A stretch of 64,000 nucleotides of DNA from a virus. A program made the position numbers and the translations under genes. Below are positions 1 to 64,000 of this stretch, piece after piece. Within the stretch, counting starts at the first letter, position 1; each line of letters begins with the position of its first letter. A model generated the notes under the pieces. That model was not told where the DNA came from. It saw only the letters and a program-made list of their open reading frames with translations, and made no database searches. The DNA lies in IMG/VR virus record IMGVR_UViG_3300045125_000168, positions 1 through 64,000 of that record. The stretch is one strand, 5' to 3'.

Positions 1-2240
1 TTACAATCGAGCGAAAGCCGACGATGAGCGGCGTTGGCGTTGCGGGACCTCAAAGACGCTTCCTGGAGATCTTGTCTCGGGTGCAAGACCCAGCCATTTG
101 TAAGGAAATACTGGTCGCAGCAAAAGTGTTCTCGCTGTAGACAGCCTAGGTGGAGTTAGCGATAGAGGCCCCTCTTGATCCCAGAAAATGACACTTGCGA
201 ACAGAGATCTTTTCGACATTCGAGGCGGAAAGATCGTAATCATCAGTGTGGTATCCACTGCGGAAATCGTCAAGGTGCAATTTTCAAGCGAAGCTCCCAC
301 CGTGCTTTGCGAGAGGACGAGAGGCGCGTTTGAACCATTGATTTTCAAGTTTTCAAGATGAGCGTAGCTCGCAAGGTTGAAGAGCGTGATACCGGAATTG
401 CCTTGGACCACCACTTCGTCATTACCGTTAGACACACCACGAATCGATTTTCCCTCGGGAACCGAGACGACCGTGGAAAGCGTGTACGTTCCGGGGTAGG
501 ACTTCGATCTCGCTGACATTCGGATCAGCCAGGGCTTGGATGAAAGGGATGTGATCGTTTCCTCGGTAGTCCGCATAACTTTCCGTGAGACCGACCGTGC
601 GTTTTTTACCAAGAAAAGGCTGATTCACCTCTTGGGGCAAATTTTCCAAGATGCGGGTATTAAAACCACTGTTTAAAATGTCGCTGGTGGTCCCGAAGTG
701 ATTGCCTGTGATCTGGGTGTTGACCGCACCAGACTGGACTTTCAATTTGGCGTTGATGAAATGACAATGGTTGACAAAGGAATAACTTGCTGTAGACGCC
801 ACTCTCGACACCGTAGTTACTACCTTCTGCAAGAGAATCTTGCACTCCTCAACACGGCAGTTGTCCCACGGATGACGATGCCTTTTTCCAAATAGCCTTT
901 GAATAGACAACGCCTTATTACCGTGTTCGCCGCAGACTCACCGATGGTAATTCCCACCTGGAGATTGGAGGTCGTTGGTCCTGGCTGGAAGATGCAGTTT
1001 TCAATCACCGAGTTTGGACGCTCAGTTAAAATGCCGCAGGTGCCCAGGTCGTTCAACTCGAAGGTAAAACCTCGCACGACCAACTGGCCCGTCCCAGGAA
1101 GGAGAGCTTGAATCCCTGCTGCGAAAGTTTGGAACGATAAAATAGCCGTTCCAGGCGTAAAGTTTTCAATCAAGATGGCGTTGTTCTGGGTCTGCCAACG
1201 GATGGGCACACCTCCCAGAGTATAAACCCAGGGAGCACTTCGATCGCTTTAACCGCAGCGGTAGCGCCCACCGTGATACTTTGCACGGCATCCTCAAAAG
1301 GACGGAAGTCCACCCCTGAAAGGTCATCAAAGATCCTGGGGACCAACGGTCACATAGGGTTTCCGGACGGTGTTGAGGCGCGGGTCTTGCGTCGTTACAA
1401 AAGGGTTGGTTGTGGACGGAGTGCCCGAAGAGCCAATTAAAGCATTTTTTTGATTTTGAGTTGGTATCCGTCCGCGCTCATCCGTCGTGATGATTTGACC
1501 AGAACCAAGGCTCGTAATTTGGTCCAAAATTTCTTTGTTCGCGTGGGCATGGGATTGACTGATTAAAAGGTTTTTTTCAGTGGCCGTGAGATGCTGATAG
1601 CTCAGACTCTCGTTCATACTACTGGGTGTCAGTTCTGTATGATTTAAAGTTCCCGTGCTGATGAAGGCGATCCAAGCCGAACCGTTCCAACGGTAGATCG
1701 TGCGATCGTTTAAGACGCCTCGCAGTTCCCCCTCGACAGGAGAAATTGTCAGGACCGTGGACCCGGCACTGGTGACTGGTTGAGAGAGTTTGACTGAGGC
1801 GTTGGTCGTATACACTTCCACAATAGTCGTGCCCGCAGGGATGCCCGTGCCCGCAACCGCTTTGCCTGGAGAAAGGGCTGCCACATAAGAAATGCTCGTG
1901 ATGACGTTGCTACCATTGGTCAACGTGCCTGTTAAAGTCATCGGAAGCGGCAGGTCGGCAAAGGTTTGCACCGTGTCCCGAAACTCACCAAGGTCGGCAG
2001 TGGGAATATACGTGTCAAGGTCGTTTTTAAGAACAACAGGGTTCGAGGGTCAGGGGTACTGAGGCGCGCATCAAACAGCTTTTTGCTCAGGCGTCAACAC
2101 CTGGGTTTCGAGCTTGGTGAGTACCGAATCATAGGATTCGCGTGGCAACACTCCCAGCGCGGGATGACCTTGGGAGGACAGAATTTTAGTGTCCAAGATC
2201 TCGACGACATCTTCTGTTTTACTTTTTCATTGAGTGCCAT
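1..2240 (-). CDS. Tail fibre / baseplate appendage with beta-helix-like region (frameshifted, runs to window edge)
   Basis: The start is the ATG at 2238-2240, two bases after the TAA of the upstream gene. The N-terminus begins MALNEKVK and is followed by an adhesin-like segment rich in T, S, G and V (about 1971-1330). The second half carries short beta-strand repeats with N and C ladders (for example SVIENCIF, TVIRRCLF, ASLENCTL, NLKINGS), the pattern of right-handed parallel beta-helix (pectate-lyase-like) fibres and spikes. Three or more frame changes (near 2200, 1320, 850 and 480) must be bridged. An in-frame stop lies at 1-3, but the true C-terminus may lie outside the window. It is the last gene of the minus-strand tail operon, which suits a distal adhesin or depolymerase. 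No catalytic residues can be assigned, so the enzymatic role is unknown. Confidence 0.55.
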
Positions 2241-2241
2241 A

Positions 2242-5200
2242 ATTACCCGCGTTTGATATAGGCAGCTTGAACTTTACGATTTGCTTCCGGTGCTCCACCA
2301 AGAAAGCGGAGTTGGCCTGTTGGATAACCTAGCTCATCGTGTAAAACCTCAAAATCTACCCCACGTCTCGACAGAGGCCGTTTAAGAATAACAAGATCGA
2401 ATCATCAGATGTGGGCAGATCTGAGTTCAGGATAAAAGGAATCGTAAAGAGGTCTGTCTCGCCATCCGTCACTCCGAGACTTGACTGTCGCCAACGGTCC
2501 AGAGTGCGCTCGTTATAGTGCGCCCACACGGATTGGCCAGAGGCTGGTGCTAAATCCCCCAAGTAGGTGATCGAATCATTTCCCACATCCACAAGGTAAT
2601 CTTGACCCTGAAGCTGGAACAAACCTTCGAGGAATAAGTTAAGAGAGAGGCGGTCGTCCGCAGGACCGATGGGGTAATGAAAACTGTTTGTTGACCCCAT
2701 CCACCACTCCATCTAGTGCTTCAACTCGCTCGTAAAGCAAGTTGTCGCTCGGATTGATGCCCGGAAGACCCCGATTCCTTGCGAGGTCATCACAATCGGT
2801 GAACCGTTGGGGGTCAGGGAGATCTGGAAGCTATTGCGTGTGGGATTGACCACATAATACGCTTGTTCCGCTTGCAATCCTTCAGGGAGAGTGCCGCTTG
2901 AGGCCCAAAACGAGATGATCTGCCCTGAGTAAAGGGCATGATCGGCTAGGTTGATCGTGCTCGAAAGAGTATCAACTTCTGAGGTTCAAACCTCAAGGTG
3001 TCGATTGGGATGTACCAAGCCCAAAGTTTTTGCTCCGACGAAGGGGCGGCATCAAGTGTGAGGCGACTGCCACCACTCGACGTGACTTGATAGTCAAAGG
3101 TCGTCGTTGGTTGAAAAATCCCATCGATGAAAAGCATGATAGAGTTTTTGCCCGCGACCGAAGACAAGGTAAGCTCAAAGACTCTGTTGACCCCATCACA
3201 AACCCCTAGAGGCTCTTCCTGATAGGGCAACGTCGTGGTGGTGACGACCAGACGGAAATAGCGATCTTCTTCATTATAATCGTGCAAAAATCCGTGTTCT
3301 GTAATTTGGGAAAAAGAGACCCTGAGTGAAGACACCCTTGGGGTAGTTACACGGCTCATTGGCTATCATCGAGTCCAAAGGATGGTAGTCGATCGGAAAT
3401 GCTTCGCCATAGTAGTAGGGCTCTTGACGCAGAGTCGGTCGATAGTCGAACTGAAACTCGTTGCCACTATAAATTTGTAAAGCCTTGTACTAAGACCGTC
3501 TAACGTGAGGACCGTGCCCTCGTTGGCGTAAAGCGCCTCTTGCGAGGCAAAGCTCAGGTCTCGGACGGGTACCGCCCCACCTTCGATATTTTGCACAGTC
3601 AAGGCACTACTGCCCGACACTAAAGCGTTGTAAGACGGACCGATCTCTTTAGCACTGATGGTAAGATAGGTATCGTAAAGGTTGACGTTGTGGTTAGCAC
3701 CAAGGGTCGGATCTTCCGCCACCACACTACCAAGCCTTGCAAAGTCAAAGGCCGAGTCTACGTCCGTGGGAAAAGCGCCTACGGAATAGACATGCAGATA
3801 GGTCTCTTCGTGGCTTGGGATTGTTAGGATAGAACCCGTAAAGTCTTCGGATAGCTGAAAGCTCGTACTGGTGATGTTGCGCACAAAATAGATTTTCGCC
3901 ACGTCAAAGCCATCTGGCAGATTGGTGCCACTAACCTTGACCCTTTGAAGCTCATAGAGGTCATGACTTGGTGCAAATATGGACGAGGTAGAGGCGTCCA
4001 CTTCAAACACCACGAGATTGAAGTAGGCACTCACCGGACCCTATCGAGACTAAAGACCCACCGGATGGCGCACTGTAGAGTTGAAATTGCTTCCCACCCG
4101 TCGAGGGTGAGTCTTCTAAATTTCTAATGTAATAGGTCAGGTCTTCAGAGAGACCTGAGGGCACATCTCCATTCTGAAAGGGCATGACCTTGACAGGCAT
4201 CGTTTCATAAAAATTCTGGTCGTCACCTGTAAAGGTGATGAGCATTTCCATCAACCAACAGAGGATCGATGGTGATGACATTCAGACCAGACATGGCACT
4301 GATCGACTGAAACGAAGACGGTGACGTGTCCCCCGTGATGTCGGTGATATCAATCCCTAAGCCCGTGAAGCTCAAAGGTTTGATCGAGGCTTGAGAGGGC
4401 AATCGTGTCTTCTTCGCTATAAGTGATGCGGGGCGAGATACCTGCCAGAGTGGTGTCAGTTTTAGAGGTATAGATATACACCGTGCCTTGATGAACAAAA
4501 CTACCTTCGGAGGGGAACCCGCGAGTATGCTCGACAAAAACAATCGTGGACGAAATGCCCATGTCCGTCGTCTTGGTGCGGGCAAAACCGCCCAGCGTCT
4601 TGGCTTGGATGAGGATACGGCCATTTTGAATGTGCTCGGCATGGTAGACCCGAGACAGGATTGAATGGTTATTGATGCAAGAAGCTAGAGCGATCCCATC
4701 GTCTTCAAGGCTGACATTGACTTTAAAAAAGTTTTCATTGGGAGATGTCAGTTGAAACGAGCCGAGCCCCCGTGGTCAAGATGTCCACAGGCGGGCCGTT
4801 AAAAATTGGTGATAGTTTTAAAGTGTCCGTGGTGGGATCGACGACATAATAGGTCACACCGGGATTGAAGCCGACAGGCAAATTTGAAAGCCCTGAGCCG
4901 ACATCAAGCAACACCTCTCGTCCACTTGCCAAACCATGGTTGGGGATAGTGATGCGATCGGTTGTGGGCGACACCACGGAGGCATCAAAGATAAAAGAGT
5001 CCACGGGATTTGCCACGGCTTTGAGCGTGACGCCCAGTTCCTCAAAGTCCAACGTGGAGTTCGTGTCCACTCGGCCTGTCACGATAATTTGACCGGACGC
5101 TGGTGCAACTCCCAAAAAATGAGTGTTGGCTATTTCCAACGTCGTGCCTACTGGCAGTCGGTCTAAGGCTTTCCCGATCGTAGCCGTGGCAAATCGACCC

Positions 5201-7697
5201 CGTTGATCGCTGCGGCTGAACGCAAAACCCTGATCCCACGCGCTTGGAAGCTCCTGAGTGTAGGGGCTCTTCAAGGGATAGACGGCCCAGAGTTTCTGGT
5301 CGGGCTTCGGTGGCGATGTGAACCGCACCATCGTATTTTCTTTGGATACCGTATACTGACGGTTATTGCCTTGAGTTGCGAGCAGACCATTGATGGCAAG
5401 ATAGACCGACTTTTCGTTGGCCACGGGGTATGGGAGGGCAAACTCATTGCGAATCCCATCGGGTGGGGGCTCAGTGGTCCTTGACCCCAGAAAGGCCACA
5501 CCTCATCGTACTGCACTTCGATCAAACTGCCGACCGGAGGCGCTTCCGTGAACTCTAAGAAAGAGCCCGCTTCTGCGGCAAATAGAGCACCAATCAAGCG
5601 GTAACCATTATCGGGTAAGGCATCCGAGAACTGAATATAGGTTCCACCAGGATTGATCTTGCGATGCGACACGAGAAGGTTCGCAACTGGAACTTCTAGT
5701 GAGGTGTGCCAAAGTTGATATAAGAGTGCGACCTTATCGGTGTAAGGCCCATGGGCAAAGTTCAATTTGTAGCGGTTAGTGTCTTGCGCCAGTTCGATGG
5801 TCCCACGTTCCATCGCAAGCTCGTCCGACTCAATAATCCACCAGTAGAGCTTGGTGTTTTCCTGGGTGATCTCATCGGAAAATTCAATCACCGCACCATC
5901 CGTCGTATGGGTGCGCACCATAGTATTCATTTGCCAAGCAGCACTGACCCCTTCTTCAGGGAGTGGGTCTACGGCAAGTTGAACGATGAGTTGGTAATCG
6001 GCCCCAATCGCAGGTCTGGGAAACTCAAGATAATAGCTCGTGATGCCAAGAGGCAGATCGATAATCCCATACTGGTTCAAACCGGGATAATCTTCGGCGG
6101 GCAACGCAGGAGCAACATAGTTGACTGCGATTTCTTGCAGAAGATCCGTCGTACCCTCACTACTACCATAGGGTGGTTCCGCTAAGATCACCCCGATGTT
6201 AGTTGTCGATTGCTGCCCCACCGTCAGCAAGAACTGGAGGTCGGCATCACCTTTAACTTCAAGAGTTGTAAAGGCAGGTCCGATAAAGTCTCGCGGTTCC
6301 CCCGTCTCGATAAGCAGATACTGCGCAGTGGTTTCGGTCGGTGGACCAACCAGCATGAGGAGAGGGACCTGGAGTTTCGCCACCACCAAAGGCTTCGGCC
6401 CCCGCAGACCCTGCCTTAAAGCCAACGGCACCAGATCGATTACCTGATCCTAAGCTGATGCGAAAATCAATATTGAGGTATTGCAGAATACCGTCGATCC
6501 AAACCTTTACAGAACGACTGCTCCTGGGAACGCCTCTCAACCGATAGAAACGATTTTTGCCGTCGATTTCACCAGGAAGGGGACTTTCATACATCCAATG
6601 GTGGACTTTATCAGACTCACCGTATTGCTGCTCCATACGGCCTGTGAGCGAGTAGCCCGTCCAGTTTGTGATTTGGAGCGGGTCTGCGTCAGGCGATGAT
6701 AACCCTGGAGCTAGGATCAGGCCATCGAACGGATACGAGGCTTGGCAAAAGTCCAGAAAGTGATCGCTCTCGACAGTGGCTGACAATCTAAAAAGTCTTA
6801 AAAAGCAGTCGAAGGTTCCGGTGCTTTCAAAAATGGTGTTGGCGAAAGGCGAATCGAAATCAAAGGAGTGTCGCCTGAGCTTACCACCTTGCTCGAAGAA
6901 AACCTCGCCCTCTGTCAGTGCTGTAAGCGCATAGAACTGAGGGAGGTTTGCGAGAAGAAGGGTAAAGAGCTTTCCAGCGTTCTACTTCTCGGTTGGGAAC
7001 CCAAACGTGAGCTTCATGACCTGAAAAGGTTTCTTCTGAGCGATACATCGGCCCATCGAGGCGGGAGATGTTGCGCATTTTATGTAAGACGGGGTTTGAT
7101 GCACAGAATGCGGCTAAAACTTCTCTCGCAGCCCCGTTCGTCCCTGGTCTGTGCAAAAGGTTTTTGACCAAAAGTTTATGGGAAAGAACCCCAAGAAATT
7201 CTAAGTCCGAAGGAATCAATTTACTCATACCTGCGAGAACAGGGAGAGCTAACCGATAAGAAAACTCTTCGGTGATACTTGCGTCTAAAAGACTGAGTGG
7301 TTGTCTTGAGTATTCGGTAATCTCTTTGGCATACGTTCGCAAAAGAGTTCCGTAATGGGTCACCGAGACAAAAAAGCTGCGCTCTTGATAGGCAGACTTT
7401 ACCGTAATGGTCGAAGGGCCGTAAGGAAGATGGACCGTCATCAGTTGTGTATCTGATGACGGAGAAAAAATACATTCTTGGCGTTGGTGCGGTTTCATAC
7501 TCTCCCTGAATATCCATAATATAGGCTGTTTCAGGGATTAAATTTTTCAGGCGGAAAGTTTGTGGAGTATTTCTCGTATGAGATGGAACCACCTGCCCTC
7601 GTTTGAGATTTGAATCCCCTTGTGGTAAGCCTGACAAAAGCACATCGTAGGATGTGCTATCGTCCCCAAGGAGATATTCAAATTCAATAGGCAGCAT
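2242..7697 (-). CDS. Giant baseplate/tail protein (~1,800 aa) with repeated beta-domains, frameshifted
   Basis: The ATG at 7695-7697 overlaps the stop of the gpJ-like gene (TAATG), and the gene ends VQAAYIKRG-stop just before the fibre gene. Six or more frame pieces join without a convincing internal gene boundary: I checked the junctions near 6790, 4735 and 3360 and each reads through in another frame. The protein repeats a domain with the pattern DG-N-F-LPYPV, a V-L-I-G-L-Q strand, a DY-V turn, and a closing LWAxY (LWAVY, LWAWY, VWAHY). This is a common fold pattern in phage adhesive or structural proteins. Its place directly after gpJ suggests a wedge-associated or fibre-connector protein. 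The exact T4 counterpart cannot be named. Alternatively it is two or three genes whose boundaries are hidden by indels. Confidence 0.55.
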
Positions 7698-9107
7698 TAG
7701 AATCGCACCGTAATCGTCGATGCCACGGAGTCAAACCGTGGCACTTGGTTTTTAAAAGGAACTATCACTTCAACACTGTCAACAGACCCAATTTTTCGCC
7801 GGAACTCGTAAATTTTCACGTTCTCGATCTCTGGGATCAAGACTCTTAGTTGTTCCCGAATGGTATCGGGGACAAGCAGAGACGGAATCGCAGAGATTTG
7901 TGGATCAATATAATCTGTCAAATAATTTTGAATGTACTGTTTGATAGTATCACTATCGCCTGAGTTGATCCTAACTTCAAGACCAACAATAATTGGTAGA
8001 TCGATAAAACTCCGCACCAGGATATCGGTTTGGAACACTGAATCTTCACTGGAATAAAGAAGCTGCAACCGATCTAAGAGATCATTCCTCGTCCCTGTGA
8101 TCTCGACGAGATCATTGGGCTGAAGAGCTTCGGAGAGTTGGATCGAAGGATTGGCCCTTGTGGAATATTGATACTCTGCGCTGAGATCGGGGCTAAATTG
8201 CCAAGCCTCTGCGTCCAAGACCTGTCCGTTCACAGAAACACTGACAATCGACGTGGCTGTTCTATTTTCGCTCAAAGGGACCACGGTCTCGGCACTGATT
8301 GCAAGATAGTCTTCCGTAAATTGCTGCGGCAAAACTCCGTCCACATATACATCGAGGCTGGGACCTGAGGTTAGCCGACGAAACTCCGTGCGGTCGGTAG
8401 GACGCACCACACGAATATCTCGAATCAGAGTGCTGTAGGCTTGCTTGCCGAGGCTTGCTAGACCGTTGATGGAGTTGCGGTCAAGGCCCTTAAACTTTAA
8501 TTGCACCCGTTGCGCGAGAGTCAAGGCATCTTCGGGTTCCGTCCCCCCGTTAGCTGCGGATGTTTGAACGACTCCTTCAAAGCCAGAGATCGGAGTCATC
8601 ATTTTAGTGATTCGACCCACGGGGACGTTGTAGCGTTGCCCTGGGGCCACGGCTTCCACGACAACCGGAAGTTCATAGCGGTTGGTCGCAGCATTGAAGT
8701 TCGACGAGGCGAACGCACCATAAAGGGTCGCCGTTTGTATGGCTCGAAAGACGAGGCTGTTATCGGCTGTTGCTACCAAAGCCCCAACAGGCACCGTACT
8801 GTCCTGGCCAGTTCCAGGAAGTGAAGTCCTGTAAAAGACGACGGTGGCTCGTGCGACTCCACCAGGATCTGGACCTGTACCAAAGTTATTGGCGAAGTCA
8901 CGAGCTTCTTCTGGTGTTGCGACATCTGCAAAGTTTGTCGAGTAAAAACGCTTGAGGCGCTCCACCTGATTTTCGATCGACACCAGTTCCAAAGGAACAG
9001 GGGAAATCAGATAATCGTAAAGCGGTCCCACTTCAAGATCGAGAGTGGGATCGAGGGCGCAAAGTAGCCTTCATAGCATCGCGGATTTGAGTCAAGGACC
9101 GAGCCAT
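7697..9107 (-). CDS. Baseplate wedge protein, gpJ/T4 gp6-like (Baseplate_J family)
   Basis: The product is about 470 aa. The central region has the family hallmark GGTEPEDALTLAQRVQ (compare the GG-t-dE-ed-lr-R motif of Baseplate_J proteins), followed by a fold with GLEVRI-G and long C-terminal beta-strands. The open frame begins at 9031, but the better start is the ATG at 9105-9107 (MARSLTQIRDAMKATL), which needs one indel near 9057 to give ALDPTLDLEVGPLYDY. It follows the gp25-like gene by a few bases, the usual baseplate-operon order. Proteins of this family form the wedge ring of contractile tails. The family assignment is firm; equivalence to T4 gp6 specifically is inferred. Confidence 0.85.
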
Positions 9108-9113
9108 AAAAAA

Positions 9114-9574
9114 CTATCCTTTGCTAATTTTGATAGGTGGCGGTGGCAGCACTTGCCGCAAGGACGTGGGTTTAAAGTCAAGCCCGATCGCCTTCGACAC
9201 CGTGGTATCCCCCACCGTGGCCACCGAGATAAAAGCCCCGCTTGGGTTTCACGGTCCACAAACACTTGGGTTCCGTCAAAACTTTTGATTTTCTCTGAAT
9301 TGGAAAGAGCAGGGTCTCGGCCCTGTTTTGCCAAAAGCCTTTTGTTCGCCTGCTGGACTCGCAAGAAAAGAGCGGCTCGGAGTTTGGAAATATCGATGTT
9401 AAGAAAATTCTCTAGCTGGATCTCCGAGCCCCAATCTCTCTCAGCATCATAGCGCGTGAGATACAGGTCGGCTAACTCCTGATCGACCTTGGAAGGGCCT
9501 GTCACAAACTCGGGCCGACCTGTCTCGCGGTCGATATAAAGATCACCATCGGCTTTTTTGAGGGTTCGGGACAT
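9114..9574 (-). CDS. Baseplate wedge protein, gp25/Mu gp46-like
   Basis: The ATG at 9572-9574 has GAGG nine bases upstream and is preferred over a TTG three codons earlier. The product is about 150 aa. The N-terminus DGDLYIDRETGRPEFV is followed by a Q-L-x-L-x-T-D-xx-DWG-E helix-turn (YDAERDWGSEIQLENF), as in the small gp25/gp46 baseplate family. The C-terminus requires one frameshift near 9240, giving ATVGDTTVSKAIGLDF and ending LPPPPIKISKG-stop. It directly precedes the gpJ-like gene and overlaps the small gene upstream. Family membership is inferred from pattern and neighbourhood. Confidence 0.6.
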
Positions 9575-9762
9575 ATTTTTCAACCTCTTCCACTGCGGAC
9601 GCCAACTCGCGATTATCTTCTTTTGCTAGAATCTCGTGACATACGGATAGTAGGTGATTCACCGCCTTTTTTCTGACTCCTGTACTCTCTGCAAATTGGA
9701 GCTTTCCAAATCGAGATCAATTTTGAAGTAGCGCCAAGGAAAATCCTGCACGTCTACCTCAT
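9543..9762 (-). CDS. Small uncharacterised protein (~72 aa), one indel
   Basis: With one base restored near the ATG at 9760-9762 and one within a run near 9664, a continuous reading appears: VDVQDFPWRYFKIDL, then AVNHLLSVCHEILAKED, ending PNPQKSRW-stop. The C-terminal end overlaps the gp25-like start by about 30 bases. It fills an otherwise empty gap in a tightly packed operon. It is not recognised as any family. The call rests on continuity and codon-like composition. Confidence 0.4.
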
Positions 9763-10035
9763 TAAACGTATTCCTCTAGGGAAATCTCGTTTTCAGAAAG
9801 AATTTGATAGAATTTTTTTCGAGCATCTCGATGATTTCTTCATGCTCAAGGTCGTGGTTGTTCATGGCCTCTTGCAGGGCAGGATCACTGTAGCCGTGCT
9901 TTCGAGCGGGACGAAAAATCTCTTGAGCGATCTCGTGTAACGCACAGTAAGCCCGGTCTGCCTTGAGAAGGCGAAGGAGGGCTCGTTCCTCATATTGATC
10001 GGTAATATTCATGGTAATCTGAACTTTTTCGACAT
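9762..10035 (-). CDS. Uncharacterised acidic helical protein (~90 aa)
   Basis: The likely start is the ATG at 10033-10035 (MSKKFRL), which has GGAG eight bases upstream. An internal ATG at 10012 opens the longest undisturbed frame (MNITDQYEERALLRLLKADR). The body is helical and charged (LEHEEIIEMLEK). Near the end, a run of A causes a frame change. The alternative reading FYQILSENEISLEEYV-stop overlaps the next start and looks better than the short ending in the original frame. It sits among tail genes; function unknown. Confidence 0.5.
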
Positions 10036-10049
10036 CTTGATATCTCCGC

Positions 10050-10587
10050 TTAGTACGCTGTCAGGGGCTCATTCCAACTCTGAATTTGCTTTTGCTGCTC
10101 CAGGGTTACCCCGCCTTTAATTAAAAGGTCTCGCAAGAGAGACGCAGCAATCACACGATGCTCGTGACGGTTGCTTATTGCCATAATCTCGCCCATGGGT
10201 CTTTGCACATCGGCAAAGAACTGACCCGCTTCGGCAACACCCTCAAAGCCTTTGATGAGGAACCGTTCTCGAAAACGATTGAACTGGTCGAGGATAGGAC
10301 CTAGCTCAGCCTTGGCAATTTGCGCTTCTACTAAGTTCATTTTCCATCGCGTTATCGAGGAGAGCATCACGATCAGAGTCCGCAACAGCAAACTCCGAGG
10401 CTTGATTGAGCCAATCGAGTGCCTCTTTGTTACGAGCCCGTCCTTGAATAATCAGATAGGCTTCAAAGTCCTCGCTGATCGTGACCTTCTTACCTTTTTC
10501 TGCGTTATAATACTTAGGTCTTTGACTTGCGCTGAGACGTTTGGTTGCAATAAGTTTGGCTTGGTTTTCATCTAATGTGATGGCCAT
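10050..10587 (-). CDS. Uncharacterised virion-operon protein (~179 aa), one frameshift
   Basis: The start is the ATG at 10587 (MAITLDENQAKLIATKR). The first frame ends near 10306 and the second continues with LVEAQIAKAELGPILDQF to NEPLTAY-stop. The two join near 10340 (DNAMEN then LVEAQIAK). The composition is helical and hydrophilic with no transmembrane segment or recognisable motif. It lies between a ~970 aa structural protein and small baseplate-operon genes, so a tail or assembly role is likely but unproven. Confidence 0.5.
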
Positions 10588-10596
10588 GTCGATCCT

Positions 10597-13497
10597 CTAA
10601 GCTATGTTAGAAACACCAGCCGCCAACGCGGTTGCTCTCTTGCCCGACTGATATTGAATGGCACTTTCCTTAATCGGAAGACCAAAGCCCATACGTTCTG
10701 CAAGAGATGTCATCTTGGCTTGCAGTTGGGCCATACTTGGTCTGGAACAAATGCTTGCAAACTGCGAAAGACCCGTGAAGTTATCCCTAGCACTGCGCAA
10801 ATTGAGAGACATATTCAGCCAATCGGAGTTCGCTTGCCTTAATACCAATCCACGCAAACTGAAAAGGCCGTTGAGAAGTTGCAAGAGTTCCAAGATCGGT
10901 GCAGGAAGTTTCACATCTTTCACCGAACACGAAACCACGCCATAGGTAAGATCTGAAAGAGCCTCTAAAGCGTCGTCGAGCGGATTCAATAGGTCATTGA
11001 GCCATTTGATGGGAATACAAAAAATATTTAAAATAAAGTCGCGGATAAGGTCCAAAAATTGCCGAATCGGTAAGCCTATGGTGTTAAATAGTCCTTGAAG
11101 ATAAGGCAGAAGCAAAGACAAAAGGTCAATTTTAAGAGTTAGGTCTACAGCGAACACACATTTGATGAGGCTGTTCTCGTATCCCCCTGACCGCTCAAGT
11201 TGATATCGAGAGTCAAAAGACGCTCTAAGATGGCAAGCACCGAGTCGATCGCCAACTGGAACTGCAAGATAAAAGCATCAATCTTGTCCATGACTGTAAT
11301 AAGAACTTGGCGAATCATATCGATGATTCGTTCAAGCCATTTTTCTAGCATTTTTCTTTTGGCCTCAAGCCATTTCGATAAGGCCCCTAACGCTCCACCA
11401 GTCTCGCAGTTATTCAGTTGAAGCTCTAAACTCACGTTGAGCTTGGCAGGAGTGCCCTGTCTTTGCTTAACAGTACGCCTTTTTTCTGCGGAGTAATTCG
11501 TGTTATCGATGCGTGGCAGATACTCATAAGATAGATAACCGCTCCCAGGAGCAGGACTTCCCGAAACCTCAATCGTCATCGTCGCATTGTTAATGATCTT
11601 AGGATAAAACTTGCCGAGTAGTTTACTGTTGGGTGCCTCGTAAATGTTTATGGACGACCCTTCACGAATACCATGGTCTTCGCCTGTAATGGTCACGGTG
11701 TAAACAGGCTCGCTCATACCGGAGTCTGTTTCCTCCGGTGCTTTGGTCATCTCACTTTCATAGCGTTGATCTTGCTTTTTCAAGGTTTGTGTGCCGAGGT
11801 CTTGATTCACGATATCTTCGGCACTGTTGGTGGTGGACGTTAGGGTTTGTCCCGTTCGAGAGTCCACGATATCTGTGGAACTAGCGACACCACCCGTTCC
11901 GGTGCTTTCGACAGAACCGCAACCTCCGAAGTTTTTGCTCCAGTTGGTGAGGCGGGCAAGCAACATTGCAGCGGTCTCTTGAGACGGTCGCCCTTGTCTG
12001 CGGCCTTTGGACCCAGGCTGTTCTCCCGCACTTTTAGCCTCTGAGCGGTTCTCAAACTCTTCGGCTTGCTTGGCCGCAGTTTGACCGGAAGCACTGGCAC
12101 CTATGGAAGTATTAATAAGCTCTTTTTCTCTGGGGTCATCGCTGGTCGTGACGACATTGATAAGATCTCCTGCCGCACCACTCGCCTTAGTATTCGCACC
12201 TAACGCAGCTAGAATTTCCTCAGGGGTCAGGTTCGCATCATCCATGCAGCGAGGCGTCAGTTCATTCAGGGCTTCCTTTTTACCTGTCAACTCTTGGAGC
12301 AAGACTTCGAGAGCCCCCGCACGATCGGGAAGCTCTTTGATAAAGACCTTCCATAAGCTCAAACCAAGATCAAAAAGGCGACACTCAAAGTCTTTTAAAA
12401 ACTTTTCTTCTTCTGGTATGGCGAGCATGTAAGTGTTAATCACCGCAGACCCAGGAGGTACCGAAACTGCCGTGCTGACAAGTTCCGTGATCTCGTCGAG
12501 CTTTTGCGGCAACTCGAAATCCAGAACGTCAGGTCTGTTTTCAAAAAGTTCTTTTAAGTCCTCTGGCTGTAAGTTCTGCATCAAAAGACTATAAAACGAG
12601 GGGTCAAGGACGGAAGAGGTGATGCTGCGCAGCAGGCGATACTCTAGGTATTCTTTAATAGTCAGTTCAATCCAGTTTGACTCGCTTCTCCACGCAGGTT
12701 TTCTTAGAGCATCGTCTTTTGGCAAAATTAAAAGTTTAGAAAGAGTCGATAGATAATTTAAAACGACTTTAAATTTCGCTTTGAGGTCTACGTTAGCGTT
12801 GGGAGATTGACCTGCAAAGATGTTAGTGATCTGGGTTGCGGTAAAGCCGTAGGCGTCGAGTTTGCGCCTGTTGGCTGTACTTGCTAAAATTGTCTCGTTC
12901 CAAAATACACCGCTTTGAAACAGTGAAGGCTGATAGCCACTGATCTGATAAATTTGGTCAAAGCTGCGATCGATATAAGGCGAGTCGTTTTTTTTAGCGG
13001 TGTTGTTTTGTAGAAACATAACATTGCCAGAGGTCGAAGACAGGTGAGCTTCGGCAAGGTCCACAAAGTTCTGAAAACTATTCCCACCCAACTTCCATAA
13101 GCGACGAAAAGGCTCAACACGTCGGCCTTTGAGTATCTTAAAAAGTTTTCCGTTCAGACAAAGGGATGCCAAAAGCGCCGAGCTTCTGCTCATCGATCCG
13201 ACGACTTTCTTTAGTGGTCGGGTCGCGGTCAGGGCTAGTGATTTTCAAAAACTCTTCAATTTTTGCCATGGACCCAAAGTTGGGAACCGGACTTCCTTCT
13301 AACAACTGCCGTCGAAAAACTAACTGCTCTTCTAAGGCCGCTTTGACGCCTGGAAGCTGCGTGGCCGTAAGAAACGCGAGGCGATCAAAGTACGGCTTAA
13401 TTTGTGCGTCGAAGTCGTCTTCAAAGGCAATCAGTGAATTGATAAAGTCATCAGGAAGTTCACACTGAATGTAGCGTAAGCGATTGGGTGTGACCAT
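10597..13497 (-). CDS. Large virion structural protein (~965 aa), two frameshifts
   Basis: The ATG at 13495-13497 has GAGG seven bases upstream. Three frames join at about 13170 and 11150: MVTPNRLRYIQCELPDDF, then a 680-residue core, then DLTLKIDLLSLLLPYLQGLF to GVSNIA-stop. The middle contains a low-complexity linker rich in S, T, G and A (about 11830-12100). The C-terminal third is strongly amphipathic-hydrophobic (LLLPYLQGLFNTIG, IRDFILNIFCIPIKWL), as in membrane-interacting or pore-associated tail proteins. No conserved family is recognised. The position in the tail operon supports a structural role. Confidence 0.55.
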
Positions 13498-13555
13498 CTG
13501 AGCCCTCAGAATATAAACGCCTTTTGGTTTTTACATAATTTTATAAGTATCTGAT

Positions 13556-13798
13556 TTATATAATAATTCCAGGAGCGACCGTAGCCTGAGCGGCAGGCGA
13601 GCCTGCGGTCGGTATTCCAGCAGCCACCTGTGCAAAAGAAACAATATGCGGCACAATCGCCTTGGCGAGTCCATTACAGAACGCTTGCAGATTTGGCAGA
13701 GATGCAGGATCGGGCGGATGGCCTGTAGCGGCTAGTTCCGCTTGGACCAGACTAAACATTTGTGCTGCCAAGACTGTCTCTGAACCCATCAGTGGCAT
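13556..13798 (-). CDS. Small A/P-rich protein (80 aa), tail operon
   Basis: The start MPLMGSETVLAAQMF has AGGAG six bases before the ATG. The sequence is rich in A, G and P (GIPTAGSPAAQATVAPGIII) and ends with a hydrophobic tail. It could be a PAAR-like or decoration partner of the downstream spike genes, but no histidine/cysteine metal site is visible and I do not assign a function. Confidence 0.6.
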   Translation of the reverse strand: MPLMGSETVLAAQMFSLVQAELAATGHPPDPASLPNLQAFCNGLAKAIVPHIVSFAQVAAGIPTAGSPAAQATVAPGIII

Positions 13799-13809
13799 AT
13801 TCGTTTCTC

Positions 13810-14328
13810 CTATGACTTACAAGCTAGGGCCGAAATGTAAAACATGCGCAGCGTTGGAAACACTGCGGGTGTCGCGGACGTGATCTTAAATGTTATACCA
13901 AATCGTTTATATCCATCTTCTGACAAAGAAGAATCATAAGCAACCCCAAGATCAACCCCTAAAGACGCGCCTGTAAGAATGTTGGTAATCTTTCTCGTCC
14001 ATAAGGTCGGTTGCGAAAAAACTTCTGTCTTGGGGTCGTCTTCGGCAGCGTTTGAAATAATTTCAAATTGACCGCTCTCATACGATCCGTTTCGCTCTAA
14101 GAGATAACCGAGTAAAAGATAGCGGTAGTCGAAATACCCGAAGCGGTAGGCCAAAGATGGAACTAACACAAAAGACGACATCACGGAGGGTGTCTGAGCA
14201 AGATCATCGATGTTAAGGTTATAACCCGCTATCAGGCTTGGATGTAGAGTGACCTTTTCCAGTTCTCTGTTCGAGGACTTGGCTAAGATATTTTGTAGGG
14301 TTTGTAAATCAATCGTGACCTCTGCCAC
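13810..14328 (-). CDS. Uncharacterised tail-operon protein (172 aa)
   Basis: An uninterrupted frame from MAEVTIDLQTLQNILAK to FYISALACKS-stop. The composition is mixed beta (PSLAYRFGYFDYRYLLLGYLLE, with GITFKITSATPAV near the end), consistent with a beta-sandwich structural subunit. It lies eleven bases upstream of the 80-aa gene and seven downstream of the spike gene. No homologous family is recognised. Confidence 0.6.
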   Translation of the reverse strand: MAEVTIDLQTLQNILAKSSNRELEKVTLHPSLIAGYNLNIDDLAQTPSVMSSFVLVPSLAYRFGYFDYRYLLLGYLLERNGSYESGQFEIISNAAEDDPKTEVFSQPTLWTRKITNILTGASLGVDLGVAYDSSLSEDGYKRFGITFKITSATPAVFPTLRMFYISALACKS

Positions 14329-14335
14329 ACTAACC

Positions 14336-15937
14336 TCACGGAGAAAGAGTTATCGTCTTCGATGTTAGTGTTGGAATCTGAGCGATCAGTTGGTTTAACT
14401 GCGTTAGGATTGCAGGGTTGAGCGGGGTCGGAGCACCCATGTTCCCTGTTGTGATGAACATCGAGTTGGTTACAAAAGTATTTATTAGGGTTTGTAACCA
14501 AGTCGAAAGCTGCGTTCCCATCACCATCGGTTCGGCAGGAGTTGCACCTACGGCGACGATAGGAGCTTTCAAATTCATCTGTGCTCCTGCATTCACATCC
14601 ATTAAGGCTGTTGCTGAGAGTTTCATATTGAGCATCGACTCAATCGTCGCATCAAGGTAAGCCTTGACCCCCAACATTCCTTTCGACTCAATTCCAAAAT
14701 TCAAGGTGGATGACATGGAAGTAGAAAGCTGCGAGCTTGTGGAGAGAGACGCTAGACTGTCGATACTGGTTTGCAGGAGCGAGAAAGTTTTGATGTTGGT
14801 CGCGGCAAACGACATTTCAAGACCAGCTTTAACATCATAGTTCCCGAAGGGGACTAGCTGAGTCCAACCTTTCACGGCAGATAGCGAGAGATCCCAGTTG
14901 ACGTTGCCTAGCTCGTCCACTTTGAAACTGGTCCAATCACCAATCGTGGTGTAATAGCGATGCTGCGCCCTGAGATACGCTCCGTTAGGTCCAAAAGTCT
15001 GCAAGCCTTCGTCATTGAACACATGACCTTCGCGGATATCGACAAGGTTGATAGGCGGGATGGTCAAACCGTCTTCGGGGTTGAACAAAGGGTTGCGGAT
15101 AACACGGAGATATTCTTTAGCGTAAGGCCGCATTTTGAATTTGCCCGTCACAGGCGTCAGCGCCTCGGTAGCCGTAGCGACGGCAAACGACGTGAGACCA
15201 AAGCCTGCGGGTATGCCGAGAGGCCCTGCGGGTAAGCTGAAGTCTGGAAATGGATAAAGATGAAAGTTTGGGCTCTTGATGGGCGGGATGGTGAGCGTTT
15301 TAGAAAGCGCAAGCCGTGCAGTAATCCCCGCGATAGCAATAGGCGTCAGCGGCTTTGATCTCCGCACCACACCAAACCGCTCTTCATCCCCAAGAGAGAA
15401 AAGGGGGACGTTGCCACCCGAGGCTTTGTACTCCCAAAGCTGCCTTTGGTGTAAAGGTGCCTTTTGGCCGATCTCGGCTCGGTCCTGGTCAAGCCAAGAG
15501 CGCAAAACCCCGGCTCGCATCTCCAGCAGCGGTCTTTGTCCATAATAGGATTGAGCCATCCCTGACGAATGAATTTCGTGCTCGCTCTGGAAGCAAAGGT
15601 CGATAAAGGGTTTTTTTGCGCTTGTACCCTTCGATCTTTTTATCTGGTCGTTCGTCAAGATACCTCAGGAAGACAAGATCCTTGTTGTCGGACCTATAGG
15701 CTAAGAGTGCCTGCTGCCCGCTTTCAGGGATGCTTCTGATCCAAGAGGTCTTGGAGTCAAACGGCATGGGAAGCGAGAGGTCGCGTTCCCGTTGGCAAAA
15801 ACCACGCGCACCGACTGCGTTTCGCCTGAGGCTGAGTCCACCAGACCTTGAAATATGCCAGCGTCTGCAATCCCGTTACCTGTTTTATCGGCAGAACGGG
15901 ACGAGATCGTGTTCATTTTCTGACGCCAATCAATCAT
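14336..15937 (-). CDS. Baseplate central spike protein, gpV/gp5/VgrG-like (frameshifted N-terminus)
   Basis: The start is the ATG at 15935-15937 (MIDWRQKMNTISS), with GGAG upstream. The N-terminal ~120 residues look like an OB-fold (SVRVVFANG, then a loop, ESGQQALLAYRSDN, LVFLRYLDE). Frame changes near 15790 and 15600 link them to the long open frame. The C-terminal ~150 residues are short hydrophobic/hydroxyl strands (SLASLSTSSQLSTSMSSTL, MNLKAPIVAVGATPAEP), typical of a trimeric spike beta-helix, followed by a terminal helix with PMVMGTQLSTWLQTLI as seen at the end of gpV/VgrG-type spikes. It directly follows the hub gene. The role as the membrane-piercing spike is inferred from fold pattern and order. 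Confidence 0.6.
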
Positions 15938-15952
15938 AAGTATCCCAAGCTC

Positions 15953-18871
15953 CTAGTCCGAATCGTCGGGCAGGTTGTCGAACCCAGCGGCTTCCATCAA
16001 TTTCGGTGTGCAAGGCTCAACTGGGGGAGGAATCACAGAGTTTGCGTTCTTGTTTCCAGGAATCGCTCCTGCGCCTGTCACTTTAGGCACGTCTTTCGGG
16101 TTGAATCCTCTTCGGGAAAGTAACGCTGGGTGATGTGCTTCCAAACTTCCTGCAAATACCCGTCACCGTATTTTTTAAGGTATTCCGAGCGTCTTTCAAA
16201 GAAATCCATTCTTTGGGTTTTTCAAAATGGTATCCATCGTAGAAGCTACGGAAGTTCCCTCCCACACAAGGTCTAGGCCAAGTTCTTGTTGAATTGCGTT
16301 GACCCTTGCTAACACGGCTCGCTCGCTTGGTAGGGCGGCAGACTTGTCCACTACGGGAGCAACGTCTACGGCGAGACCGTACTGGTGCCAACTCTTGAAG
16401 GCTTCTGCGTTGGTTCCTGTACCCTCCGCACTGTTGAAAATCGCTTGCTGCCTCTCTGGGGAGCGAAAGGTCTCTCGCACTGAAATGTTAAGCTCCCTGC
16501 CGTTTGCACTCGGCTAAAAGCGCCTCGATCTTTTTGCGGAACGGTGGATACAGCTTGTCGAACCCATTTTTCAGCGGGCGGATTCGTGACTCGCTCCCGC
16601 ACCTGCTGCGAGGAGAGAGGTTTTTCCGGTTCAGTCGGTGACGCACCGCTTTTCTTGCTGACGTTGTTAGTTGCAGGGGAGTGAACACCAGAAGTCGGCT
16701 CGGCAGCATCGACGCCCGTCTCTTTGTCGCCTTTGTTTCCCCATAACGTCGCATAAGAGATCGGTGTGTTCACTGCTCCTGTCAGTAGCCTAAAGCTGCT
16801 GTTACCGTCTTTGCCGATGCGTTCGGCCATTAGGTTATTGAGGGCGATCGACACCCCTGCATCTTTACCGATGGACCAAGAGTAGGTCACTGCGGTGATG
16901 TTGCCGATGCGGTTCGACCTGAGCAGATGAATTGGACGGTTGGGAAACAGGAAAGGGCGATAAGCCAGGGTTCCTTCCCAAGTGGACGAGTTGGCAAGCC
17001 GCTTGGTGTATTCGATCATACCGAGTCGTGATAGGCGCTGAGGTCAGGGAACCTGCGATCTCCGAGGCTGTTTGGCCTGCAAACGGATAATCGACCGATT
17101 CAACGATCACACCATAGCGAGCCGCCAGTGCAGGTGAATATATAAAAGACCTTGGTGGCGAGTCACCGTCTTGGACGTTACCTTCACCTGTAGAGTTTCC
17201 CACTCACCATGAGCACCGTGGGAAAATCCTCTCCTTCGTCGTTCAGGGTTTCCTCTTTTTGGTGGTGCCCGAACGTAAAAATATTTTGAAGGCCCTTTTT
17301 CGATTTGGGATCTTCTTGTTGGTTTTTCCCGTGGTTTGTGAAAGCTGACGGAGTAAACCCTGCACATCGGGAACTCCACCAGAAGATCACCAGAGGGCGA
17401 CGTCAGGACTTGGAAGTCGAGCTTTTCTGTGAAAGATTTGATGATCTCCCAGCGTGTCGTAAACTCAGCGGCTGTTGGTCCATCTGCCGTTGTGGACTCA
17501 ATCAGCGACGAGGCCCCTGTCCCCCCGATGGGCAAAAGGAAGTGTAAATACCTCGCGTCAGGCCCACGGTACGTTCGGCTAGGGTGCCAAATGGTTTCTG
17601 CCCCGAGCTTATTCATTTGCTGCGTTGTCAGCCAAAGATTGTTCTTGGCAATGTTCTCATCAGGGAAGGGGACTCGATTGCACCCAAACATGGTCATTAG
17701 GTGCCACCGCTCCAACCAGTTCCCAGGGTTTTCGGGGTCATAGCAGACCACGTTGCCAAGAGAAAATTGACCGACACACCTTTTGGGCTAGGTTCTTATT
17801 ACTGAGGCTTGCGGAAGAGTCCTTCGCCTTGGCGTCGAACCCTTCTCCAATCACATCCCCCAGTACAAGCTCCCTAATGGTATCTTGCAAGGATGCTTTT
17901 GCGAAGGGTTGACTTAAAATTCCTGAGCGAGCGTAATCGGCAAAAAAGCCAGAGTCGAAAAAGAGGTCACCCGATATTTGATTCTGGTAGGCGTTCGATG
18001 CGACCCGCATCTTGGTCATCATGTGTCTGATGCCAATAAAGCCGAAATGCGATTCAAAGGAACTGCCATAACGTTATAGTAAGTACCGTTGTGACGGGAT
18101 GGTCGTGGACAACACCGCAAAAGACCCCGATCCACTCGTACGCCTGGTCGGTCGCAAAGGGTTTCGCACAAAAGATGCGAATCGGGTCGTGCTTATTAAA
18201 GCTACAGTCATTGACGCAGAAACGGTACTTTCTCTACGTCGTCGGTAGGAGCCGTGAACTGAACACTGCCCGAAAAGTCCACCGAGATTGAACCTGGTTT
18301 TTTAAGACCGTGAGAGGTTCTGGTCGTTTGAAGGCTGATACTCTTGGTTAGATGTCAGTCTTTTAATTTAAAAACGTTTCTTTTAAGGGCTTCTGAGTAT
18401 TCGGCCCCCGCCATTCTAAACCCTTGCCGTTAGGGTCGGTGAGGTTTTCGCGAGTAAGCTGCCAAATTCGGTGAGGTTGGCAATTTCAAGGCTTGCGGTG
18501 TTGAAGGAGTCTCGGTTGCCGTAGCCACACTGACGGACCCCGCAACCAAGGGCCTACGTCTACCCCAAAAATAAATACTTTGATTCGATGCCGATAGGCA
18601 CAGAACCGCCGTTCTCTGAAATTGTAAATGTCTGACATGGGCATAGTACCAACAATCTGAATCTTGCAGGGTTCAAAGATCGTCCAGTTCTTTGCGGAAT
18701 TATTTCTTCGGACGAGGCAATTTGAGAAATTCAACGCGGTCGCCGATACCGAGAGTCCCAAAGCCGTTCACGGATTATGGCCGAGATCGAGCGTGCGTCG
18801 GTTATTCGACCTGCGCACGGGCGAGGTCGGCTTTGTCTTTCCAACGCAGGCGAAGCGAGCTTGGTAATCAC
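15953..18871 (-). CDS. Baseplate hub (gp27/gpD-like) fused to an M15 peptidoglycan peptidase domain
   Basis: The reconstructed protein is ~970 aa with at least five frame changes. N-terminal part: DPIRIFCAKPF...WIGVFCGVV, a hub-type beta domain. Middle: a late-control/hub pattern, KLDFQVLTSPSGDLLVEF followed by ETLNDEGEDFPTVLMVSG. C-terminal part: an M15 (VanY / L-Ala-D-Glu peptidase-like) domain with SWHQYGLAVDVAP supplying H and D, then LVWEG..FRSFYDGYHFE supplying the final HFE histidine. The peptidase would open a hole in the peptidoglycan during injection, as tail-associated lysins do. The proposed start is a GTG at 18869-18871 behind AGAGGG. The first 150 residues are badly disrupted and could be a separate small gene. 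Two bases of spacing variation aside, it is followed directly by the spike gene. Confidence 0.65.
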
Positions 18872-18890
18872 TCAAGTCCCTCTGCGGAAG

Positions 18891-19327
18891 CTATCTTAAC
18901 TTTTTTCCAAAAAGAGGCGGTCCTAGCTCTTTTTTACCCATCGAGGAAGTAACCATGATTTTTGGAAAAGAGCAAATCGCATTCGCGTCCTTTGGTGCGT
19001 GAGCTTGATGATGTCTCGCTTCGGGCTCGTGCACGGCAGATGCTTTCCGGCATCTTGAACCCGTGCTCCTCAAAATGTGCAGGCGAGCCTGTCCATATCA
19101 TCCGGTGCGATGACAAAAATCCAAATCCTGAGTCGCCCTTGGTTTGGCTTTCCTCCGCGAGAGCAAGACCTCCGACCAGGACATGCCGTTCTCTTTGCCA
19201 ACACATCTAACACGACGTTCAAAAAGCCGATGCAGTGGTAACGCAGGAGCCAGCCCCTAGAACTTGCAGACAATTCTAGGCTCTCAGATATACCTTTCAG
19301 TGTTTTCACTTTTTCGAGCCAACTCAT
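18891..19327 (-). CDS. Uncharacterised tail-operon protein (~140 aa), frameshifted
   Basis: It starts MSWLEKVKTLKGISESLEL and continues through WLLRYHCIGFLNVVLDVLAK, a frame change near 19150, then RLRIWIFVIAPDDMDRL, and a disturbed C-terminus that could end SKNHGYFLDG-stop or FGKKLR-stop. It could be a tail-hub-proximal assembly protein by position. No motif was recognised. The repeats at 19352-19460 lie just upstream. Confidence 0.45.
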
Positions 19328-19351
19328 AGCCTTACTCTTTTCTCACCGAAT

Positions 19352-19460
19352 CTTGTCGTCGGTATGTCGTCGGACAAGCGGAACACCCGAAGCAGGTAAA
19401 AAATACTGTAACCAACCAATATCACAAATTATATTCAGCCTTGTTGTCGGTATGTCGTCG
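19352..19460. repeat. Pair of 21-bp direct repeats (TTGTYGTCGGTATGTCGTCG) upstream of the 19327 gene
   Basis: Two near-identical copies, 19352-19372 (CTTGTCGTCGGTATGTCGTC plus G) and 19440-19460 (CTTGTTGTCGGTATGTCGTC plus G), differ at one position and are 88 bp apart. Each contains an internal TGTCGTCGG / TGTCGTCG doublet. They lie in the 216-bp non-coding gap (19328-19543) before the tail-operon gene, so they may be protein-binding or promoter elements. No other copy was noticed in the window. Confidence 0.5.
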
Positions 19461-19543
19461 CAAAATCCCACCCTCTGCTTTTTCCGGTCAATTACATCAA
19501 AAACTTGAGGGCAGGATCGTCTTATGAAGACCCATTTATCCGG

Positions 19544-20079
19544 CTAATTAACTAAGGCGCGTAACCGCGCACGAGTGGAATCATGTTGGAGAGATTGAAC
19601 TCGGCGAGTCAGCAGGGCCGTGATGCTCCGATGCAACCAGGGTGAGATGCTCCCGTTCTCGGGTAAAACTCCAAGGGTCGGGATGCCCAACTGCTTGGCG
19701 TAAAGTAACTCTTGCCCCGTTTCACCACCGAAGCTCGGGCGAGTGAGATCAGTCACAATTAAATTTGCTCGCACAAGGAACCAAAGGTGCCTAAAGAGCA
19801 AATAGTAGGGCTCACCCTGATCGCCTGATAAAATAAAACGGGCAACATTTTCATACGGCAGCAACAACTCTTCTGGGATCGAAAGCACCGAGCATAGGCT
19901 TTTGGCTGCTTTCTTTTCGAGAGCATTAATAAACGGCAGGTCCGGTTTACCAAACTGAGAACCGACCAGTTCGCCTGGCTGTAGACGAGATAACCGAGGA
20001 ACACAGTGCCCTCACGCAAAGGCCCCACCCATTGCGGGATGTCTTGGAAGTTGACCACGGGATAAGAAAAATAGATCAA
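19544..20079 (-). CDS. Nucleoside 2-deoxyribosyltransferase-like protein (~178 aa), frameshifted
   Basis: It starts with a TTG overlapping the stop of the upstream gene (CTTTGATC), reading MIYFSYPVVNFQDIPQWV. After a frame change near 19890 it continues SIPEELLLPYENVARFILSG to the diagnostic part NLIVTDLTRPSFGGETGQEL followed by LYAKQLGIPTLGV. The D-L-x-x-PS-G-G-E-G-E-x-x-YA-x-LG-P pattern is that of the nucleoside 2-deoxyribosyltransferase / TIR-like Rossmann superfamily, in which the glutamate is catalytic. It may act on nucleosides or NAD-like substrates; this cannot be decided from sequence. Its place between virion genes and small coiled-coil genes is unusual. Confidence 0.45.
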
Positions 20080-20328
20080 AGGACGAAACTTGTTTGGTGC
20101 ACTCTGAGCGAAAATTGCGGTTGTTCCGGCTTAGTATCGACCGCCGTTTTCTCGAAACCCGCAAACTTCGCAGACTCTTCTTCTTTTGATTTTTCGTTAT
20201 TTTGTTCATGAGTCATACGTTCCACTTCACTTCGCATATTCGCCAAGGTCTGTTGAATCTGGTCGTTTGCCTTATCCATCATTTGTTTTGATGAATGCCT
20301 GGGGGTTTTCTTGGTCAAAGTAGCTCAT
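20076..20328 (-). CDS. Small coiled-coil protein (~84 aa), one frameshift
   Basis: The proposed start is ATG 20326-20328 (MSYFDQENPQAFIK) behind AGG at six bases. A one-base change near 20290 leads into MMDKANDQIQQTLANMRSEV, an uninterrupted helical, Q/E/K-rich stretch that ends FSLRVHQTSFVL-stop. The helical middle could form a coiled coil. It is coupled by a 4-bp overlap to the deoxyribosyltransferase-like gene. Function unknown. Confidence 0.5.
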
Positions 20329-20330
20329 TT

Positions 20331-20802
20331 TTACCTAACATTCGTGTGGATGGTTGCAAGTAAATGACTGATCCTCAGGCGAGTCTTCGTCTCGACGGGT
20401 TCCGTGAGTTTCATCTGCGAAACGTGTGGCAACCTGTTCGGGCTCAAACCACAGGCGTTCCATCTCTGCTCTAAGAATATTTTTTTGCAAATCTTCCAGG
20501 CAAACAAGTTGGTCATCTTGTAAGCGGTGGCCAATTTTGTGATTTTGCCCACATTTCTGAGAAGCTCGTCGGCATCGAACTTTGGCCGTTCAATCCCAAG
20601 GTCTTGAATCAGATACTCAAGAATAGCTCCGACATGATCGACGCTTTCTGGAGAGTGCGAGATCGGTGCTCATGTCTTCAATCAAGAGTTGAGTCACGGC
20701 CTCTTTGATGCTCGGGACACTTGCTTTGATTTGTTCGACATAGGGTTTCACGGCTCCAAAAAGCTCGTCCCCTGGTCTTTGGTCTTCGATGGGAAGGGTC
20801 AT
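20331..20802 (-). CDS. Uncharacterised helical protein (~155 aa), frameshifted
   Basis: It begins MTLPIEDQRPGDELFGAVKP and continues with SIKEAVTQLLIEDMSTDL. After one base is restored near 20650 it reads SPESVDHVGAILEYLIQDLG, then KITKLATAYKMTNLFA. The final ~40 codons are disturbed. The start overlaps the stop of the upstream gene by 4 bp, so both are probably translated together. The patterned helices suggest a tail-chaperone or adaptor-type protein, but no family was recognised. Confidence 0.5.
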
Positions 20803-21346
20803 AGGGAAGTCCTCAAAGGGCCAATTTTCATCGAGGTCAAATATTCCTTAATTAAAGAACTGCCCTCTTTGATATTCCAGTTGGTGGCGATGAGGTGACT
20901 GTAGATCTTTTCACCGACTTCAATAAGGCCATCTACGCGCTCGACTCCCGCCTCGATCGGCGAGAGGACGCTTGATATAACAGACTTCCGAACCCCATCC
21001 CGCAACTGGTTTAGGGGCTCGAAATACTGTTTATTCACCCAGGTAGTAGATTCTTTGAGATGAGTATGCCAGCGCACTTGCAAGAAGTAAAGATCTGTAT
21101 TCAACTCTTGCACTCGGTCCAGTGTGTGCTGGAGCCACGGCCATAATTTTGATCTGTTGCTGGAAGTCTTCATGGCGATGTGATCTTGGAAACGAAGATC
21201 GCCTTTGCTTGACGAGGAGATCACCCGCAGTTCTTTAAACTCCTGTTCAAAGTGCGGTGGAATCTCAAACGCAGGATCTTCCCGAAGCGGTGTGAGAAAC
21301 CGTTTCACCAGGACAGGATCAGCAGCATTTCTTGGATAAGGTTCAC
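20799..21346 (-). CDS. Uncharacterised helical protein (~180 aa)
   Basis: Best start is the GTG at 21344-21346 behind AAAGGA, reading MNLIQ; one base is lacking before NAADPVLVKRFLTPLRED. The rest is uninterrupted to IKEYLTSMKIGPLRTSL-stop. The long alpha-helical middle (LQHTLDRVQELNTDLYFLQV) suggests a helical-bundle structural or assembly protein. It overlaps the next gene by 4 bp. Confidence 0.55.
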
Positions 21347-21360
21347 GAAAAATCCTTTTC

Positions 21361-21752
21361 TCAGGCGCTTATGATTGGTATGGCCTCAACGCTGAGGTTG
21401 GCATCGTTGGTCAGATAAAAATCGGACGTCAGATAAATGTCCTCACCGATTTTCGGCTCAAAGCCTAGCTCTTGTTGCCAAAGGGTGTAACCCCCGTGAG
21501 CGTAGTAACCTTGAGCCGCCTCGTAGAAAGAACTGATTTTGTTTGGAAGCCAGAAAACAGTTTTTTTCCAAACTGACTTGCAATCGAGTATTCTTTCGGA
21601 TTCTCAAAATCCTTGCGGAGCAAAGCACTGAGGGGATTGTCTCCGAGCATCGCGGCTCGTCCTGTGTGCATACTCACAATCAAAACACCCGACTGCCTCA
21701 GTCTTCCCTCTCGCATATTGAGTATGAGGGCCATCAAACCCAAATTAGACAT
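21361..21752 (-). CDS. Uncharacterised protein (~130 aa), frameshifted C-terminus
   Basis: It starts MSNLGLMALILNMREGRLRQ, overlapping the upstream gene's stop. After a frame change near 21560 the better C-terminus reads ISSFYEAAQGYYAHGGYTLW and ends SVEAIPIISA-stop. The end is beta-rich and aromatic, similar in style to neck or tail-completion proteins, but not diagnosable. Confidence 0.5.
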
Positions 21753-22033
21753 CAGATAGTTCCTCGATCAAAGCCTCGGCAGCGGTGATCGCGTCACGAG
21801 CCATGATATTCCAGTTAGCCTCGTGCCCATCCCAACTGCGCTCGTTGTCAAGCATCCCCTGCATGAGGTGCAGCGAAAAATACTCCAACTAGTGAGCTTC
21901 ACTGCTTCTTCTGCGGCTCTTGTCTGTTTTTTCCGAAAAGGATTTCATTTGAGTAGTTTCTTCCGAGAGTTCCAAAATCTTCGATATCGCTCAAGGTAAA
22001 ACTCCTTTCACCGACGCCAGAAGGTTGGCTCAT
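21745..22033 (-). CDS. Small uncharacterised protein (~94 aa), frameshifted
   Basis: The start is ATG 22031-22033 (MSQPSGVGERSFTLSDIEDF). Two small frame corrections lead through KQTRAAEEAVKLTS to EYFSLHLMQGMLDNERSWDG and then AITAAEALIEELSDV-stop. The last bases overlap the start of the next gene. Reading without correction gives an early stop, so it is easily missed. Function unknown. Confidence 0.4.
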
Positions 22034-22051
22034 GCAGGTAGTGCTGCTGCC

Positions 22052-22458
22052 TTAGAATTGCGAGAAAACTCTTTTATCTGTCCACTCCATGATCGTCAGA
22101 TTTCGGTCGCGGTAGTGATACTTGATATTATTGGAAGGCCCACCCTCTTTTCCAAAGGTCCAAAAAATACAATAGGGCTCGGGTTTAAACGACCAGTGTT
22201 CAGTGCAAACCTTTTTTCAAACTTGAGCCTGTAAAGAAGCTCTTGCTTCAGAGTCCCTCGATAAATAATCAGGTACACATCTTTGCAAAGCCGAATGGTC
22301 TTCGGATCATGAGGCCGATAAAATGAAACACCTGCATCTTTGGCGACGGGTTGCGACCAAAAATAAAAACAGTCCAGGCTCTTTAGACACACCCCAGGCG
22401 TAGTCATTCGGCCACACGTCTTCCAGCGTGGGGTCGGTAGCTAAAGGATTTCTGACAT
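22052..22458 (-). CDS. Uncharacterised beta-rich protein (~135 aa), frameshifted
   Basis: The proposed start is the ATG at 22456-22458; the first codons are disturbed and then read LATDPTLEDVWPNDYAWGV. The core VAKDAGVSFYRPHDPKTIRL and DVYLIIYRGTLKQELLYRL is clear. The likely end is DRNLTIMEWTDKRVFSQF-stop after a frame change near 22150. It is not recognised; it lies between the clamp region and small tail-operon genes. Confidence 0.45.
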
Positions 22459-22526
22459 TGAAGGTCGAACGCTTCAAACCAAGCCTCAAACTTCTCGTGC
22501 TACTCGTTTAAAATTAGTACGCGAGG

Positions 22527-22921
22527 TCAAATATCGATTGGACCCAAGGCCCAAGCACACCCTTTGCCGCGTGGTGGGCATCGACGGGTCTTGGTGCGTC
22601 CACCACCTAATCCACACCTATCTCCAGCCTCTTGAGACCTGTTTGCGCTCAGGTGATTGTTAAACTCCTCAAGAAACTTGATGTTGACGTAGACCTCTTC
22701 ATCTTTTTCAAAGGGAGATCGAACTCAAAAGAGGCTTGCCCCAAATACTGGGTGACCTGCTTCGCTCTGAGGGTTTCGACGCGCAAGTAGACTTCCCGTT
22801 GCTGGTTGACCCTACCAGACACACGACGGGGAGATCTTCTTTACTGGCTAAGTGCGCCGTTACTTACAAAAGGAGTCAGTTCAGAGATCGCGCTCTTGAG
22901 AGTCGTGGTTGGGACTGTCAC
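22527..22921 (-). CDS. Disrupted small protein (~130 aa) after the sliding clamp
   Basis: A GTG start within the clamp's last codons reads TVPTTTLKSAISELTPFVSN. Three frame corrections give KEDLPVVCLVGSTSNG, REVYLRVETLRAKQVTQYLG and EKDEEVYVNIKFLEEFNNHL, ending with a Cys/Arg/Gly-rich tail. The first part resembles a clamp-type N-terminal strand-helix and could be a second, divergent clamp-like module, but the reconstruction is uncertain and it may instead be the distorted end of the clamp gene. Confidence 0.3.
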
Positions 22922-23754
22922 CTTTGTACGAAGGTGATTGATCGATCACCTGGAACAGTTCCGACAAATCGACTTTTGCTGCGGGTTTTAACTGATTAGG
23001 CATCCAAATGTTGGTGCGCATGTGATACACGCGCCACATCGCTTCCGTGTAGCACAAAAGAAACTGTTGTTTTCTTGCTCGTCTAAGGTCTCCAAAGCCG
23101 CAAGCAAATGACTTGGATTGATGTAAAAGTCGATTTCTTCTTTTGGGGTAACGATAAGGTTTTTACGACCGCAGCGCCTGCGACCTGATCGCGGGACTCA
23201 AAATGAAGGGTTCCATCTTTTAAGTAAATGCGAACAGGCCGCTTCAGGGCATTGGTGTCATGATGCTGCCCATACAGATGAGCAGACAACGCGGTTTTAA
23301 AGTCTTTGATGGGGAAACTGGTAGGCTAGGTCTACAGTTGTTTCCTGGGGCCTACAGGTTTCAATCTCCGCTTCGATATCGGGAATGGAAGCGTACACTT
23401 TCCCACGCAGGGTTCCGCTCTCGAAAACTAATGGTCGAGTTCCTATCTTTGTCGATGATCTCGATCTCAACTTCTTTTCCTGAAAATTTTAACGATTGCA
23501 AAGTTTCCAGATCGAGGGCTTTACGGTACTCCTTCGGTGCTCTCGGGAAGGCTCAAAACTTTGAGCGAGTCGAACGTATAGGTCTAAGAATGCTCCGTTT
23601 AGACTAAACTCTAGCTTGACCTCACCCTTGGCAGGAAACACACGAAAAGGCAGGCTGCGTGGGCAGTACACCGAACATTAGAACTCGCTTGAGACACGGC
23701 CCTTACGAGTTTTAGGACTCGCTGCCACTCGGACGTTGAGACAGAAAAGCGCAT
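22881..23754 (-). CDS. DNA polymerase sliding clamp (beta-clamp-like), frameshifted
   Basis: ATG 23752-23754 has GGAGAGG just upstream and reads MRFSVSTSEWQRVLKLVRAV, closely patterned on the beta-clamp N-terminus (M-F-V-x5-L-x-L-x-x-V). The following blocks fit clamp subdomains: KGEVKLEFSLNGAFLDLYV, GKEVEIEIIDKDRNSTISF, then KIDFYINPSHLLAALETLD (the -NPxYLL-AL- strand-helix), closing with NIWMPNQL in the position of the clamp's final MP-R-L. Four frame corrections are needed. The length (~285 aa) lies between T4 gp45 and bacterial DnaN. It sits next to the replicative helicase. The clamp assignment rests on pattern, not on an alignment. Confidence 0.5.
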
Positions 23755-23845
23755 CGACCTCTCCACTTAAACAGTATCATCGTCTACTCGGTGCCCACGC
23801 AGCAGTGACACCGCTTTGCGAGCAGGAACCTTGACTTTGCAAAGT

Positions 23846-25316
23846 CTACGGCTTCATCTTGGATCTTGTTGCTTGTATTCGCTCTTCTTTATCTATAGCG
23901 GGGCTCGCCTCAAATTGCACCACTTTTTCTTTAGCAGAAGACGGAACAAGAAGAGCCTGACTACGGGCAAGGCTATTCAAAATCTCGTTATAATCGTCTT
24001 CGGAAGGCCATTCAGTGCGGTCCTCCTGCCCAGGGTCTCGAAACTGCGCGATGTCAAAACGCTCGACCAACCTCGAAATCATAGACTGGTGCGTTACGGG
24101 CCTTAATTTGTCGCACCGCAATCTTGCGCTCCAACCGTGAGGCATCATCACGCACCCAGCCCATCACAAAGTTTGCATGGTCTTTGATGCCCTTAGAGTA
24201 GCGCAGATTGTAGTTGTCATCTAACTGCGCCAAAAGATAGACTACACAGTTGAGCTTGTTGGCAAGGAGCTTGGCATCCTTGGCAATGTCTCCCAACTGC
24301 TGCCACTGTGCCTCAGCAGAAGAGCCCTTAGCCTGAGTCAAAAGGTTGATATAGTCTAAAATTAAGGAATCCGGTTTTAAGGATTTGCACCTAAAGCCAA
24401 TCTCAGCCACGCTCGTTTCAGACTTGGGGCAGATCACGGTGAAGCTCGCGTTCATAGTCAAACCGTGTGCTATGAACTCGCGATAAGCCAAGTCAATCCT
24501 CTGACGCTCATGCTCAGTCAAACGGTTATTCAGAATTTTAACCATCTCAACTTCCGAAAGACAGGCGAGAAGTCGAATCATGACCTCATCTTCACTCATT
24601 TCGTAAGAGGCGAGCACGACTTTGTAACCGAGTCGATATTGGCGCACCATGAGGTTCAAAGCGTAGAGGGATTTACCACCCCCGGAGTTAGCCGCAATCA
24701 CGACAAGGTTTGTTCGGTTATGACCGCCTGTGCGTTCATCGAACTCCCTGAAGCCTGTCTTAATCATCGACCGCTCAAACCCACCGTTTAAAATCCGGTG
24801 ATAGCTATCCTCTGCGGCCTGATTGTAACCTAAGCCAGCGTGACTTGCCCTTGCAGATCTTCCGAGTCGTCGATCTTTAAAATCGATTCCCAAGTTGATC
24901 GGCAATATCCCGCAGAAGAGCTTGGGGGTCATGGCTCTCGATCAGAGTGTTGGAGGCTTTCTGAGTCGCCATCACCATGGAGCGCGACTTAGCAAGCACG
25001 GAGAGCTTATTCAAAAGAAGGGTAACATCCCCTTCGGATTCTAAGAGGGATAAACCTTCTGCTACCTGAAGAAAGCTATTTTTGATAACATCAGATATCT
25101 TAGAATCAGACAAAACAAAGGACAGCGTTGGAAGCTCCAGGGAGGTGGAACCTGCCAATAGTTGCGTGAGACGTTTGTAAATTGCTTTGGAAGTCGGATG
25201 ATAAAAGTAATCCGGTTTGCAGGCGGAAAAAGGTCAGCGGCAAAGCGTGACCCAGGAGTCAGGATCTCCTTGATCGCTTGCACTTCAGCTTGTAGATCAA
25301 CAAGTGCTGAACCCAC
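23846..25316 (-). CDS. Replicative DNA helicase, DnaB/gp41-like
   Basis: The reconstructed protein has a helical N-terminal domain (LELPTLSFVLSDSKISDVIK) and a RecA-fold ATPase core. Walker A is AANSGGGKS, the helicase strand follows as VVLASYEMSEDEVMIRL, Walker B is SLILDYINLLTQ, and the sensor region is VVYLLAQLDDNYNLR. The C-terminus, in another frame after 24060, reads ERFDIAQFRDPGQEDRTEWP, the conserved DnaB end rich in D, G and E. The start is a GTG at 25316 behind GAGGCGGAA. Frame changes lie near 25130, 24890 and 24080. It would unwind the phage replication fork and work with the clamp and DnaX-like loader found in this window. No primase or DNA polymerase is visible here. Confidence 0.85.
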
Positions 25317-25569
25317 TTCCGCCTCAAAAAATCAAAATATAAATTTTAGAAATGCTCTCGATGATTGTTCACGAAATGAGGGCTTCTGCCAAGCCCCTAG
25401 CAAGATTTTTTAGGATGTCTTATGGAATCTATTAACCTTGACAGTTGTGACCAACTATGCGGACTGGCCTCAAGCTCAATATTCTCTCTGCTTATTCTCG
25501 GGCTGATTTTTATATTTTTAACCAAATCCTGAAGAATAGATACTTTCCATTTCCCATAGGAGAAACGAC

Positions 25570-26396
25570 ATGGCAAAGCCTTGCCGATACTCCCATGCCC
25601 CTGACATTGACCTCATGCTCAAAAAAGGAATCGCGAATCTAGGCGCACCTTGGAGTTGGGTTGGGATGATGCGTTATCAGCGCCTACGTGACCGCGTAGT
25701 TCAGTTAATTTCTGATGGCGAATCCCAACTCGACTTTTACTCAGAACAGGACTTCTTAGTAGCCGTGGAAAGCGCGGTGGACCAAGTGCTCAATCCCTAC
25801 CAAAACCGTTTGACGCTCATGGCCTACGGACTTCTCTTAGGGTCGGTGTGTGTCAACGCCTACCTTAGTGACCTTGGTATCGGACGTGCCTGCCATGTCT
25901 GCCTTTGTGGCAACTCTAGGCGGCACCCTCTCTGGGGCGCTGGGGTTTCAAGTCTTAGCTCGGTTACAAGCCTGGGCCAAACAGCTATCGTCCAACGGGG
26001 GATCGCTGAAGACCGAACAAATCCCCTTCAACGCTCACTGCCTTGATATCTGGCGTATCAGCCAACAGGTGAAAAATGACCTTTCACGGGACGGTCGCAA
26101 CATTCGCAAGGACGCTTGGCTGCAACTCAACGCACGGTTTGAAAAGGCTTTGACCCTACCCGATCCTGATGCTTACGAGGCTTTGGCTGATGCCTTGGTC
26201 GATCACCGTCAGACTTTTGGGGAAGTTGCCCTCGACTTCTGGTTGGTCCGAGAATTTCATCGCAACCTTAAGGTGCGGTTTTGCACTCCGAAGCAACCGA
26301 AGCGATCAAAAAAGTTTGCGCGAGACCGCTCCCATCCATGGCCTGCCCTTGGACCAAATGGAACGTATGGTGGATCAGATTTTTTCGGGAGCTTAA
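25570..26396 (+). CDS. Uncharacterised membrane-associated protein (~275 aa), first gene of plus-strand island
   Basis: AGGAG seven bases before the ATG supports the start MAKPCRYSHAPDIDLMLKKG. After ~85 residues a hydrophobic segment (LTLMAYGLLLGSVCVNAYL) and, after a frame change near 25880, a second one (MSAFVATLGGTLSGALGF) suggest two membrane helices. A soluble C-terminal half (WLQLNARFEKALTLPDPDAY, ALVDHRQTFGEVALDFWLV) ends MERMVDQIFSGA-stop after another frame change near 26280. It could be a holin-like or envelope protein, but no family is recognised. The 253 bp upstream separate it from the divergently transcribed helicase. Confidence 0.5.
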
Positions 26397-26423
26397 GAAC
26401 TAATACAAACGGAAAACCAGATC

Positions 26424-26810
26424 ATGAATTTCTTTCAGCACGTTCTAGCAAAATATTCATTCTACGAAGTCCTTGGCTTGACCTTCGGTACTCCCAAATC
26501 TGAGATTCAAAGAGAGCTAGAAAAGGATCAATTTACCGCCCTTTGCTTAACGGACAAAGGCAGGGTGTATTTTGCATACAAAGCTCCAGAAGATGAAAAG
26601 GAAGTGGACCATATTTATATTGACCTAAAAAACAACAAAACTACAGTAGACGACAAACATAATCAGACTCCGGGCACACGCAAGCTGCTAGATTTCCTAA
26701 TACGGAATAAAATCATAGATAAGTCCTTTGATATCAAAACGAAATCTATATTCTTTAAAACCGAAAACGAACCTGATTTTGATTTTTTCGAGATCCAAGA
26801 AACTCTTTGA
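26424..26810 (+). CDS. Uncharacterised protein (128 aa) upstream of an ADP-ribosyltransferase-like gene
   Basis: A clean frame, MNFFQHVLAKYSFYEVLGLT to FDFFEIQETL-stop. It is charged and mixed alpha/beta (GRVYFAYKAPEDEKEVDHIY). It overlaps the next gene's proposed TTG start by 4 bp, suggesting translational coupling and a joint role such as partner, chaperone or immunity protein. No known family; the partner role is inferred from coupling alone. Confidence 0.6.
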   Translation: MNFFQHVLAKYSFYEVLGLTFGTPKSEIQRELEKDQFTALCLTDKGRVYFAYKAPEDEKEVDHIYIDLKNNKTTVDDKHNQTPGTRKLLDFLIRNKIIDKSFDIKTKSIFFKTENEPDFDFFEIQETL

Positions 26811-27481
26811 CCAGGGCTATCCGTGGTAATTTTATTCTTTATCACGGCACAAGCTCCGAGGATTGGGAAAAAATCAAGACAAAGGGTCTGGTCCCTTTGT
26901 TTCACGGTTCTAATCAAAAAGGTGGGTTTGAAAGCCGCGAAAAACACCCGGAAAACACAAAGGTTTTGTATTTAGCATCGAGCAAGGATACTGCTCTTCA
27001 TTATGCTAAGGCGCGTTGCTCCTCTCTCAAAATACAGGCAAAGCGTGAGGGTAAAAATACCATGGATGACTACGGGGGTCATGGAGTGCATATTGATGGC
27101 GTCCACGTTTACCCCGTGGTCCTAGAAGTTCATGTTCCAGACGTTGCGCGCCTAGTCGCCGATGACGATTATGTGAACGAAATGGCACGGGCTTTATCTC
27201 GTAAGATCTGGAGTGAAAAAGAGGATCAAGAAAAGAAAGCAATTTTAGAGAAGCTCAAAGCATCACGAACAGACCTGTCTCCCGATTGGAGGAATTGGCA
27301 TGACCCTTTGGTACAGCAAATGTTATGGCGAGAAACGGATGAGGGCTTCAAAGAGATCATGAGCCACATCCCCAAAGAAAGATATACACAGTGGTTTGAA
27401 AGCCTTAAACAATCCAAACAAGTTGGCTATCGAGGTATCATTCCACCCAAGTTCCTTAAACTGCTGCCGATCAAAAAATGA
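26807..27481 (+). CDS. ADP-ribosyltransferase-fold protein (224 aa)
   Basis: The N-terminus has the ART signature FILYHGTSSEDWEKIKTKGL, where the H of YHGT is the usual NAD-binding residue. It is followed by KVLYLASSKDTALHYAK, the second strand-helix with the Y-x-S-x5-A-x-YA pattern found in KptA, PARP-like and phage ART proteins. The C-terminal 100 residues are helical and charged (WHDPLVQQMLWRETDEGF, YTQWFESLKQSKQVGYRGII). The GYRG-II ending could supply the third ART strand. The start codon appears to be TTG and overlaps the upstream gene. It could modify a host protein or nucleic acid early in infection; substrate unknown. The catalytic glutamate cannot be placed with certainty. Confidence 0.6.
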   Translation: MTRAIRGNFILYHGTSSEDWEKIKTKGLVPLFHGSNQKGGFESREKHPENTKVLYLASSKDTALHYAKARCSSLKIQAKREGKNTMDDYGGHGVHIDGVHVYPVVLEVHVPDVARLVADDDYVNEMARALSRKIWSEKEDQEKKAILEKLKASRTDLSPDWRNWHDPLVQQMLWRETDEGFKEIMSHIPKERYTQWFESLKQSKQVGYRGIIPPKFLKLLPIKK

Positions 27482-27498
27482 CATGAAGGAGAGCAGCC

Positions 27499-28448
27499 AT
27501 GCCTGTCGGAGTTGTGAAAAGTCCACGCGACGAAAAAATTTGGCAAAGAAAAGTTGCAGAGGTTGCGAAAACTCGCGGCAAGAAAAAATCGGCCTTCACC
27601 AGCCAGGACTGGGCACTGGTCAACATGCTCTTTCAAAAAGCTAAGAAAAAGTACCTCGGCAAAAAGCTCCCCGGAAATACGTTGCCGCCTCTTTAAGCGA
27701 TTGGAGCAATCTTTGGGTTCATTACACGGACGTGAATAAGCTCGGTGTGAACCCGCAACAGTTTCACCTAGACCTCGCCGGAATATATCTCTTCCCAAAG
27801 ACTTTGAGACTAAAGGGACACTTTGGAAGCAAAAAATATAAGTTTGTTGTCGAGGTATCCCAATCGGCAAGAATACTTGATCTGTCAAAGATCACCCAAC
27901 CTGAAATGGAGTCGATTTTAGATAAAATCGGCATTAAATACGATCGCAACGGATTGAACAAAGATCAATTTTGGGAGTATTTGAAAGGATATTATTCGTT
28001 ATCCTCGGGCACTAAGAAAGTCGGAAAGTGGAATCGAGACTTCAGAGACCTCGGCTATGACGCTGTATTTGACGACACCGGATCAATTCATAACTCTGAA
28101 GTTCAGTTGGTTGTCTTAAACCCTAAGATATTGAAAATCATCGATGTTGAGAGCCAAAGCATTAAACGCGGTCAATTTGATCGGGTGTCCAAACATCTCG
28201 ATATTCTCGCCTCTCTTTTACGGTCTTACGGTAAAATAGAAAAAAACGTAAAAAAAGAAATCGAACGCTACTCCCAAGGCAAGAGTAGAACGATAGGTCA
28301 GCTTAGACTTACACTCCCCGGTGACGCTTATATCAAATGGCGGGTGGAGGAGGACGAAGCCAATCACGAGATACGGGTTTCGATGGATTATTCAAATGTT
28401 GACACCCTCAGAGACAACTGGGGGTTTCAAGAGATTCGTGCCATTTAA
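27499..28448 (+). CDS. Polyvalent-type protein: SPRDEKxW N-terminal module plus second ART-like domain
   Basis: The start MPVGVVKSPRDEKIWQRKVA belongs to a short basic module often found at the N-terminus of phage polyvalent proteins. One base is lost near 27690, after which the frame continues AASLSDWSNLWVHYTDVNKL with a GVNPQQFH loop and DLAGIYLFPKTLRLKG. This H-Y-T plus AGIYLFP pattern, together with the later GYDAVFDDTGSIHNSEVQLV and VLNPKILKI, fits an ART-like or related toxin fold. The product is about 315 aa. It directly follows the other ART-like gene. Both would make sense as proteins injected or expressed early to modify host targets; this is inferred. Confidence 0.5.
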
Positions 28449-28493
28449 AAGTACGATGATAGCGAAAAAATAAAAAATCTCGTGGAGCGGGTG

Positions 28494-28971
28494 ATGCGCA
28501 AGGCTGGGTTAAGTGAGGTGCAGGCATCATTCCTACATCGCCTCGAAAGCGCATATAATCGTCTTGTTTGGACACCATCCCAAGTCCATGAGAAGATCGC
28601 AAGTGTATTGAATCTTCTAAACTCGAAGATGCCAAAAGGCTCGTTCTGCCAAGCAACGGTCGAACTTAACGACGATGTACCCGTCGTCCGTGTTCTCTTA
28701 GGACCAAACGAACGATCCTTACACTGCGGAGAGAATCGGCTCCTTCGCTTTCTATTCCACCGCTCGCGGGATTGAGTGGTACACCAAACACATCGGTCCA
28801 CCGACCACACCTTTTCAGCCACAACAGGGTATGGTGTTCGTGTCCTATTTCTGCGACCTGAACTCTGAAGGTGAAAGACCCGTTGGTTTGATGCATTTAA
28901 ATGCCTCTGATGAAGCCTGGGTGCATACCTTGATGCAAGCTCCATGTCCAATTTTTCAATTTCGACCTTGA
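28494..28971 (+). CDS. Uncharacterised protein (~158 aa), one frameshift
   Basis: GGAG at seven bases supports ATG 28494 (MRKAGLSEVQASFLHRLESA). After a frame change near 28720 it continues GIEWYTKHIGPPTTPFQPQQ, MVFVSYFCDLNSEGERPVGL and ends LMQAPCPIFQFRP-stop. A single globular domain is likely. The stop overlaps the predicted -35 box of the hsp20 gene. No family is recognised. Confidence 0.5.
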
Positions 28972-28994
28972 CATTTTTTCTCCCTGCTTATCTT
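28968..28994 (+). promoter_or_regulatory. Candidate sigma70-type promoter for hsp20
   Basis: A perfect TTGACA (28968-28973) is followed after 15 bases by TATCTT (28989-28994), about 30 bp before the hsp20 ATG. The spacer is shorter than the usual 17, so it is a candidate only. Confidence 0.4.
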
Positions 28995-29024
28995 TAGGGT
29001 GAGATCAGCAAAAGGAGAAAAACT

Positions 29025-29364
29025 ATGCTAAATGTGCTTGAAAACCTCTATCGCGATTTTCCTTTTCGACCCTCACGGATACTAACAACACGCCAACGAT
29101 CGTCGAAACAAAAGACGCTTGGACTATCGAAATGGATATGCCAGGAGTCTCAAAGACAAAATCGAGATCAAAGCCTCGGGCGTTCATCTCGATGTGCGTG
29201 GTGAGCGAAAACGCAAAGGCCAAGCGTTTGTGTATCACGAAAAGTTCCGTCTCCCTGACACCCTTCGCAGCGCAGAGGGTATCACGGCTACAACAGAGAA
29301 CGGCGTTCTGACGGTGACGATTCCAAAACAGGCAAGCGGAGTCCTACAAATTCCCGTCAACTGA
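29025..29364 (+). CDS. Small heat shock protein, HSP20/alpha-crystallin family
   Basis: ATG 29025 follows AAAGGAGAAAAAC, a strong SD. The protein (~112 aa) has the alpha-crystallin domain: TPTIVETKDAWTIEMDMPGV, KIEIKASGVHLDVRGERKRK, then EKFRLPDTLRSAEGITATTE and the C-terminal NGVLTVTIPKQA with G-V-L strand, the A-x-x-x-NGVLTVxxPK hallmark. Two single-base errors (near 29063 and 29148) break the frame. HSP20s hold unfolded proteins. In phages, related genes (for example in cyanophages) are thought to support folding or assembly. It has its own promoter-like sequence. Confidence 0.85.
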
Positions 29365-29473
29365 AAAAGCGGGAGACCAAAACCCTGTAATCTTAACCTA
29401 TTAGAATGATGGCATTTAGACCAAAGGTTAAGTAACATTTGCTTTCTTCCGATAAGTAAAGGGGAGAGGCATC

Positions 29474-29968
29474 ATGGGGTTTTTACATCGGGTACTTTTA
29501 GCTCTCGAAAAGCCTGCGCTTGGTATGACGATCAACACCAGGGCGCAGGCTCGCCACGTTTTGTATGCTTCCAATCTCCCTAAAATGATTTGTGAGCATC
29601 TCATCAAATACGCTATTTTCCCGAATGACCAAGCTGCAAACCATTGGCTTACAGAATTGAATGCTTTTTTGGCGATCTCAAGGATGGTGTCGCTAAGACC
29701 ATTCAGGAACAAGGCCGCGACGTGCCTTACTACAAGTCGATGCACTTCAAAGCCAAGGATGTAGTTGAGGTACTAAACAGCAATATCAACTCTTCGGCAC
29801 TGCGAAGTCTTGAGAGAACAAAAAATACCCTGATCTTAGAAAAAGACTTCCCGAACATTTTGATAGAGGACCGCTTCACTACGGCTATAGCCTCACAGAA
29901 CACAAAGATAGCGAACAGGGCTACGTTTGGGTTTTGCGCTACCAAGGCAAAGTCTTGTGGCAAGGTTG
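29474..29968 (+). CDS. Uncharacterised protein (~165 aa), frameshifted
   Basis: GGGGAGAGG precedes the ATG. It reads MGFLHRVLLALEKPALGMTI, then LTELNAFFGDLKDGVAKTIQ after a frame change near 29665, and the most natural C-terminus after another change near 29870 is HYGYSLTEHKDSEQGYVWVL ending KVLWQG-stop. Function unknown. It sits between hsp20 and the XRE regulator in the plus-strand island. Confidence 0.5.
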
Positions 29969-30035
29969 ACGTCCCACGACGATAAAAGCCAACTAAAAGA
30001 TTTCGGGGGCTAACTAAAAAGCCAAAAGCCAATTC

Positions 30036-30063
30036 TTGACGGTGCCTTGAATTTTTTTCTAAA
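30036..30063 (+). promoter_or_regulatory. Candidate promoter for the XRE regulator
   Basis: TTGACG (30036-30041) is followed, 16 bp on, by TCTAAA (30058-30063), 60 bp upstream of the regulator start. This is a weak to moderate match to sigma70 boxes. Confidence 0.3.
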
Positions 30064-30122
30064 GTTTTTGCAAAAGGATTCCGATAATGAAAAAATTCCT
30101 CGGATTATTTAAAGGGTAGCTT

Positions 30123-30467
30123 ATGGGTCGTCGTAAGAAAATCGACAGTCCCTTTCGGACTATTCTGTGTCAATACATGGAAAACAATAAGCTAAGTGTT
30201 AGAGACGCTGCACAGATTGCTGGTGTTCCACCGTCAACTCTCGCTAACTGGCGAGCCGGTGCGTCACCGGATAACCACTTGGCACTCAAGCGACTAAGCG
30301 ATCACTTTGGCGTGAGTTTAGCCTTTTTGTTGACGGGTGAGCACGAGAAATTTGAGAGACCAGACGAGTCACTTCGCCAAAAAATACGCGAAGATCTTGC
30401 CTGTGATTGCATCGTTCTTGAAAATTCAAAATTAATTATTCAAATTTGTCGTGATGAAAAAACCTAA
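30123..30467 (+). CDS. XRE-family helix-turn-helix transcriptional regulator
   Basis: A 114-aa protein. Residues ~18-70 form the Cro/C1-type HTH: NNKLSVRDAAQIAGVPPSTL, ANWRAGASPDNHLALKRLSD, HFGVSLAFLLTG. The C-terminal extension is charged and short, without a peptidase domain. AAAGGG lies upstream of the ATG. It closes the plus-strand island and converges with the next minus-strand gene (4-bp overlap of ends). It could switch expression of the island genes. No operator can be assigned. Confidence 0.85.
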   Translation: MGRRKKIDSPFRTILCQYMENNKLSVRDAAQIAGVPPSTLANWRAGASPDNHLALKRLSDHFGVSLAFLLTGEHEKFERPDESLRQKIREDLACDCIVLENSKLIIQICRDEKT

Positions 30468-31219
30468 ATCGTGATTTTCCTGGCCTTGGGTTTTTTACGA
30501 CGAAAAGCAGCGGGGATTTCTTTCTTCGCAGGCATCTCCACATGCAAATTAAAAATGTAGTCTACATAGGACGGAGAGATGCGGAGCTTATCTAAGAGAG
30601 CCGCAAGATTGTGGGCGCTGGTGATAAGAATCCTGGTGTAAGAACTGAAATTGAGCAAAAACTGATAGGTCTTCGATAAATCATAATTGCTCGGGTCTTC
30701 GGTTATCACTCCCCAGACCAGAGTGTGGTTTGGCTTTAAAAGATACATTCTTTGAAATTCGAGTTGCATGAGCCACAAGAAACTCACGTCCACACCACTC
30801 AAGCTCTTCATCTGAATCGCTCGTGCACATAGACCGCACAGTAGATGGTACAAGAAGGCTTCAACAGACGTGCTCGCCTCTTGTGCTCCGATGAAAACAT
30901 GCGGGAAGCTGTTGATGATAATTAAAGGATGCTCTACAGGCCATCCTTCGATCAGTTCCCCGACTTTATCTTGTTGCAACGCGACAGGAAGTTGGACGAG
31001 TTCACCTTGAGCAACGGCAAAATCCATCGCTTTGAACTTGTGGTGAGCAAAATCCTCGCGGCTAACTTTATCGGTTAGCGCGAGAAATTTGCGCGGAATA
31101 CCAAACGAAGCCGCCATCGCTTGAGCAGGCGACGAACGACTAAGCTCTTGCACTTCGTTCGTGCTGTAATCGCAAGGCTTGCTCGTGGGCAGCGGCTGAC
31201 GTTGACGTTGTTCAAACAC
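30464..31219 (-). CDS. Uncharacterised protein (251 aa), loader-like C-terminal half
   Basis: An uninterrupted frame from MFEQRQRQPLPTSKPCDYST to KPKARKITI-stop with a basic C-terminal tail. The C-terminal half (LVWGVITEDPSNYDLSKTYQ, RILITSAHNLAALLDKLRIS) has strand-helix spacing reminiscent of AAA+ helicase loaders, and HPLIIINSF is strand-like, but no Walker A is present. A degenerate loader or accessory protein is possible but weakly supported. It is co-directional with, and 2 bp from, the next upstream gene. Confidence 0.45.
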   Translation of the reverse strand: MFEQRQRQPLPTSKPCDYSTNEVQELSRSSPAQAMAASFGIPRKFLALTDKVSREDFAHHKFKAMDFAVAQGELVQLPVALQQDKVGELIEGWPVEHPLIIINSFPHVFIGAQEASTSVEAFLYHLLCGLCARAIQMKSLSGVDVSFLWLMQLEFQRMYLLKPNHTLVWGVITEDPSNYDLSKTYQFLLNFSSYTRILITSAHNLAALLDKLRISPSYVDYIFNLHVEMPAKKEIPAAFRRKKPKARKITI

Positions 31220-31221
31220 GA

Positions 31222-31560
31222 TTACGGCCTCAAAAGAGTCAGCTTGGAGTAGGCTTGCAGATACTCGTTTTTGTACTGTGCAATCAACTCAGCGTCTGGG
31301 TTTAAAACAAGTAGCCCTGGTGTTGATTTTGGGTTGATACCAATTAGACTTTCTTTGCCGCAAGCCATCGCTTTTGACCAAAATGTTTTGGGCTCGGCAC
31401 TGCTATCCTTAGGTGGTTGCATGATAAAGACCATCGGCTTGCTAAGATAAATAAAATCGTCTTGGTCATTATTCATCAACTCGCCCCAGTATGTGGCCAT
31501 AGAATTTTGCAGGACATAGGCTACGAGGACTGGCTCTTGCGACTCAGGTGCTTCGCTCAT
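31222..31560 (-). CDS. Uncharacterised protein (112 aa)
   Basis: It reads MSEAPESQEPVLVAYVLQNS, then DFIYLSKPMVFIMQPPKDSS and IGINPKSTPGLLVLNPDAEL, ending YSKLTLLRP-stop. Paired with the 251-aa gene in a two-gene unit. The 166-bp gap to the divergent lipoprotein gene is AT-rich and probably holds promoters for both directions. Not recognised. Confidence 0.55.
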   Translation of the reverse strand: MSEAPESQEPVLVAYVLQNSMATYWGELMNNDQDDFIYLSKPMVFIMQPPKDSSAEPKTFWSKAMACGKESLIGINPKSTPGLLVLNPDAELIAQYKNEYLQAYSKLTLLRP

Positions 31561-31726
31561 AAAAATTTCCCTTTAAAATATTTTTTCCATCGTACACAAA
31601 GCCCCTCAGAAAAGAAAAGGTTTTCTTTAGCCAAAAATTATTTCTCCCTGTTAAATCAACAGTTTAAAATAATGCGCCTAAAGTCTAGCTGGGTTTCTTC
31701 CGAATAGGGGGCCGGAGGAACGCGCT

Positions 31727-32890
31727 ATGCTTAAATATCTCTGGCTGTTTTTGGTCATAGGCTGTCAGCAGCAAGGTCATTCGGATTCGACAGAGGAACC
31801 GCAAGCTCCCGTCTCTCAAATCCCGACAGGTGCAGGTGGGAATAACAGCGGTGGTGGCAATAATGGGAATCCCTCTGTAAGCACACCCGCGAATAATGCG
31901 GCAGCAGATGAGACGCAAGAGGTCAAAATTTGGCTTGCTGGCCCTCTCCCAGGCTGCGACACCAAGAAACAGGGCGCGGCCTACTACGTGCGAGAGGAAG
32001 CTATCTTCAAATATTGTGATGGCACTACCTGGACGACCTTGGACCTAAAAGGCCCACAAGGGGCTCAGGGGGCTCAAGGACCGCAAGGACCGCAGGGCTT
32101 AAATGGCATCGCAGGAGCCACCGGACCCCAAGGGCCGCAAGGTCCGACTGGAGCGGTCGGAGCGCAAGGCCCCCAAGGACCAACAGGTGCCGCAGGGGCG
32201 CAGGGTCCACAAGGCCCAACGGGACCCCAAGGGGCTCAAGGATTGACAGGACTAACGGGACCTCAAGGGGCTCAAGGTTTAACAGGCCCGCAAGGCGCAA
32301 CCGGGCCGCAAGGTCTGCCTGGGAGTATGCGAATTTATGCGGCAAACGGTGACCTGATCGGCAACATGGCGCAGTACAATTACAGTGTGTTCAAGCAAGG
32401 CTCAGATCTCATTCAAGGGCAGCTTGTGGAACGAAATGGATATTTCGCGTTCTTCCAAACCTCTTCAACCTCTCTTGGTCTGTACGCTAATTATGGCGGG
32501 GGGCCTGCAAATTATTACTGGAATACGACTACCGCTTTGAATGGCCAGAGATTTGCCACCATGGGCTACTACACCACCGCAGATTGCTCTGGGCAAGCCT
32601 ACGCCTTTTTGACTAGCGTTGCCCCAGGCTTGGAGCAAGTCAAAAACCTTGCTTTCGCTTGGGGGTCCGGCTCTACTTATATTCCAGGCTACGACGTAGT
32701 TCGCAAAAGTCTAACTTCCTCGTCAGTCACCGTTGCTTCATACCATCGCTGCGACAATGCACCCTGCACCACACCTGAAAGTTTGACCTGCACCTCTACC
32801 AGCGGTACTTACGATGTTTTCCCCGTGCAGATCCAAGCCAAACAAGGGTGGCCAGACAAGCTAAGTGCAGGCTGGTATGTCAGCAACTAA
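31727..32890 (+). CDS. Collagen-like repeat lipoprotein (387 aa)
   Basis: GGAGG lies nine bases before the ATG. The N-terminus [16 protein letters not shown] is a lipoprotein signal with an IGC lipobox. A low-complexity G/N/S linker follows, then ~30 Gly-x-y triplets ([18 protein letters not shown]; roughly residues 105-205). The C-terminal ~185 residues form a globular domain with Cys ([28 protein letters not shown]), a trimer-forming head by analogy with phage and bacterial collagen-like proteins. The mature protein should sit on an envelope surface. The frame is intact. It may be a morphogenetic, cell-surface or superinfection-related factor; none of these is proven. Confidence 0.8.
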
Positions 32891-32893
32891 TGC

Positions 32894-32927
32894 ATCTAGT
32901 CGAGTCGGCCAAATCCTAGATTTTTTT
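32894..32927 (+). terminator. Candidate rho-independent terminator after the collagen-like gene
   Basis: ATCTAG (32894-32899) pairs with CTAGAT (32916-32921) over a 16-nt loop and is followed directly by T7. The stem is short, so strength is doubtful. The region also contains the stop of the convergent minus-strand gene. Confidence 0.35.
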
Positions 32928-33338
32928 GATTTTTTGCGCCATTTGTACGGTGTCGATCTTCTGATTCCAATAATCAAGAAGAACAGCGCGATTTAAATCA
33001 AGAAACATTTGTATTTTTTTAAGGAGACTTCCTTTCAGCCTGCCTTGTATCAGTGAGCCGTCTTTGATTTTGATGCTAGGTGCTTTTTGTAGAGATTCCA
33101 TTGTGACGCGACCCTGGCCCAAAATCACTTTCACCCTTGGTCCATGCTGGCTTTCTTTGCCTTCAAATTCTCCCGCCGAAACCCAGAGGATAGCTCCGTC
33201 TACGCCTGTGCTCTTGGAGCGTAGGTTGGACATCGCTTCGATCGCAAATCTTTCAACTTGGTCTAAAAAGACATCTCCCCACCCCCTTCTAACTTTTCGG
33301 CATATTATACCAAAAAACTTAGTAATTGAGCGAGGCAT
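32916..33338 (-). CDS. Uncharacterised protein (~90-140 aa)
   Basis: The open frame starts MPRSITKFFG, but a TATAAC box lies two bases before that ATG. The real start may therefore be the internal MSNLRSKSTGVDGAILWVSA. The conserved-looking core is ILWVSAGEFEGKESQHGPRV, KVILGQGRV, and the end has MFLDLNRAVLLDYWNQKIDT with a short terminal helix. It is not assigned to a family. It is convergent with the collagen-like gene. Confidence 0.5.
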   Translation of the reverse strand: MPRSITKFFGIICRKVRRGWGDVFLDQVERFAIEAMSNLRSKSTGVDGAILWVSAGEFEGKESQHGPRVKVILGQGRVTMESLQKAPSIKIKDGSLIQGRLKGSLLKKIQMFLDLNRAVLLDYWNQKIDTVQMAQKIKKI

Positions 33339-33395
33339 CGTTATAATGCACTAATTTTATTGCAATAACTTGGATCTTATCCTTTGTAGTGGGGG

Positions 33396-33884
33396 TCACT
33401 TCGCCCAAACGACCACATAGAAATTGTTGACGACGGCAGTGCCCATAAATTTTTGTCCTGGGTCATACATGATTGCGGCATGACCAGGGCTGTTGGTCCA
33501 ACCAGTGACCGCAGTTCGAGACGACGGATACCCGCAGGCGACAATCTCACCCGAAGCTCCTTGAGCCCCACAGGCTTGGGCTCTTTGCCAAAACTGCGAA
33601 CCGTCGCTGCCTACGTGACCGCACACATTCATGCGCGAGATATCGCGAGCATGACGCAAAGCCGCACAGTCTAGAGCCGAAGAGGTAAGCACCGTGGACA
33701 GTCCTCGGGCTTGACGTGCTGCGTTGACTTCCCGCGCAAGCTCACTCATACCAGGATTTGGGTTAGGGTTAGGACTTGGATTGTTAGGGTCGCAGGGTGG
33801 CGGATTTGTTCCTTGGACAATCACCTTTTCCTTGCTGCATGAGCCGACTGTGAGCAGTAAGCACACCAAGATAAAACCCAGCAT
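33396..33884 (-). CDS. CAP/SCP-domain lipoprotein (162 aa)
   Basis: The N-terminus MLGFILVCLLLTVGSCSKEK is a lipoprotein signal (lipobox VGSC), followed by a P/N-rich linker. The remaining ~115 residues are a CAP domain: MSELAREVNAARQARGLSTV, ALDCAALRHARDISRMNVCG, then GWTNSPGHAAIMYDPGQKFM with the NSPGH histidine and the strand VVNNFYVVVWAK at the C-terminus. Bacterial CAP proteins (YkwD, SCP-like) occur at the cell surface; the molecular activity is uncertain. The frame is intact. Together with the collagen-like protein it forms a surface pair unusual for a phage. Confidence 0.85.
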   Translation of the reverse strand: MLGFILVCLLLTVGSCSKEKVIVQGTNPPPCDPNNPSPNPNPNPGMSELAREVNAARQARGLSTVLTSSALDCAALRHARDISRMNVCGHVGSDGSQFWQRAQACGAQGASGEIVACGYPSSRTAVTGWTNSPGHAAIMYDPGQKFMGTAVVNNFYVVVWAK

Positions 33885-33893
33885 ACACTTCCC

Positions 33894-34567
33894 CTAAATG
33901 TTGGTGATTCGTTTTCCGTGTTCATAAATCTCACGCAGTTCTTTTTGACCCTCTAGTGCTGGGATCGAAAAGCGACCGTCTTTTCCCAGCTTTGCCCCTC
34001 GTGTCCAACGCAACTCCTTGGTCTTGAACAAACGACCGTCTTGAAGTAAGGCTTGTTGGATGACATCCTTCTGCTCTTTGTTCGGGCGAAGAGTCCAAGC
34101 ATAACCGAATTGACGACTCTTGATCGGAAGGATTAAGACGAAAAATTCCTGGTCTGCTTCCTCGATATAGGTGATGTCGCTTTTCTCACTGACAAAGTGT
34201 GGACCTTCAATGGAATTGATCTTTGTGGCCCAACGCTTGAAAAACTCGCCATGGCCTTTATGCGAGCGGTTGATCTTGCCCTTGTTCTGCATGAAATCGA
34301 CATGATGGATAAGTTCATGCAGCAGGATTCGACGACGGGTTTTGTCGTCGTTCAAAATATTTTTCTGCACCAGAATCGTGGTTGTATTCGGACTTTTTGA
34401 ATCATAGGTGCATTTGCCAAGCCATGGGCTTTTGGGATTATTTACAATTTTAAAATTTGGAATAGAGATATCGGAAAGGCGGAAATATTTTCGCAATAAT
34501 TTTTCGCCTCTGTCTCAAGGGCAGAAACGGTTTTTGCGGTGACTTCAATGCGCGTCAAGAAAGACAT
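33894..34567 (-). CDS. SprT-like zinc metalloprotease (~224 aa), one frameshift
   Basis: The catalytic motif is LLHELIHHVDFMQ (HExxH as HELIH), with HKGHGEFFKRWATKIN supplying the third zinc ligand helix (GHG-x-x-F). This is the SprT/Spartan arrangement. The likely start is ATG 34565-34567 (MSFLTRIEVTAKTVSALETE) behind GAGAGG. One base is lost near 34505 before LLRKYFRLSDISIPNF. The C-terminal 70 residues are a basic strand-rich extension. Spartan-family enzymes cleave DNA-protein crosslinks. A phage role could be clearing host proteins from DNA; this is inferred from family. Confidence 0.75.
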
Positions 34568-34626
34568 GGCATCCTCTCGGGTTCAGATTTATTCTTAAAA
34601 AATCTTGCCCTGCCTTGGAGGATGCC

Positions 34627-35608
34627 TTGAAGTTCGCCATCATTGAGAACCATCAGCCTCTGCCCGTGAAACTCTATGGTGGTATTGAGCGCATTTCGCT
34701 GTTCCACTTCCTGGCTCAGTGCGAGCTAAAGGTCCACGAACCTTTTTTGATTTGCCTCGAAGGGTCCACCGTCTCTCACCCGGACGGACAGGTGATTCAG
34801 ATTTCCAAGGCAGACATGGCCCGATTGATGGGCGGGGACTTGCCGCTCGATGAGTTGGTTCCAGACTGCGACCTTGTGTTGACCAACACTCCAGAACGGC
34901 TTGCGCCTCTAAAAATTTCTGAAAAAACCAAGCAGGTCTGCGTCTGCCACGGGGACTTTAGGGAGCCCACTGGGAGCACCCATCAAATTTTTCTCACACG
35001 AGGGACAACTCGAATCTCACAAGAAAAGAAAACCAGATTTCGAGCAGACCCACAAAAATATCTATGTGGTGCCCAACGGTCTTGACCCTCGTGGTTTTTT
35101 GGTCCCCCGAGCCAGGGCGAGAAATTGTCTGGTTTAGCTCGATCGATGCTCGACAAAGGTCCACACCTTGTCGGTGCATTGGCAAACTTCTTGGGCCGAG
35201 AGATCGTCGCCGCAGGCAACGGCAACCCCAAGCCTTTGGCAGCGATTTGGTCGCTTATGTCGGAGCAATATCTAATGAAGCTGACAAGAGCAAACTTTTT
35301 GCCATGGCCGAGGTCTACCTACACACGGCCCATGACCCTGTGTTCAATGACCCTTGCCCGACTACGGTGTTAGAAGCGCAGATGTGCGGTGTTCCGGTCG
35401 TCGGACTCAAAAGCGGTGGGCTTTCTGAAATTGTGTACGAGCCAAAGTTTGTCTTTGAAAAGATCGAAGACCTCGCCTACTGCCTGCACGGAAAATATTA
35501 TAAAGACATCAAGCGGCAAGACGTGCGGGAATGGGCGCGAGAGCATCATAGTCACTTAGCTATGGCTCGACGCTACAACGAGGTCTTCAAAAAGGCATTG
35601 TTGGCTAG
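34627..35608 (+). CDS. GT4-family glycosyltransferase (~325 aa), frameshifted
   Basis: GGAGG is followed six bases later by a TTG start reading MKFAIIENHQPLPVKLYGGI, the Rossmann-type beginning of a GT-B glycosyltransferase (YGGIE). The middle reads NIYVVPNGLDPRGF, then VPRARARNCLVWLARSMLDK. The C-terminal donor-binding part PTTVLEAQMCGVPVVGLKSG with GLSEIV is diagnostic of GT4 (E-A-x-G-x-PV-G). Three frame changes (near 34970, 35150, 35290) are needed. The likely stop is at 35606 after a base change in a poly-A run. The protein could glycosylate phage DNA bases, virion proteins or host surface sugars; the substrate is unknown. The 3' end overlaps the convergent helicase gene. Confidence 0.65.
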
Positions 35609-38296
35609 GGGTGTCCGAATATTTCGGCTTTCGTTTCTTTTTGGATTTCCAGCCAAGCTCTTCAGCTATTTTTCTTTGATAGTTTTTCTTGTAGGCTGAG
35701 ACATAACTGTTTCTGGACTTTTCTTCCCATTCGCCCAAAGATGAGTATTGTGAGGCATCCGCTTTACATTTTTCGTAAGACCACGAGGTCCACGACGAAC
35801 TAGCTTTGCAATCCCATGTAAGCTCCTGTCGTATGGATTCATGCCATTCTTTACTGGCGAGGTAGCTTCCCCGTGACTTCTTGGCCCACTCTGAAAAAGA
35901 AGAATACTTTGACGCCTCTGCTATACAATTCTCATATTTGAGCCAATAATCGATATTTTTGCGAACGCTCCACCCTAACTCCTGCGCTATCTGCTTTTGC
36001 CATTTATACCCGACCGCAGTGGCATAACTCGGGCTTGCGTTTGTTCTCCATTCTTTTATGGATGAAAATTGTTCTGCTTGTCTCTTACAAGCTCGGTACA
36101 AAAAGCATGGCTCGTGGCATGGGTCCAATCTAGCTCTTGAGCAATCTGTCCTTGCCATTTATTTTTACAGGCAGAAAGATAATCTTGCTGTTGAGTTTTT
36201 TCCCACTCCTTTAGGGATGAAAATTTTGAAGCCTCAGCTTTGCAATTTTCATAGATTCTGCCAGTAACCCGCTTTTTGCGAACTCTTCCAATTAAGCTCT
36301 TGAGCTATTTTTCTTTGGAAATTTCTTTCTAGACGCAGCATTATAACTAGATCTCGAACTTTTTTCCCACTTCCTTCAGGGGAAGAAAATTTCGATACCT
36401 CGGTTTTGCAATTTTCATAGGTCCATGTGTGCTAGTGTCTTGAAAATCCCAATTGAGTTCTTGGGCTATTACTTCATGCCACTTAATTTTACGGGCTGTA
36501 AGATAGCTCGCAGGTGAAGCTCTGCCCCATTCATGCGAAAGATGAATATTTCGAAGCCTCAGCTTTGCAATTTTCGTATTTTTCCCAGTGACCAAGCTCC
36601 TTGCGAACTTTCCAGTTAAGCTCTTGAGCTATCTGTCTTTGCCATTTATGGCTTAAGGCGATTTTATAACTGGATCTTGGCGTTTTTTTCCCATTCTTTC
36701 AAAGATGAGAATTTAGATGCTTGCCTCTTACAAGCTCGGTACAAAAAAATGGAACTTGACTCATCGCTCATTGATTGACGATCCAGTCCATCTTAGCTTA
36801 AAGACCATCCTTTTGTGATGCAAACTCGAAAGAGTCTGGATAGATCGTATTCCAATCTTCCAGGTTACGACACTTGCGTACTCATGCATGATTTCTTTAA
36901 AAATCCATGTATCAATTTCCAGCCTAAATCCTTACACACATGGCCGCCAACCACTCTTTTTATCCGCAAGATTGTAGGATTCTTACAACGCCATTCCGCC
37001 AAGCGTGAGTATCTTGATGCTATCCGCTTACAATCTTCATAGGTTGGCCAGTTGCTTGACTTTCTAATTCGTTCCATGGCTTCGCTGAGAGTAATTAACT
37101 TCTGGTCCTTGAAACATGAGATGAACGACGAAAAGGATTCGATGTATTTTTTATCAAACGTAAAGTTGATATGCTCAAGAGGTTGATTGTCTGAACTAAA
37201 ATTCGGTTGAAATTCAGGGATTTTTAGTTTGGACTTTTGACCATCCCAGGCTTCATAGATTTCCGTGACTGAAAGGGGCCAGCACACCCGCCATGATGAC
37301 TTTGAACTCGTCTACATGGTCTACAGGTGTCGCTTGAGATATTCCTTCTCAACATGACTATCTTGTGGTCGCCTACAAAGCCTTCCCAGTATTTGATCTA
37401 TTCGTTCGATATTTCGCATGAACGTCAAGTCTAATACCTGATTCAAGTTAGGGTAGTCGAACCCGATCTGGGCACGATCTACCACGATCAGTACATCAAA
37501 CTCCCATTTGCAAACTGTTTCAATATTTTAAGGTCTTTATCAGATTCGGAATGAGATACTGCAACCTTATACCTCAGAACTTGTTTTAGGCTCTTAAACA
37601 GCCGTTCTGCTGCGTCAATATTATGTGTGATAATCAAAGATTTCTGTGTTGGTTTTATCAGCTTTTTGATGCCATCAATCAGCTTTTTGGAAGTCTTTTT
37701 CTTCCTTCAATTTGCCCATCGCAGAGTAGTCATTGACCAGATCTAATGTAAACATCGTAGGGATTAACTTTACCGAGATATCTGGGATCTTATTATTTTC
37801 AAACAGTTGTTGTCTGGAGCACAAACCTTCGAGCAAATAAAATTAAAATGCGTTGCTGTGAGTAAAAGTTGCTTTTTTGGGCCAATTTTATCGATAATTT
37901 TATTGACCATTTGCTCATTATAAAATTGATGAGCTTCGTCGATAATTATGATGTCAAATTTTTGCTTTCCCCTTGAGGAGATCGAGTTTCGGATAGATTG
38001 TTTGCGGAAGACTGACAACTACAGAAAAGTTTTCGCTGCCCTTCAAGTCCGTGGCTTTTTTGATGATACAAGAAATTCAATTTTAGCGGCTTTGAAGCCG
38101 AAAAGTTCTCCCGTATCTCTTTTCGACCATGTGTTAAAACCAGAATCCTTTTTTTCTGTTTAACCCAATCCTCAATCAAAGACCAGGATAGGACCGTCTT
38201 GCCGTACCCCGTACTACCACCTAGAAGCACAACATCGTGTTTGCGAAAGAGCTTTAAAATTTTCTTTTGATCCGCTTGGATATCTGTCAGCTTCAT
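35556..38296 (-). CDS. SF2 DEAH helicase fused to eight tandem ~50-residue repeats (~900 aa)
   Basis: The N-terminal half is a complete SF2 helicase: Walker A GGSTGYGKT, DIIIIDEAHQF, LLLTAT, then SLIITHNIDAAERLFKS, EFDVLIVVDRAQIGFDYPNL and motif VI RNIERIDQILGRLCR. The C-terminal ~550 residues are about eight repeats with consensus YE-C-KxxASxYSSLxEWxxxSxxSYxxA plus WxxxIAQELGW; copies are seen near 37070, 36750, 36570, 36420, 36250, 36100, 35940 and 35780. Such short repeats resemble DNA-binding repeat arrays of phage and giant-virus nucleases, but the fusion to a helicase is not one I recognise. At least ten frame corrections are needed, and a few repeat boundaries are uncertain. The end at 35556 overlaps the convergent glycosyltransferase. 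Confidence 0.6.
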
Positions 38297-38367
38297 CTAT
38301 CAACCTACCTGCACAACCTCAAAAACCCGATTCTTAAGAGTGCAAGAAGTGTGAAAGCGTAGGGCAC

Positions 38368-38404
38368 TGACACTATTGTCTTCTGGTCGTGCCAAATAGT
38401 GTCA
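38368..38404. repeat. 10-bp perfect inverted repeat (TGACACTATT / AATAGTGTCA)
   Basis: The arms (38368-38377 and 38395-38404) are perfect complements with a 17-nt loop. No T-run follows on either strand. It lies between the J-domain gene (ends 38424) and the helicase start (38296), about 72 bp before the helicase ATG, so it could be an operator or the base of a short RNA hairpin. Confidence 0.5.
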
Positions 38405-38423
38405 AAAGATTTACACATGTCAG

Positions 38424-38746
38424 TTATTTCTCGACCAGTTGTTTTGCGAGTTGGTCGTAGGCACGATTGATTGCCGCAGCTTTCGTCTCGTCACCACCTC
38501 GATCTGGGTGATTGGCAAGCATGGCTTTGCGGCGGGCCGCTTTTAGCTCTTTAATAGTCTCTGGCATTTCGCTCAAGCCAAGGAGAGCTAAATTGCCGCC
38601 TGCGACGGGCTTAAGGACGTTTTCGGCTTGCCGTGCCCACTGATCGGGACTTCCCGCAGGCCCATCTTTGTAACGCTTATACCGATCAAAAACCCTTTGA
38701 GCGTTTTTTTTCTTCGTTCTTTTTCTTTTTCATCGTTGTTATTCAT
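38424..38746 (-). CDS. J-domain (DnaJ-like) protein (~107 aa), one frameshift
   Basis: The start is ATG 38744-38746 (MNNNDEKEKERRKK); one A too many or too few near 38700 is followed by RVFDRYKRYKDGPAGSPDQW. The J-domain is at the C-terminus: LLGLSEMPETIKELKAARRK, AMLANHPDRGGDETKAAAIN with the obligatory HPD motif, and RAYDQLAKQLVEK-stop. This C-terminal orientation of the J-domain is typical of small viral and phage J-proteins. It would recruit host DnaK. The gene is broken by the indel, hence easily overlooked. Confidence 0.65.
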
Positions 38747-38829
38747 CATTCAAATCCTTGGAGAAAGCAGAGGCAATCAAATGATGATCTGAAAAAATCC
38801 CTCTTGGAATTGCCAGCACACATAAAAAT

Positions 38830-38949
38830 CTAAAAATCCTCGTCTTTCAAATTATCGACTTCCTCTTGCTGCTTTCTGAAAGCGGCGAGACCTGACTCTT
38901 GTTGCTGGGTTATTATGATATCGTCTAAATCAATTTTTTTGTGTTTCAT
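38830..38949 (-). CDS. Small acidic protein (39 aa)
   Basis: The ATG at 38947-38949 has AGGAG six bases upstream. The product is MKHKKIDLDDIIITQQQ, then LAAFRKQQEEVDNLKDEDF-stop, a charged helix. It overlaps the 3' end of the upstream gene by 20 bp. Function unknown. Confidence 0.55.
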   Translation of the reverse strand: MKHKKIDLDDIIITQQQESGLAAFRKQQEEVDNLKDEDF

Positions 38950-39171
38950 AAATGTCTCCTGGATTCCTAGCCCAGCTATCAGCAGGGCCAAAGTTTTTGA
39001 TACGATGCTGCAAAATATCCTGAGCAATTTTATTTTGCTCAACTTGAAAAATACTCGCGATGAGTGTCACACTAATCATCCCTGCGATTTCTTCCACATC
39101 GCTCCAGCGTGGCTCGTCATTATTTGCAATCCAAGCGATTGCATCACGGTAACTAGCGCGTTTCATCATGA
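38930..39171 (-). CDS. Small uncharacterised protein (~80 aa)
   Basis: The start is one of two adjacent ATGs (39171 or 39168) behind GGAG, reading MMKRASYRDAIAWIANNDEP followed by RWSDVEEIAGMISVTLIASI. The A-I-x-W-I-A-x-NDE core is a short motif common in phage genomes, whose function is unknown to me. The C-terminus ARNPGDIYETQKN ends after the next gene's start. The open frame extends upstream to 39277, but that part overlaps the zinc-ribbon gene and is less likely. Confidence 0.55.
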
Positions 39172-39246
39172 TCTCCGACAAAGAGTGCAAACACCATCTT
39201 TGTGTAAAGTCATTTGCGCACAATGCTTGCAAAATTTGAAATTCAT
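39168..39246 (-). CDS. Zinc-ribbon mini-protein (26 aa)
   Basis: The ATG at 39244-39246 has GGAG six bases upstream. The 25-26 residues contain two CxxC pairs: FCKHCAQMTL, then GVCTLCRRS-stop. This is a complete miniature zinc ribbon. The stop overlaps the following start (TCATGATG). Similar mini-proteins are common in phages; they may act as regulators of nucleic-acid enzymes. Inference only. Confidence 0.6.
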
Positions 39247-39279
39247 GATCTCTCCGAACAAGAGGTGCAGATATCATCT

Positions 39280-39535
39280 TTATCCAATTTTCTTGATGCT
39301 TTGCTCAAGGGCAGGAACAACGGCTCGCAGATGCTTACAGTCCCGTTGTCTATCCCCACGCTTGAAAACCCATCCAGGGCAAGAGCACTCCCAATCACCG
39401 GAGCTTTTGATTGCGCGATGACATAGATCCTGTCGAATGTTTCCGACCTTATTTCCATCCGGTAGCGATGGGTTGCATTGTCAGGTAGAACTTCGAGACC
39501 AAGATTGCTTGCAATTTTTTTAGTGCTTTAGACAT
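39280..39535 (-). CDS. SWIM-type zinc-finger protein (~84 aa), one frameshift
   Basis: The ATG at 39533-39535 has GGAG at six bases (MSKALKKIASNLG after a base correction). The first half is SETFDRIYVIAQSK. After another frame change near 39410 the end reads WECSCPGWVFKRGDRQRDCK with HLRAVV, the CxCx-n-CxH SWIM zinc-binding motif, and closes ALEQSIKKIG-stop. SWIM domains bind DNA or proteins. It is the first gene of a five-gene mini cluster with a zinc ribbon and a J-protein. Confidence 0.6.
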
Positions 39536-39586
39536 AAGTATCTCCTTGTTCCGACCACACTCAAACCACATGTTAAGTGTCTGTAA

Positions 39587-39826
39587 TCACAATACTTTAT
39601 TTGGTTTTTTAGCTATCCTCACTACGGTGTAGCCATGTTCTTCGAGTATTTCTAAGAAAGCACACGCTTGCACATCATACTGATCTCCCGTCGTGAGAAT
39701 CAGTCGAGATGTCGCCTTGTCTACCCTGGATACCATCGTTTCTGCTGTGTAATTTCTAAAAATGGAGGCAACAATTTTACGGCGTATACGCCGAGCTTGG
39801 ATCAATTTTCTTTCTGTCTTTCTCAT
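39587..39826 (-). CDS. Basic uncharacterised protein (79 aa)
   Basis: The start is the ATG at 39826 (MRKTERKLIQARRIRRKIVA) behind AGGAGG at eight bases; an in-frame GTG two codons upstream is less likely. The rest is FRNYTAETMVSRVDKATSRL and ILEEHGYTVVRIAKKPNKVL-stop. The basic N-terminus suggests nucleic-acid binding; no family is recognised. Confidence 0.6.
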   Translation of the reverse strand: MRKTERKLIQARRIRRKIVASIFRNYTAETMVSRVDKATSRLILTTGDQYDVQACAFLEILEEHGYTVVRIAKKPNKVL

Positions 39827-39943
39827 GTCCACTTCCTCCTCCTGTATTCTACTTTTCGGAAGTTTTTAAAAATAGTTTAGAAAGTACAGGTTAAATACCT
39901 GTAATCACTAGACTTTATTTTTTAAGATGATTGAAAATGAGGC

Positions 39944-39968
39944 AACTACTCGAAATTTTCGAGTAGTT
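39944..39968. promoter_or_regulatory. 25-bp near-perfect palindrome (AACTACTCGAA-AT-TTCGAGTAGTT type)
   Basis: Arms AACTACTCGA and TCGAGTAGTT flank AATTT, giving up to 12 paired bases with a central T. No T-run follows it on the minus strand. It is 76 bp downstream of the UvsW-like stop and upstream of the 39826 gene. A dimeric operator is more likely than an intrinsic terminator. Confidence 0.5.
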
Positions 39969-39985
39969 CACTTGTGAGGCGATTT

Positions 39986-40021
39986 TGATTCAGGTGAGTC
40001 ACTCGTGATTCAGGTGAGTCA
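39986..40021. repeat. Tandem direct repeat (16-bp unit, 20-bp period)
   Basis: Two copies of TGATTCAGGTGAGTCA start at 39986 and 40006. They abut the stop of the UvsW-like gene. Repeat plus adjacent palindrome suggest a small regulatory locus before the 39826 gene. Confidence 0.55.
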
Positions 40022-41557
40022 GTCTTCCCAGCGGATACGCTTATCGTCTTCGTCTTTTTGAGCTTGACGACTTCGATGCGGAATTTTTCGGTGAGATAGG
40101 CTTGGTACCTTTTTTGTACATGCCCATGCAGATCCCAGTTTCATCGACAAAATCACGGATAATCCCAAATTTTTTGGGCTCTCCGTTCTCGTTGACGTAG
40201 GGAGTTCGCACCCGCGAATACTCTTGGTAAAAGTTTCCGCTCACCTGACCTTGTTCATTGAATATCACGTTGCCCGTGGGAAACGCGGAGTAATAGCAGT
40301 TCCATCGCGGGACATCGATACCAGTGAGCATCCGAGCGTTGCTCACGAGCACTTGAATTTTCCCGCTCCGTGCATCTTCCAAAACCTCTTCGCGGTTCGG
40401 CAAACCCCCATAAAAAGCAGCGGCTCGAATACCCTCTGCTTTGAGCCGCTCGACAAATTGCTGCAACTGAGCCACGGAGTAGGAGTGGAACGCGAAACAA
40501 ATGTAGTGTCCCGCAGCCACATCTTTTTCGAGATACTGCATGATGATTTTCATGCGCTCTTTGTTGGCATACAAACGCTTGTGCAGCCGTGGGAACGGCT
40601 CGTTAAAACCAAAGGCTACTTTAATGCCAGTGTGAACCACGGTGACCGAGCACGGCACTTGCCGCGATTTGCCCTCGGCAGTCACAGGGCCGATGATGTC
40701 TCGCAACAAAACTCTCTTGCCATCAACACGCTCAACCGTCCCTGTGAGGCCGAGACGATATTTAGCTGCGAGTTTATTCACCGTCGAGCTAAAGACAACG
40801 CCACCGAGCTTATGAGCTTCATCGCAGATCACAAGACCCCAAGCGTTGGCGTACTTTTCAATGCGCTCATCTCCGTGAGTCCTGCCTGTGCTCTTTTTAA
40901 GGGCTTTGGTGCCAAAGGTCTGCCAACACAAAAAGCAGACATCCAATTCCTCGGGATTATCGTAGTCCCCAAAAAAGCCGACGATCTCGCCCCGCGCATC
41001 TCTTTTCTTGGCAAAAGGCGAGCGGTGCTTTTCGCGCAATTCCTCGATATTGGTGAAGTTCAGGAAAGTATTATAGAACTGCTGCAAAAGGTCTTTTGGT
41101 GAGCAATGATGAGCGTCTTGAGCTTGAGTTGAGACAGGATATAGATGCTGGTCACCGTTTTTCCAAACCGTGGACTAGCTCGTATCACTCCGTTTTTGAC
41201 TTTGAGCCAAGCCGAGGCCGCTTCGAGTTGACCTTTTCCGTGCTCCTGCCAATTAAAAAGCCCACCTGTGAATCTCAGGTCACTCGTCATGGGTGGAGTC
41301 GCGGTCAAGTCCTGCCAAGGCAGATCCCCAAACAGCCGACCGACCTTAGCTATGTTGCCCCTAGCAAAGCCGAAGTAGAAGTCGTCGCCAAGTTTGACTT
41401 TATTAAAGGTGCGGATTTGCCGCACACCGGAAGCAAATTGATTGAAGTCTGCCTCGTCCTCGTCATTTTCCAGACTATAGACAAATTGCGATAAAGCCCG
41501 GTCGCTGACGTATTCAACGGGCACATACAATCGGTCTGAGAGGAGACAAGACTTCAC
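40019..41557 (-). CDS. UvsW-like SF2 DNA helicase (~510 aa), frameshifted
   Basis: N-terminal domain: MKSCLLSDRLYVPVEYVSDR, with GDDFYFGFARGNIAKV. ATPase motifs: Walker A RASPRFGKTVTS, WGLVICDEAHKLGG (DEAH), YRLGLTGTVERVDG (motif III, TGT). Helicase C-terminal part: YICFAFHSYSVAQLQQFVER, IQVLVSNARMLTGIDVPRWN, and YQEYSRVRTPY as motif VI. This layout fits T4 UvsW/XPB-like recombination helicases that unwind branched DNA and help switch origin replication to recombination-dependent replication. Two frames join near 41075. A further frame change near 40090 gives a C-terminus ending RIRWED-stop. It works with RecA, gp46 and gp47 in this window. Confidence 0.8.
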
Positions 41558-41566
41558 ATAGGCCCC

Positions 41567-41970
41567 TTATTTGATGAGATGTAAAAGGTCAGGTGCATAT
41601 TTTTTAAGCATCTCACGAGCAAGCTGTTCCTCATCCCAACTAGCATCGACCGCTCTCAACTTTTTTGCCCACACCAAAAACTCTGATCCTGCTTTGTCGA
41701 GAATTTTATTTTTGCCCGTGACGATGGTGCAGGTATGCACGAAATCCTGGTACGCCTCTTGGAAAGCGCGGTTGCGGTCGAAGCGTGATTTTGTCTTCAC
41801 CTTCTTGGGATCGAACATCTCCGAGATTTTTTGAAGAGACGCCCTATCTCTGCATCCCAAGAGTGGTCATACGCCAAGACTTTTGCATATTGGTCGCACA
41901 CAAATTCATCAAAAGCACCGTTGAGCCGTGAGCGCATGAGATCAGCCCAACGGTCTCGATTGTAGGCCAT
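41567..41970 (-). CDS. Uncharacterised protein (~134 aa), one frameshift
   Basis: It starts MAYNRDRWADLMRSRLNGAF and runs VCDQYAKVLAYDHSWD. After a frame change near 41845 it continues ISEMFDPKKVKTKSRFDRNR to KKYAPDLLHLIK-stop. Helical and basic throughout. It lies ten bases upstream of uvsW. No known family. Confidence 0.5.
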
Positions 41971-42018
41971 TGCGAAAATGCGATATTGGCGTTTAATTTT
42001 TTTTAAAAAACATTCCTC

Positions 42019-42614
42019 TTAATCCAATGACATCATACTAATAATAATTGTACGGCTTAAAAACTTAGCGTCTTTCTTGCCCCACAAAAGAGTTTCTCTT
42101 TTTTTAACTTCGTTCCAAGTTTTCGCCTCGAAAAGGGTTCCATGCTCATTTGTCAAATACACAAACAAACCTCTTTTTAATGCTTCTTCTGTGCGGCTCT
42201 TGGTCCATTTTTTCGCCTTCGGGAGTGTTTTCTTCACCAAGAACAACAATCCCATACCGAGGCAGCAATTCTTCAAACAAGCAGTAGACACCTAACGGCA
42301 AGCCATTGATGCGCAAACTTTGGCACTATCTCTTTTCCATATTTGTTCTAACAGGATACCCTTATGCAGAGGACGGAAATTAAGAAAAAATGATATTGGA
42401 GCTTCCGTATTGGCTTCCAAAAGACTATCGAGGTATCGTAAAGATTTAAGCTACCTTTGGCGTCCTGATAAAGGATCTCCGCTGTTTTAGATTTAAGCCA
42501 TTTTGCAGCTTCTCTGTTTTTTTCTGGGTGTACTAAATCATGCTCAAGCCGGTCTACCTGCCTTGGGGCAGAGGTGACTATGTATTTTGCTTTGATGCGC
42601 TGATTGGAATCCAT
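42019..42614 (-). CDS. Uncharacterised protein (~198 aa), frameshifted
   Basis: The start MDSNQRIKAKYIVTSAPRQV leads to AAKWLKSKTAEILYQDAKGS. Further frames read APISFFLNFRPLHKGILLEQ, LRINGLPLGVYCLFEELLPR with YGIVVLG, and end KDAKFLSRTIIISMMSLD-stop. Two or three single-base errors are bridged (near 42430, 42300, 42220). The upstream 120-bp gap holds the parS-like site. Function unknown. Confidence 0.45.
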
Positions 42615-42713
42615 TGTGCTTCCTCTAGGTAAGTATCGGCACTTAAACCAAAAACCTCAAGGGTCCCCAAAATAGGCAAAACAGTAAATATTTGTTTTTA
42701 TTATACAAAGTAA

Positions 42714-42729
42714 TGTTTCACGTGAAACT
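42714..42729. promoter_or_regulatory. parS-like palindrome (TGTTTCACGTGAAACT)
   Basis: This 16-mer matches the widely conserved bacterial ParB-binding parS consensus (TGTTTCACGTGAAACA) at 15 of 16 positions. It lies in the non-coding gap between two minus-strand genes. No parA or parB gene is seen in this window. Confidence 0.55.
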
Positions 42730-42734
42730 ACTGA

Positions 42735-43115
42735 CTATTTTTTCTTGCTGCGCCTCTTTTTCAAAGCTCCCGAAATTTTGAGGCTCTCTGGGGCTACTGC
42801 CGGAGCTTTTGCTAAGAGCCACGCGAGGTCGGTGGCTTCGCAGCCTGCGTCTTGAGCAGCTTGCGCACACCCTGTCCCAAAGTGCGCCACATCAGCATAA
42901 GCATCGTAGAGGGTCTGTGCAGGTTTGCTGCTTGTGGTCTTGAGTGCATCGAGAGCCGGGTCTAGCACTTGCGTTTTGACCAGGGCCGTGAGGCTCTTCG
43001 CCGGATTTTCCTTGAGCAGACCTAGCTGCGCCTCGACTAAAAACTTTTCGAGCGCCTGGGCAAAGGCGCTCAAATTTTCAAGGCTGGTCGCTTTCTCAAC
43101 GGCTTCCTTAAACAT
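42735..43115 (-). CDS. Uncharacterised alanine/leucine-rich helical protein (126 aa)
   Basis: A clean frame from MFKEAVEKATSLENLSAFAQ to ALKKRRSKKK-stop with a strongly basic tail. The middle is a helical, A/L-rich domain with one Cys cluster (GCAQAAQDAGCEATDLAWLL). It follows gp47 by ten bases and could be a DNA-binding partner. Not recognised. Confidence 0.55.
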   Translation of the reverse strand: MFKEAVEKATSLENLSAFAQALEKFLVEAQLGLLKENPAKSLTALVKTQVLDPALDALKTTSSKPAQTLYDAYADVAHFGTGCAQAAQDAGCEATDLAWLLAKAPAVAPESLKISGALKKRRSKKK

Positions 43116-43124
43116 ACCTCTCCT

Positions 43125-44285
43125 TTATGAGCGCGAGCGGAAATCTGTGAGCAGCATGTCCAAACAATCAGCCCGCTCGTCGGTGGCTAAATGTTCTGCA
43201 TTGTCCGTGAGCCATTGCTCGATCAAAGGCTTATAGTAATCTTCGAGAGAAACGGTAGGCTCTTCAGTCGTCTGAACCTCCGAGGACACCGAACTCCCCT
43301 CGACCCCACGATCAAACTCCCAGTTGATAAGGGTTGAGGTGAAAAATTCGGGAAACTGAGTGTCCAGCACTTGATAGACCTCTGGTGCAATGGTCATTTG
43401 GCACATAATGCTTGCGGTAGAGGTCGGTGATGTGACCTAGCGGGACTTGTTCAGGAGATAGAATCCTACCAAGCTGAAAGTGCTGTTTGATGCGCGAGTC
43501 TTCGAGGGGCACTAGCTCGGGGAGTCTGTCCTGGACCCAACGGCCATCGCTACGACTTGCTTATAGACGTGCCGCAAAACGCCTTTAGGGAGCTTGTGCC
43601 CGTGGTCGAGAGTCGTGGGCGAACCGGAGTACCACACCCGTTGAGCATCGTCCAAGGCTTGGCACTTGTGAATGTCCCCCAGGAAGACACCCGCGATCTC
43701 AGGGGTCACGACGTTATTGATTTCAATATAGCCGTGGTCCTGGTCACGAGGGGGCGTCCAGCCCGTGTCGGTGACCATACGCGAGAGACACTCGTGAGCC
43801 ACGATAAACTCACACGGGATACTTTTTTAAAAGCTCTTTAAAAGACGCCTCGGAGTATCCCCCAAAGGGCACGAGCAGGAGACGCTCTTTTTGAAAGAAC
43901 AGCGGCTCACGCACACTGAGAAAAGGCGTCAACGGTTTGAACGCTGATAGGACCGAGGGGTGTTCGATATACGGCTGACGGTCATGGTTTCCGTCAATGA
44001 TGTAATAAGAAAAGTTCGCATACTTTTCTTTGAGGGTTAGAAGCGGAAAGAGAAAATGACTCATGAAGAGGACAAACTCTTCACGCAGCGTGTCTTCATT
44101 ACGATCAAAAATATCGCCTGCAACAATCAACCACACTTCACTCGCTTGATGCTCGCGCAGAGTATCTTCTGTGATGCGAAGGGATACCTTCGAGCATAGA
44201 TTGTTGCTGTTCGAGATAGTCACCGTATTTGCGGTTTTTTCCCGATGTGCAAGTCTGCCGTGTGAAGAATGATGCGTTGCGTCAT
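43125..44285 (-). CDS. SbcD/T4 gp47-like recombination nuclease (~385 aa), frameshifted
   Basis: The start is ATG 44283-44285 (MTQRIILHTADLHIGKK), with DLHIG as the first metallophosphoesterase motif. After a frame change near 44230 it continues VWLIVAGDIFDRNEDTL (GDxxD), SYYIIDGNHDRQPYIEHPS (GNHD), then FIVAHECLS and EIAGVFLGDIHKCQALDD (the GHxH-like metal site, here GDIH). The end QWLTDNAEHLATDERADCLD is in a further frame that joins near 43400, so the gene probably continues to 43125. With gp46 it forms the Mre11/Rad50-type end-resection complex. The start overlaps the next upstream gene by 4 bp. Confidence 0.8.
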
Positions 44286-44609
44286 GACCTTTTTTTCCGA
44301 TTTCTCTTAGGCTTCAAAAGAAAGCCGTTTTCTAAGATTTCTTTCTGTCGGGCTCGCTCTTTTTCCGCCTGGGCTCTATAGACACTGTAATGATCTGTTA
44401 GATTCCATGCGGGTCGATCAGCTTTTTTCTCGGAAAAAGTCTTCGAGAATCGACCTAACTCCATGAGAGAATGTGACTTGATGCATCATGCAAAACGAAT
44501 CGAAAATTTGCACGAGGGGATCACCTTCTTGACCGAGATAAAACGAATGCACTCCGCTTGGCTTTATCAAGCGGTCGGGATGAATATTTGCGTGGGGAAT
44601 TTTAGACAT
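44282..44609 (-). CDS. Uncharacterised basic protein (~108 aa), one frameshift
   Basis: It starts MSKIPHANIHPDRLIKPSGV, continues FDSFCMMHQVTFSHGVRSIL, and after a base change near 44425 ends RARQKEILENGFLLKPKRNR with KKRS-stop. The stop overlaps the gp47 start, so the genes are probably co-translated. No family is recognised. Confidence 0.5.
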
Positions 44610-44682
44610 AACTTAATCAGCCAGTTTTTGCAGAAAATTCGTGGTTTTTTTTCTTTTTTCCCGCGTGTCGTGATCGAGACAC

Positions 44683-44844
44683 TCAACCCCAGAGCACAGG
44701 GTCTTTAAGCTGAAGGTTTCGACCATCGCGAAGGGTGACGGAAACCCAGGTCTCTCCGGCGGTTAGATGCCGCACTTGGCTGACAACTTGTGTTTCATCT
44801 AGTGTTGTTCGGACGCGGTTGCGCGTCCATACCGTGATTTTCAT
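44683..44844 (-). CDS. Small uncharacterised protein (53 aa)
   Basis: The ATG at 44842-44844 reads MKITVWTRNRVRTTLDETQV, then HLTAGETWVSVTLRDGRNLQ and LKDPVLWG-stop. It is intact, with GGTGG nearby as a weak SD. It resembles a small beta-strand protein. Too short for family assignment. Confidence 0.5.
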   Translation of the reverse strand: MKITVWTRNRVRTTLDETQVVSQVRHLTAGETWVSVTLRDGRNLQLKDPVLWG

Positions 44845-44855
44845 TTCAACCACCG

Positions 44856-45053
44856 TTAAATCGTGTTTGGATACGCCTTTGCTACAAACATTTCTGCGCG
44901 TTTCAAGGTATCTCCTCCTTCTGGATAGGATTCCCCGAATAATATCTCAGGGGTGGTTCCATATTCAGCAATCTGCTCTTTAAGAAATTGCATGATTTGT
45001 TTTTTGATAGCCGCTTTTCTTTTTGTCTGGCCAAAAGATACCACGCAGCCCAC
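44856..45053 (-). CDS. Uncharacterised protein (65 aa)
   Basis: It reads MGCVVSFGQTKRKAAIKKQI, then EQIAEYGTTPEILFGESYPE and MFVAKAYPNTI-stop. A basic amphipathic helix is followed by an acidic segment. It overlaps the end of the upstream gene by 1-3 bases. Not recognised. Confidence 0.45.
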   Translation of the reverse strand: MGCVVSFGQTKRKAAIKKQIMQFLKEQIAEYGTTPEILFGESYPEGGDTLKRAEMFVAKAYPNTI

Positions 45054-45339
45054 TAAATGTTTCTCTCTATGTACGTCTTTATAGTTATTATCATGTAGCC
45101 CAAAGTTGGTTGAATTTGTGCTTTAAAAGCGAAAGAAGGGTAGCCCATGTTTTTCTTCAGCTTCGCAGTATGGACATGATCGACCAAGGGGTTTGGCGAC
45201 AAGCAAAGTAACGTATCTGCACATAGTCCGTTTGGGCATCTGCTTGCCAAACTTTATGGTACTGAATACGCCTCATCGGAGCGACAGCTTCCAAATGCAC
45301 AAAAAACTCCTCTGTGAGAGAGAAGTTATAAAACCACAT
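45053..45339 (-). CDS. Uncharacterised protein (~95 aa), one frameshift
   Basis: It starts MWFYNFSLTEEFFVHLEAVA and, after a frame change near 45175, ends HVHTAKLKKNMGYPSFAFKA, YMIITIKTYIERNI-stop. The composition is beta-like with aromatic residues. No function can be assigned. Confidence 0.4.
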
Positions 45340-45466
45340 TTTATAATTTTTGTCAATTTTGGATTAAGCTAAGTATATCGTCAGCTTAGGATTTTCGCTA
45401 GGTCTGAAAAGGACATCTGCCCTTCCCCAAAAGCTCGCAGAAGACTGGCGTTGCTTCGCAGGAAGA

Positions 45467-45600
45467 GTCAACTACCTACCCCTAAAGGGGTAGGCTTGTG
45501 GATTCACTAGGTTTTAAACCCAGCGAAATACCAAGGCTGGAAGACGCAGCCCCTACAAGTTAGCTCTTTGACAAAAGCATCACCTATACTTTTTCTCAGA
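45467..45600 (-). ncRNA. Predicted omega-RNA (reRNA) region, element 1
   Basis: By analogy with known TnpB systems, the right end of the element, including the tnpB 3' end and the CTACCCC-AAA-GGGGTAG hairpin at 45475-45493, would be the guide scaffold. The guide would then read into the flank below 45467. Boundaries are approximate; no experimental or covariation support. Confidence 0.4.
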
Positions 45601-46749
45601 ATATTGATGGCTCCATTGATATCTGCGTTCACGAGCTTTCCGAGAGAGGACTGAAAAAGACCTCGTTTTACTCGTTTTCCCAGATATTTTTCTTGTCGAG
45701 AGATAGGCTCTAAGGCCAAAGAATCAGTTTTTGAGGTGTAGGATTCTTCGATAGTCTCGACGGTGAGGCCATGTTTCTCTGCTTTGTACTGCAAGAGAAA
45801 AAATTAACTTAGCGTGAGGAATTTGCACAAAATTCTGGTTGTTAATTCTTCCGAGATTGACTTCATTTTTCCAACCGATGTTTTTTCCGATAACGATCTT
45901 AGATATGTCGTTACTCAAGCAGTAAGAGATGATGTTACTTGAGACCTTATGCAGCGTGTCTTTAATTCTCCTCGACCTTTTCTTGGTGAGAGATATTTTC
46001 TGCTGCTTGAGCTTCATTTTTAAGGTTATGTTTTTCAAGGTCGATCTGGGATTGAAATTCAGCAGACTTTTTATTGTAGAACTGGTTTTGCGATTTGAGC
46101 TTTTTTCCTGAGAAAAGAAAGGCGTCACCGTCTGAAGACACGCAAGCTGCAAGGTTATTGGTGCCAAGGTCTATACCTAGAACCTTAGAAGTCTCGACCT
46201 TAGGTTGTTCCTCAACTTCATAGCAAAACTTGATTTTGAATTGCCCGTGAGACTGAGGTTTTAGAATTACGAGATCGATACTCTGGTCTTTAAGATACGA
46301 GGGAATCTGGAAATGGAGAAACTTCACCCCATACCTATTTCTCAAATATTTTGAAAGGCTGACTCTCACTTGACCATTTTCAACAGAGGAGACGGTCCAC
46401 CAAACTCTACCTCGAAAAGACCGTTTTTCTTATATTGCGGTGGTCTTATTTTCTCGTCAGGTTTTGCGACTTTTAGGTGTTTGAAAAAACTTTGGTAGTC
46501 TCTGTCTACGCGGTAAATAATAGCCTGGGAAACCCAAGAATTGAGCTTGTAGTATAGCTTAGGATTTTGATCTCTGACTTGGGAGTAGATTTTATACTTA
46601 TTGAGGTACTTGCCCTCTGTTTCTCGAAAAAACTGACGTTGATTGTACAGTGTGTAGTTATAGAGGCATTTGGAAATGTGTGAGGCTTCAGAAAGAATTT
46701 TCTTTTCCAAAGAGTTGAGGTTTAAGATTTCTTCATAGCTCAATATCAT
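45507..46749 (-). CDS. tnpB: TnpB RNA-guided nuclease (element 1), frameshifted
   Basis: Three frames join near 46370, 46150 and 45790. RuvC-I is LGIDLGTNNLAACVSSDG. RuvC-III is LVNADINGAINILRK near the C-terminus. The segment between is ISKIVIGKNIGWKNEVNLGR, where G stands at the place of the usual RuvC-II glutamate, then TIEESYTSKTDSLA. The zinc ribbon found in many TnpBs is absent; RGLFQSSLG takes its place. This is the zinc-less TnpB type with alternative glutamates (EESYTSK). With frame errors the copy appears inactive as assembled, but the errors are probably sequencing artefacts. Its omega-RNA would come from the 3' end. Confidence 0.75.
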
Positions 46750-46857
46750 TCTAATATTATAGGATATTTAGTGGTTTTTAGCAAGTTTAAAAACGGGCTT
46801 ATATCCCTGCCCTAAAGGACAGGGTTTTACGCCCGAAGACGATAAATTATACATGAG

Positions 46858-47253
46858 CTAAAAATTGCCGAATACAGGCGATCCTTTCCTGGTGCTATGA
46901 TAATAAATCACGCACTGCTGCGGGATGTTAAATTCCACGGTGCCGCGAGATCCCCAGACCCAAGAGGCGATCTTGAAATCCAAAAAATCGTACACCCACT
47001 CATAGACGGCCAGACCGATCGGCCAGGGCACGGGTTCGGGCTTTCTTGGACGATAAATCAGGATATCAACCCCTGAGATTTCTGGCGGGGGTGACTCTAA
47101 TAATGCACCGTGAGCATCGTAGAAATAAAAGGCATCGACCTCGCCTCCGCCTTTTTTCCCGTGATACTCAAGAACGAGTCTACTGATATTCGCTCGCTGC
47201 AAAAGCTCTAAGATGCGCTCTTTATTAAAAACAAAATGCTGACGACTACTCAA
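46858..47253 (-). CDS. Uncharacterised beta-rich protein (131 aa)
   Basis: It starts with TTG in a GTTGAGTAG overlap with the upstream gene. The sequence MSSRQHFVFNKERILELLQR, YHGKKGGGEVDAFYFYDAHG, IGLAVYEWVYDFLDFKIASW and GTVEFNIPQQCVIYYHSTRK is globular and intact to FGNF-stop. It resembles a small phage protein that carries a GG-G-E-V turn, but I cannot name a family. It ends 11 bp before TnpB element 1. Confidence 0.55.
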   Translation of the reverse strand: MSSRQHFVFNKERILELLQRANISRLVLEYHGKKGGGEVDAFYFYDAHGALLESPPPEISGVDILIYRPRKPEPVPWPIGLAVYEWVYDFLDFKIASWVWGSRGTVEFNIPQQCVIYYHSTRKGSPVFGNF

Positions 47254-48242
47254 CTTTAGACTGGCTCACAAATAAATCGAGAACTGCCTCTGCCCGTTTC
47301 AAATCATTTGGAGCGATTCGCAAAAGACGTTCATTTATTTTCGTTGTTATCAAAATTCTTTGCACTTCTTCGTGCAAATATTCTTTGAGACTATCGATTA
47401 CTTTAGAGAGGTCTTCCTGAGTCAAACCAGCTTTGGGTTTTGACTCCGATTTTGATGTCTTCTCTTCAGATTTTTCGTTTTCTCTTCAAAAAGGCGCATG
47501 TCATCGGCGACGTCAAATCCCAAATTTTTTAGCTTCTCAAACGACCTCGCCTCTAAACCTAGAAAGTAGTATTTGCCTTTTCCGACATTTTTCAGGATGC
47601 CTCTTTTCACGAAATTATTAAATGTCGCGGCACAACTGGAAGGTTCCCACTCTTTACCCGTCAGACTTTTAACTTTCTCTCGGAAAGCTCCGGTCGAAAA
47701 AACCTCACTCTTTTGAAAAAACGAGCCAGAATGAACGTGCATTTTGTAGCTGTTTGGATATTTTCATCCGCGAGCAGGTCGAGGCTATCGCCGAACGCCA
47801 TTTTGACAAATTCCTTTTCGATATTTTTTGAGAGCCCGACAAAATGGGGAGAGTTTTTTCTTTATAGATTCGCTTTATTTCTTCGACGAATTTCTTTCGA
47901 GGCTCTTTCTCTGAGGGCACTTCTACAACAAGCAGGCAATCCGATATCGGGGAAATTGCCCGTGCTGAAAGCGTCTCCCACCAAGACTTTTACTTCAGAG
48001 ACACCGTGGCTTTTTAAAAAAGCGAACCAAGGGCCACAAGTCGGGTGCAGTTTGACCGCTCTTAGAGCGGTCGTTATCGAGCCGATAATCACTACCGTTG
48101 AAAACATGAAGTCCTCGCTTATGGGGCCAGCCCGAAGTATCACACAAGGACTCGTCCTCGCAAGACATTTTTTGCCAGTAAAAACAATACTTTGTGATAT
48201 TTTTATAGAAATTTTTAGAAGTTTGAAATACAGGGTCTTCAA
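47250..48242 (-). CDS. Uncharacterised protein (~300 aa), multiply frameshifted
   Basis: The clear segments in order are GVSEVKVLVGDAFSTGNFPD, VVEVPSEKEPRKKFVEEIKR, NIEKEFVKMAFGDSLDLLAD, GSFFQKSEVFSTGAFREKVK, FVKRGILKNVGKGKYYFLGL and a C-terminal charged tail KPKAGLTQEDLSKVIDSLKE ending VSQSKVE-stop. The middle has a winged-helix-like spacing (FREKVK...CAATFNNFVKRG..KGKYY). The N-terminal 80 residues could belong to either of two frames. It may be one gene or two. Function unknown. Confidence 0.35.
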
Positions 48243-48254
48243 AAATAAAGGCGA

Positions 48255-48607
48255 TTAAATCGGGAAAAAGGGAGTCCAGTCGGTGTCCTCGGAGAAAAGC
48301 CGTAAGAACTCCCCGAGCCTTCAAAAGCATGGGTGCAATTGGCAGGTATCACTAGCAAGTCGCCCGGACCAACGGTGACGGAAATCCCCTCAAAATGAAA
48401 TGTAGGCGGGTCTTTTTCCGAAGCCGCTAGACATAACCGCAACTCCTGATCAGTATGGTAATGCCAACGGGCAAACGTCTTTCGCATCTCCGCACTTGCC
48501 TGACTGGTGTCCACACGGTCGTAGCGTGTGCAGGCATGAACTTGCAGCATCTCGTCAATGCTGTTCAAGAATGCTTGAGGGTCCACTTTGAAATGCGAGA
48601 AAACCAC
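48255..48607 (-). CDS. Acireductone dioxygenase-family cupin (~117 aa)
   Basis: The cupin metal motif is RWHYHTDQELRLCL, which matches HxHxDxExR of acireductone dioxygenase (the metal ligands HxH, E and a later H). It continues GISVTVGPGDLLVIPANCTH with the last histidine, then, after one frame change near 48330, FLRLFSEDTDWTPFFPI-stop, the family's RLF-x-x-x-W-P ending. In bacteria the enzyme makes the 2-oxo acid precursor of methionine in methionine salvage. The protein is shorter than most bacterial forms (~180 aa). Its 5' end overlaps the stop of the 121-aa gene. Possible host-acquired metabolic or regulatory gene. Confidence 0.65.
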
Positions 48608-48972
48608 TATGGCTCCTTGCGGTCAATCGCATCCATCTCAGTCCGAAGATCATCAATATCCATGCCGTCGTCATACCACATCTTGAGGTATGCATGTTGG
48701 TACTTTTTCACATGCTCTACGATCATTTTCAGTTCAGATGAGTTAAGAAAAACGTCTCCCACAACACGAAAATCTCGCAGCATGATCGAAAAGTTTGGCC
48801 CTGTTTCAGGGCTACCTTTGAACACCTTGATGCGTTCCGCGTGAGGGTGACGTTTATCCCCAGGCTGAAGGACATTGAACTTTATGCCCTGAGGTAAAGG
48901 CAAGCGATATACCCGCTGCGGCACGTTTGCCATGGCATGAACTAGGTTATCAATTTGTGGCAAAAAACTCAT
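48607..48972 (-). CDS. Uncharacterised protein (121 aa)
   Basis: Intact frame MSFLPQIDNLVHAMANVPQR to EMDAIDRKEP-stop. Segments: IKFNVLQPGDKRHPHAERIK, SIMLRDFRVVGDVFLNSSEL, HAYLKMWYDDGMDIDDLRTE. It shares a stop/start overlap with the cupin gene, suggesting joint expression. Not recognised. Confidence 0.55.
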   Translation of the reverse strand: MSFLPQIDNLVHAMANVPQRVYRLPLPQGIKFNVLQPGDKRHPHAERIKVFKGSPETGPNFSIMLRDFRVVGDVFLNSSELKMIVEHVKKYQHAYLKMWYDDGMDIDDLRTEMDAIDRKEP

Positions 48973-49065
48973 GGGTTATGACTCACCCCCAACCAACGTT
49001 ATATCGGCAAAAACGAAGAAAAACATAACACCATTTTTTTCAAATCAAATTGATATGTTATCGGT

Positions 49066-49100
49066 GAGACCCCCGCCCTGAAAATCGGGGATTTACGGCG
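49066..49100. repeat. IS200/IS605-like end hairpin remnant
   Basis: The sequence ACCCCCGCCCTGAAAATCG with GGGATTTACGGC closely resembles the left-end hairpins of the two TnpB elements here (stem of C and G runs, A-rich loop, then TTTACGGC/TTTACGCC). No tnpB or tnpA gene adjoins it. It may be a decayed or solo element end, in the gap before the KH gene stop. Confidence 0.45.
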
Positions 49101-49111
49101 CGTTCGCCAAA

Positions 49112-49351
49112 TCAATCCAAAATCTGCAAAACCGTGCGTTTTTTCTCTTTACCTGCAATCGCGTAGACGATGGTGCGGATCGCGTCTGCCGTGCGTCCTT
49201 GTCTGCCGATGACTTTCCCTACATCATCTGGGTCCACGGTGACCTCGATGATTTTTGACATCTCCCCATCGACTTCGTTCACATGCACTGCGTCTGGGTT
49301 ATCCACAAGCCGCTTAATAATCATAAGAACCAACTCGGATACTCCGCTCAT
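49112..49351 (-). CDS. KH-domain RNA-binding protein (KhpA-like)
   Basis: A 79-aa intact protein with VTVDPDDVGKVIGRQGRTAD, where IGRQGR is the KH GxxG loop, followed by AIRTIVYAIAGKEKKRTVLQ. The N-terminus SGVSELVLMIIKRLVDNPDA matches the short KhpA/YlqC type of single-KH bacterial proteins. These bind RNA, often with KhpB. It overlaps the upstream gene by 4 bp. A phage-encoded copy might adjust host translation or RNA processing; inferred. Confidence 0.85.
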   Translation of the reverse strand: MSGVSELVLMIIKRLVDNPDAVHVNEVDGEMSKIIEVTVDPDDVGKVIGRQGRTADAIRTIVYAIAGKEKKRTVLQILD

Positions 49352-49875
49352 GTGAACCTCTCTGGGCTAAAAAGAGTTTTTAAGTCTGGCGGGTCAGGGT
49401 GATGCACCGTTGTCGGATTAGCATCTGGTTCTAGCTGCTCTACGGCTTTCAACTGATCTTGGTACTGAGAAAGTATGTCTGGGCTTCGCGGCTGAAAGGC
49501 GATCAAAATGAGAAGATCCTCTTCTGCCACACCGATTTTCCCCTCATTCAGAATGGTTTGCCACCCTCTTTTCCCGATGTTTGCTAAATAATCTAGGTAG
49601 CGCAAGTAGAGGGCGCGTCCGAGCTTTTTGTCGTCCATCCACTTCTTAATAACCACTGTTAATTTCTTTAAATGTTCTCTAGTTCCCAATGCTTTGTTAC
49701 AATTTGATGTAAATTCTCGTTTAGAAATTTTGCCCACTTGATACGTCAACGCGAGGTTGAGGATGACCTGCTTTAGATGAGAATCATCAAATTGCCTGAG
49801 CACCTCAGAAAGGACTTGCCTGAAAGTCTGAGACTTCCAGTCGATATCAATTTCTGGCTCTTGCACTTTTGCCAC
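49348..49875 (-). CDS. Uncharacterised protein (175 aa)
   Basis: GTG start reading MAKVQEPEIDIDWKSQTFRQ, then LSEVLRQFDDSHLKQVILNL and IGVAEEDLLILIAFQPRSPD, with a P/D-rich C-terminus ending LFSPERFT-stop. Mostly helical; clean frame. Translationally coupled to the KH gene. No known family. Confidence 0.55.
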   Translation of the reverse strand: MAKVQEPEIDIDWKSQTFRQVLSEVLRQFDDSHLKQVILNLALTYQVGKISKREFTSNCNKALGTREHLKKLTVVIKKWMDDKKLGRALYLRYLDYLANIGKRGWQTILNEGKIGVAEEDLLILIAFQPRSPDILSQYQDQLKAVEQLEPDANPTTVHHPDPPDLKTLFSPERFT

Positions 49876-50426
49876 GTCCTGTGTGGACGAGGATAAAGAT
49901 CTCGGTAGTCCTTAGGCAGACCCTCAGCAAACATTTCGGTAAAAGCCTCGATCTCGCTGACGCGACTTTCACGCGGGCAAAAGCGTTTCATACGCCCTAT
50001 CAAGTCTTTGCCTTGAGCCGACAAAGGCGAAAGGTTTTCGAGATCCGTCGCAAAGCGTTCCATTTTGATTTTGGCCGTTTGCCATGCTCCACCTGCTTGG
50101 TGGTCGCAGTCGAGCCATTCAATCAACGGGTCTTCAAAAGGTACCATGACGCCTGGGAAATCAAACAGCAAAACCTTGAAACGCTCGCAGTCAGGATATT
50201 CGCGCAAAAATTGCTGGAGGACTGTCAAATTGCCTGCAAGCAAAATAAGCGTCTTGCTACAGGAAAATGCTTGCTTAACCGTGGGGTCCAAGTTTTTGCG
50301 AAAGTTTGACCCACCCCAATCGTGTGAGATGTACACCGCATGGTAAGTGGACGGTACAAGCATTTTGATAAGAAGAGGACTGTGGAAAGACAGACCAAAG
50401 ATTTCGACAGTTGGATTACTTGGCAC
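49773..50426 (-). CDS. Uncharacterised protein (~185-217 aa)
   Basis: The start is a GTG at 50426 with AGGAG six bases upstream, reading MPSNPTVEIFGLSFHSPLLI. Segments include TLILLAGNLTVLQQFLREYP, VLLFDFPGVMVPFEDPLIEW and ESRVSEIEAFTEMFAEGLPK. The last ~35 codons overlap the downstream gene by 100 bp, which is unlikely; a frame change near 49880 probably ends it earlier. A Rossmann-like alternation of strands and helices is visible, but no motif. It overlaps the end of gp46. Confidence 0.5.
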   Translation of the reverse strand: MPSNPTVEIFGLSFHSPLLIKMLVPSTYHAVYISHDWGGSNFRKNLDPTVKQAFSCSKTLILLAGNLTVLQQFLREYPDCERFKVLLFDFPGVMVPFEDPLIEWLDCDHQAGGAWQTAKIKMERFATDLENLSPLSAQGKDLIGRMKRFCPRESRVSEIEAFTEMFAEGLPKDYRDLYPRPHRTWQKCKSQKLISTGSLRLSGKSFLRCSGNLMILI

Positions 50427-52837
50427 AGGCTTCTCCTACTGACAACTTGCGGTGATACCAAGGATAGGGCGTCAACTTCGTTTTTCGTTCTCTGCGCTCC
50501 GCCAACCAGAGGTGATCTAAATGGCCTGAATTTTTCAGACCCTTCAAATGGCTGACAATCACGATGGAACGGTCAGGGAATGTCTCCTTCAGCTTTGGTA
50601 TAGCCACATCGGTAAAGGCTTTCATCCCCGCTTCATCGAGGTTTGCTTCGATCTCATCTAAAAATAAAAGGTTCGTTTTTTAGTCGGGGGAATCAACTCC
50701 AACTGTGCAAACAGAAGCACACGAGCCGCTCGGTTGCGTTCACCCGCACTCAACAAGGCTACAGGATACGGATCTTCTTTCTTGAGATTAGTCGGTGTGA
50801 CAAAAAGATTCAAGTCGTCAAGGTCTTCGCTGAGGGACCACTGGTAGGGTTCTTGGAAAAGATTTGCGACCAGTAGTTGGCTCGCTCCACCAAAAGGCGA
50901 CATCTCTGCTTTAGCTCGTAGAGCTTAAAGCCCGAGGGGGAGTAAAAGTCAGCAGCGACTTCTAGCTTGCGGCTGAGTTTTTCAATGCCTCGTAAGGCTC
51001 GACCCGTTTTTTCAAATCCTCACGGGACTCCAGAAGCTCCCGCCTTTGCTTAAGCTGAAAAGTGTAGGTTCCGCGAATCTGTGCGGTTTCCTCAATCTTG
51101 GCTTTAAGCTCGGGTAGGATTTCCGCCTGCAACTCTTGAAGCCTTGCTTCCAGTTCTCTCAGAGGGGGAAGAGCCATCACAAGATCTATCAGGCGTTTCA
51201 ACTCAGCGGCCTCTTTCAAGGCCAAAGCTCGCTCTTTCACCGATTGGCTCAGGGCTTGAACTGCGACCTCAAACTTCTCTTCTAAAAGCCCTGGATAACC
51301 TAGAGCCCTGGCCTCTGCCTCAAGCTCTTTGTCGCGAGTGAGCCATTCTTGATTCTCGTCGGTTCTCTTACGATAAAGGTTCCAGGCGAGACTTTCTTTT
51401 TCCAAAGTCTCCAACTCGCTCTTCTACCTGCGGTAGAGTCAGACCAAAGACAGGAAATTCGTCGAGACGCTTTTTCTGAAAGGCAATCTCTTGCTCTTTC
51501 TTCGCATGGTCTTTGAGTGTCACGGAAAGAGCGTTCAGTCGCAACATCTCGGCTTTGAGAGCCGCAATTTTTCGCTTTTGCCTTTTCAGGACTTTCTGTT
51601 TTGATCTGTTCTGGGAGATCTTGACCGCAGGTCGGACACTCGCCTTTGCCATGGGTCTTTTCTAAAATCGAGAGCGATGCTCCCACTCGACGCGATCACC
51701 TTGCAGCTTGAGCCGCTCGGACTCAACACTTTCGACCGTGACCCCTTCAGGAAGTTCGGGGAGCTTTCCTAACAAGTCGCGGAGCGTTTGCTTGACCGCC
51801 ATTTTTTCATTCATCTGGGCAAGCAGGTGCTTTTTCTCGGCAAGGCTTTGCGGGGTCGGTTCTAGGAAATCCGGTTTTTCCGGCAGGTTTTTCGGTTGTC
51901 TGCTTTTGTGCGGAGTAAGCTGACGAGTGACAAAAAGGCGCAGCTTATGTTGTTGGTCTACTTTTCCACGCAACTCCTGAAGCTGACTCTCTTCGAGCTT
52001 TTGCTTGTCCTCTTCTTTTAAAAGATCGAAGTCCTCATACTTGACCAGGAGCTTATGGTACTCCGACCAAGTGCCCACTTGGTTGCGGAGCTTTCCGCTT
52101 CTTTTGTATAGGTGTCCTGCTGCGACTGAAGGAACTGAGAGATTTCCCGAGAAAACTCCACTTGCCGCTCAAGCCACAAAGACCCTGGCAACTTTTCCAG
52201 GGCCGACTCTACCTCCAAGAGACGCACCTGATCTTGCTCGACTAACCGGATATCCTGTTCGACATCACGGACTTTTTGTTTGTAGTTTTCTAACTGTTGA
52301 AGGTAGTAGGCATCGATATTAAAAAATTCTTCTAAGTACGCTCGCCTTTCGGCAGGCTTTCCCTTAATAAGAGTCCTTAGGGAGTCGCCATCAATCTGGA
52401 CAAAGTACGACCACTCCTCCCGTGAGATGCCGATCGTTTGCTGCAAAAACCTTGCACGTCGGAACTTTTGTGCGAGATCGCTTCCAGCACGGACCCGTTC
52501 TTTTTAACTTCCCAGTCACCCTCCTTGAGTGAAAAAGACCAAAGGGTTTTGGTGCGCAGGTCTTCAAACTCAAGTGTGCCTTGAAAAGCAGGGGTGACCA
52601 TTTTCTTAAACGGCCCCCGAGCGGTTTTGCCGTAAATAAAACCTTCTAAAAATCTGACCAAGCCGTGTCTTGCCCGTGCCGTTGCTGGGCGTGTTCATCG
52701 GATCGTTGTCGTCCTTAGCCACGGCGTCGTAGTTCGTTCCGCGAAAAAGCGTGAGCCCAGGCGTCCCCAAGGGGGATCGTCGTCTTCTGCTGGTAGAATT
52801 TGTCACCTGAAAAACTAAAACTGATAAACTTAATCAT
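50416..52837 (-). CDS. SbcC/T4 gp46-like SMC-type recombination ATPase (~800 aa), frameshifted
   Basis: The start is ATG 52835-52837 (MIKFISFSFSGDKF), overlapping the upstream stop. Walker A is NTPSNGTGKTRL. A long coiled-coil middle (about 52300-51000) contains CPTCGQDL, a CxxC zinc hook at about 51630. The ABC signature is ALLSAGERNRAARVLLFAQL, Walker B is LLFLDEIEANLDE, and IVIVSHLK is the H-loop. At least seven frame corrections are needed. With gp47 it forms the Rad50/Mre11-type complex that resects DNA ends for recombination. The family assignment is secure because of the zinc hook and paired ATPase halves. Confidence 0.85.
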
Positions 52838-53453
52838 AAGTATAATACCCAGGCTTTGCGATCACAAGAAAGGCGCATTTGGAACTTTGGCAGAAGCTCC
52901 CCAAAGAAGATCAAAGATTTTTTTAAAATGATCTTCAGACTCGATTTTTTAACTGTCCCAAACTCGTTTTCAGCAAAAACATCGAATCCCCGTGCCAAAG
53001 CAAGACCCACTTGACGTTTCCACCAACGCGCACCCTCTGCGGTGTGCTTTTGGTCACTGATGACCGCTGAGAACTCCTCGATTAAAAAGAAAAACGTATA
53101 CTGAGGAATGGTCAGTCCTTCGAGACGAATCCCTGCCAGATCGCTTTCTTGATCTTTCCAAAGGTAATTTTCCACGCAGGACGCTCGACCCAAGTGCTCT
53201 TTCCGCTCAAAAATCGACACAAATGCTATCGGTTTTACTGCATTTTCGCGTTCGTCTAAGAGCGCCACTGCTGAATCATAAAGTCTCAGGGTAACTCCTG
53301 GTCGAACCTGCTTGAGCAGGACGCCCTGATTTTGAAAGACATCTGCATACATTTTTCCCGTTTTCCGACACGCTATCGAGATTATGGTCGAAGAAGTCAA
53401 CTGCGGCAAAGCCGTGACGAGTTGATATTTTTCTTTTAGATGCTCAAAAAGGA
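52834..53453 (-). CDS. Uncharacterised protein (~206 aa) between gp46 and dnaX
   Basis: The most natural start is an ATG near 53453 if a base is added in a T-run, giving EHLKEKYQLVTALPQLTSST. The intact part reads TGKMYADVFQNQGVLLKQVR, AENEFGTVKKSSLKIILKKS and ends RLSCDRKAWVLYL-stop. The 5' end adjoins the dnaX stop. A stable globular fold is likely; no family. A regulatory or nuclease role for the recombination operon is possible but not shown. Confidence 0.5.
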
Positions 53454-53455
53454 CA

Positions 53456-54763
53456 TCATTCTTCTCGAAGCAAATTGTACCGCTTATGGAACGGACTTCT
53501 TAAGGTGTAGGCATCCGCCTGATGTTCTCGCACTGAGTCAACCATTTTAATAATATAGGTAAGAAGTAGGCGTCGATCATCGTGGGCATAGGTGCCGAGA
53601 TCCGTCACAAGAGCAAGAAACAGCTTCGTTAGCTCAGTCGCAGCTTGGTACGTCAACTTGAGAGGCATAGAGGGCTGGCGGCCCCAATCGACTAATGAAC
53701 CCTTCCAATTACTATAGAATGGATCAAAAAGCTCGCTGTATTTTTCATTAGGGTCAATAAAAAGATACATCGTTTGTAAATGATAATCAAAAGCCTTTTC
53801 AATTAAGGACTTGAGGCTTGTGGACTGAACCCGCAAGAGGTTCAGGGCTTGCGCCAGGGCTTCAGCGTATCTACCTGAATAGACTCCAGAAATAAGAAAT
53901 CTTGCGAAGTCTGCCTCATACCGTAGGGAGTCGGACAGGTCCCCAATGATCGAGGCAAGCCGGTCGGGATTGCACCAATTCCTCGGCCTTTTGCCCACCC
54001 TCGACGGCAGCAATCACCCGGTCCAGGTAAGACAGGGCCCAGCCACAACCGGTAGGCATATTTCGCAATGGATTTATAGATGGTGTAGAGGTGCGTGGTC
54101 TTTTCGCCCTGTGCATCCGTCACTTCCACCGTTTCATTGAGACCTTCAAAAAGGTTTTGCTTGCCCTCTCTTTTCGTGACACGGAAGAGATGTTGCGCAA
54201 GGTCTTCTTCCTTTACCCGCTCAACGGCAAGAGGTAAGCAACGGTTTTTAAGCGTCGGTAAAAGACGCTGGGGGTCGGTGGTTAAAAGGATAAGATAGAC
54301 GCCCTCAGGCGGCTCTTCGGAAGTTTAAGCAAAGCGTTTTGGGCCGCTTTGGTCGCACTTTGGATTTCATCTAGGATAAAGACGCGGGCGTTGCAGTTAC
54401 TCGCATACTCTGCCGCTTGGATGACTGCCCTTACCGCGTCAATCCCCGGTCATCCGAAAAGTTCATCTCGTCGCCAGTCGGGATAGCGTCCACTTGCTAC
54501 CGCTTGGCAATAGCCGCAGGCAAAGCAAGGGATGTTATTTTCGAAGTTGAAATTTTCACAGTTGACGTAATGCGCGAGAATCCGAGCGACAGTGGTTTTA
54601 CCGCAGCCCGTTGCCCCGGTGATAAGCAACGACCCTGGGTAACGTGCCGCTTTTAAAATGACCAGTCAGGGTCTGCACCAAGAGGTCTTGGCCGATAAGC
54701 TCAGGCAAGATCCTCGGACGGTATTTCACTGCGAGAGACTCTCGGCTTTTGATAAGTGCTCAT
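53456..54763 (-). CDS. DnaX-like clamp-loader AAA+ ATPase (~435 aa), frameshifted
   Basis: Start ATG 54761-54763 (MSTYQKP). After a two-base error it reads SLAVKYRPRILPELIGQDLL, the DnaX N-terminus. Walker A is GATGCGKTT, the zinc module follows as CFACGYCQAV, Walker B is VFILDEIQSATKAAQNALLK, and sensor 1 is LLTTDPQRLLPTLKNRCLPL. The C-terminal part EEDLAQHLFRVTKREGKQNL continues in another frame to a helical collar ending YNLLREE-stop. The zinc-bearing bacterial DnaX type, rather than T4 gp44, would load the beta-like clamp at 22.9-23.7 kb. Several single-base errors break the gene, so it is not seen as a long frame. Confidence 0.75.
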
Positions 54764-54824
54764 AGTTGTTCCCAGAAAGCAAAAGCGCCTGCCACGTCCC
54801 GTGTTGCAAGCAATTCCGATAAAC

Positions 54825-55085
54825 TCATGGTTTCTGGGTTAGAGTGTAGCTGACGCCTAGAGCAGATGCCACTGACTTTAATGAGGCTCCGTGAGTTTCG
54901 AGCCGACCTTGATATTGCGCCCAACGCACGAGGGAAAGTGTGTCGAGCGTATAAAAACGGTTGAAGGCGTCGAGGTAGGCTTGCGACTCATTACCTAAAA
55001 CACGCTTGATCCAAGCCACAAATACGCCCAGACAAAAAAGACCCGTTATAACTCGCCAAGGTCCACCGATGGTGGTGACCCTCAC
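54825..55085 (-). CDS. Uncharacterised protein (~86-107 aa)
   Basis: It starts MRVTTIGGPWRVITGLFCLG, with a hydrophobic segment at residues 10-25, then GNESQAYLDAFNRFYTLDTL. The frame stops at 54825. A one-base shift would instead continue NPETMSLSELLATRDVAGAF, ending just at the dnaX start with a stop overlap. I prefer the longer version but cannot prove it. Function unknown. Confidence 0.4.
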   Translation of the reverse strand: MRVTTIGGPWRVITGLFCLGVFVAWIKRVLGNESQAYLDAFNRFYTLDTLSLVRWAQYQGRLETHGASLKSVASALGVSYTLTQKP

Positions 55086-55494
55086 TGCTTATAGTCAAAA
55101 GATCTTCTGCTAGTGAGGCTAAGACCGTGCGCGGAGAAAGCCTGGTTTTTGTCTAAAAGCCAATTTAAAGGATCTCGTCTCGCAGGAGGATCGAGCAGAT
55201 ACGTCAAAGCACTGCGCTCGTAAGCGAAGAGGGATTTGTCTTTGATGCTACATACCGCGAGACGCTCAGAACTATCAGGCCGAGACCACGGTTGAAGTGG
55301 TTGACGACAGAATCGAGGAATGATGTCCCCAGGCAAGATCCTCCTCGTGCAGGAGAGGTTGCACCGAGAGATGCCGTGGGCCTTGAGAACACACCTCTCC
55401 TGTGCGAACTTCAGGCCAATAAGAAAGACCCAACACGTTAGTATACTCCGTGTTGAGCCCTGTCGTTTTCCAGGTGAAGCCATAGTGTGCGCAC
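55082..55494 (-). CDS. Uncharacterised protein (~135 aa), multiply frameshifted
   Basis: A GTG overlapping the recA stop starts RTLWLHLENDRAQHGVY. Then NVLGLSYWPEVRTGEVCSQG and EEDLAWGHHSSI in the next frame, ending SLFAYERSALTYLLDPPARR, LNWLLDKNQAFSAHGLSLTS and SFDYKQ-stop. The overlap coupling to recA and the conserved-looking aromatic end suggest a real gene; the family is unknown. Confidence 0.4.
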
Positions 55495-56871
55495 TAAATG
55501 GTGACCTCAGAGGCAGTATCATCCTCATCATCGATAGAAACTCTGCCCTTACTCGCCTTACTGCTCTTGCTCGGCTTGGTGTCGGGATTGTTCTTCAAAT
55601 ACTCATAATAAAGCTCTTGGGCTTTGCCTTGGCGGATTAACTCAAACCCAGCGTTTCGGAGTTTTGTCCCCTGCTCATCACTTAAAATCATAGCTTTGAA
55701 CTTTTGCCAAGTGATGTCACCCTCGAATCCTGAGAGCGAGATGTGCATAGTGTTGCCCATCTTCTCTTGCATGAGACCGCAGTGCTTCAGAAACATGAAG
55801 GTATCGTATACGGGGTCGATGCCCATCCCTGGTGTGCCTGCGGAGTCAAGCCAGAGACGATATTCCATATTGCGGAAGCTCGGACCAAATTTGTTTTTCT
55901 GGATTTTGGCGGTGCCGATGAAATAGCGGTCTTCGCCATGCCCATCGACCGTCTTTTCCGTAATCATCTTGGATTGACTACGCTTGGCTTCGATGCGCAA
56001 TTTGAAGTCGGGATAAAATTGAACGGAAGATCCCCCTGGCTCACTTTCGGGATTCTGAAACATCGCCATGGGGTTGATCGTCAAGTGGTTGGTGACAAGC
56101 CACGCGCAATTTTTGCGTCCGATGTAAGACTTTACCAGCGGGAAATGCGCGGCAAAGCAGCGGGCTTGAATGGCAACAGGCTCTTTCTCGGGCTCTTCAT
56201 CACGCGCTTCGGGGAGCATCGCTTTAAGCGAGTCGGTGATAAAAAGCATCTGGGGAGCGAAGTTTTCCGCTTCGACCACGAGCTTCTTTCAAACCTTCGT
56301 TAATGTGTCTCCAGGTCGGCTTGTACTCATACTCGTTCGCAATCAAGAAGTAGCGGTAGCAGCTTTCTTTATCGTCCCAAAGTTGGATTTTATCGGGCAG
56401 CTTTTTGAGAATGCTGTTCATATACCGAAATGTACTCTCAGCCGTAGTGCCAATGGCATAACGAAGCTGAGGAGTCACTTCCCAGGTGCCCTTTTTATTG
56501 CGGAACCCACACAGTTTATTCAGATCAAGCCCGATATTTTGCAGATAAGTCGGGTCGAATGACGACTCGTGGTCATTAGCTACCACTAAGGTCTGACGGG
56601 CGATCGCTTCTTTAATGGTATGGAAAAGAAACGTGCTCTTACCCGCACCTGTCGGACCTACGAGCGACGACATACGGCCTGGAGCAAAGCCTCCACCCAT
56701 AATGAGGTCTAAGGATAAAAGACCGCTCGAAATCGCTCCATTGACTCGCATGGACGGGTCCATCGTGCTGTAGACAAGCCCTTGGTTGTGGGCGGCATCG
56801 TCCAGAACCTTGTTGATATCCATGATCGACTGCAAACCGTCAAATTGCGTCAAAAGCGCATCTTGCGCCAT
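55494..56871 (-). CDS. RecA/UvsX-type recombinase (~459 aa), one frameshift
   Basis: Walker A is SLVGPTGAGKSTFLF near residue 75. The catalytic E region and Walker B are in the next frame: QMLFITDSLKAMLPEA, followed by NCAWLVTNHLTINPMAMF, the NH-L-x-N-P strand of RecA-fold loop L1/L2. The C-terminus is acidic (SIDDEDDTASEVTI), as in UvsX and RecA. The two frames join near 56270 (SEVSKRLRS...VEAENFAPQM). It coats ssDNA made by gp46/47 and drives strand exchange. It starts MAQDALLTQFDGLQSIMDIN without a strong SD. Confidence 0.85.
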
Positions 56872-56915
56872 GGTATGCCCCGTTGTTCTCTCGTGATCTT
56901 AGCTCCGAGCATACC
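56872..56915. promoter_or_regulatory. Inverted repeat upstream of recA
   Basis: GGTATGC (56872-56878) and GCATACC (56909-56915) are perfect 7-bp arms 30 bp apart. The second arm overlaps the predicted -10 box, a plausible operator arrangement. Short arms make chance possible. Confidence 0.35.
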
Positions 56916-56935
56916 GCGCCAAGGGGTTTGTGCAA
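56908..56935 (-). promoter_or_regulatory. Candidate promoter for recA operon
   Basis: On the minus strand TTGCAC (56930-56935) and TATGCT (56908-56913) are separated by 16 bp; 4/6 matches each to the sigma70 consensus. It lies 36 bp before the recA ATG. The rest of the 224-bp gap to 57095 shows nothing else I can support. Confidence 0.35.
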
Positions 56936-57095
56936 CGTGGACTATTTCTCGATAGTGCCTCTTAAAGGGATTATCGTAAAATACTACACTGCTTCTTGCG
57001 ATTCCTTGCAAACTTTAGTTTCAACAGAACGCGACAACAAAAATCCATCTGTTGAACTGGTACAGGTATATTTTTCTGCCACTTTTCTGAAGAAA

Positions 57096-58318
57096 CTATA
57101 CATTCACCTTACCCCCAACCTTGCACACGGCTCGAACTTCTTCTTCCGTGAATTTTTTTGAGTTTTCTCCGCACAAAAAGTCTTTACGGACTATCTTGGG
57201 TGCTCCCTCAAGCGACATCAGATTGTTCCAGGTGCAATAAAAACTGCCACCGACTTCCTTAGGAGATCCTTTCAATGATTCTATTTTATTTGTAGTACAA
57301 TCGAATGATTGCCCGACAAATTCTGGTGCTCCCTCAAGAGTTTTGAGATCATTCATTCGGCATTCGAAATAAAGATGAACCTTCTTGGGTCCGGCAACTA
57401 AAGACTGAAGTTTGTTTCCGCTGCAAATAAAAAATCCGTCAATTCTTTCCGGTGCTCCTTGCAGAGACACCAGCGCATTTTGACCGCAATCAAAATGTTG
57501 ACCAACTTTCTTGGGACCACCTTTCAAAGACGTCAGTCTATTGCGAGCACATTTAAAAATGCCGCCCACCTCTCTTGGTCCTCCGTCGAGAGAAAGGAGT
57601 TTGTTGTCACTGCAATAAAAATCACCCGTGACGATATCCGGTGCTCCGACAGAGACGTCAACCCTAGACCCGAAGCGTTCACATTACCCTTCTCGTCTGC
57701 CTGCCATTTGAAGGTGAATACTTCCATCTCAAACGAAGGTATTTTCAAATCGTCTGGAAGAGAAGAATGCTTTTGATCTAGGCTATCCCAAACAGTCACT
57801 TGACCTTGCATATCCTTGAGAAGAGCGATCTTAAACCAGGGGTCTTTCGAGTCTCTGGTCTTTGAGATCAGAAAATAAATATTGTTTTTGCGGCTATACT
57901 CTTGCCAATAATGACTACTTTCATGCTTGATGCACCACTCGGTCCCTTGACCTAACTTAGAAGACGCTTCGTTCGTGGTGATCTGATAAACTGTCCACTC
58001 GTCGTTCGCTGTAATAAAGATTGCTCCAGGAATTTTTTCCCGGAGATCAACCTTGCCTTTTTTCTTCTCCGTTGCGGTCTTGGTCTTTTCTAAGTCCTCC
58101 ACTCTTTCTTGAAACTCTTTAAAAGACCTAGACCCCAAAGGTCGATATTTTTTTCATCGTCTTTGAGCTTGTTGCGATCCCTCAGCTTTTTAAATCGATC
58201 AAGGTAGTCTTGGACCTGAGCTTTCTCAATACCCTGATCTAAGAATTTCTTCTCAACCGTTTTGAAGTCTGATGTGACAACGTATTTCGCGAGAACTTGT
58301 TTGAAAAAGCCGCTACAT
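57096..58318 (-). CDS. Leucine-rich-repeat protein with jumbo-phage N-terminal domain (~405 aa), frameshifted
   Basis: The proposed start ATG near 58318 (MCGFFKQVLAKYVVTSDF if an A is removed) is followed by VEKKFLDQGIEKAQVQDYLD and an intervening helix to RVEDLEKTKTATEKKKGKVD. The domain ITANDEWTVYQITTNEASSK with GTEWCIKHESSHYWQEY resembles a domain common in phage multi-domain proteins. The C-terminal half is eight tandem ~20-residue repeats of the type GGPKKVGQHFDCGQNALVSL (bacterial LRRs). The protein is probably a host-interacting or scaffold protein. Two or three frame changes (near 58140, 57650, 57600) are bridged. Confidence 0.6.
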
Positions 58319-58330
58319 CGAAAAGCCCTC

Positions 58331-58950
58331 TTAGCAGGAGATTCTGTATTTTTGCAGCGACCTTCTGCTGGAACGAAGGAAAGTTTTTCAGATACTCCTG
58401 TTCGTCGATCAGGCCCACCTGGACATAATCAAACCCGTGCAGCTTACAGACTTTTTGTGTCGGAAACCCACCCTTAACGATACCAGTACACACCTGTCCG
58501 ACCAACTCGGTGAAAAGAGCCGTGTGCGCCTTAGGGGACACAACTTTCAACTGGCGATTGTAGACACCTAGCTCACCTCCAGATCAAACCTGTGCCCGCG
58601 ACCTTTTTTATAGCCTGCAAGGTGACCTAGAGCGTCATGAACAGCCCTAAAAATATGATTCTCTTCTTCGGTCCAAACCGGATGAGAAGAATGCCCTGTA
58701 TAAACTTTAGGACACGGTTTTGCTGCACGTCTTGCCGCATGTCTTCCATGCTGCGGTAAGGGTCGATCTCCGTGAACTCAAACTGGAACTGACTTTGCAG
58801 ACGTTTGTACATGGTCTTGAGATTGACTATCAAAGCCTTCCAGCTTTCGACATACTCTGCTTCAAACTTCGGTCGAGCGAGGTAAGCCTCAGCGACCTTA
58901 TGGGCGTAAGAGTTGTAATTGGGAAGGACGAGCTTGGCTTCGACGTGCAT
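58331..58950 (-). CDS. Conserved phage protein with ENxxFRAVHDxxGH motif (~207 aa), frameshifted
   Basis: Start ATG at 58950 (MHVEAKLVLPNYNSYAHKVA) behind GGGGATAT. The core is DPYRSMEDMRQDVQQNRVLK, then after a frame change SHPVWTEEENHIFRAVHDAL with GHLAG. After another change it reads ELGVYNRQLKVVSPKAHTAL, FTELVGQVCTGIVKGGFPTQ and KVCKLHGFDYVQ. This layout is that of a widespread but uncharacterised large-phage family; the HD-like and H residues hint at a metal site. I know no proven function. The stop at 58331 assumes one base change. Confidence 0.55.
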
Positions 58951-58995
58951 ATATCCCCCGTGTGCGACTTGAAAAAATCTTTCACAGGGGGAGTG

Positions 58996-59083
58996 CGGAG
59001 AGAGTGGGATTTGAACCCACGTTACCCTTTTGGGGTAAACTCGCTTTCCAAGCGAGCGCCTTCAGCCACTCGGCCACCTCTCC
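58996..59083 (-). tRNA. tRNA-Ser (anticodon GGA)
   Basis: The acceptor GGAGAGG pairs with TCTCTCC (one G-T), the D arm reads GGCCGAGTGGCTGAAGGC, the anticodon stem CTCGC/GCGAG encloses TTGGAAA (anticodon GGA), and a long variable arm follows (TTTACCCCAAAAGGGTAA) as expected of serine tRNAs. The T arm is GTGGGTTCAAATCCCAC. The discriminator is G, and CCA is not encoded. It reads serine codons UCC and UCU. Confidence 0.92.
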
Positions 59084-59327
59084 TCACGCAGCACTACCCG
59101 AGCACTTATATTCTGTGCTCCACGCGCAGCGTACTATATGGAGAATCAATCTTATGGGCCAAAAGATTGATTTCCAAGGTATAGCCCCTCTTGCCGTTGA
59201 TGAGGGGGCATACTCCCGCTTTTTCTCCTGTGTCCACAGGCTATTACGCTGCTCCCTTTTCACTATTTTTGCTAAAGTTTTTCAGGCTTTATGCCGATAA
59301 GTTATTCTTTGACGAGGTATGTAACCC

Positions 59328-59819
59328 ATGTCGATCCCTTATGAGCAATTTCGCCGCTTACTGGAAAAAACCCTCAAAGAGGATAAGGAGTTGTACGACA
59401 TGCTTGCTCATGTGGAGCGTGAGGAACTATTTGAGCTTGTATTTGAAAAACTGAAGGCGGTGAGCGTAGACACACGCCTAGTCGAAGAAACTGATCCTGA
59501 AAGCGGCAGTACGTCTTTGTATATCGTCACGAGAAAAAGACGGATGTTTCCTGGGAGGACTACGATCAAGTTGTTCTCGATATTTTGGAAAACATTTGTT
59601 CGGACTACAGCATAGTCGAGGACTACAGAAAAGAAACCCCTCGTGAGAGGGGGTGGAGTGAATCTATTTTTTTGAATGCTCCATCAAGATAGCCTATGAG
59701 GCCCTTCACGAGAAATTCAAAGCCGACTTTCAAGCTGAAGTGAGAAATATAATGTCTTCCTACCTTGAAGAATTAGACTCTACTTTAGAAAATATAAACT
59801 ATATTCTTATTAAAGGATG
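59328..59819 (+). CDS. Uncharacterised acidic protein (~163 aa), frameshifted
   Basis: The start MSIPYEQFRRLLEKTLKEDK follows the 237-bp gap (59091-59327). After a base change near 59535 it continues KKTDVSWEDYDQVVLDILEN and VEDYRKETPRERGWSESIFF. A shift in a T-run near 59670 leads to IKIAYEALHEKFKADFQAEV and ENINYILIKG-stop. Helical, acidic. It opens the short plus-strand unit before the DUF2442 genes. The gap itself contains short inverted repeats but nothing I can call with confidence. Confidence 0.5.
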
Positions 59820-59827
59820 ATATTAAA

Positions 59828-60073
59828 ATGCATACTCCAATCATCAAAAATATTTTAGTAGACAACGCTTTCAATTTGTATGTTGAGTTCGCCGATGGTG
59901 AGATGCGCTGTGTCAATTTAAAAACATGGGTTGATGGTAAATCAAAAATCAAAGATAACTTAGATTTTTGCAAGCAAGCATTTATTGAAGAAAACTGCAT
60001 CATTTCTTGGCCTAATGGGCTTTCTATAGACCCAGAAATAATTTATAAAAATGGAAAAAAAATTTACCTCTGA
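59828..60073 (+). CDS. DUF2442 protein (81 aa)
   Basis: Intact: MHTPIIKNILVDNAFNLYVE then FADGEMRCVNLKTWVDG, FCKQAFIEENCIISWPNGLS and DPEIIYKNG. This is the DUF2442 pattern (V-dn-x-L-x-V-x-F-dGe-r-vdl ... W-x-G-dI-pE-ly). DUF2442 proteins are often antitoxin-like partners of DUF4160 proteins in bacteria. Its last codons overlap the start of the next gene by 23 bp. Confidence 0.7.
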   Translation: MHTPIIKNILVDNAFNLYVEFADGEMRCVNLKTWVDGKSKIKDNLDFCKQAFIEENCIISWPNGLSIDPEIIYKNGKKIYL

Positions 60074-61002
60074 CACAAAAATAGAACTTAATAAATTGAT
60101 AAAAAGCATGGCTAACAATTTAAGTGAGATTGTGGATAGGTACAGGGCACATAAATTTCCAGAAACGACATTTTCAGTCAAACGAGTTATTCACTTGAAG
60201 GTGATCGACGATTTGAAAATGATGCTTTATTTTGACGGCGATAACCAAGCTCGCATCGTTGATTTTTCTAAAATAATACTGAGTCATCCATCCCTCATGG
60301 CATTGAAAGATCCAAGTATTTTGAAAAAAGCTAAAATATTTGGGAGTGCGCTGCGATGGGAAGACCAGGATATAGATCTGGAAGCCGCTGACCTTTACGA
60401 TGACGGTGAAACTATGAATGCTGCTCCTCCGATCATAAAGTTAGATGTTTTGGGCAATTTTGCGTTGATAATCAAGTTTGAAGGATTACCACCAAAAAAG
60501 TGGACTTGAAGACCTTCAACCTTTTAGGTCCAAAGGCTCAAAAGCTACGACAGGACATTGAATATCTACGCTCTTTTAAAATTGTCGATGGCGTTCCTGA
60601 ATGGGATGGTATGGCCTTACTAGGCCCTGAGGACCTTTCGCGGCAGCAAAGAAACTCACTATTGAGGATTTGGATAGATACGTTGAGATGTGGCATCAAG
60701 AAAAACCGAATGTCTCGCTGCAAGACTACCTGGGATTAAATGACGAAGAATACCAAGCGTTCGCTCATGGCGAGACTGTGTTAAAGCAGAAGTTTGAGGA
60801 AAAATACCGAGACATGAATGCGGAGCAAGCATGGGACCACTTCTTTTCAGAATTGGTTAAAAAATCGCATGACATCGAAGCAAGGTTTAATCAAGGCGAA
60901 GACGTCTCCGATTTTTTTGCCACTGAAGTTGACCCCGTGACGCATCAACCAAAACGAGAAAAAATGAATGACATCTCATTCACAACCGATCCTAAAAACT
61001 AG
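60051..61002 (+). CDS. Multi-DUF2442 protein with C-terminal helical domain (~315 aa), frameshifted
   Basis: The first module is helical (MEKKFTSDTKIELNKLIKSM), then a DUF2442-like unit: VKRVIHLKVIDDLKMMLYFD to ALRWEDQDIDLEAADLYDDG. A second unit starts IIKLDVLGNFALIIKFEG, changes frame near 60500 to VDLKTFNLLGPKAQKLRQDI, and closes VPEWDGMALLGPEDL. After one more frame change near 60650 the C-terminus has LDRYVEMWHQEKPNVSLQDY with LGLNDEEYQAFAHGE and ends ISFTTDPKN-stop. Together with the preceding gene this makes three DUF2442-type units in series. This layout is new to me. It faces the interrupted Panacea gene in convergent orientation. Confidence 0.55.
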
Positions 61003-61546
61003 GACCTAATCCGTCACGCTATCATTGCAAGACTCAGAGAGCCGAGTCCTCAGTTATCCATTCCATTGCCGCATCTTCCGCAGCTACCCCATCAGCATGA
61101 TCTTCCGAAATCGCTCCAGGGTTGTTAAGAACTAGCTTGTATTCGATCTTCTGGTATTTCTGTCCGAGCCTATAAGTCAGGTCCCAGGGTTCGTTAGGCA
61201 TGTGACTATCGATCATCAATGTCGCGTCGTCGGCTTCCTTAAAAATATCGGCCAGACGTGTCATGATCCTAAGTTCTCGTCGTGAAAATAGCTTGTCGTT
61301 GAAATCGACGTTTGGACGTACATCCCAATCGATATCGTCAATACGAGTGAACATAACAGCACCAGCTAAGTCTGCCTTTGGTTGCTGGATTTCGTCGTGA
61401 AGTGCGACTGGAACTGGCCCATTCGGCCAAGCATAGTAATCGAGCCCGGTAACTATTCGGCCTGTTTCCTTGAAGTGCTCGAAATCCAAGAATGCAAGCA
61501 GCTTGAATAGCTTCCATTTGCGGCAATTCTTTGTGTTTGAAACAAA

Positions 61547-61690
61547 TTGACGCCCTCCCCATGGCTAAAGCCAGGGATTCCTAACTCACTTTAGAAGTTA
61601 GCGCATCGCGCCCGATGCGGAGAATGTTCAGTGCTGCGTTGACATCTCTATCGTGGATCGCTCCACAGCCGCAGCACACCCACTCTCTTA
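61547..61690 (-). ncRNA. Predicted omega-RNA (reRNA), element 2
   Basis: The scaffold would cover the tnpB 3' end and the right-end hairpin. The guide would be read from 61546 downward (first bases TTTGTTTCAAACACAAAG), that is the Panacea sequence right beside the insertion. The 5' boundary is approximate. By known TnpB biology the guide targets the empty site. Confidence 0.5.
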
Positions 61691-62625
61691 TCGAGAGACC
61701 TTTCACCCCTTTGGGGGAGCTTTCTGGAATTACTCCACAGAAAGAACAGGTCCTCGTTGTGTTGGCCTCATCGACCTCCACGTACCAACGCCCACGCGCA
61801 CTCGCTTTGTATTTGAGCATTGTCTTAAACATCGTTGTCGCGGCATCATTGATGGACTTAGCCATTCTTGTTTTGGCAAGTTTTTTTGCACCAAAGTTTC
61901 CGACAACAATCACCTTATTTTCATCAGCAATCTTAGTGGTAGCCTTATGCAGATCGTCCATGCGCTTATTTTTGATTTTGGCATAGATACCTTTAGCTTG
62001 CCTTTTCTTTTTCCCTCTCTGTGCCTTTGCGAGCTTGCGCTCCATCATTCCGGTAGTAGCGTCCGTTGGACACCTTTTCCCCGTTTGATAGGGTTGCTAC
62101 AGATTTCAATCCTAAATCTATGCCTACCTCACCTTGAACTTTAGGTGCTCGTACCTCGTAGTCTATGGAGACACAAAGATACCATCTCCCGCGAGAGTCT
62201 TCGCAAAACTCACCTGCTCCATGAGCTACATCAGGCAACCGTTCCGGCTGAAACAATTTAAACTTGTGACCAGCGTAGGTGGCTTTGCCGTTTTTAAAAG
62301 AGATCCCTGTCTTCTTGAAAGGTATCCAACCAAGGGATTTTTTTCCACGCCATCTCAGTTTTCTTTTTTGGCTTTTTTGTCTTCTGAGAGCGTATTCCTG
62401 ACAGACCTCTTGGATGGTGGTCGAGTTAAGACCTAATTCTTTGCTAGAACCTTTTGTGAGCTTTTCTAAGTCTTGCGCGTTGAGCCACCGGCTATGGTTT
62501 CGCAAGGCATAAAAAGAAGTTTCATTACAAAAATTCCAGACATAATTGACGGCTCGTGCCATTTGTTTCAGGTGCTTGGCAGTGGCAGCGTCTTTTATGC
62601 GAATTTTAATAGTTTTTTTTGACAT
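61581..62625 (-). CDS. tnpB: TnpB RNA-guided nuclease (element 2), one frameshift
   Basis: Start MSKKTIKIRIKDAATAKHLK with the helical TnpB N-terminus. RuvC-I is VGIDLGLKSVATLSNGEKVS. After a frame change near 62030 it reads KQRGKKKRQAKGIYAKIKNK and KVIVVGNFGAKKLAKTRMAK, with G instead of E at the usual RuvC-II glutamate. The zinc ribbon is TRTCSFCGVI and WVCCGCGAIHDRD. The segment YVEVDEANTTRTC carries candidate alternative glutamates. RuvC-III is HDRDVNAALNILR. It ends DALTSKVS-stop. With an omega-RNA it should cleave DNA next to a TTTAC-type motif; nuclease activity depends on the substitute glutamate. Confidence 0.8.
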
Positions 62626-62891
62626 CGCATCGCGATGTTTACACTATTTTCGGCACCTTTTCAAGGTTCAGCTTCGCTGGGCGCGGCTTATATCCCCATG
62701 CCTAAAGGCAGGGGCTTTACGCCGTTTTCTCGGTAAATGATCGCATGAATTAACTTTTCTCTTTGCGTGGGCAGTTTCAATTTCTTTGCTCACCCTTTGC
62801 GCGTCAAAGAGTCAGTTACCCGGAAATCCCGGATAACTGATTATCCCAAATAACTCTTTAACATGCTGTAATTACTGGCTTTTAAGGCTAG

Positions 62892-62980
62892 TGGCGGAGG
62901 GGTGGGATTTGAACCCACGGACCAGTTTCCCAGTCGCGGCCTTAGCAAGGCCGTGCCTTAAGCCACTCGGCCACCTCTCC
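62892..62980 (-). tRNA. tRNA-Ser (anticodon GCT)
   Basis: The D arm is GGCCGAGTGGCTTAAGGC, the anticodon stem CGGCC/GGCCG encloses TTGCTAA (anticodon GCT), a long variable arm follows (CGACTGGGAAACTGGTC) and the T arm is GTGGGTTCAAATCCCAC. CCA is encoded. The 3' acceptor strand is only CCCTCC before the discriminator G, one base short of the 7-bp stem with GGAGAGG, which probably reflects a lost base in a C run. It reads serine codons AGC and AGU. Confidence 0.85.
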
Positions 62981-63048
62981 ATCGAATGATGAATCAACTA
63001 TATCTCCCACAAAGATTTTTTCAAAGAACTTCTTGGGAGATCTTGTCG

Positions 63049-63393
63049 ATGTCGTTTCTCAAACGCCTGATGATCCTTGCCGTGAAGAAAACCGAATACT
63101 TTGTCTGGGACGAGATGGAATCCGATGGGATCGCTATCGGACCCTCAGCCAAAGAAAATGTTATCCTGCAAGTGCTCGGCTTCTCCAAGCTCGGTCTGCG
63201 CATCGCAGGACAAGCGCCGTTTGAGAAGTTCAAGTTCAACTGGTGGAGTCCCAACTCAGGCTTGATTCATACCGAACTAGAGGTCGTTACCCAGTCCAAA
63301 AACTATTTTGAAGCCAAGTTTGTGGGCTCAAACCCAGCGATCCAACGCGAGATCAAATTCTGGGAAAAACGCTATCCCAAAAAGGTTAGCTAG
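63049..63393 (+). CDS. Uncharacterised protein (114 aa)
   Basis: ATG 63049 has GGAG nine bases upstream and is preferred over an upstream in-frame start at 62986. The sequence MSFLKRLMILAVKKTEYFVW, DEMESDGIAIGPSAKENVIL, KFNWWSPNSGLIHTELEVVT to KKVS-stop is intact. The aromatic, beta-rich middle suggests a small globular protein. Overlaps the end of the convergent gene by 8 bp. No known family. Confidence 0.6.
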   Translation: MSFLKRLMILAVKKTEYFVWDEMESDGIAIGPSAKENVILQVLGFSKLGLRIAGQAPFEKFKFNWWSPNSGLIHTELEVVTQSKNYFEAKFVGSNPAIQREIKFWEKRYPKKVS

Positions 63394-63818
63394 GTGAGAA
63401 CGTGTGCCCTGGTGTGGGTTCGAGGATATCGCGAATAAATTTTTCGACCATCTTTTCCAGGTTACCTTCGTCAATCATCACAGGCGAAAACCCTTCGTTG
63501 ACGATTTGTGCCGCCAATTCGATGCGGTCCCCTTTCTCACCTAACGGCTCAGTCCACAGGGCTTTGTACAAAACTTTGCTGCGAATAAGTGCCCGTTTTG
63601 CCTTTCGAGCGGTGCAATCGACGCAGTTGGCCGTTCCAAGCGCGAAGCTCTTTCAGCGAATGAAGGTAGGCGTTAGGAGTTTGGTAGTGAGTGATTTTAA
63701 ACAAATTTTTCGCGATTGGTAGCTGCAACTCGGAAAGTTTGTTGAGCGCCTTGCTACGGTGAAAAGCGTTGCTCCGCACTTCATTTATTTTTTCTTGGAT
63801 TTTTTGCAAAAAAACCAT
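63386..63818 (-). CDS. Uncharacterised basic helical protein (~144 aa), one frameshift
   Basis: It reads MVFLQKIQEKINEVRSNAFH, ALNKLSELQLPIAKNLFKIT, then LKELRAWNGQLRRLHRSK. After a base change near 63600 it continues VLYKALWTEPLGEKGDRIEL and VEKFIRDILEPTPGHTFSPS-stop. Charged helices; no motif. It starts two bases after the stop of a short gene. Confidence 0.5.
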
Positions 63819-63820
63819 AA

Positions 63821-63947
63821 TTAAGCGTCCACTTTTTTCAATGATTTAATAACTTCATCACGGCTCCGTCAACACTTCAACGCGAAAAATCTCACGTCGC
63901 CTAATCCTTGGGATTAAGTTTTTAATTTTTTTGATGAAGATCAGCAT
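63821..63947 (-). CDS. Small basic protein (~42 aa), one indel
   Basis: ATG 63945-63947 overlaps the stop of the upstream partial gene (TGATG). It reads MLIFIKKIKNLIPRIRRREI, FRVEVLTEP, then after one base change near 63868 DEVIKSLKKVDA-stop. The overlap coupling at both ends supports reality. Function unknown. Confidence 0.4.
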
Positions 63948-64000
63948 CAATCTTCGTTGATTATCTCGTGGAAAATATCTAATTCTTTTTCCAAAGTAAG
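63947..64000 (-). CDS. C-terminal end of a gene running out of the window
   Basis: Seventeen codons, LTLEKELDIFHEIINED-stop, read in from the window edge and end in overlap with the next start. Too short to identify. Confidence 0.35.
   Translation of the reverse strand, partial: LTLEKELDIFHEIINED

Follow-up and report, generated by a model that had tools for sequence, protein, structure and literature searches.

The window analysed here is a stretch of 64,000 nucleotides (64 kb) from a 236,430-base virus record, a 236-kb contig of a jumbo phage; the nearest relatives of its UvsX/RecA, with about 28-33% identity, come from phages including GR7B, BcepSauron, Lu11, PaBG and Motura, and no UvsX relatives were found in IMG/VR. 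On the plus strand, positions 59828-61002 of the window contain four ORFs distributed over three frames (59828-60073, 60051-60509, 60500-60739 and 60670-61002), within which lie three tandem DUF2442 units (59846-60058, 60189-60401 and 60423-60640) followed by a helical domain.

ORF 1 (59828-60073, plus strand, 81 aa) is complete, has an AGGA-type ribosome-binding site immediately 5' of it, and matches Pfam PF10387 at E 5.4e-6 and 27.0 bits (cut-off 23.9), which bears out the stand-alone DUF2442 protein of the initial annotation. Its single unit, unit 1 (59846-60058), covers the full profile length in a genome scan, positions 2-71 of 72. ORF 2 (60051-60509, plus strand, 152 aa) encodes an N-terminal helix, DUF2442 unit 2 (60189-60401; 30.1 bits, E 1.1e-7 in the genome scan) and the first half of unit 3, and as a whole it also scores above the PF10387 cut-off (E 1.2e-6, 29.1 bits). 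The AlphaFold model of ORF 2 has a mean pLDDT of 80.5, with values of ~95 across unit 2 and low values across the truncated half of unit 3; a fold search with this model returned no significant match, probably because it is cut inside unit 3. Unit 3 itself (60423-60640, plus strand) spans a change of frame, its first half being the end of ORF 2 (APPIIKLDVLGNFALIIKFEG...) and its second half the start of ORF 3 (VDLKTFNLLG...VPEWDGMALLGPEDL); the last ~34 codons of ORF 3 (60500-60739, plus strand) are out of frame. Pfam's own DUF2442 model does not match unit 3, and the assignment comes from a home-made HMM built from thirteen viral-contig DUF2442 proteins, with which the frame-joined unit scores 18.5 bits, the best of 500 shuffles reaching 6.1. 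Unit 3 is the weakest of the three and is recognisable only with the two reading frames joined. The expectation that every unit would match DUF2442 by profile was therefore realised above the Pfam cut-off for units 1 and 2, and for unit 3 with the home-made HMM only. A second protein with two units and a helical domain had also been proposed: unit 2, unit 3 and the domain containing LGLNDEEYQAF all exist, but not as a single protein, because unit 3 is split between ORFs 60051-60509 and 60500-60739 and the helical domain (60637-61002) lies in a third frame.

The C-terminal W-x-N-G-x-D-x-x-P-E-x-[LI]-Y core is nearly full in unit 1 (WPNGLSIDPEIIY); in units 2 (WEDQDIDLEAADLY) and 3 (WDGMALLGPEDLF) it is eroded, and the W-N-G-x-D portion is gone from unit 3. 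Pairwise identity between the units is ~25%, and pairwise alignments are better than those of shuffled sequences for units 1-3 and 2-3, though not for units 1-2. Tandem amplification occurs in phages under defence pressure; a recent event of this kind was rejected for the array on account of the ~25% identity and of a unit 1 to unit 2 alignment no better than shuffles, and the units appear instead to be old, diverged duplicates. Single-sequence searches with ORF 2 and the C-terminal ORF against IMG/VR, GTDB genomes, phages and plasmids gave no usable relatives (one search returned weak motif matches only), sequence comparison with solved structures gave nothing credible, and neither PADLOC nor NCBIfam assigned a defence or antitoxin family to the array.

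Convergent with the array lies a Panacea (SocA-like) gene on the minus strand, whose 3' part (61037-61546) matches PF13274 at E 1.4e-12 and keeps the GPV signature. An IS200/605-type element of ~1.2 kb carrying TnpB (61547-62732, minus strand; TnpB ORFs 61581-62048 and 61993-62625, also minus) is inserted in this gene directly after TTTAC, and the 5' part of the gene, with a probable TTG start, follows at 62733-62780 (minus strand). Joining the two flanks moves the start of the phrog_1281 match from profile position 28 to 6 and raises its score from 45.6 to 50.2 bits; the Panacea gene is disrupted in the contig sequence. The flank-derived guide of the TnpB element would match an uninterrupted Panacea allele. 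The array does face a Panacea gene, as had been noted, but an interrupted one, and no toxin family was recognised beside it among the neighbours scanned. The further suggestion of a single locus in which Panacea and DUF2442 are stacked is unsupported: these are separate convergent genes, one of them split by the element, and we saw no sign of the Panacea gene and the array acting together.

Reading frame breaks in the array and along the contig

The pieces of the array join only via two frame changes, one near 60490-60500 and one near 60635-60640. ORF 1 shares its last 23 bases, which include a run of eight A (about 60055-60062), with ORF 2, and ORF 2 has no obvious ribosome-binding site, so a third frame break in this overlap is possible. 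At the break within unit 3 a dnaX-type A-AAA-AAG heptamer stands in the right frame, preceded at a distance of 8 bases by a Shine-Dalgarno-like GAAGGA and followed shortly by a stop, with an 11-bp stem behind it, an arrangement that would suit programmed -1 frameshifting at CCA-AAA-AAG to give a short and a long product. The stem, however, is ordinary (z -1.14, with 25 of 200 shuffles folding at least as well) and follows without a spacer, the short product would stop mid-domain, and the second change (60635-60640) has no slippery site. A one-base undercall of a seven-A run would moreover yield the same heptamer, and accounts for it equally well. We consider programmed frameshifting highly improbable here.

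Similar breaks affect other genes of the contig. The UvsX/RecA gene (55494-56871, minus strand) is divided between two ORFs in different frames, split at profile positions 160/163; in related jumbo phages recA is one gene of ~490-530 codons in 8 of 8 annotated relatives (nine related regions were checked, and LR745208, which carries no annotation, was left out). A DNA polymerase A match outside the window (G000 84197-85009, plus strand) contains two internal stops and has its middle piece in another frame, a helicase match has one stop inside, and TnpB is frame-broken (NF040570 in two frames). A crude codon-usage Viterbi model called 41 frame changes in the 64 kb, a density of 6.4 per 10 kb; for stretches of BcepSauron and Lu11 the corresponding values were 2.2 and 1.8. 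In these controls the model miscalls places where genes overlap in the ordinary way, so that the excess alone is meaningful. ORFs of at least 300 aa number 6 in the window, compared with 23 and 27 in 50-kb stretches of BcepSauron and Lu11. A pair of repetitive ORFs in which L-x-x-L-x-G-x-P recurs in tandem (57096-58138, minus strand) is split over two frames too.

Since replication genes are broken as well, indels of sequencing or assembly are the likeliest main cause of the frame breaks. The array might alternatively be a decayed gene, its frame changes real mutations and its sequence the pseudogene remnant of a captured antitoxin, as would fit two or three frame changes within 1 kb beside a TnpB element that has already split the Panacea gene. 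This is improbable, given that needed genes (UvsX, DNA polymerase) are equally broken, something a viable phage could not afford, and that homology at the codon level is intact on either side of every break in the array. If the breaks are errors, gene counts and claims of 'overlapping genes' drawn from this contig are not safe at face value.

Candidates for a partner toxin

In Dickeya dadantii 3937, dhiTA was shown experimentally to be a DUF4160/DUF2442 type II toxin-antitoxin (TA) pair, in which the second gene neutralises the product of the first and also represses the promoter (PMC8198452), and in a DUF4160/DUF2442 module of a Thermus plasmid the second ORF is required to tolerate the first (PMC12724237). 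The initial annotation's description of DUF2442 as an antitoxin fold paired with toxins accords with both reports. A motif scan of IMG/VR yielded thirteen lone DUF2442 genes; 12 of these 13 viral contigs carry a DUF4160 match above cut-off, found abutting upstream in ten. No DUF4160 gene lies directly upstream of the array or overlaps it near 59.8 kb. No DUF4160 match was found within about 11 kb, nor any toxin family among the neighbours scanned, so the earlier remark that no cognate toxin is visible holds, and an adjacent toxin that would make this an ordinary TA pair was looked for and did not appear. With DUF4160 present on 12 of the 13 contigs, the orphan state of the array is unusual. 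The gene immediately upstream (59328 to about 59817, plus strand) is broken over three frames, ends 10 bases before ORF 1 and has no family match in our scans; among the neighbours it alone might conceal an unknown operon partner.

Of the possible remote partners, the strongest candidate is a DUF4160-like ORF at 32916-33338 (P0002, minus strand), 27 kb off, which scores 20 bits against PF13711 (cut-off 23). Its alignment with viral DUF4160 by hhalign (prob 88.5, E 2.7e-6) indicates that it is a genuine distant DUF4160 relative. Residues H19, P21, H23 and H25 of the H-x-P-x-H-x-H motif are invariant in eight viral DUF4160 proteins; this ORF reads HGPRVKV at the motif, with the first histidine and the proline kept and the second and third histidines lost. 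The 485-kb phage LR745208 encodes a relative with 50% identity, no DUF2442 was found in the LR745208 genome, and a search of IMG/VR for relatives of the DUF4160-like ORFs found none. If the array were the antitoxin of this unlinked protein, the two would constitute a TA pair torn apart, a reading to which the real profile-level resemblance and the presence of both genes in one phage lend some weight. The genes are nevertheless 27 kb apart on opposite strands, the DUF4160-like ORF falls below the Pfam cut-off and lacks two of the motif histidines, and its relative in a genome without DUF2442 implies that no such partner is needed; we find a separated pair quite improbable. Distant DUF4160-like phage proteins without the histidines of the motif were also observed at L009 5971-6912, and LR745208 has two in a row. 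A second, very weak DUF4160-like ORF (48607-48972, minus strand, 11 kb off; 13.3 bits, E 0.022) was set aside as unsupported, its hhalign probability being 0.3.

The C-terminal helical domain

The domain at 60637-61002 (plus strand, third frame; the annotated ORF starts at 60670) carries the motif W-H...SL..YLGL..EEY, which takes in LGLNDEEYQAF and recurs in phage proteins. A four-sequence alignment of the motif led to 17 viral loci that carry it; their proteins are small (47-113 aa) and of unnamed families, and no fusion to DUF2442 occurs among those retrieved. In a motif alignment of 13 sequences (A2), W19, L32, G33 and Y39 are invariant. The loci L041-L057 encode small phage proteins of an unnamed family that have the motif W-H...SL.EYLGMT.EEY..W in common. 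The array's own domain is modelled as all-helical, with short helices and moderate confidence (mean pLDDT 70.8); searches for a Pfam family or a PDB relative by sequence found none, and the model has no fold match in the PDB, for which its moderate confidence is the probable cause. A PA4642-family identity was found unconvincing (20.9 bits, cut-off 50).

The main rival to an antitoxin role turns on this domain. The units could be a scaffold that binds proteins or nucleic acids and is no antitoxin, such as a regulator that couples DUF2442 to a DNA-binding helical C-terminus. The domain is modelled as short helices and its motif reads to us like a helix-turn-helix, which remains a guess; DUF2442-HTH proteins are known (NE0471, PDB 2AUW). 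It is also the case that the antitoxin of the type II TA operon represses its own promoter (PMC8198452). No HTH family matches the domain, however, and with no solved structure resembling its model we regard a scaffold or regulator as unlikely.

Proposed role and known relatives

The interpretation we favour, with a probability of about 0.45, is that of an orphan multivalent antitoxin directed against DhiT-like toxins. The four ORFs would derive from a single gene, or from a gene for unit 1 with a larger one behind it, and base insertions or deletions in the contig, most likely sequencing errors, would have broken the reading frame; the intact product would comprise three diverged DUF2442 domains and the C-terminal phage helical domain. 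The analysis shows the domain identity of the three units, the sequence in which they follow one another, the lack of a neighbouring DUF4160 gene and the breaks in frame; we infer a single polypeptide that would bind toxins to the benefit of the phage. An orphan multivalent antitoxin is the most likely role because DUF2442 domains bind and neutralise DUF4160-type toxins: the units would act on DUF4160-type (DhiT-like) toxins as DhiA does on DhiT, each able to bind its own target, and the phage, making the antitoxin without a toxin of its own during infection, would blunt the DhiT-like toxins of the host or of rival elements. A solo, multi-headed antitoxin is plausible. This reading must be tempered by several considerations. 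Nothing links the units to a particular (host) toxin, their ~25% identity to one another means that function may have changed, and neither the single-gene reading nor its conservation is demonstrable, since searches of phages, plasmids, IMG/VR and GTDB genomes turned up no homologue of the three-unit protein. The most elaborate version of the proposal, in which three DUF2442 domains on one chain, freed from a toxin of their own and fused to a phage-specific domain, each counter a different host DhiT-like toxin as a counter-defence, seems to us unlikely.

A precedent for several units in one chain comes from actinobacteria, where two DUF2442 units in one open frame occur at one place (G363) among ~98 DUF2442 matches in 396 genomes. 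This protein is intact and 194 aa long (L059 2175-2759), and its gene follows immediately on one for DUF4160 (70.1 bits; L059 1895-2164). Multi-unit DUF2442 antitoxins thus occur alongside their toxin and are rare in the actinobacterial sample; we met no other three-unit case. Being intact and placed behind a genuine DUF4160, the two-unit protein makes unit duplication an extension of the known DhiTA kind. One viral contig (L026 3025-3675, plus strand) contains a 217-aa ORF with a central DUF2442 (46 bits) between flanks that look HicB-like by eye, a sub-threshold UPF0150 match being the only support for the HicB part.

Were the array to function as an orphan antitoxin, this would point to an anti-phage role of DUF4160/DUF2442 modules, countered by a phage with a multivalent antitoxin. 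The little-studied DUF4160/DUF2442 TA family would then become testable as a defence system.

With DhiTA of Dickeya and the persistence module of Thermus plasmids the array shares the PF10387 family, and its unit 1 is of the usual single-domain length. It differs from them in having three units rather than one, an added C-terminal phage domain and a jumbo phage as carrier, and in that a DUF4160 toxin gene is not adjacent. PanAT/SocAB (PF13274) is represented by the neighbouring gene (61037-62780), whose Panacea product bears the GPV signature; relative to the array this is a different fold, convergent in orientation and interrupted by TnpB, with no PanT toxin recognised. Small proteins of Streptomyces phages Coruscant and Annadreamy and of gut phage contigs show the motif W-H...SL.eYLGmt.eEY..W as does the array C-terminus, although they stand alone at 47-113 aa whereas the array version adjoins DUF2442 units. 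The actinobacterial protein (G363) has tandem DUF2442 units in one chain, like the array as we read it, but in an intact frame, with two units and with its cognate toxin gene directly upstream.

What the first reader, a model, noticed from the sequence alone, without database searches (positions are those of the whole stretch)
61034..62780. TnpB element sits precisely in a Panacea antitoxin-like gene and should target the empty site
Removing 61547-62732 joins 16 codons and 171 codons (with stop) in frame to a full-length, family-consistent protein (IIY-FVSNTK junction). The outside left flank is TTTAC (target TTAC) and the right end is TCAA, as known for IS608. Because the guide of a TnpB omega-RNA is the sequence beyond the right end, this copy would be programmed against intact copies of this Panacea gene in related phages, a homing-like relation that also disables an antitoxin-type gene. 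The element lacks tnpA, so it depends on a partner or on TnpB-driven copying.
Basis: partly seen in the sequence, partly recalled or inferred. Interest (0 to 1): 0.85.

Follow-up and report, generated by a model that had tools for sequence, protein, structure and literature searches.

The report
TnpB insertion sequence inside phage gene
A small mobile DNA element carrying an RNA-guided DNA cutter has inserted cleanly into an antitoxin-like gene of a giant phage, an insertion of a known kind, although its cutter gene reads as broken by one extra base that is probably a sequencing error.

Summary
Window 61547-62732 (minus strand) is a 1186-nt tnpB-only IS200/IS605 element with IS608-like ends. 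Removing it joins 16 + 171 codons into a full-length Panacea protein. All 37 uninterrupted homologues fetched align without a gap across the junction. The left flank is TTTAC and the right end is TCAA. The layout recurs in relatives, one of which carries a divergent tnpA.

(2) No empty-site allele was found. None of the 37 homologues has TTAC at the site and each has 6-13 mismatches to the 20-nt guide, so known Panacea genes are not targets. (3) The Panacea gene is solitary: the small gene that follows it in 33 of 37 homologues is absent. (4) No tnpA was found in the 236-kb record.

Donor-site cutting by TnpB is published, and tnpB-only elements in virulent phages are known. This is a well-verified new member of a known kind.

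The parts
61547..62732 (-). tnpB-only IS200/IS605 element with IS608-type ends (1186 nt)
   Evidence: TTAC target before the left end, TCAA right end, same layout in relative L019; precise junction in the host gene
62733..62780 (-). first 16 codons of the interrupted Panacea gene (TTG start), ending in the TTTAC target
61034..61546 (-). remaining 171 codons (with stop) of the Panacea gene
   Evidence: PF13274, 48.9 bits, cut-off 25.7
61993..62625 (-). tnpB, first frame (RuvC-I aspartate, GIDLG); matches relatives up to about residue 192
61581..62048 (-). tnpB, second frame (alternative glutamate, zinc ribbon, HDRD aspartate)
62046..62052 (-). approximate place of the one extra A (CGGAATGATG against CGG-ATGATG) that breaks the tnpB frame
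62695..62732 (-). left end with AAAG and subterminal hairpin (CCCCTGCCTTTAGGCATGGGG)
61547..61580 (-). right end with GAAT, hairpin and terminal TCAA
61547..61686 (-). putative right-end (omega) RNA scaffold
   Evidence: predicted hairpins, z -2.3; paired changes among four relatives; expression not tested
61527..61546 (-). expected guide (TTTGTTTCAAACACAAAGAA), which is also Panacea coding sequence
   Evidence: position rule of PMC8612924; comparison with homologues

Best explanation
A tnpB-only IS200/IS605 element with IS608-type ends inserted on the 3' side of a TTAC in the Panacea gene of a jumbo myovirus, by single-strand transposition with a TnpA supplied in trans. The gene is cut after codon 16 and now reads 30 aa to a stop. 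Those anatomical steps are shown; the transposition route follows from the family. Inferred, not shown: an RNA from the 3' end of tnpB plus the right end carries TTTGTTTCAAACACAAAG as its guide, and TnpB (alternative-glutamate RuvC clade) cuts TTAC followed by that sequence. That target exists only where this same site is empty, that is after excision or in a near-identical sister phage; repair from the element-bearing copy would restore the element. The one-base break in tnpB is most likely a sequencing or assembly error.
For: Ends and precise junction. TnpB family match. D, alternative E and D all present (read with PMC10711439). A relative with an intact divergent tnpA. Right-end hairpins with paired changes. 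Frame breaks also in UvsX, PolA and IscB of the same record, which makes error the likelier cause. Donor-joint cutting is shown, and homing proposed, for ISDra2 TnpB (PMC8612924); a gene-drive effect is reported on plasmids (PMC11870625).
Against: As sequenced, tnpB is not one open frame. No empty-site allele was found. No tnpA in the record, which may be incomplete. No expression data. Covariation rests on four sequences and overlaps coding sequence.
Confidence: 0.72

Rival explanations
1. The element is a dying remnant: the extra A is real, tnpB makes no nuclease, and the insertion is simply a disrupted gene waiting to be lost.
For: The frame break is in the sequence. The second TnpB and the IscB of the same record are broken too, as expected if such elements decay in this phage.
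Against: Replication genes UvsX and PolA of the same record show the same kind of one-base breaks, which points to sequencing error. Apart from the extra A the coding alignment to L019 has only a whole-codon gap, and the catalytic residues are kept.
Confidence: 0.22
2. The element is an IStron or other intron that splices out of the Panacea transcript, so the gene is not disabled.
For: Exact in-frame junction.
Against: No group I or II intron found by Rfam at E<=1. Only about 107 nt lie between the left end and tnpB and under 40 nt behind it. A precise junction is expected of any IS200/IS605 insertion.
Confidence: 0.02
3. The protein is a domesticated nuclease-dead TnpB (TldR) acting as an RNA-guided repressor.
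For: The canonical RuvC-II glutamate is absent, and TldRs occur in phages (PMC13418256).
Against: The glutamate is at the alternative position used by a large TnpB clade. The element keeps full transposon ends and lies inside a gene.
Confidence: 0.03

Closest known systems
IS608 / IS605 (IS200/IS605 family) of Helicobacter pylori
   Same: TTAC target, no target duplication, subterminal hairpins, TCAA right end; AAAG and GAAT before the hairpins (the last points recalled as IS608 features)
   Different: No tnpA in this copy; relative L021 has tnpA divergent from tnpB
ISDra2 TnpB (PMC8612924)
   Same: Same protein family and right-end layout; guide taken from the right flank by the same rule
   Different: Target TTAC instead of TTGAT; RuvC-II glutamate at the alternative position; about 347 aa; frame broken as sequenced
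TnpB clade with alternative glutamate and D-phi-G (PMC10711439)
   Same: DLG at RuvC-I and E-x6-CxxC at RuvC-II
   Different: No difference seen in these motifs; this one is carried by a jumbo phage
ISCaje1-4 in virulent Campylobacter phages CP220 and CPt10 (PMC2853527)
   Same: tnpB-only IS200/IS605 elements in virulent phage genomes
   Different: This copy lies inside an identifiable gene whose uninterrupted reading frame can be shown from homologues

Membership tests
IS200/IS605 (IS608-type ends) | Insertion 3' of TTAC, right end TCAA, no target duplication | tested here: met
IS200/IS605 (IS608-type ends) | Subterminal imperfect hairpins preceded by AAAG (left) and GAAT (right) | tested here: met
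   the tetranucleotide rule is recalled knowledge
IS200/IS605 (IS608-type ends) | Y1 transposase TnpA | tested here: not met
   no PF01797 match in the record, controls positive; so this is a tnpB-only derivative, a recognised subgroup (PMC2853527). Relative L021 has tnpA
TnpB RNA-guided nuclease | RuvC D-E-D residues and zinc ribbon | tested here: met
   GIDLG, E-ANTTRT-CSFC and HDRD across the two frames; NF040570
TnpB RNA-guided nuclease | One open reading frame | tested here: not met
   one extra A; probable sequencing error, unresolved
TnpB RNA-guided nuclease | Right-end RNA made and used for cleavage next to the TAM | not testable with these tools
   only hairpin conservation was seen
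Panacea (SocA_Panacea, PF13274) | Pfam profile over cut-off and GPV motif | tested here: met
   48.9 bits against 25.7; GPVP; GPV motif as signature from PMC8832971
Panacea toxin-antitoxin pair | Adjacent partner gene | tested here: not met
   a small gene follows Panacea in 33 of 37 homologues, absent from the window and not found in the record; an unrelated partner is not excluded
SocA antitoxin proper (NF047745) | Score over curated cut-off | tested here: not met
   18.8 bits against 190, for the 170-aa part
IStron | Group I intron inside the element | tested here: not met
   no Rfam intron at E<=1
TldR (nuclease-dead TnpB) | Loss of RuvC catalytic residues | tested here: not met
   all three residues present, glutamate at the alternative site

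The most novel reading that the evidence does not exclude
The element acts as a homing drive among co-infecting jumbo phages of one lineage, erasing a solitary phage Panacea gene that may have served as an anti-defence antitoxin, alongside a second TnpB and an IscB element in the same genome.
Probability: 0.12. Interest if true: 0.5.

Novelty: new member of a known kind. Interest (0 to 1): 0.3.

Why it matters
It is a clean natural case in which the pre-insertion gene, the expected TAM and the expected guide can all be read from one sequence, so TnpB homing in phages could be tested with a defined target. It also shows the limit of the idea: a TnpB guide is so specific to its own site that none of the 37 homologues found is a target. 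The mechanism itself is not new.

Tried and rejected
Looked for the empty site: protein scan of viral contigs with the Panacea part (nothing), a degenerate pattern of the junction peptide (four contigs with no detectable Panacea homologue), phage and plasmid records, genome contigs and an alignment-based viral scan. Homologues were found, none closer than about 51% identity. Looked for DNA-level relatives of the element in phages and plasmids (nothing useful). Looked for relatives of the phage through its UvsX: no viral contig confirmed; jumbo phages such as BcepSauron at about 32% identity. Intron/IStron and TldR readings rejected as given under the rivals. Off-target sites: one weak match elsewhere in the record, without TTAC. 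The 23-nt identity with the IscB element is a shared hairpin motif in the opposite orientation to the nuclease gene, so it was not taken as common descent. A structure prediction was not run: sequence profiles already settle the family.

Full report
What was checked. The window is the first 64 kb of a 236,430-base virus record. It encodes a myovirus-like baseplate protein, a tail fibre, a DnaB-like helicase and a UvsX-like recombinase. Its UvsX matches jumbo phages such as BcepSauron at about 32% identity, so this is most likely a jumbo myovirus.

The insertion. On the minus strand, 62780-62733 encodes LKLPTQREKLIHAIIY and 61546-61034 encodes FVSNTKNCRKWKLFK... to a stop. The second part is a Panacea protein (PF13274, 48.9 bits, cut-off 25.7). 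Joined, they give a 186-aa protein. Seven uninterrupted homologues from bacterial genomes (36-51% identity) and thirty from viral contigs (27-51%) all align with no gap across the junction residues 16|17. Several of these loci are near-duplicates and not independent. As it stands the gene reads 30 residues, 14 of them in the element, and stops.

The element. 61547-62732 has the layout TTTAC | CGAGAAAACGGCGTAAAG-hairpin ... tnpB ... GAAT-hairpin-AGGGCGTCAA | flank. Relative L019 (73% DNA identity) has the same layout with TTAC at the left and TCAA at the right; L020 and L021 share the right end, and several more distant elements also end in TCAA. L021 carries an intact, divergently oriented tnpA. 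From my knowledge of IS608, AAAG and GAAT before the hairpins are the tetranucleotides that guide TnpA cleavage. No Y1 transposase is found in the record, with positive controls, so mobility needs a TnpA in trans.

The nuclease. tnpB is split into two frames. PF01385 positions 2-60 lie in the first frame and 61-118 in the second. Against L019, L020 and L021, which are intact (71-76% protein identity), the window has one extra A, CGGAATGATG for CGG-ATGATG. Aligned to ISDra2 TnpB through L019, the canonical RuvC-II glutamate is a glycine, but a glutamate stands six residues before the first CxxC. This is the Ealt arrangement described in PMC10711439, and RuvC-I is D-L-G, so the protein belongs with the Ealt, D-phi-G TnpBs. 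The D, Ealt and D residues are all present across the two frames.

Is the frame break real? UvsX of the same record is split over two frames. PolA changes frame several times. IscB is split where one T seems missing from a run. The second TnpB is split too. Breaks of this kind in replication genes point to indel errors in the assembly, probably from long reads. That is inference: the reads are not available here, and a truly broken tnpB remains possible.

The guide. By the rule shown for ISDra2 (PMC8612924), the guide is the right flank TTTGTTTCAAACACAAAGAA and the TAM is the left target TTAC. The 3' end of tnpB plus the right end folds better than shuffles (z -2.3). Among four relatives, four pairs change on both sides, against 0-2 when partners are slid. 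This is modest support: four sequences are few, part of the region is coding, and the structure was derived from one of them.

What would be targeted? In the 37 intact homologues the site next to the junction never reads TTAC, and the 20-nt guide has 6-13 mismatches. These Panacea genes are therefore not expected targets; only a near-identical allele would be, and none was found. In the record itself the guide matches only its own flank, where the TAM is replaced by TCAA, plus one weak site without TTAC. Self-cutting of the filled site is thus avoided, as expected.

The Panacea context. In 33 of 37 homologous loci a small gene (MTPGSVFFDEEFHFHDGETGEKL...) lies directly behind Panacea. It has no match in Pfam, NCBIfam or PADLOC. 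It is missing from the window and was not found in the record (the record search had no positive control). No same-strand partner is seen next to the phage gene. The phage Panacea gene thus looks solitary, and calling it a disabled antitoxin is a guess about its past role. Panacea domains neutralise diverse toxins (PMC8832971), so a solitary phage copy could have acted against host toxins; this is untested.

Verdict. The mechanism is the published one for TnpB elements (donor-joint cutting, PMC8612924; plasmid drive, PMC11870625), and tnpB-only elements in virulent phages were reported in 2010 (PMC2853527). The novel part of the interpretation, targeting Panacea genes in related phages, is not supported beyond a hypothetical near-identical allele.

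Noticed in passing
window 45507-46749 (-): A second TnpB-like element (PF01385 and PF07282 pieces), broken over several frames.
   Followed up: partly
L003:6712-8195 (-), record about 144.7-146.2 kb: An IscB element (NF040563, E 7e-104), also split by one base; a hairpin next to it shares 23 nt exactly with the right end of the TnpB element.
   Followed up: partly
L065 (record 82697-86509): DNA polymerase A seems to contain an intein (GRLSS | CIAAGSLVEVV ... ELCVHN | SSPNFQNLP) with an HNH-like stretch, and several one-base frame breaks.
   Followed up: no
L012:5540-5944, L034:5540-5956 and 31 other loci: A conserved small gene without any family match lies directly behind Panacea; it may be an undescribed partner.
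   Followed up: partly
L019 about 4504-4560: The related TnpB element of L019 has as its right flank, and so as its expected guide, codons that read like helicase motif VI (TYQTIGRVLRKS).
   Followed up: no
window 58995-59083 and 62893-62981 (-): Two tRNA-Ser genes (GGA and GCT anticodons); the second lies just upstream of the interrupted Panacea gene.
   Followed up: no
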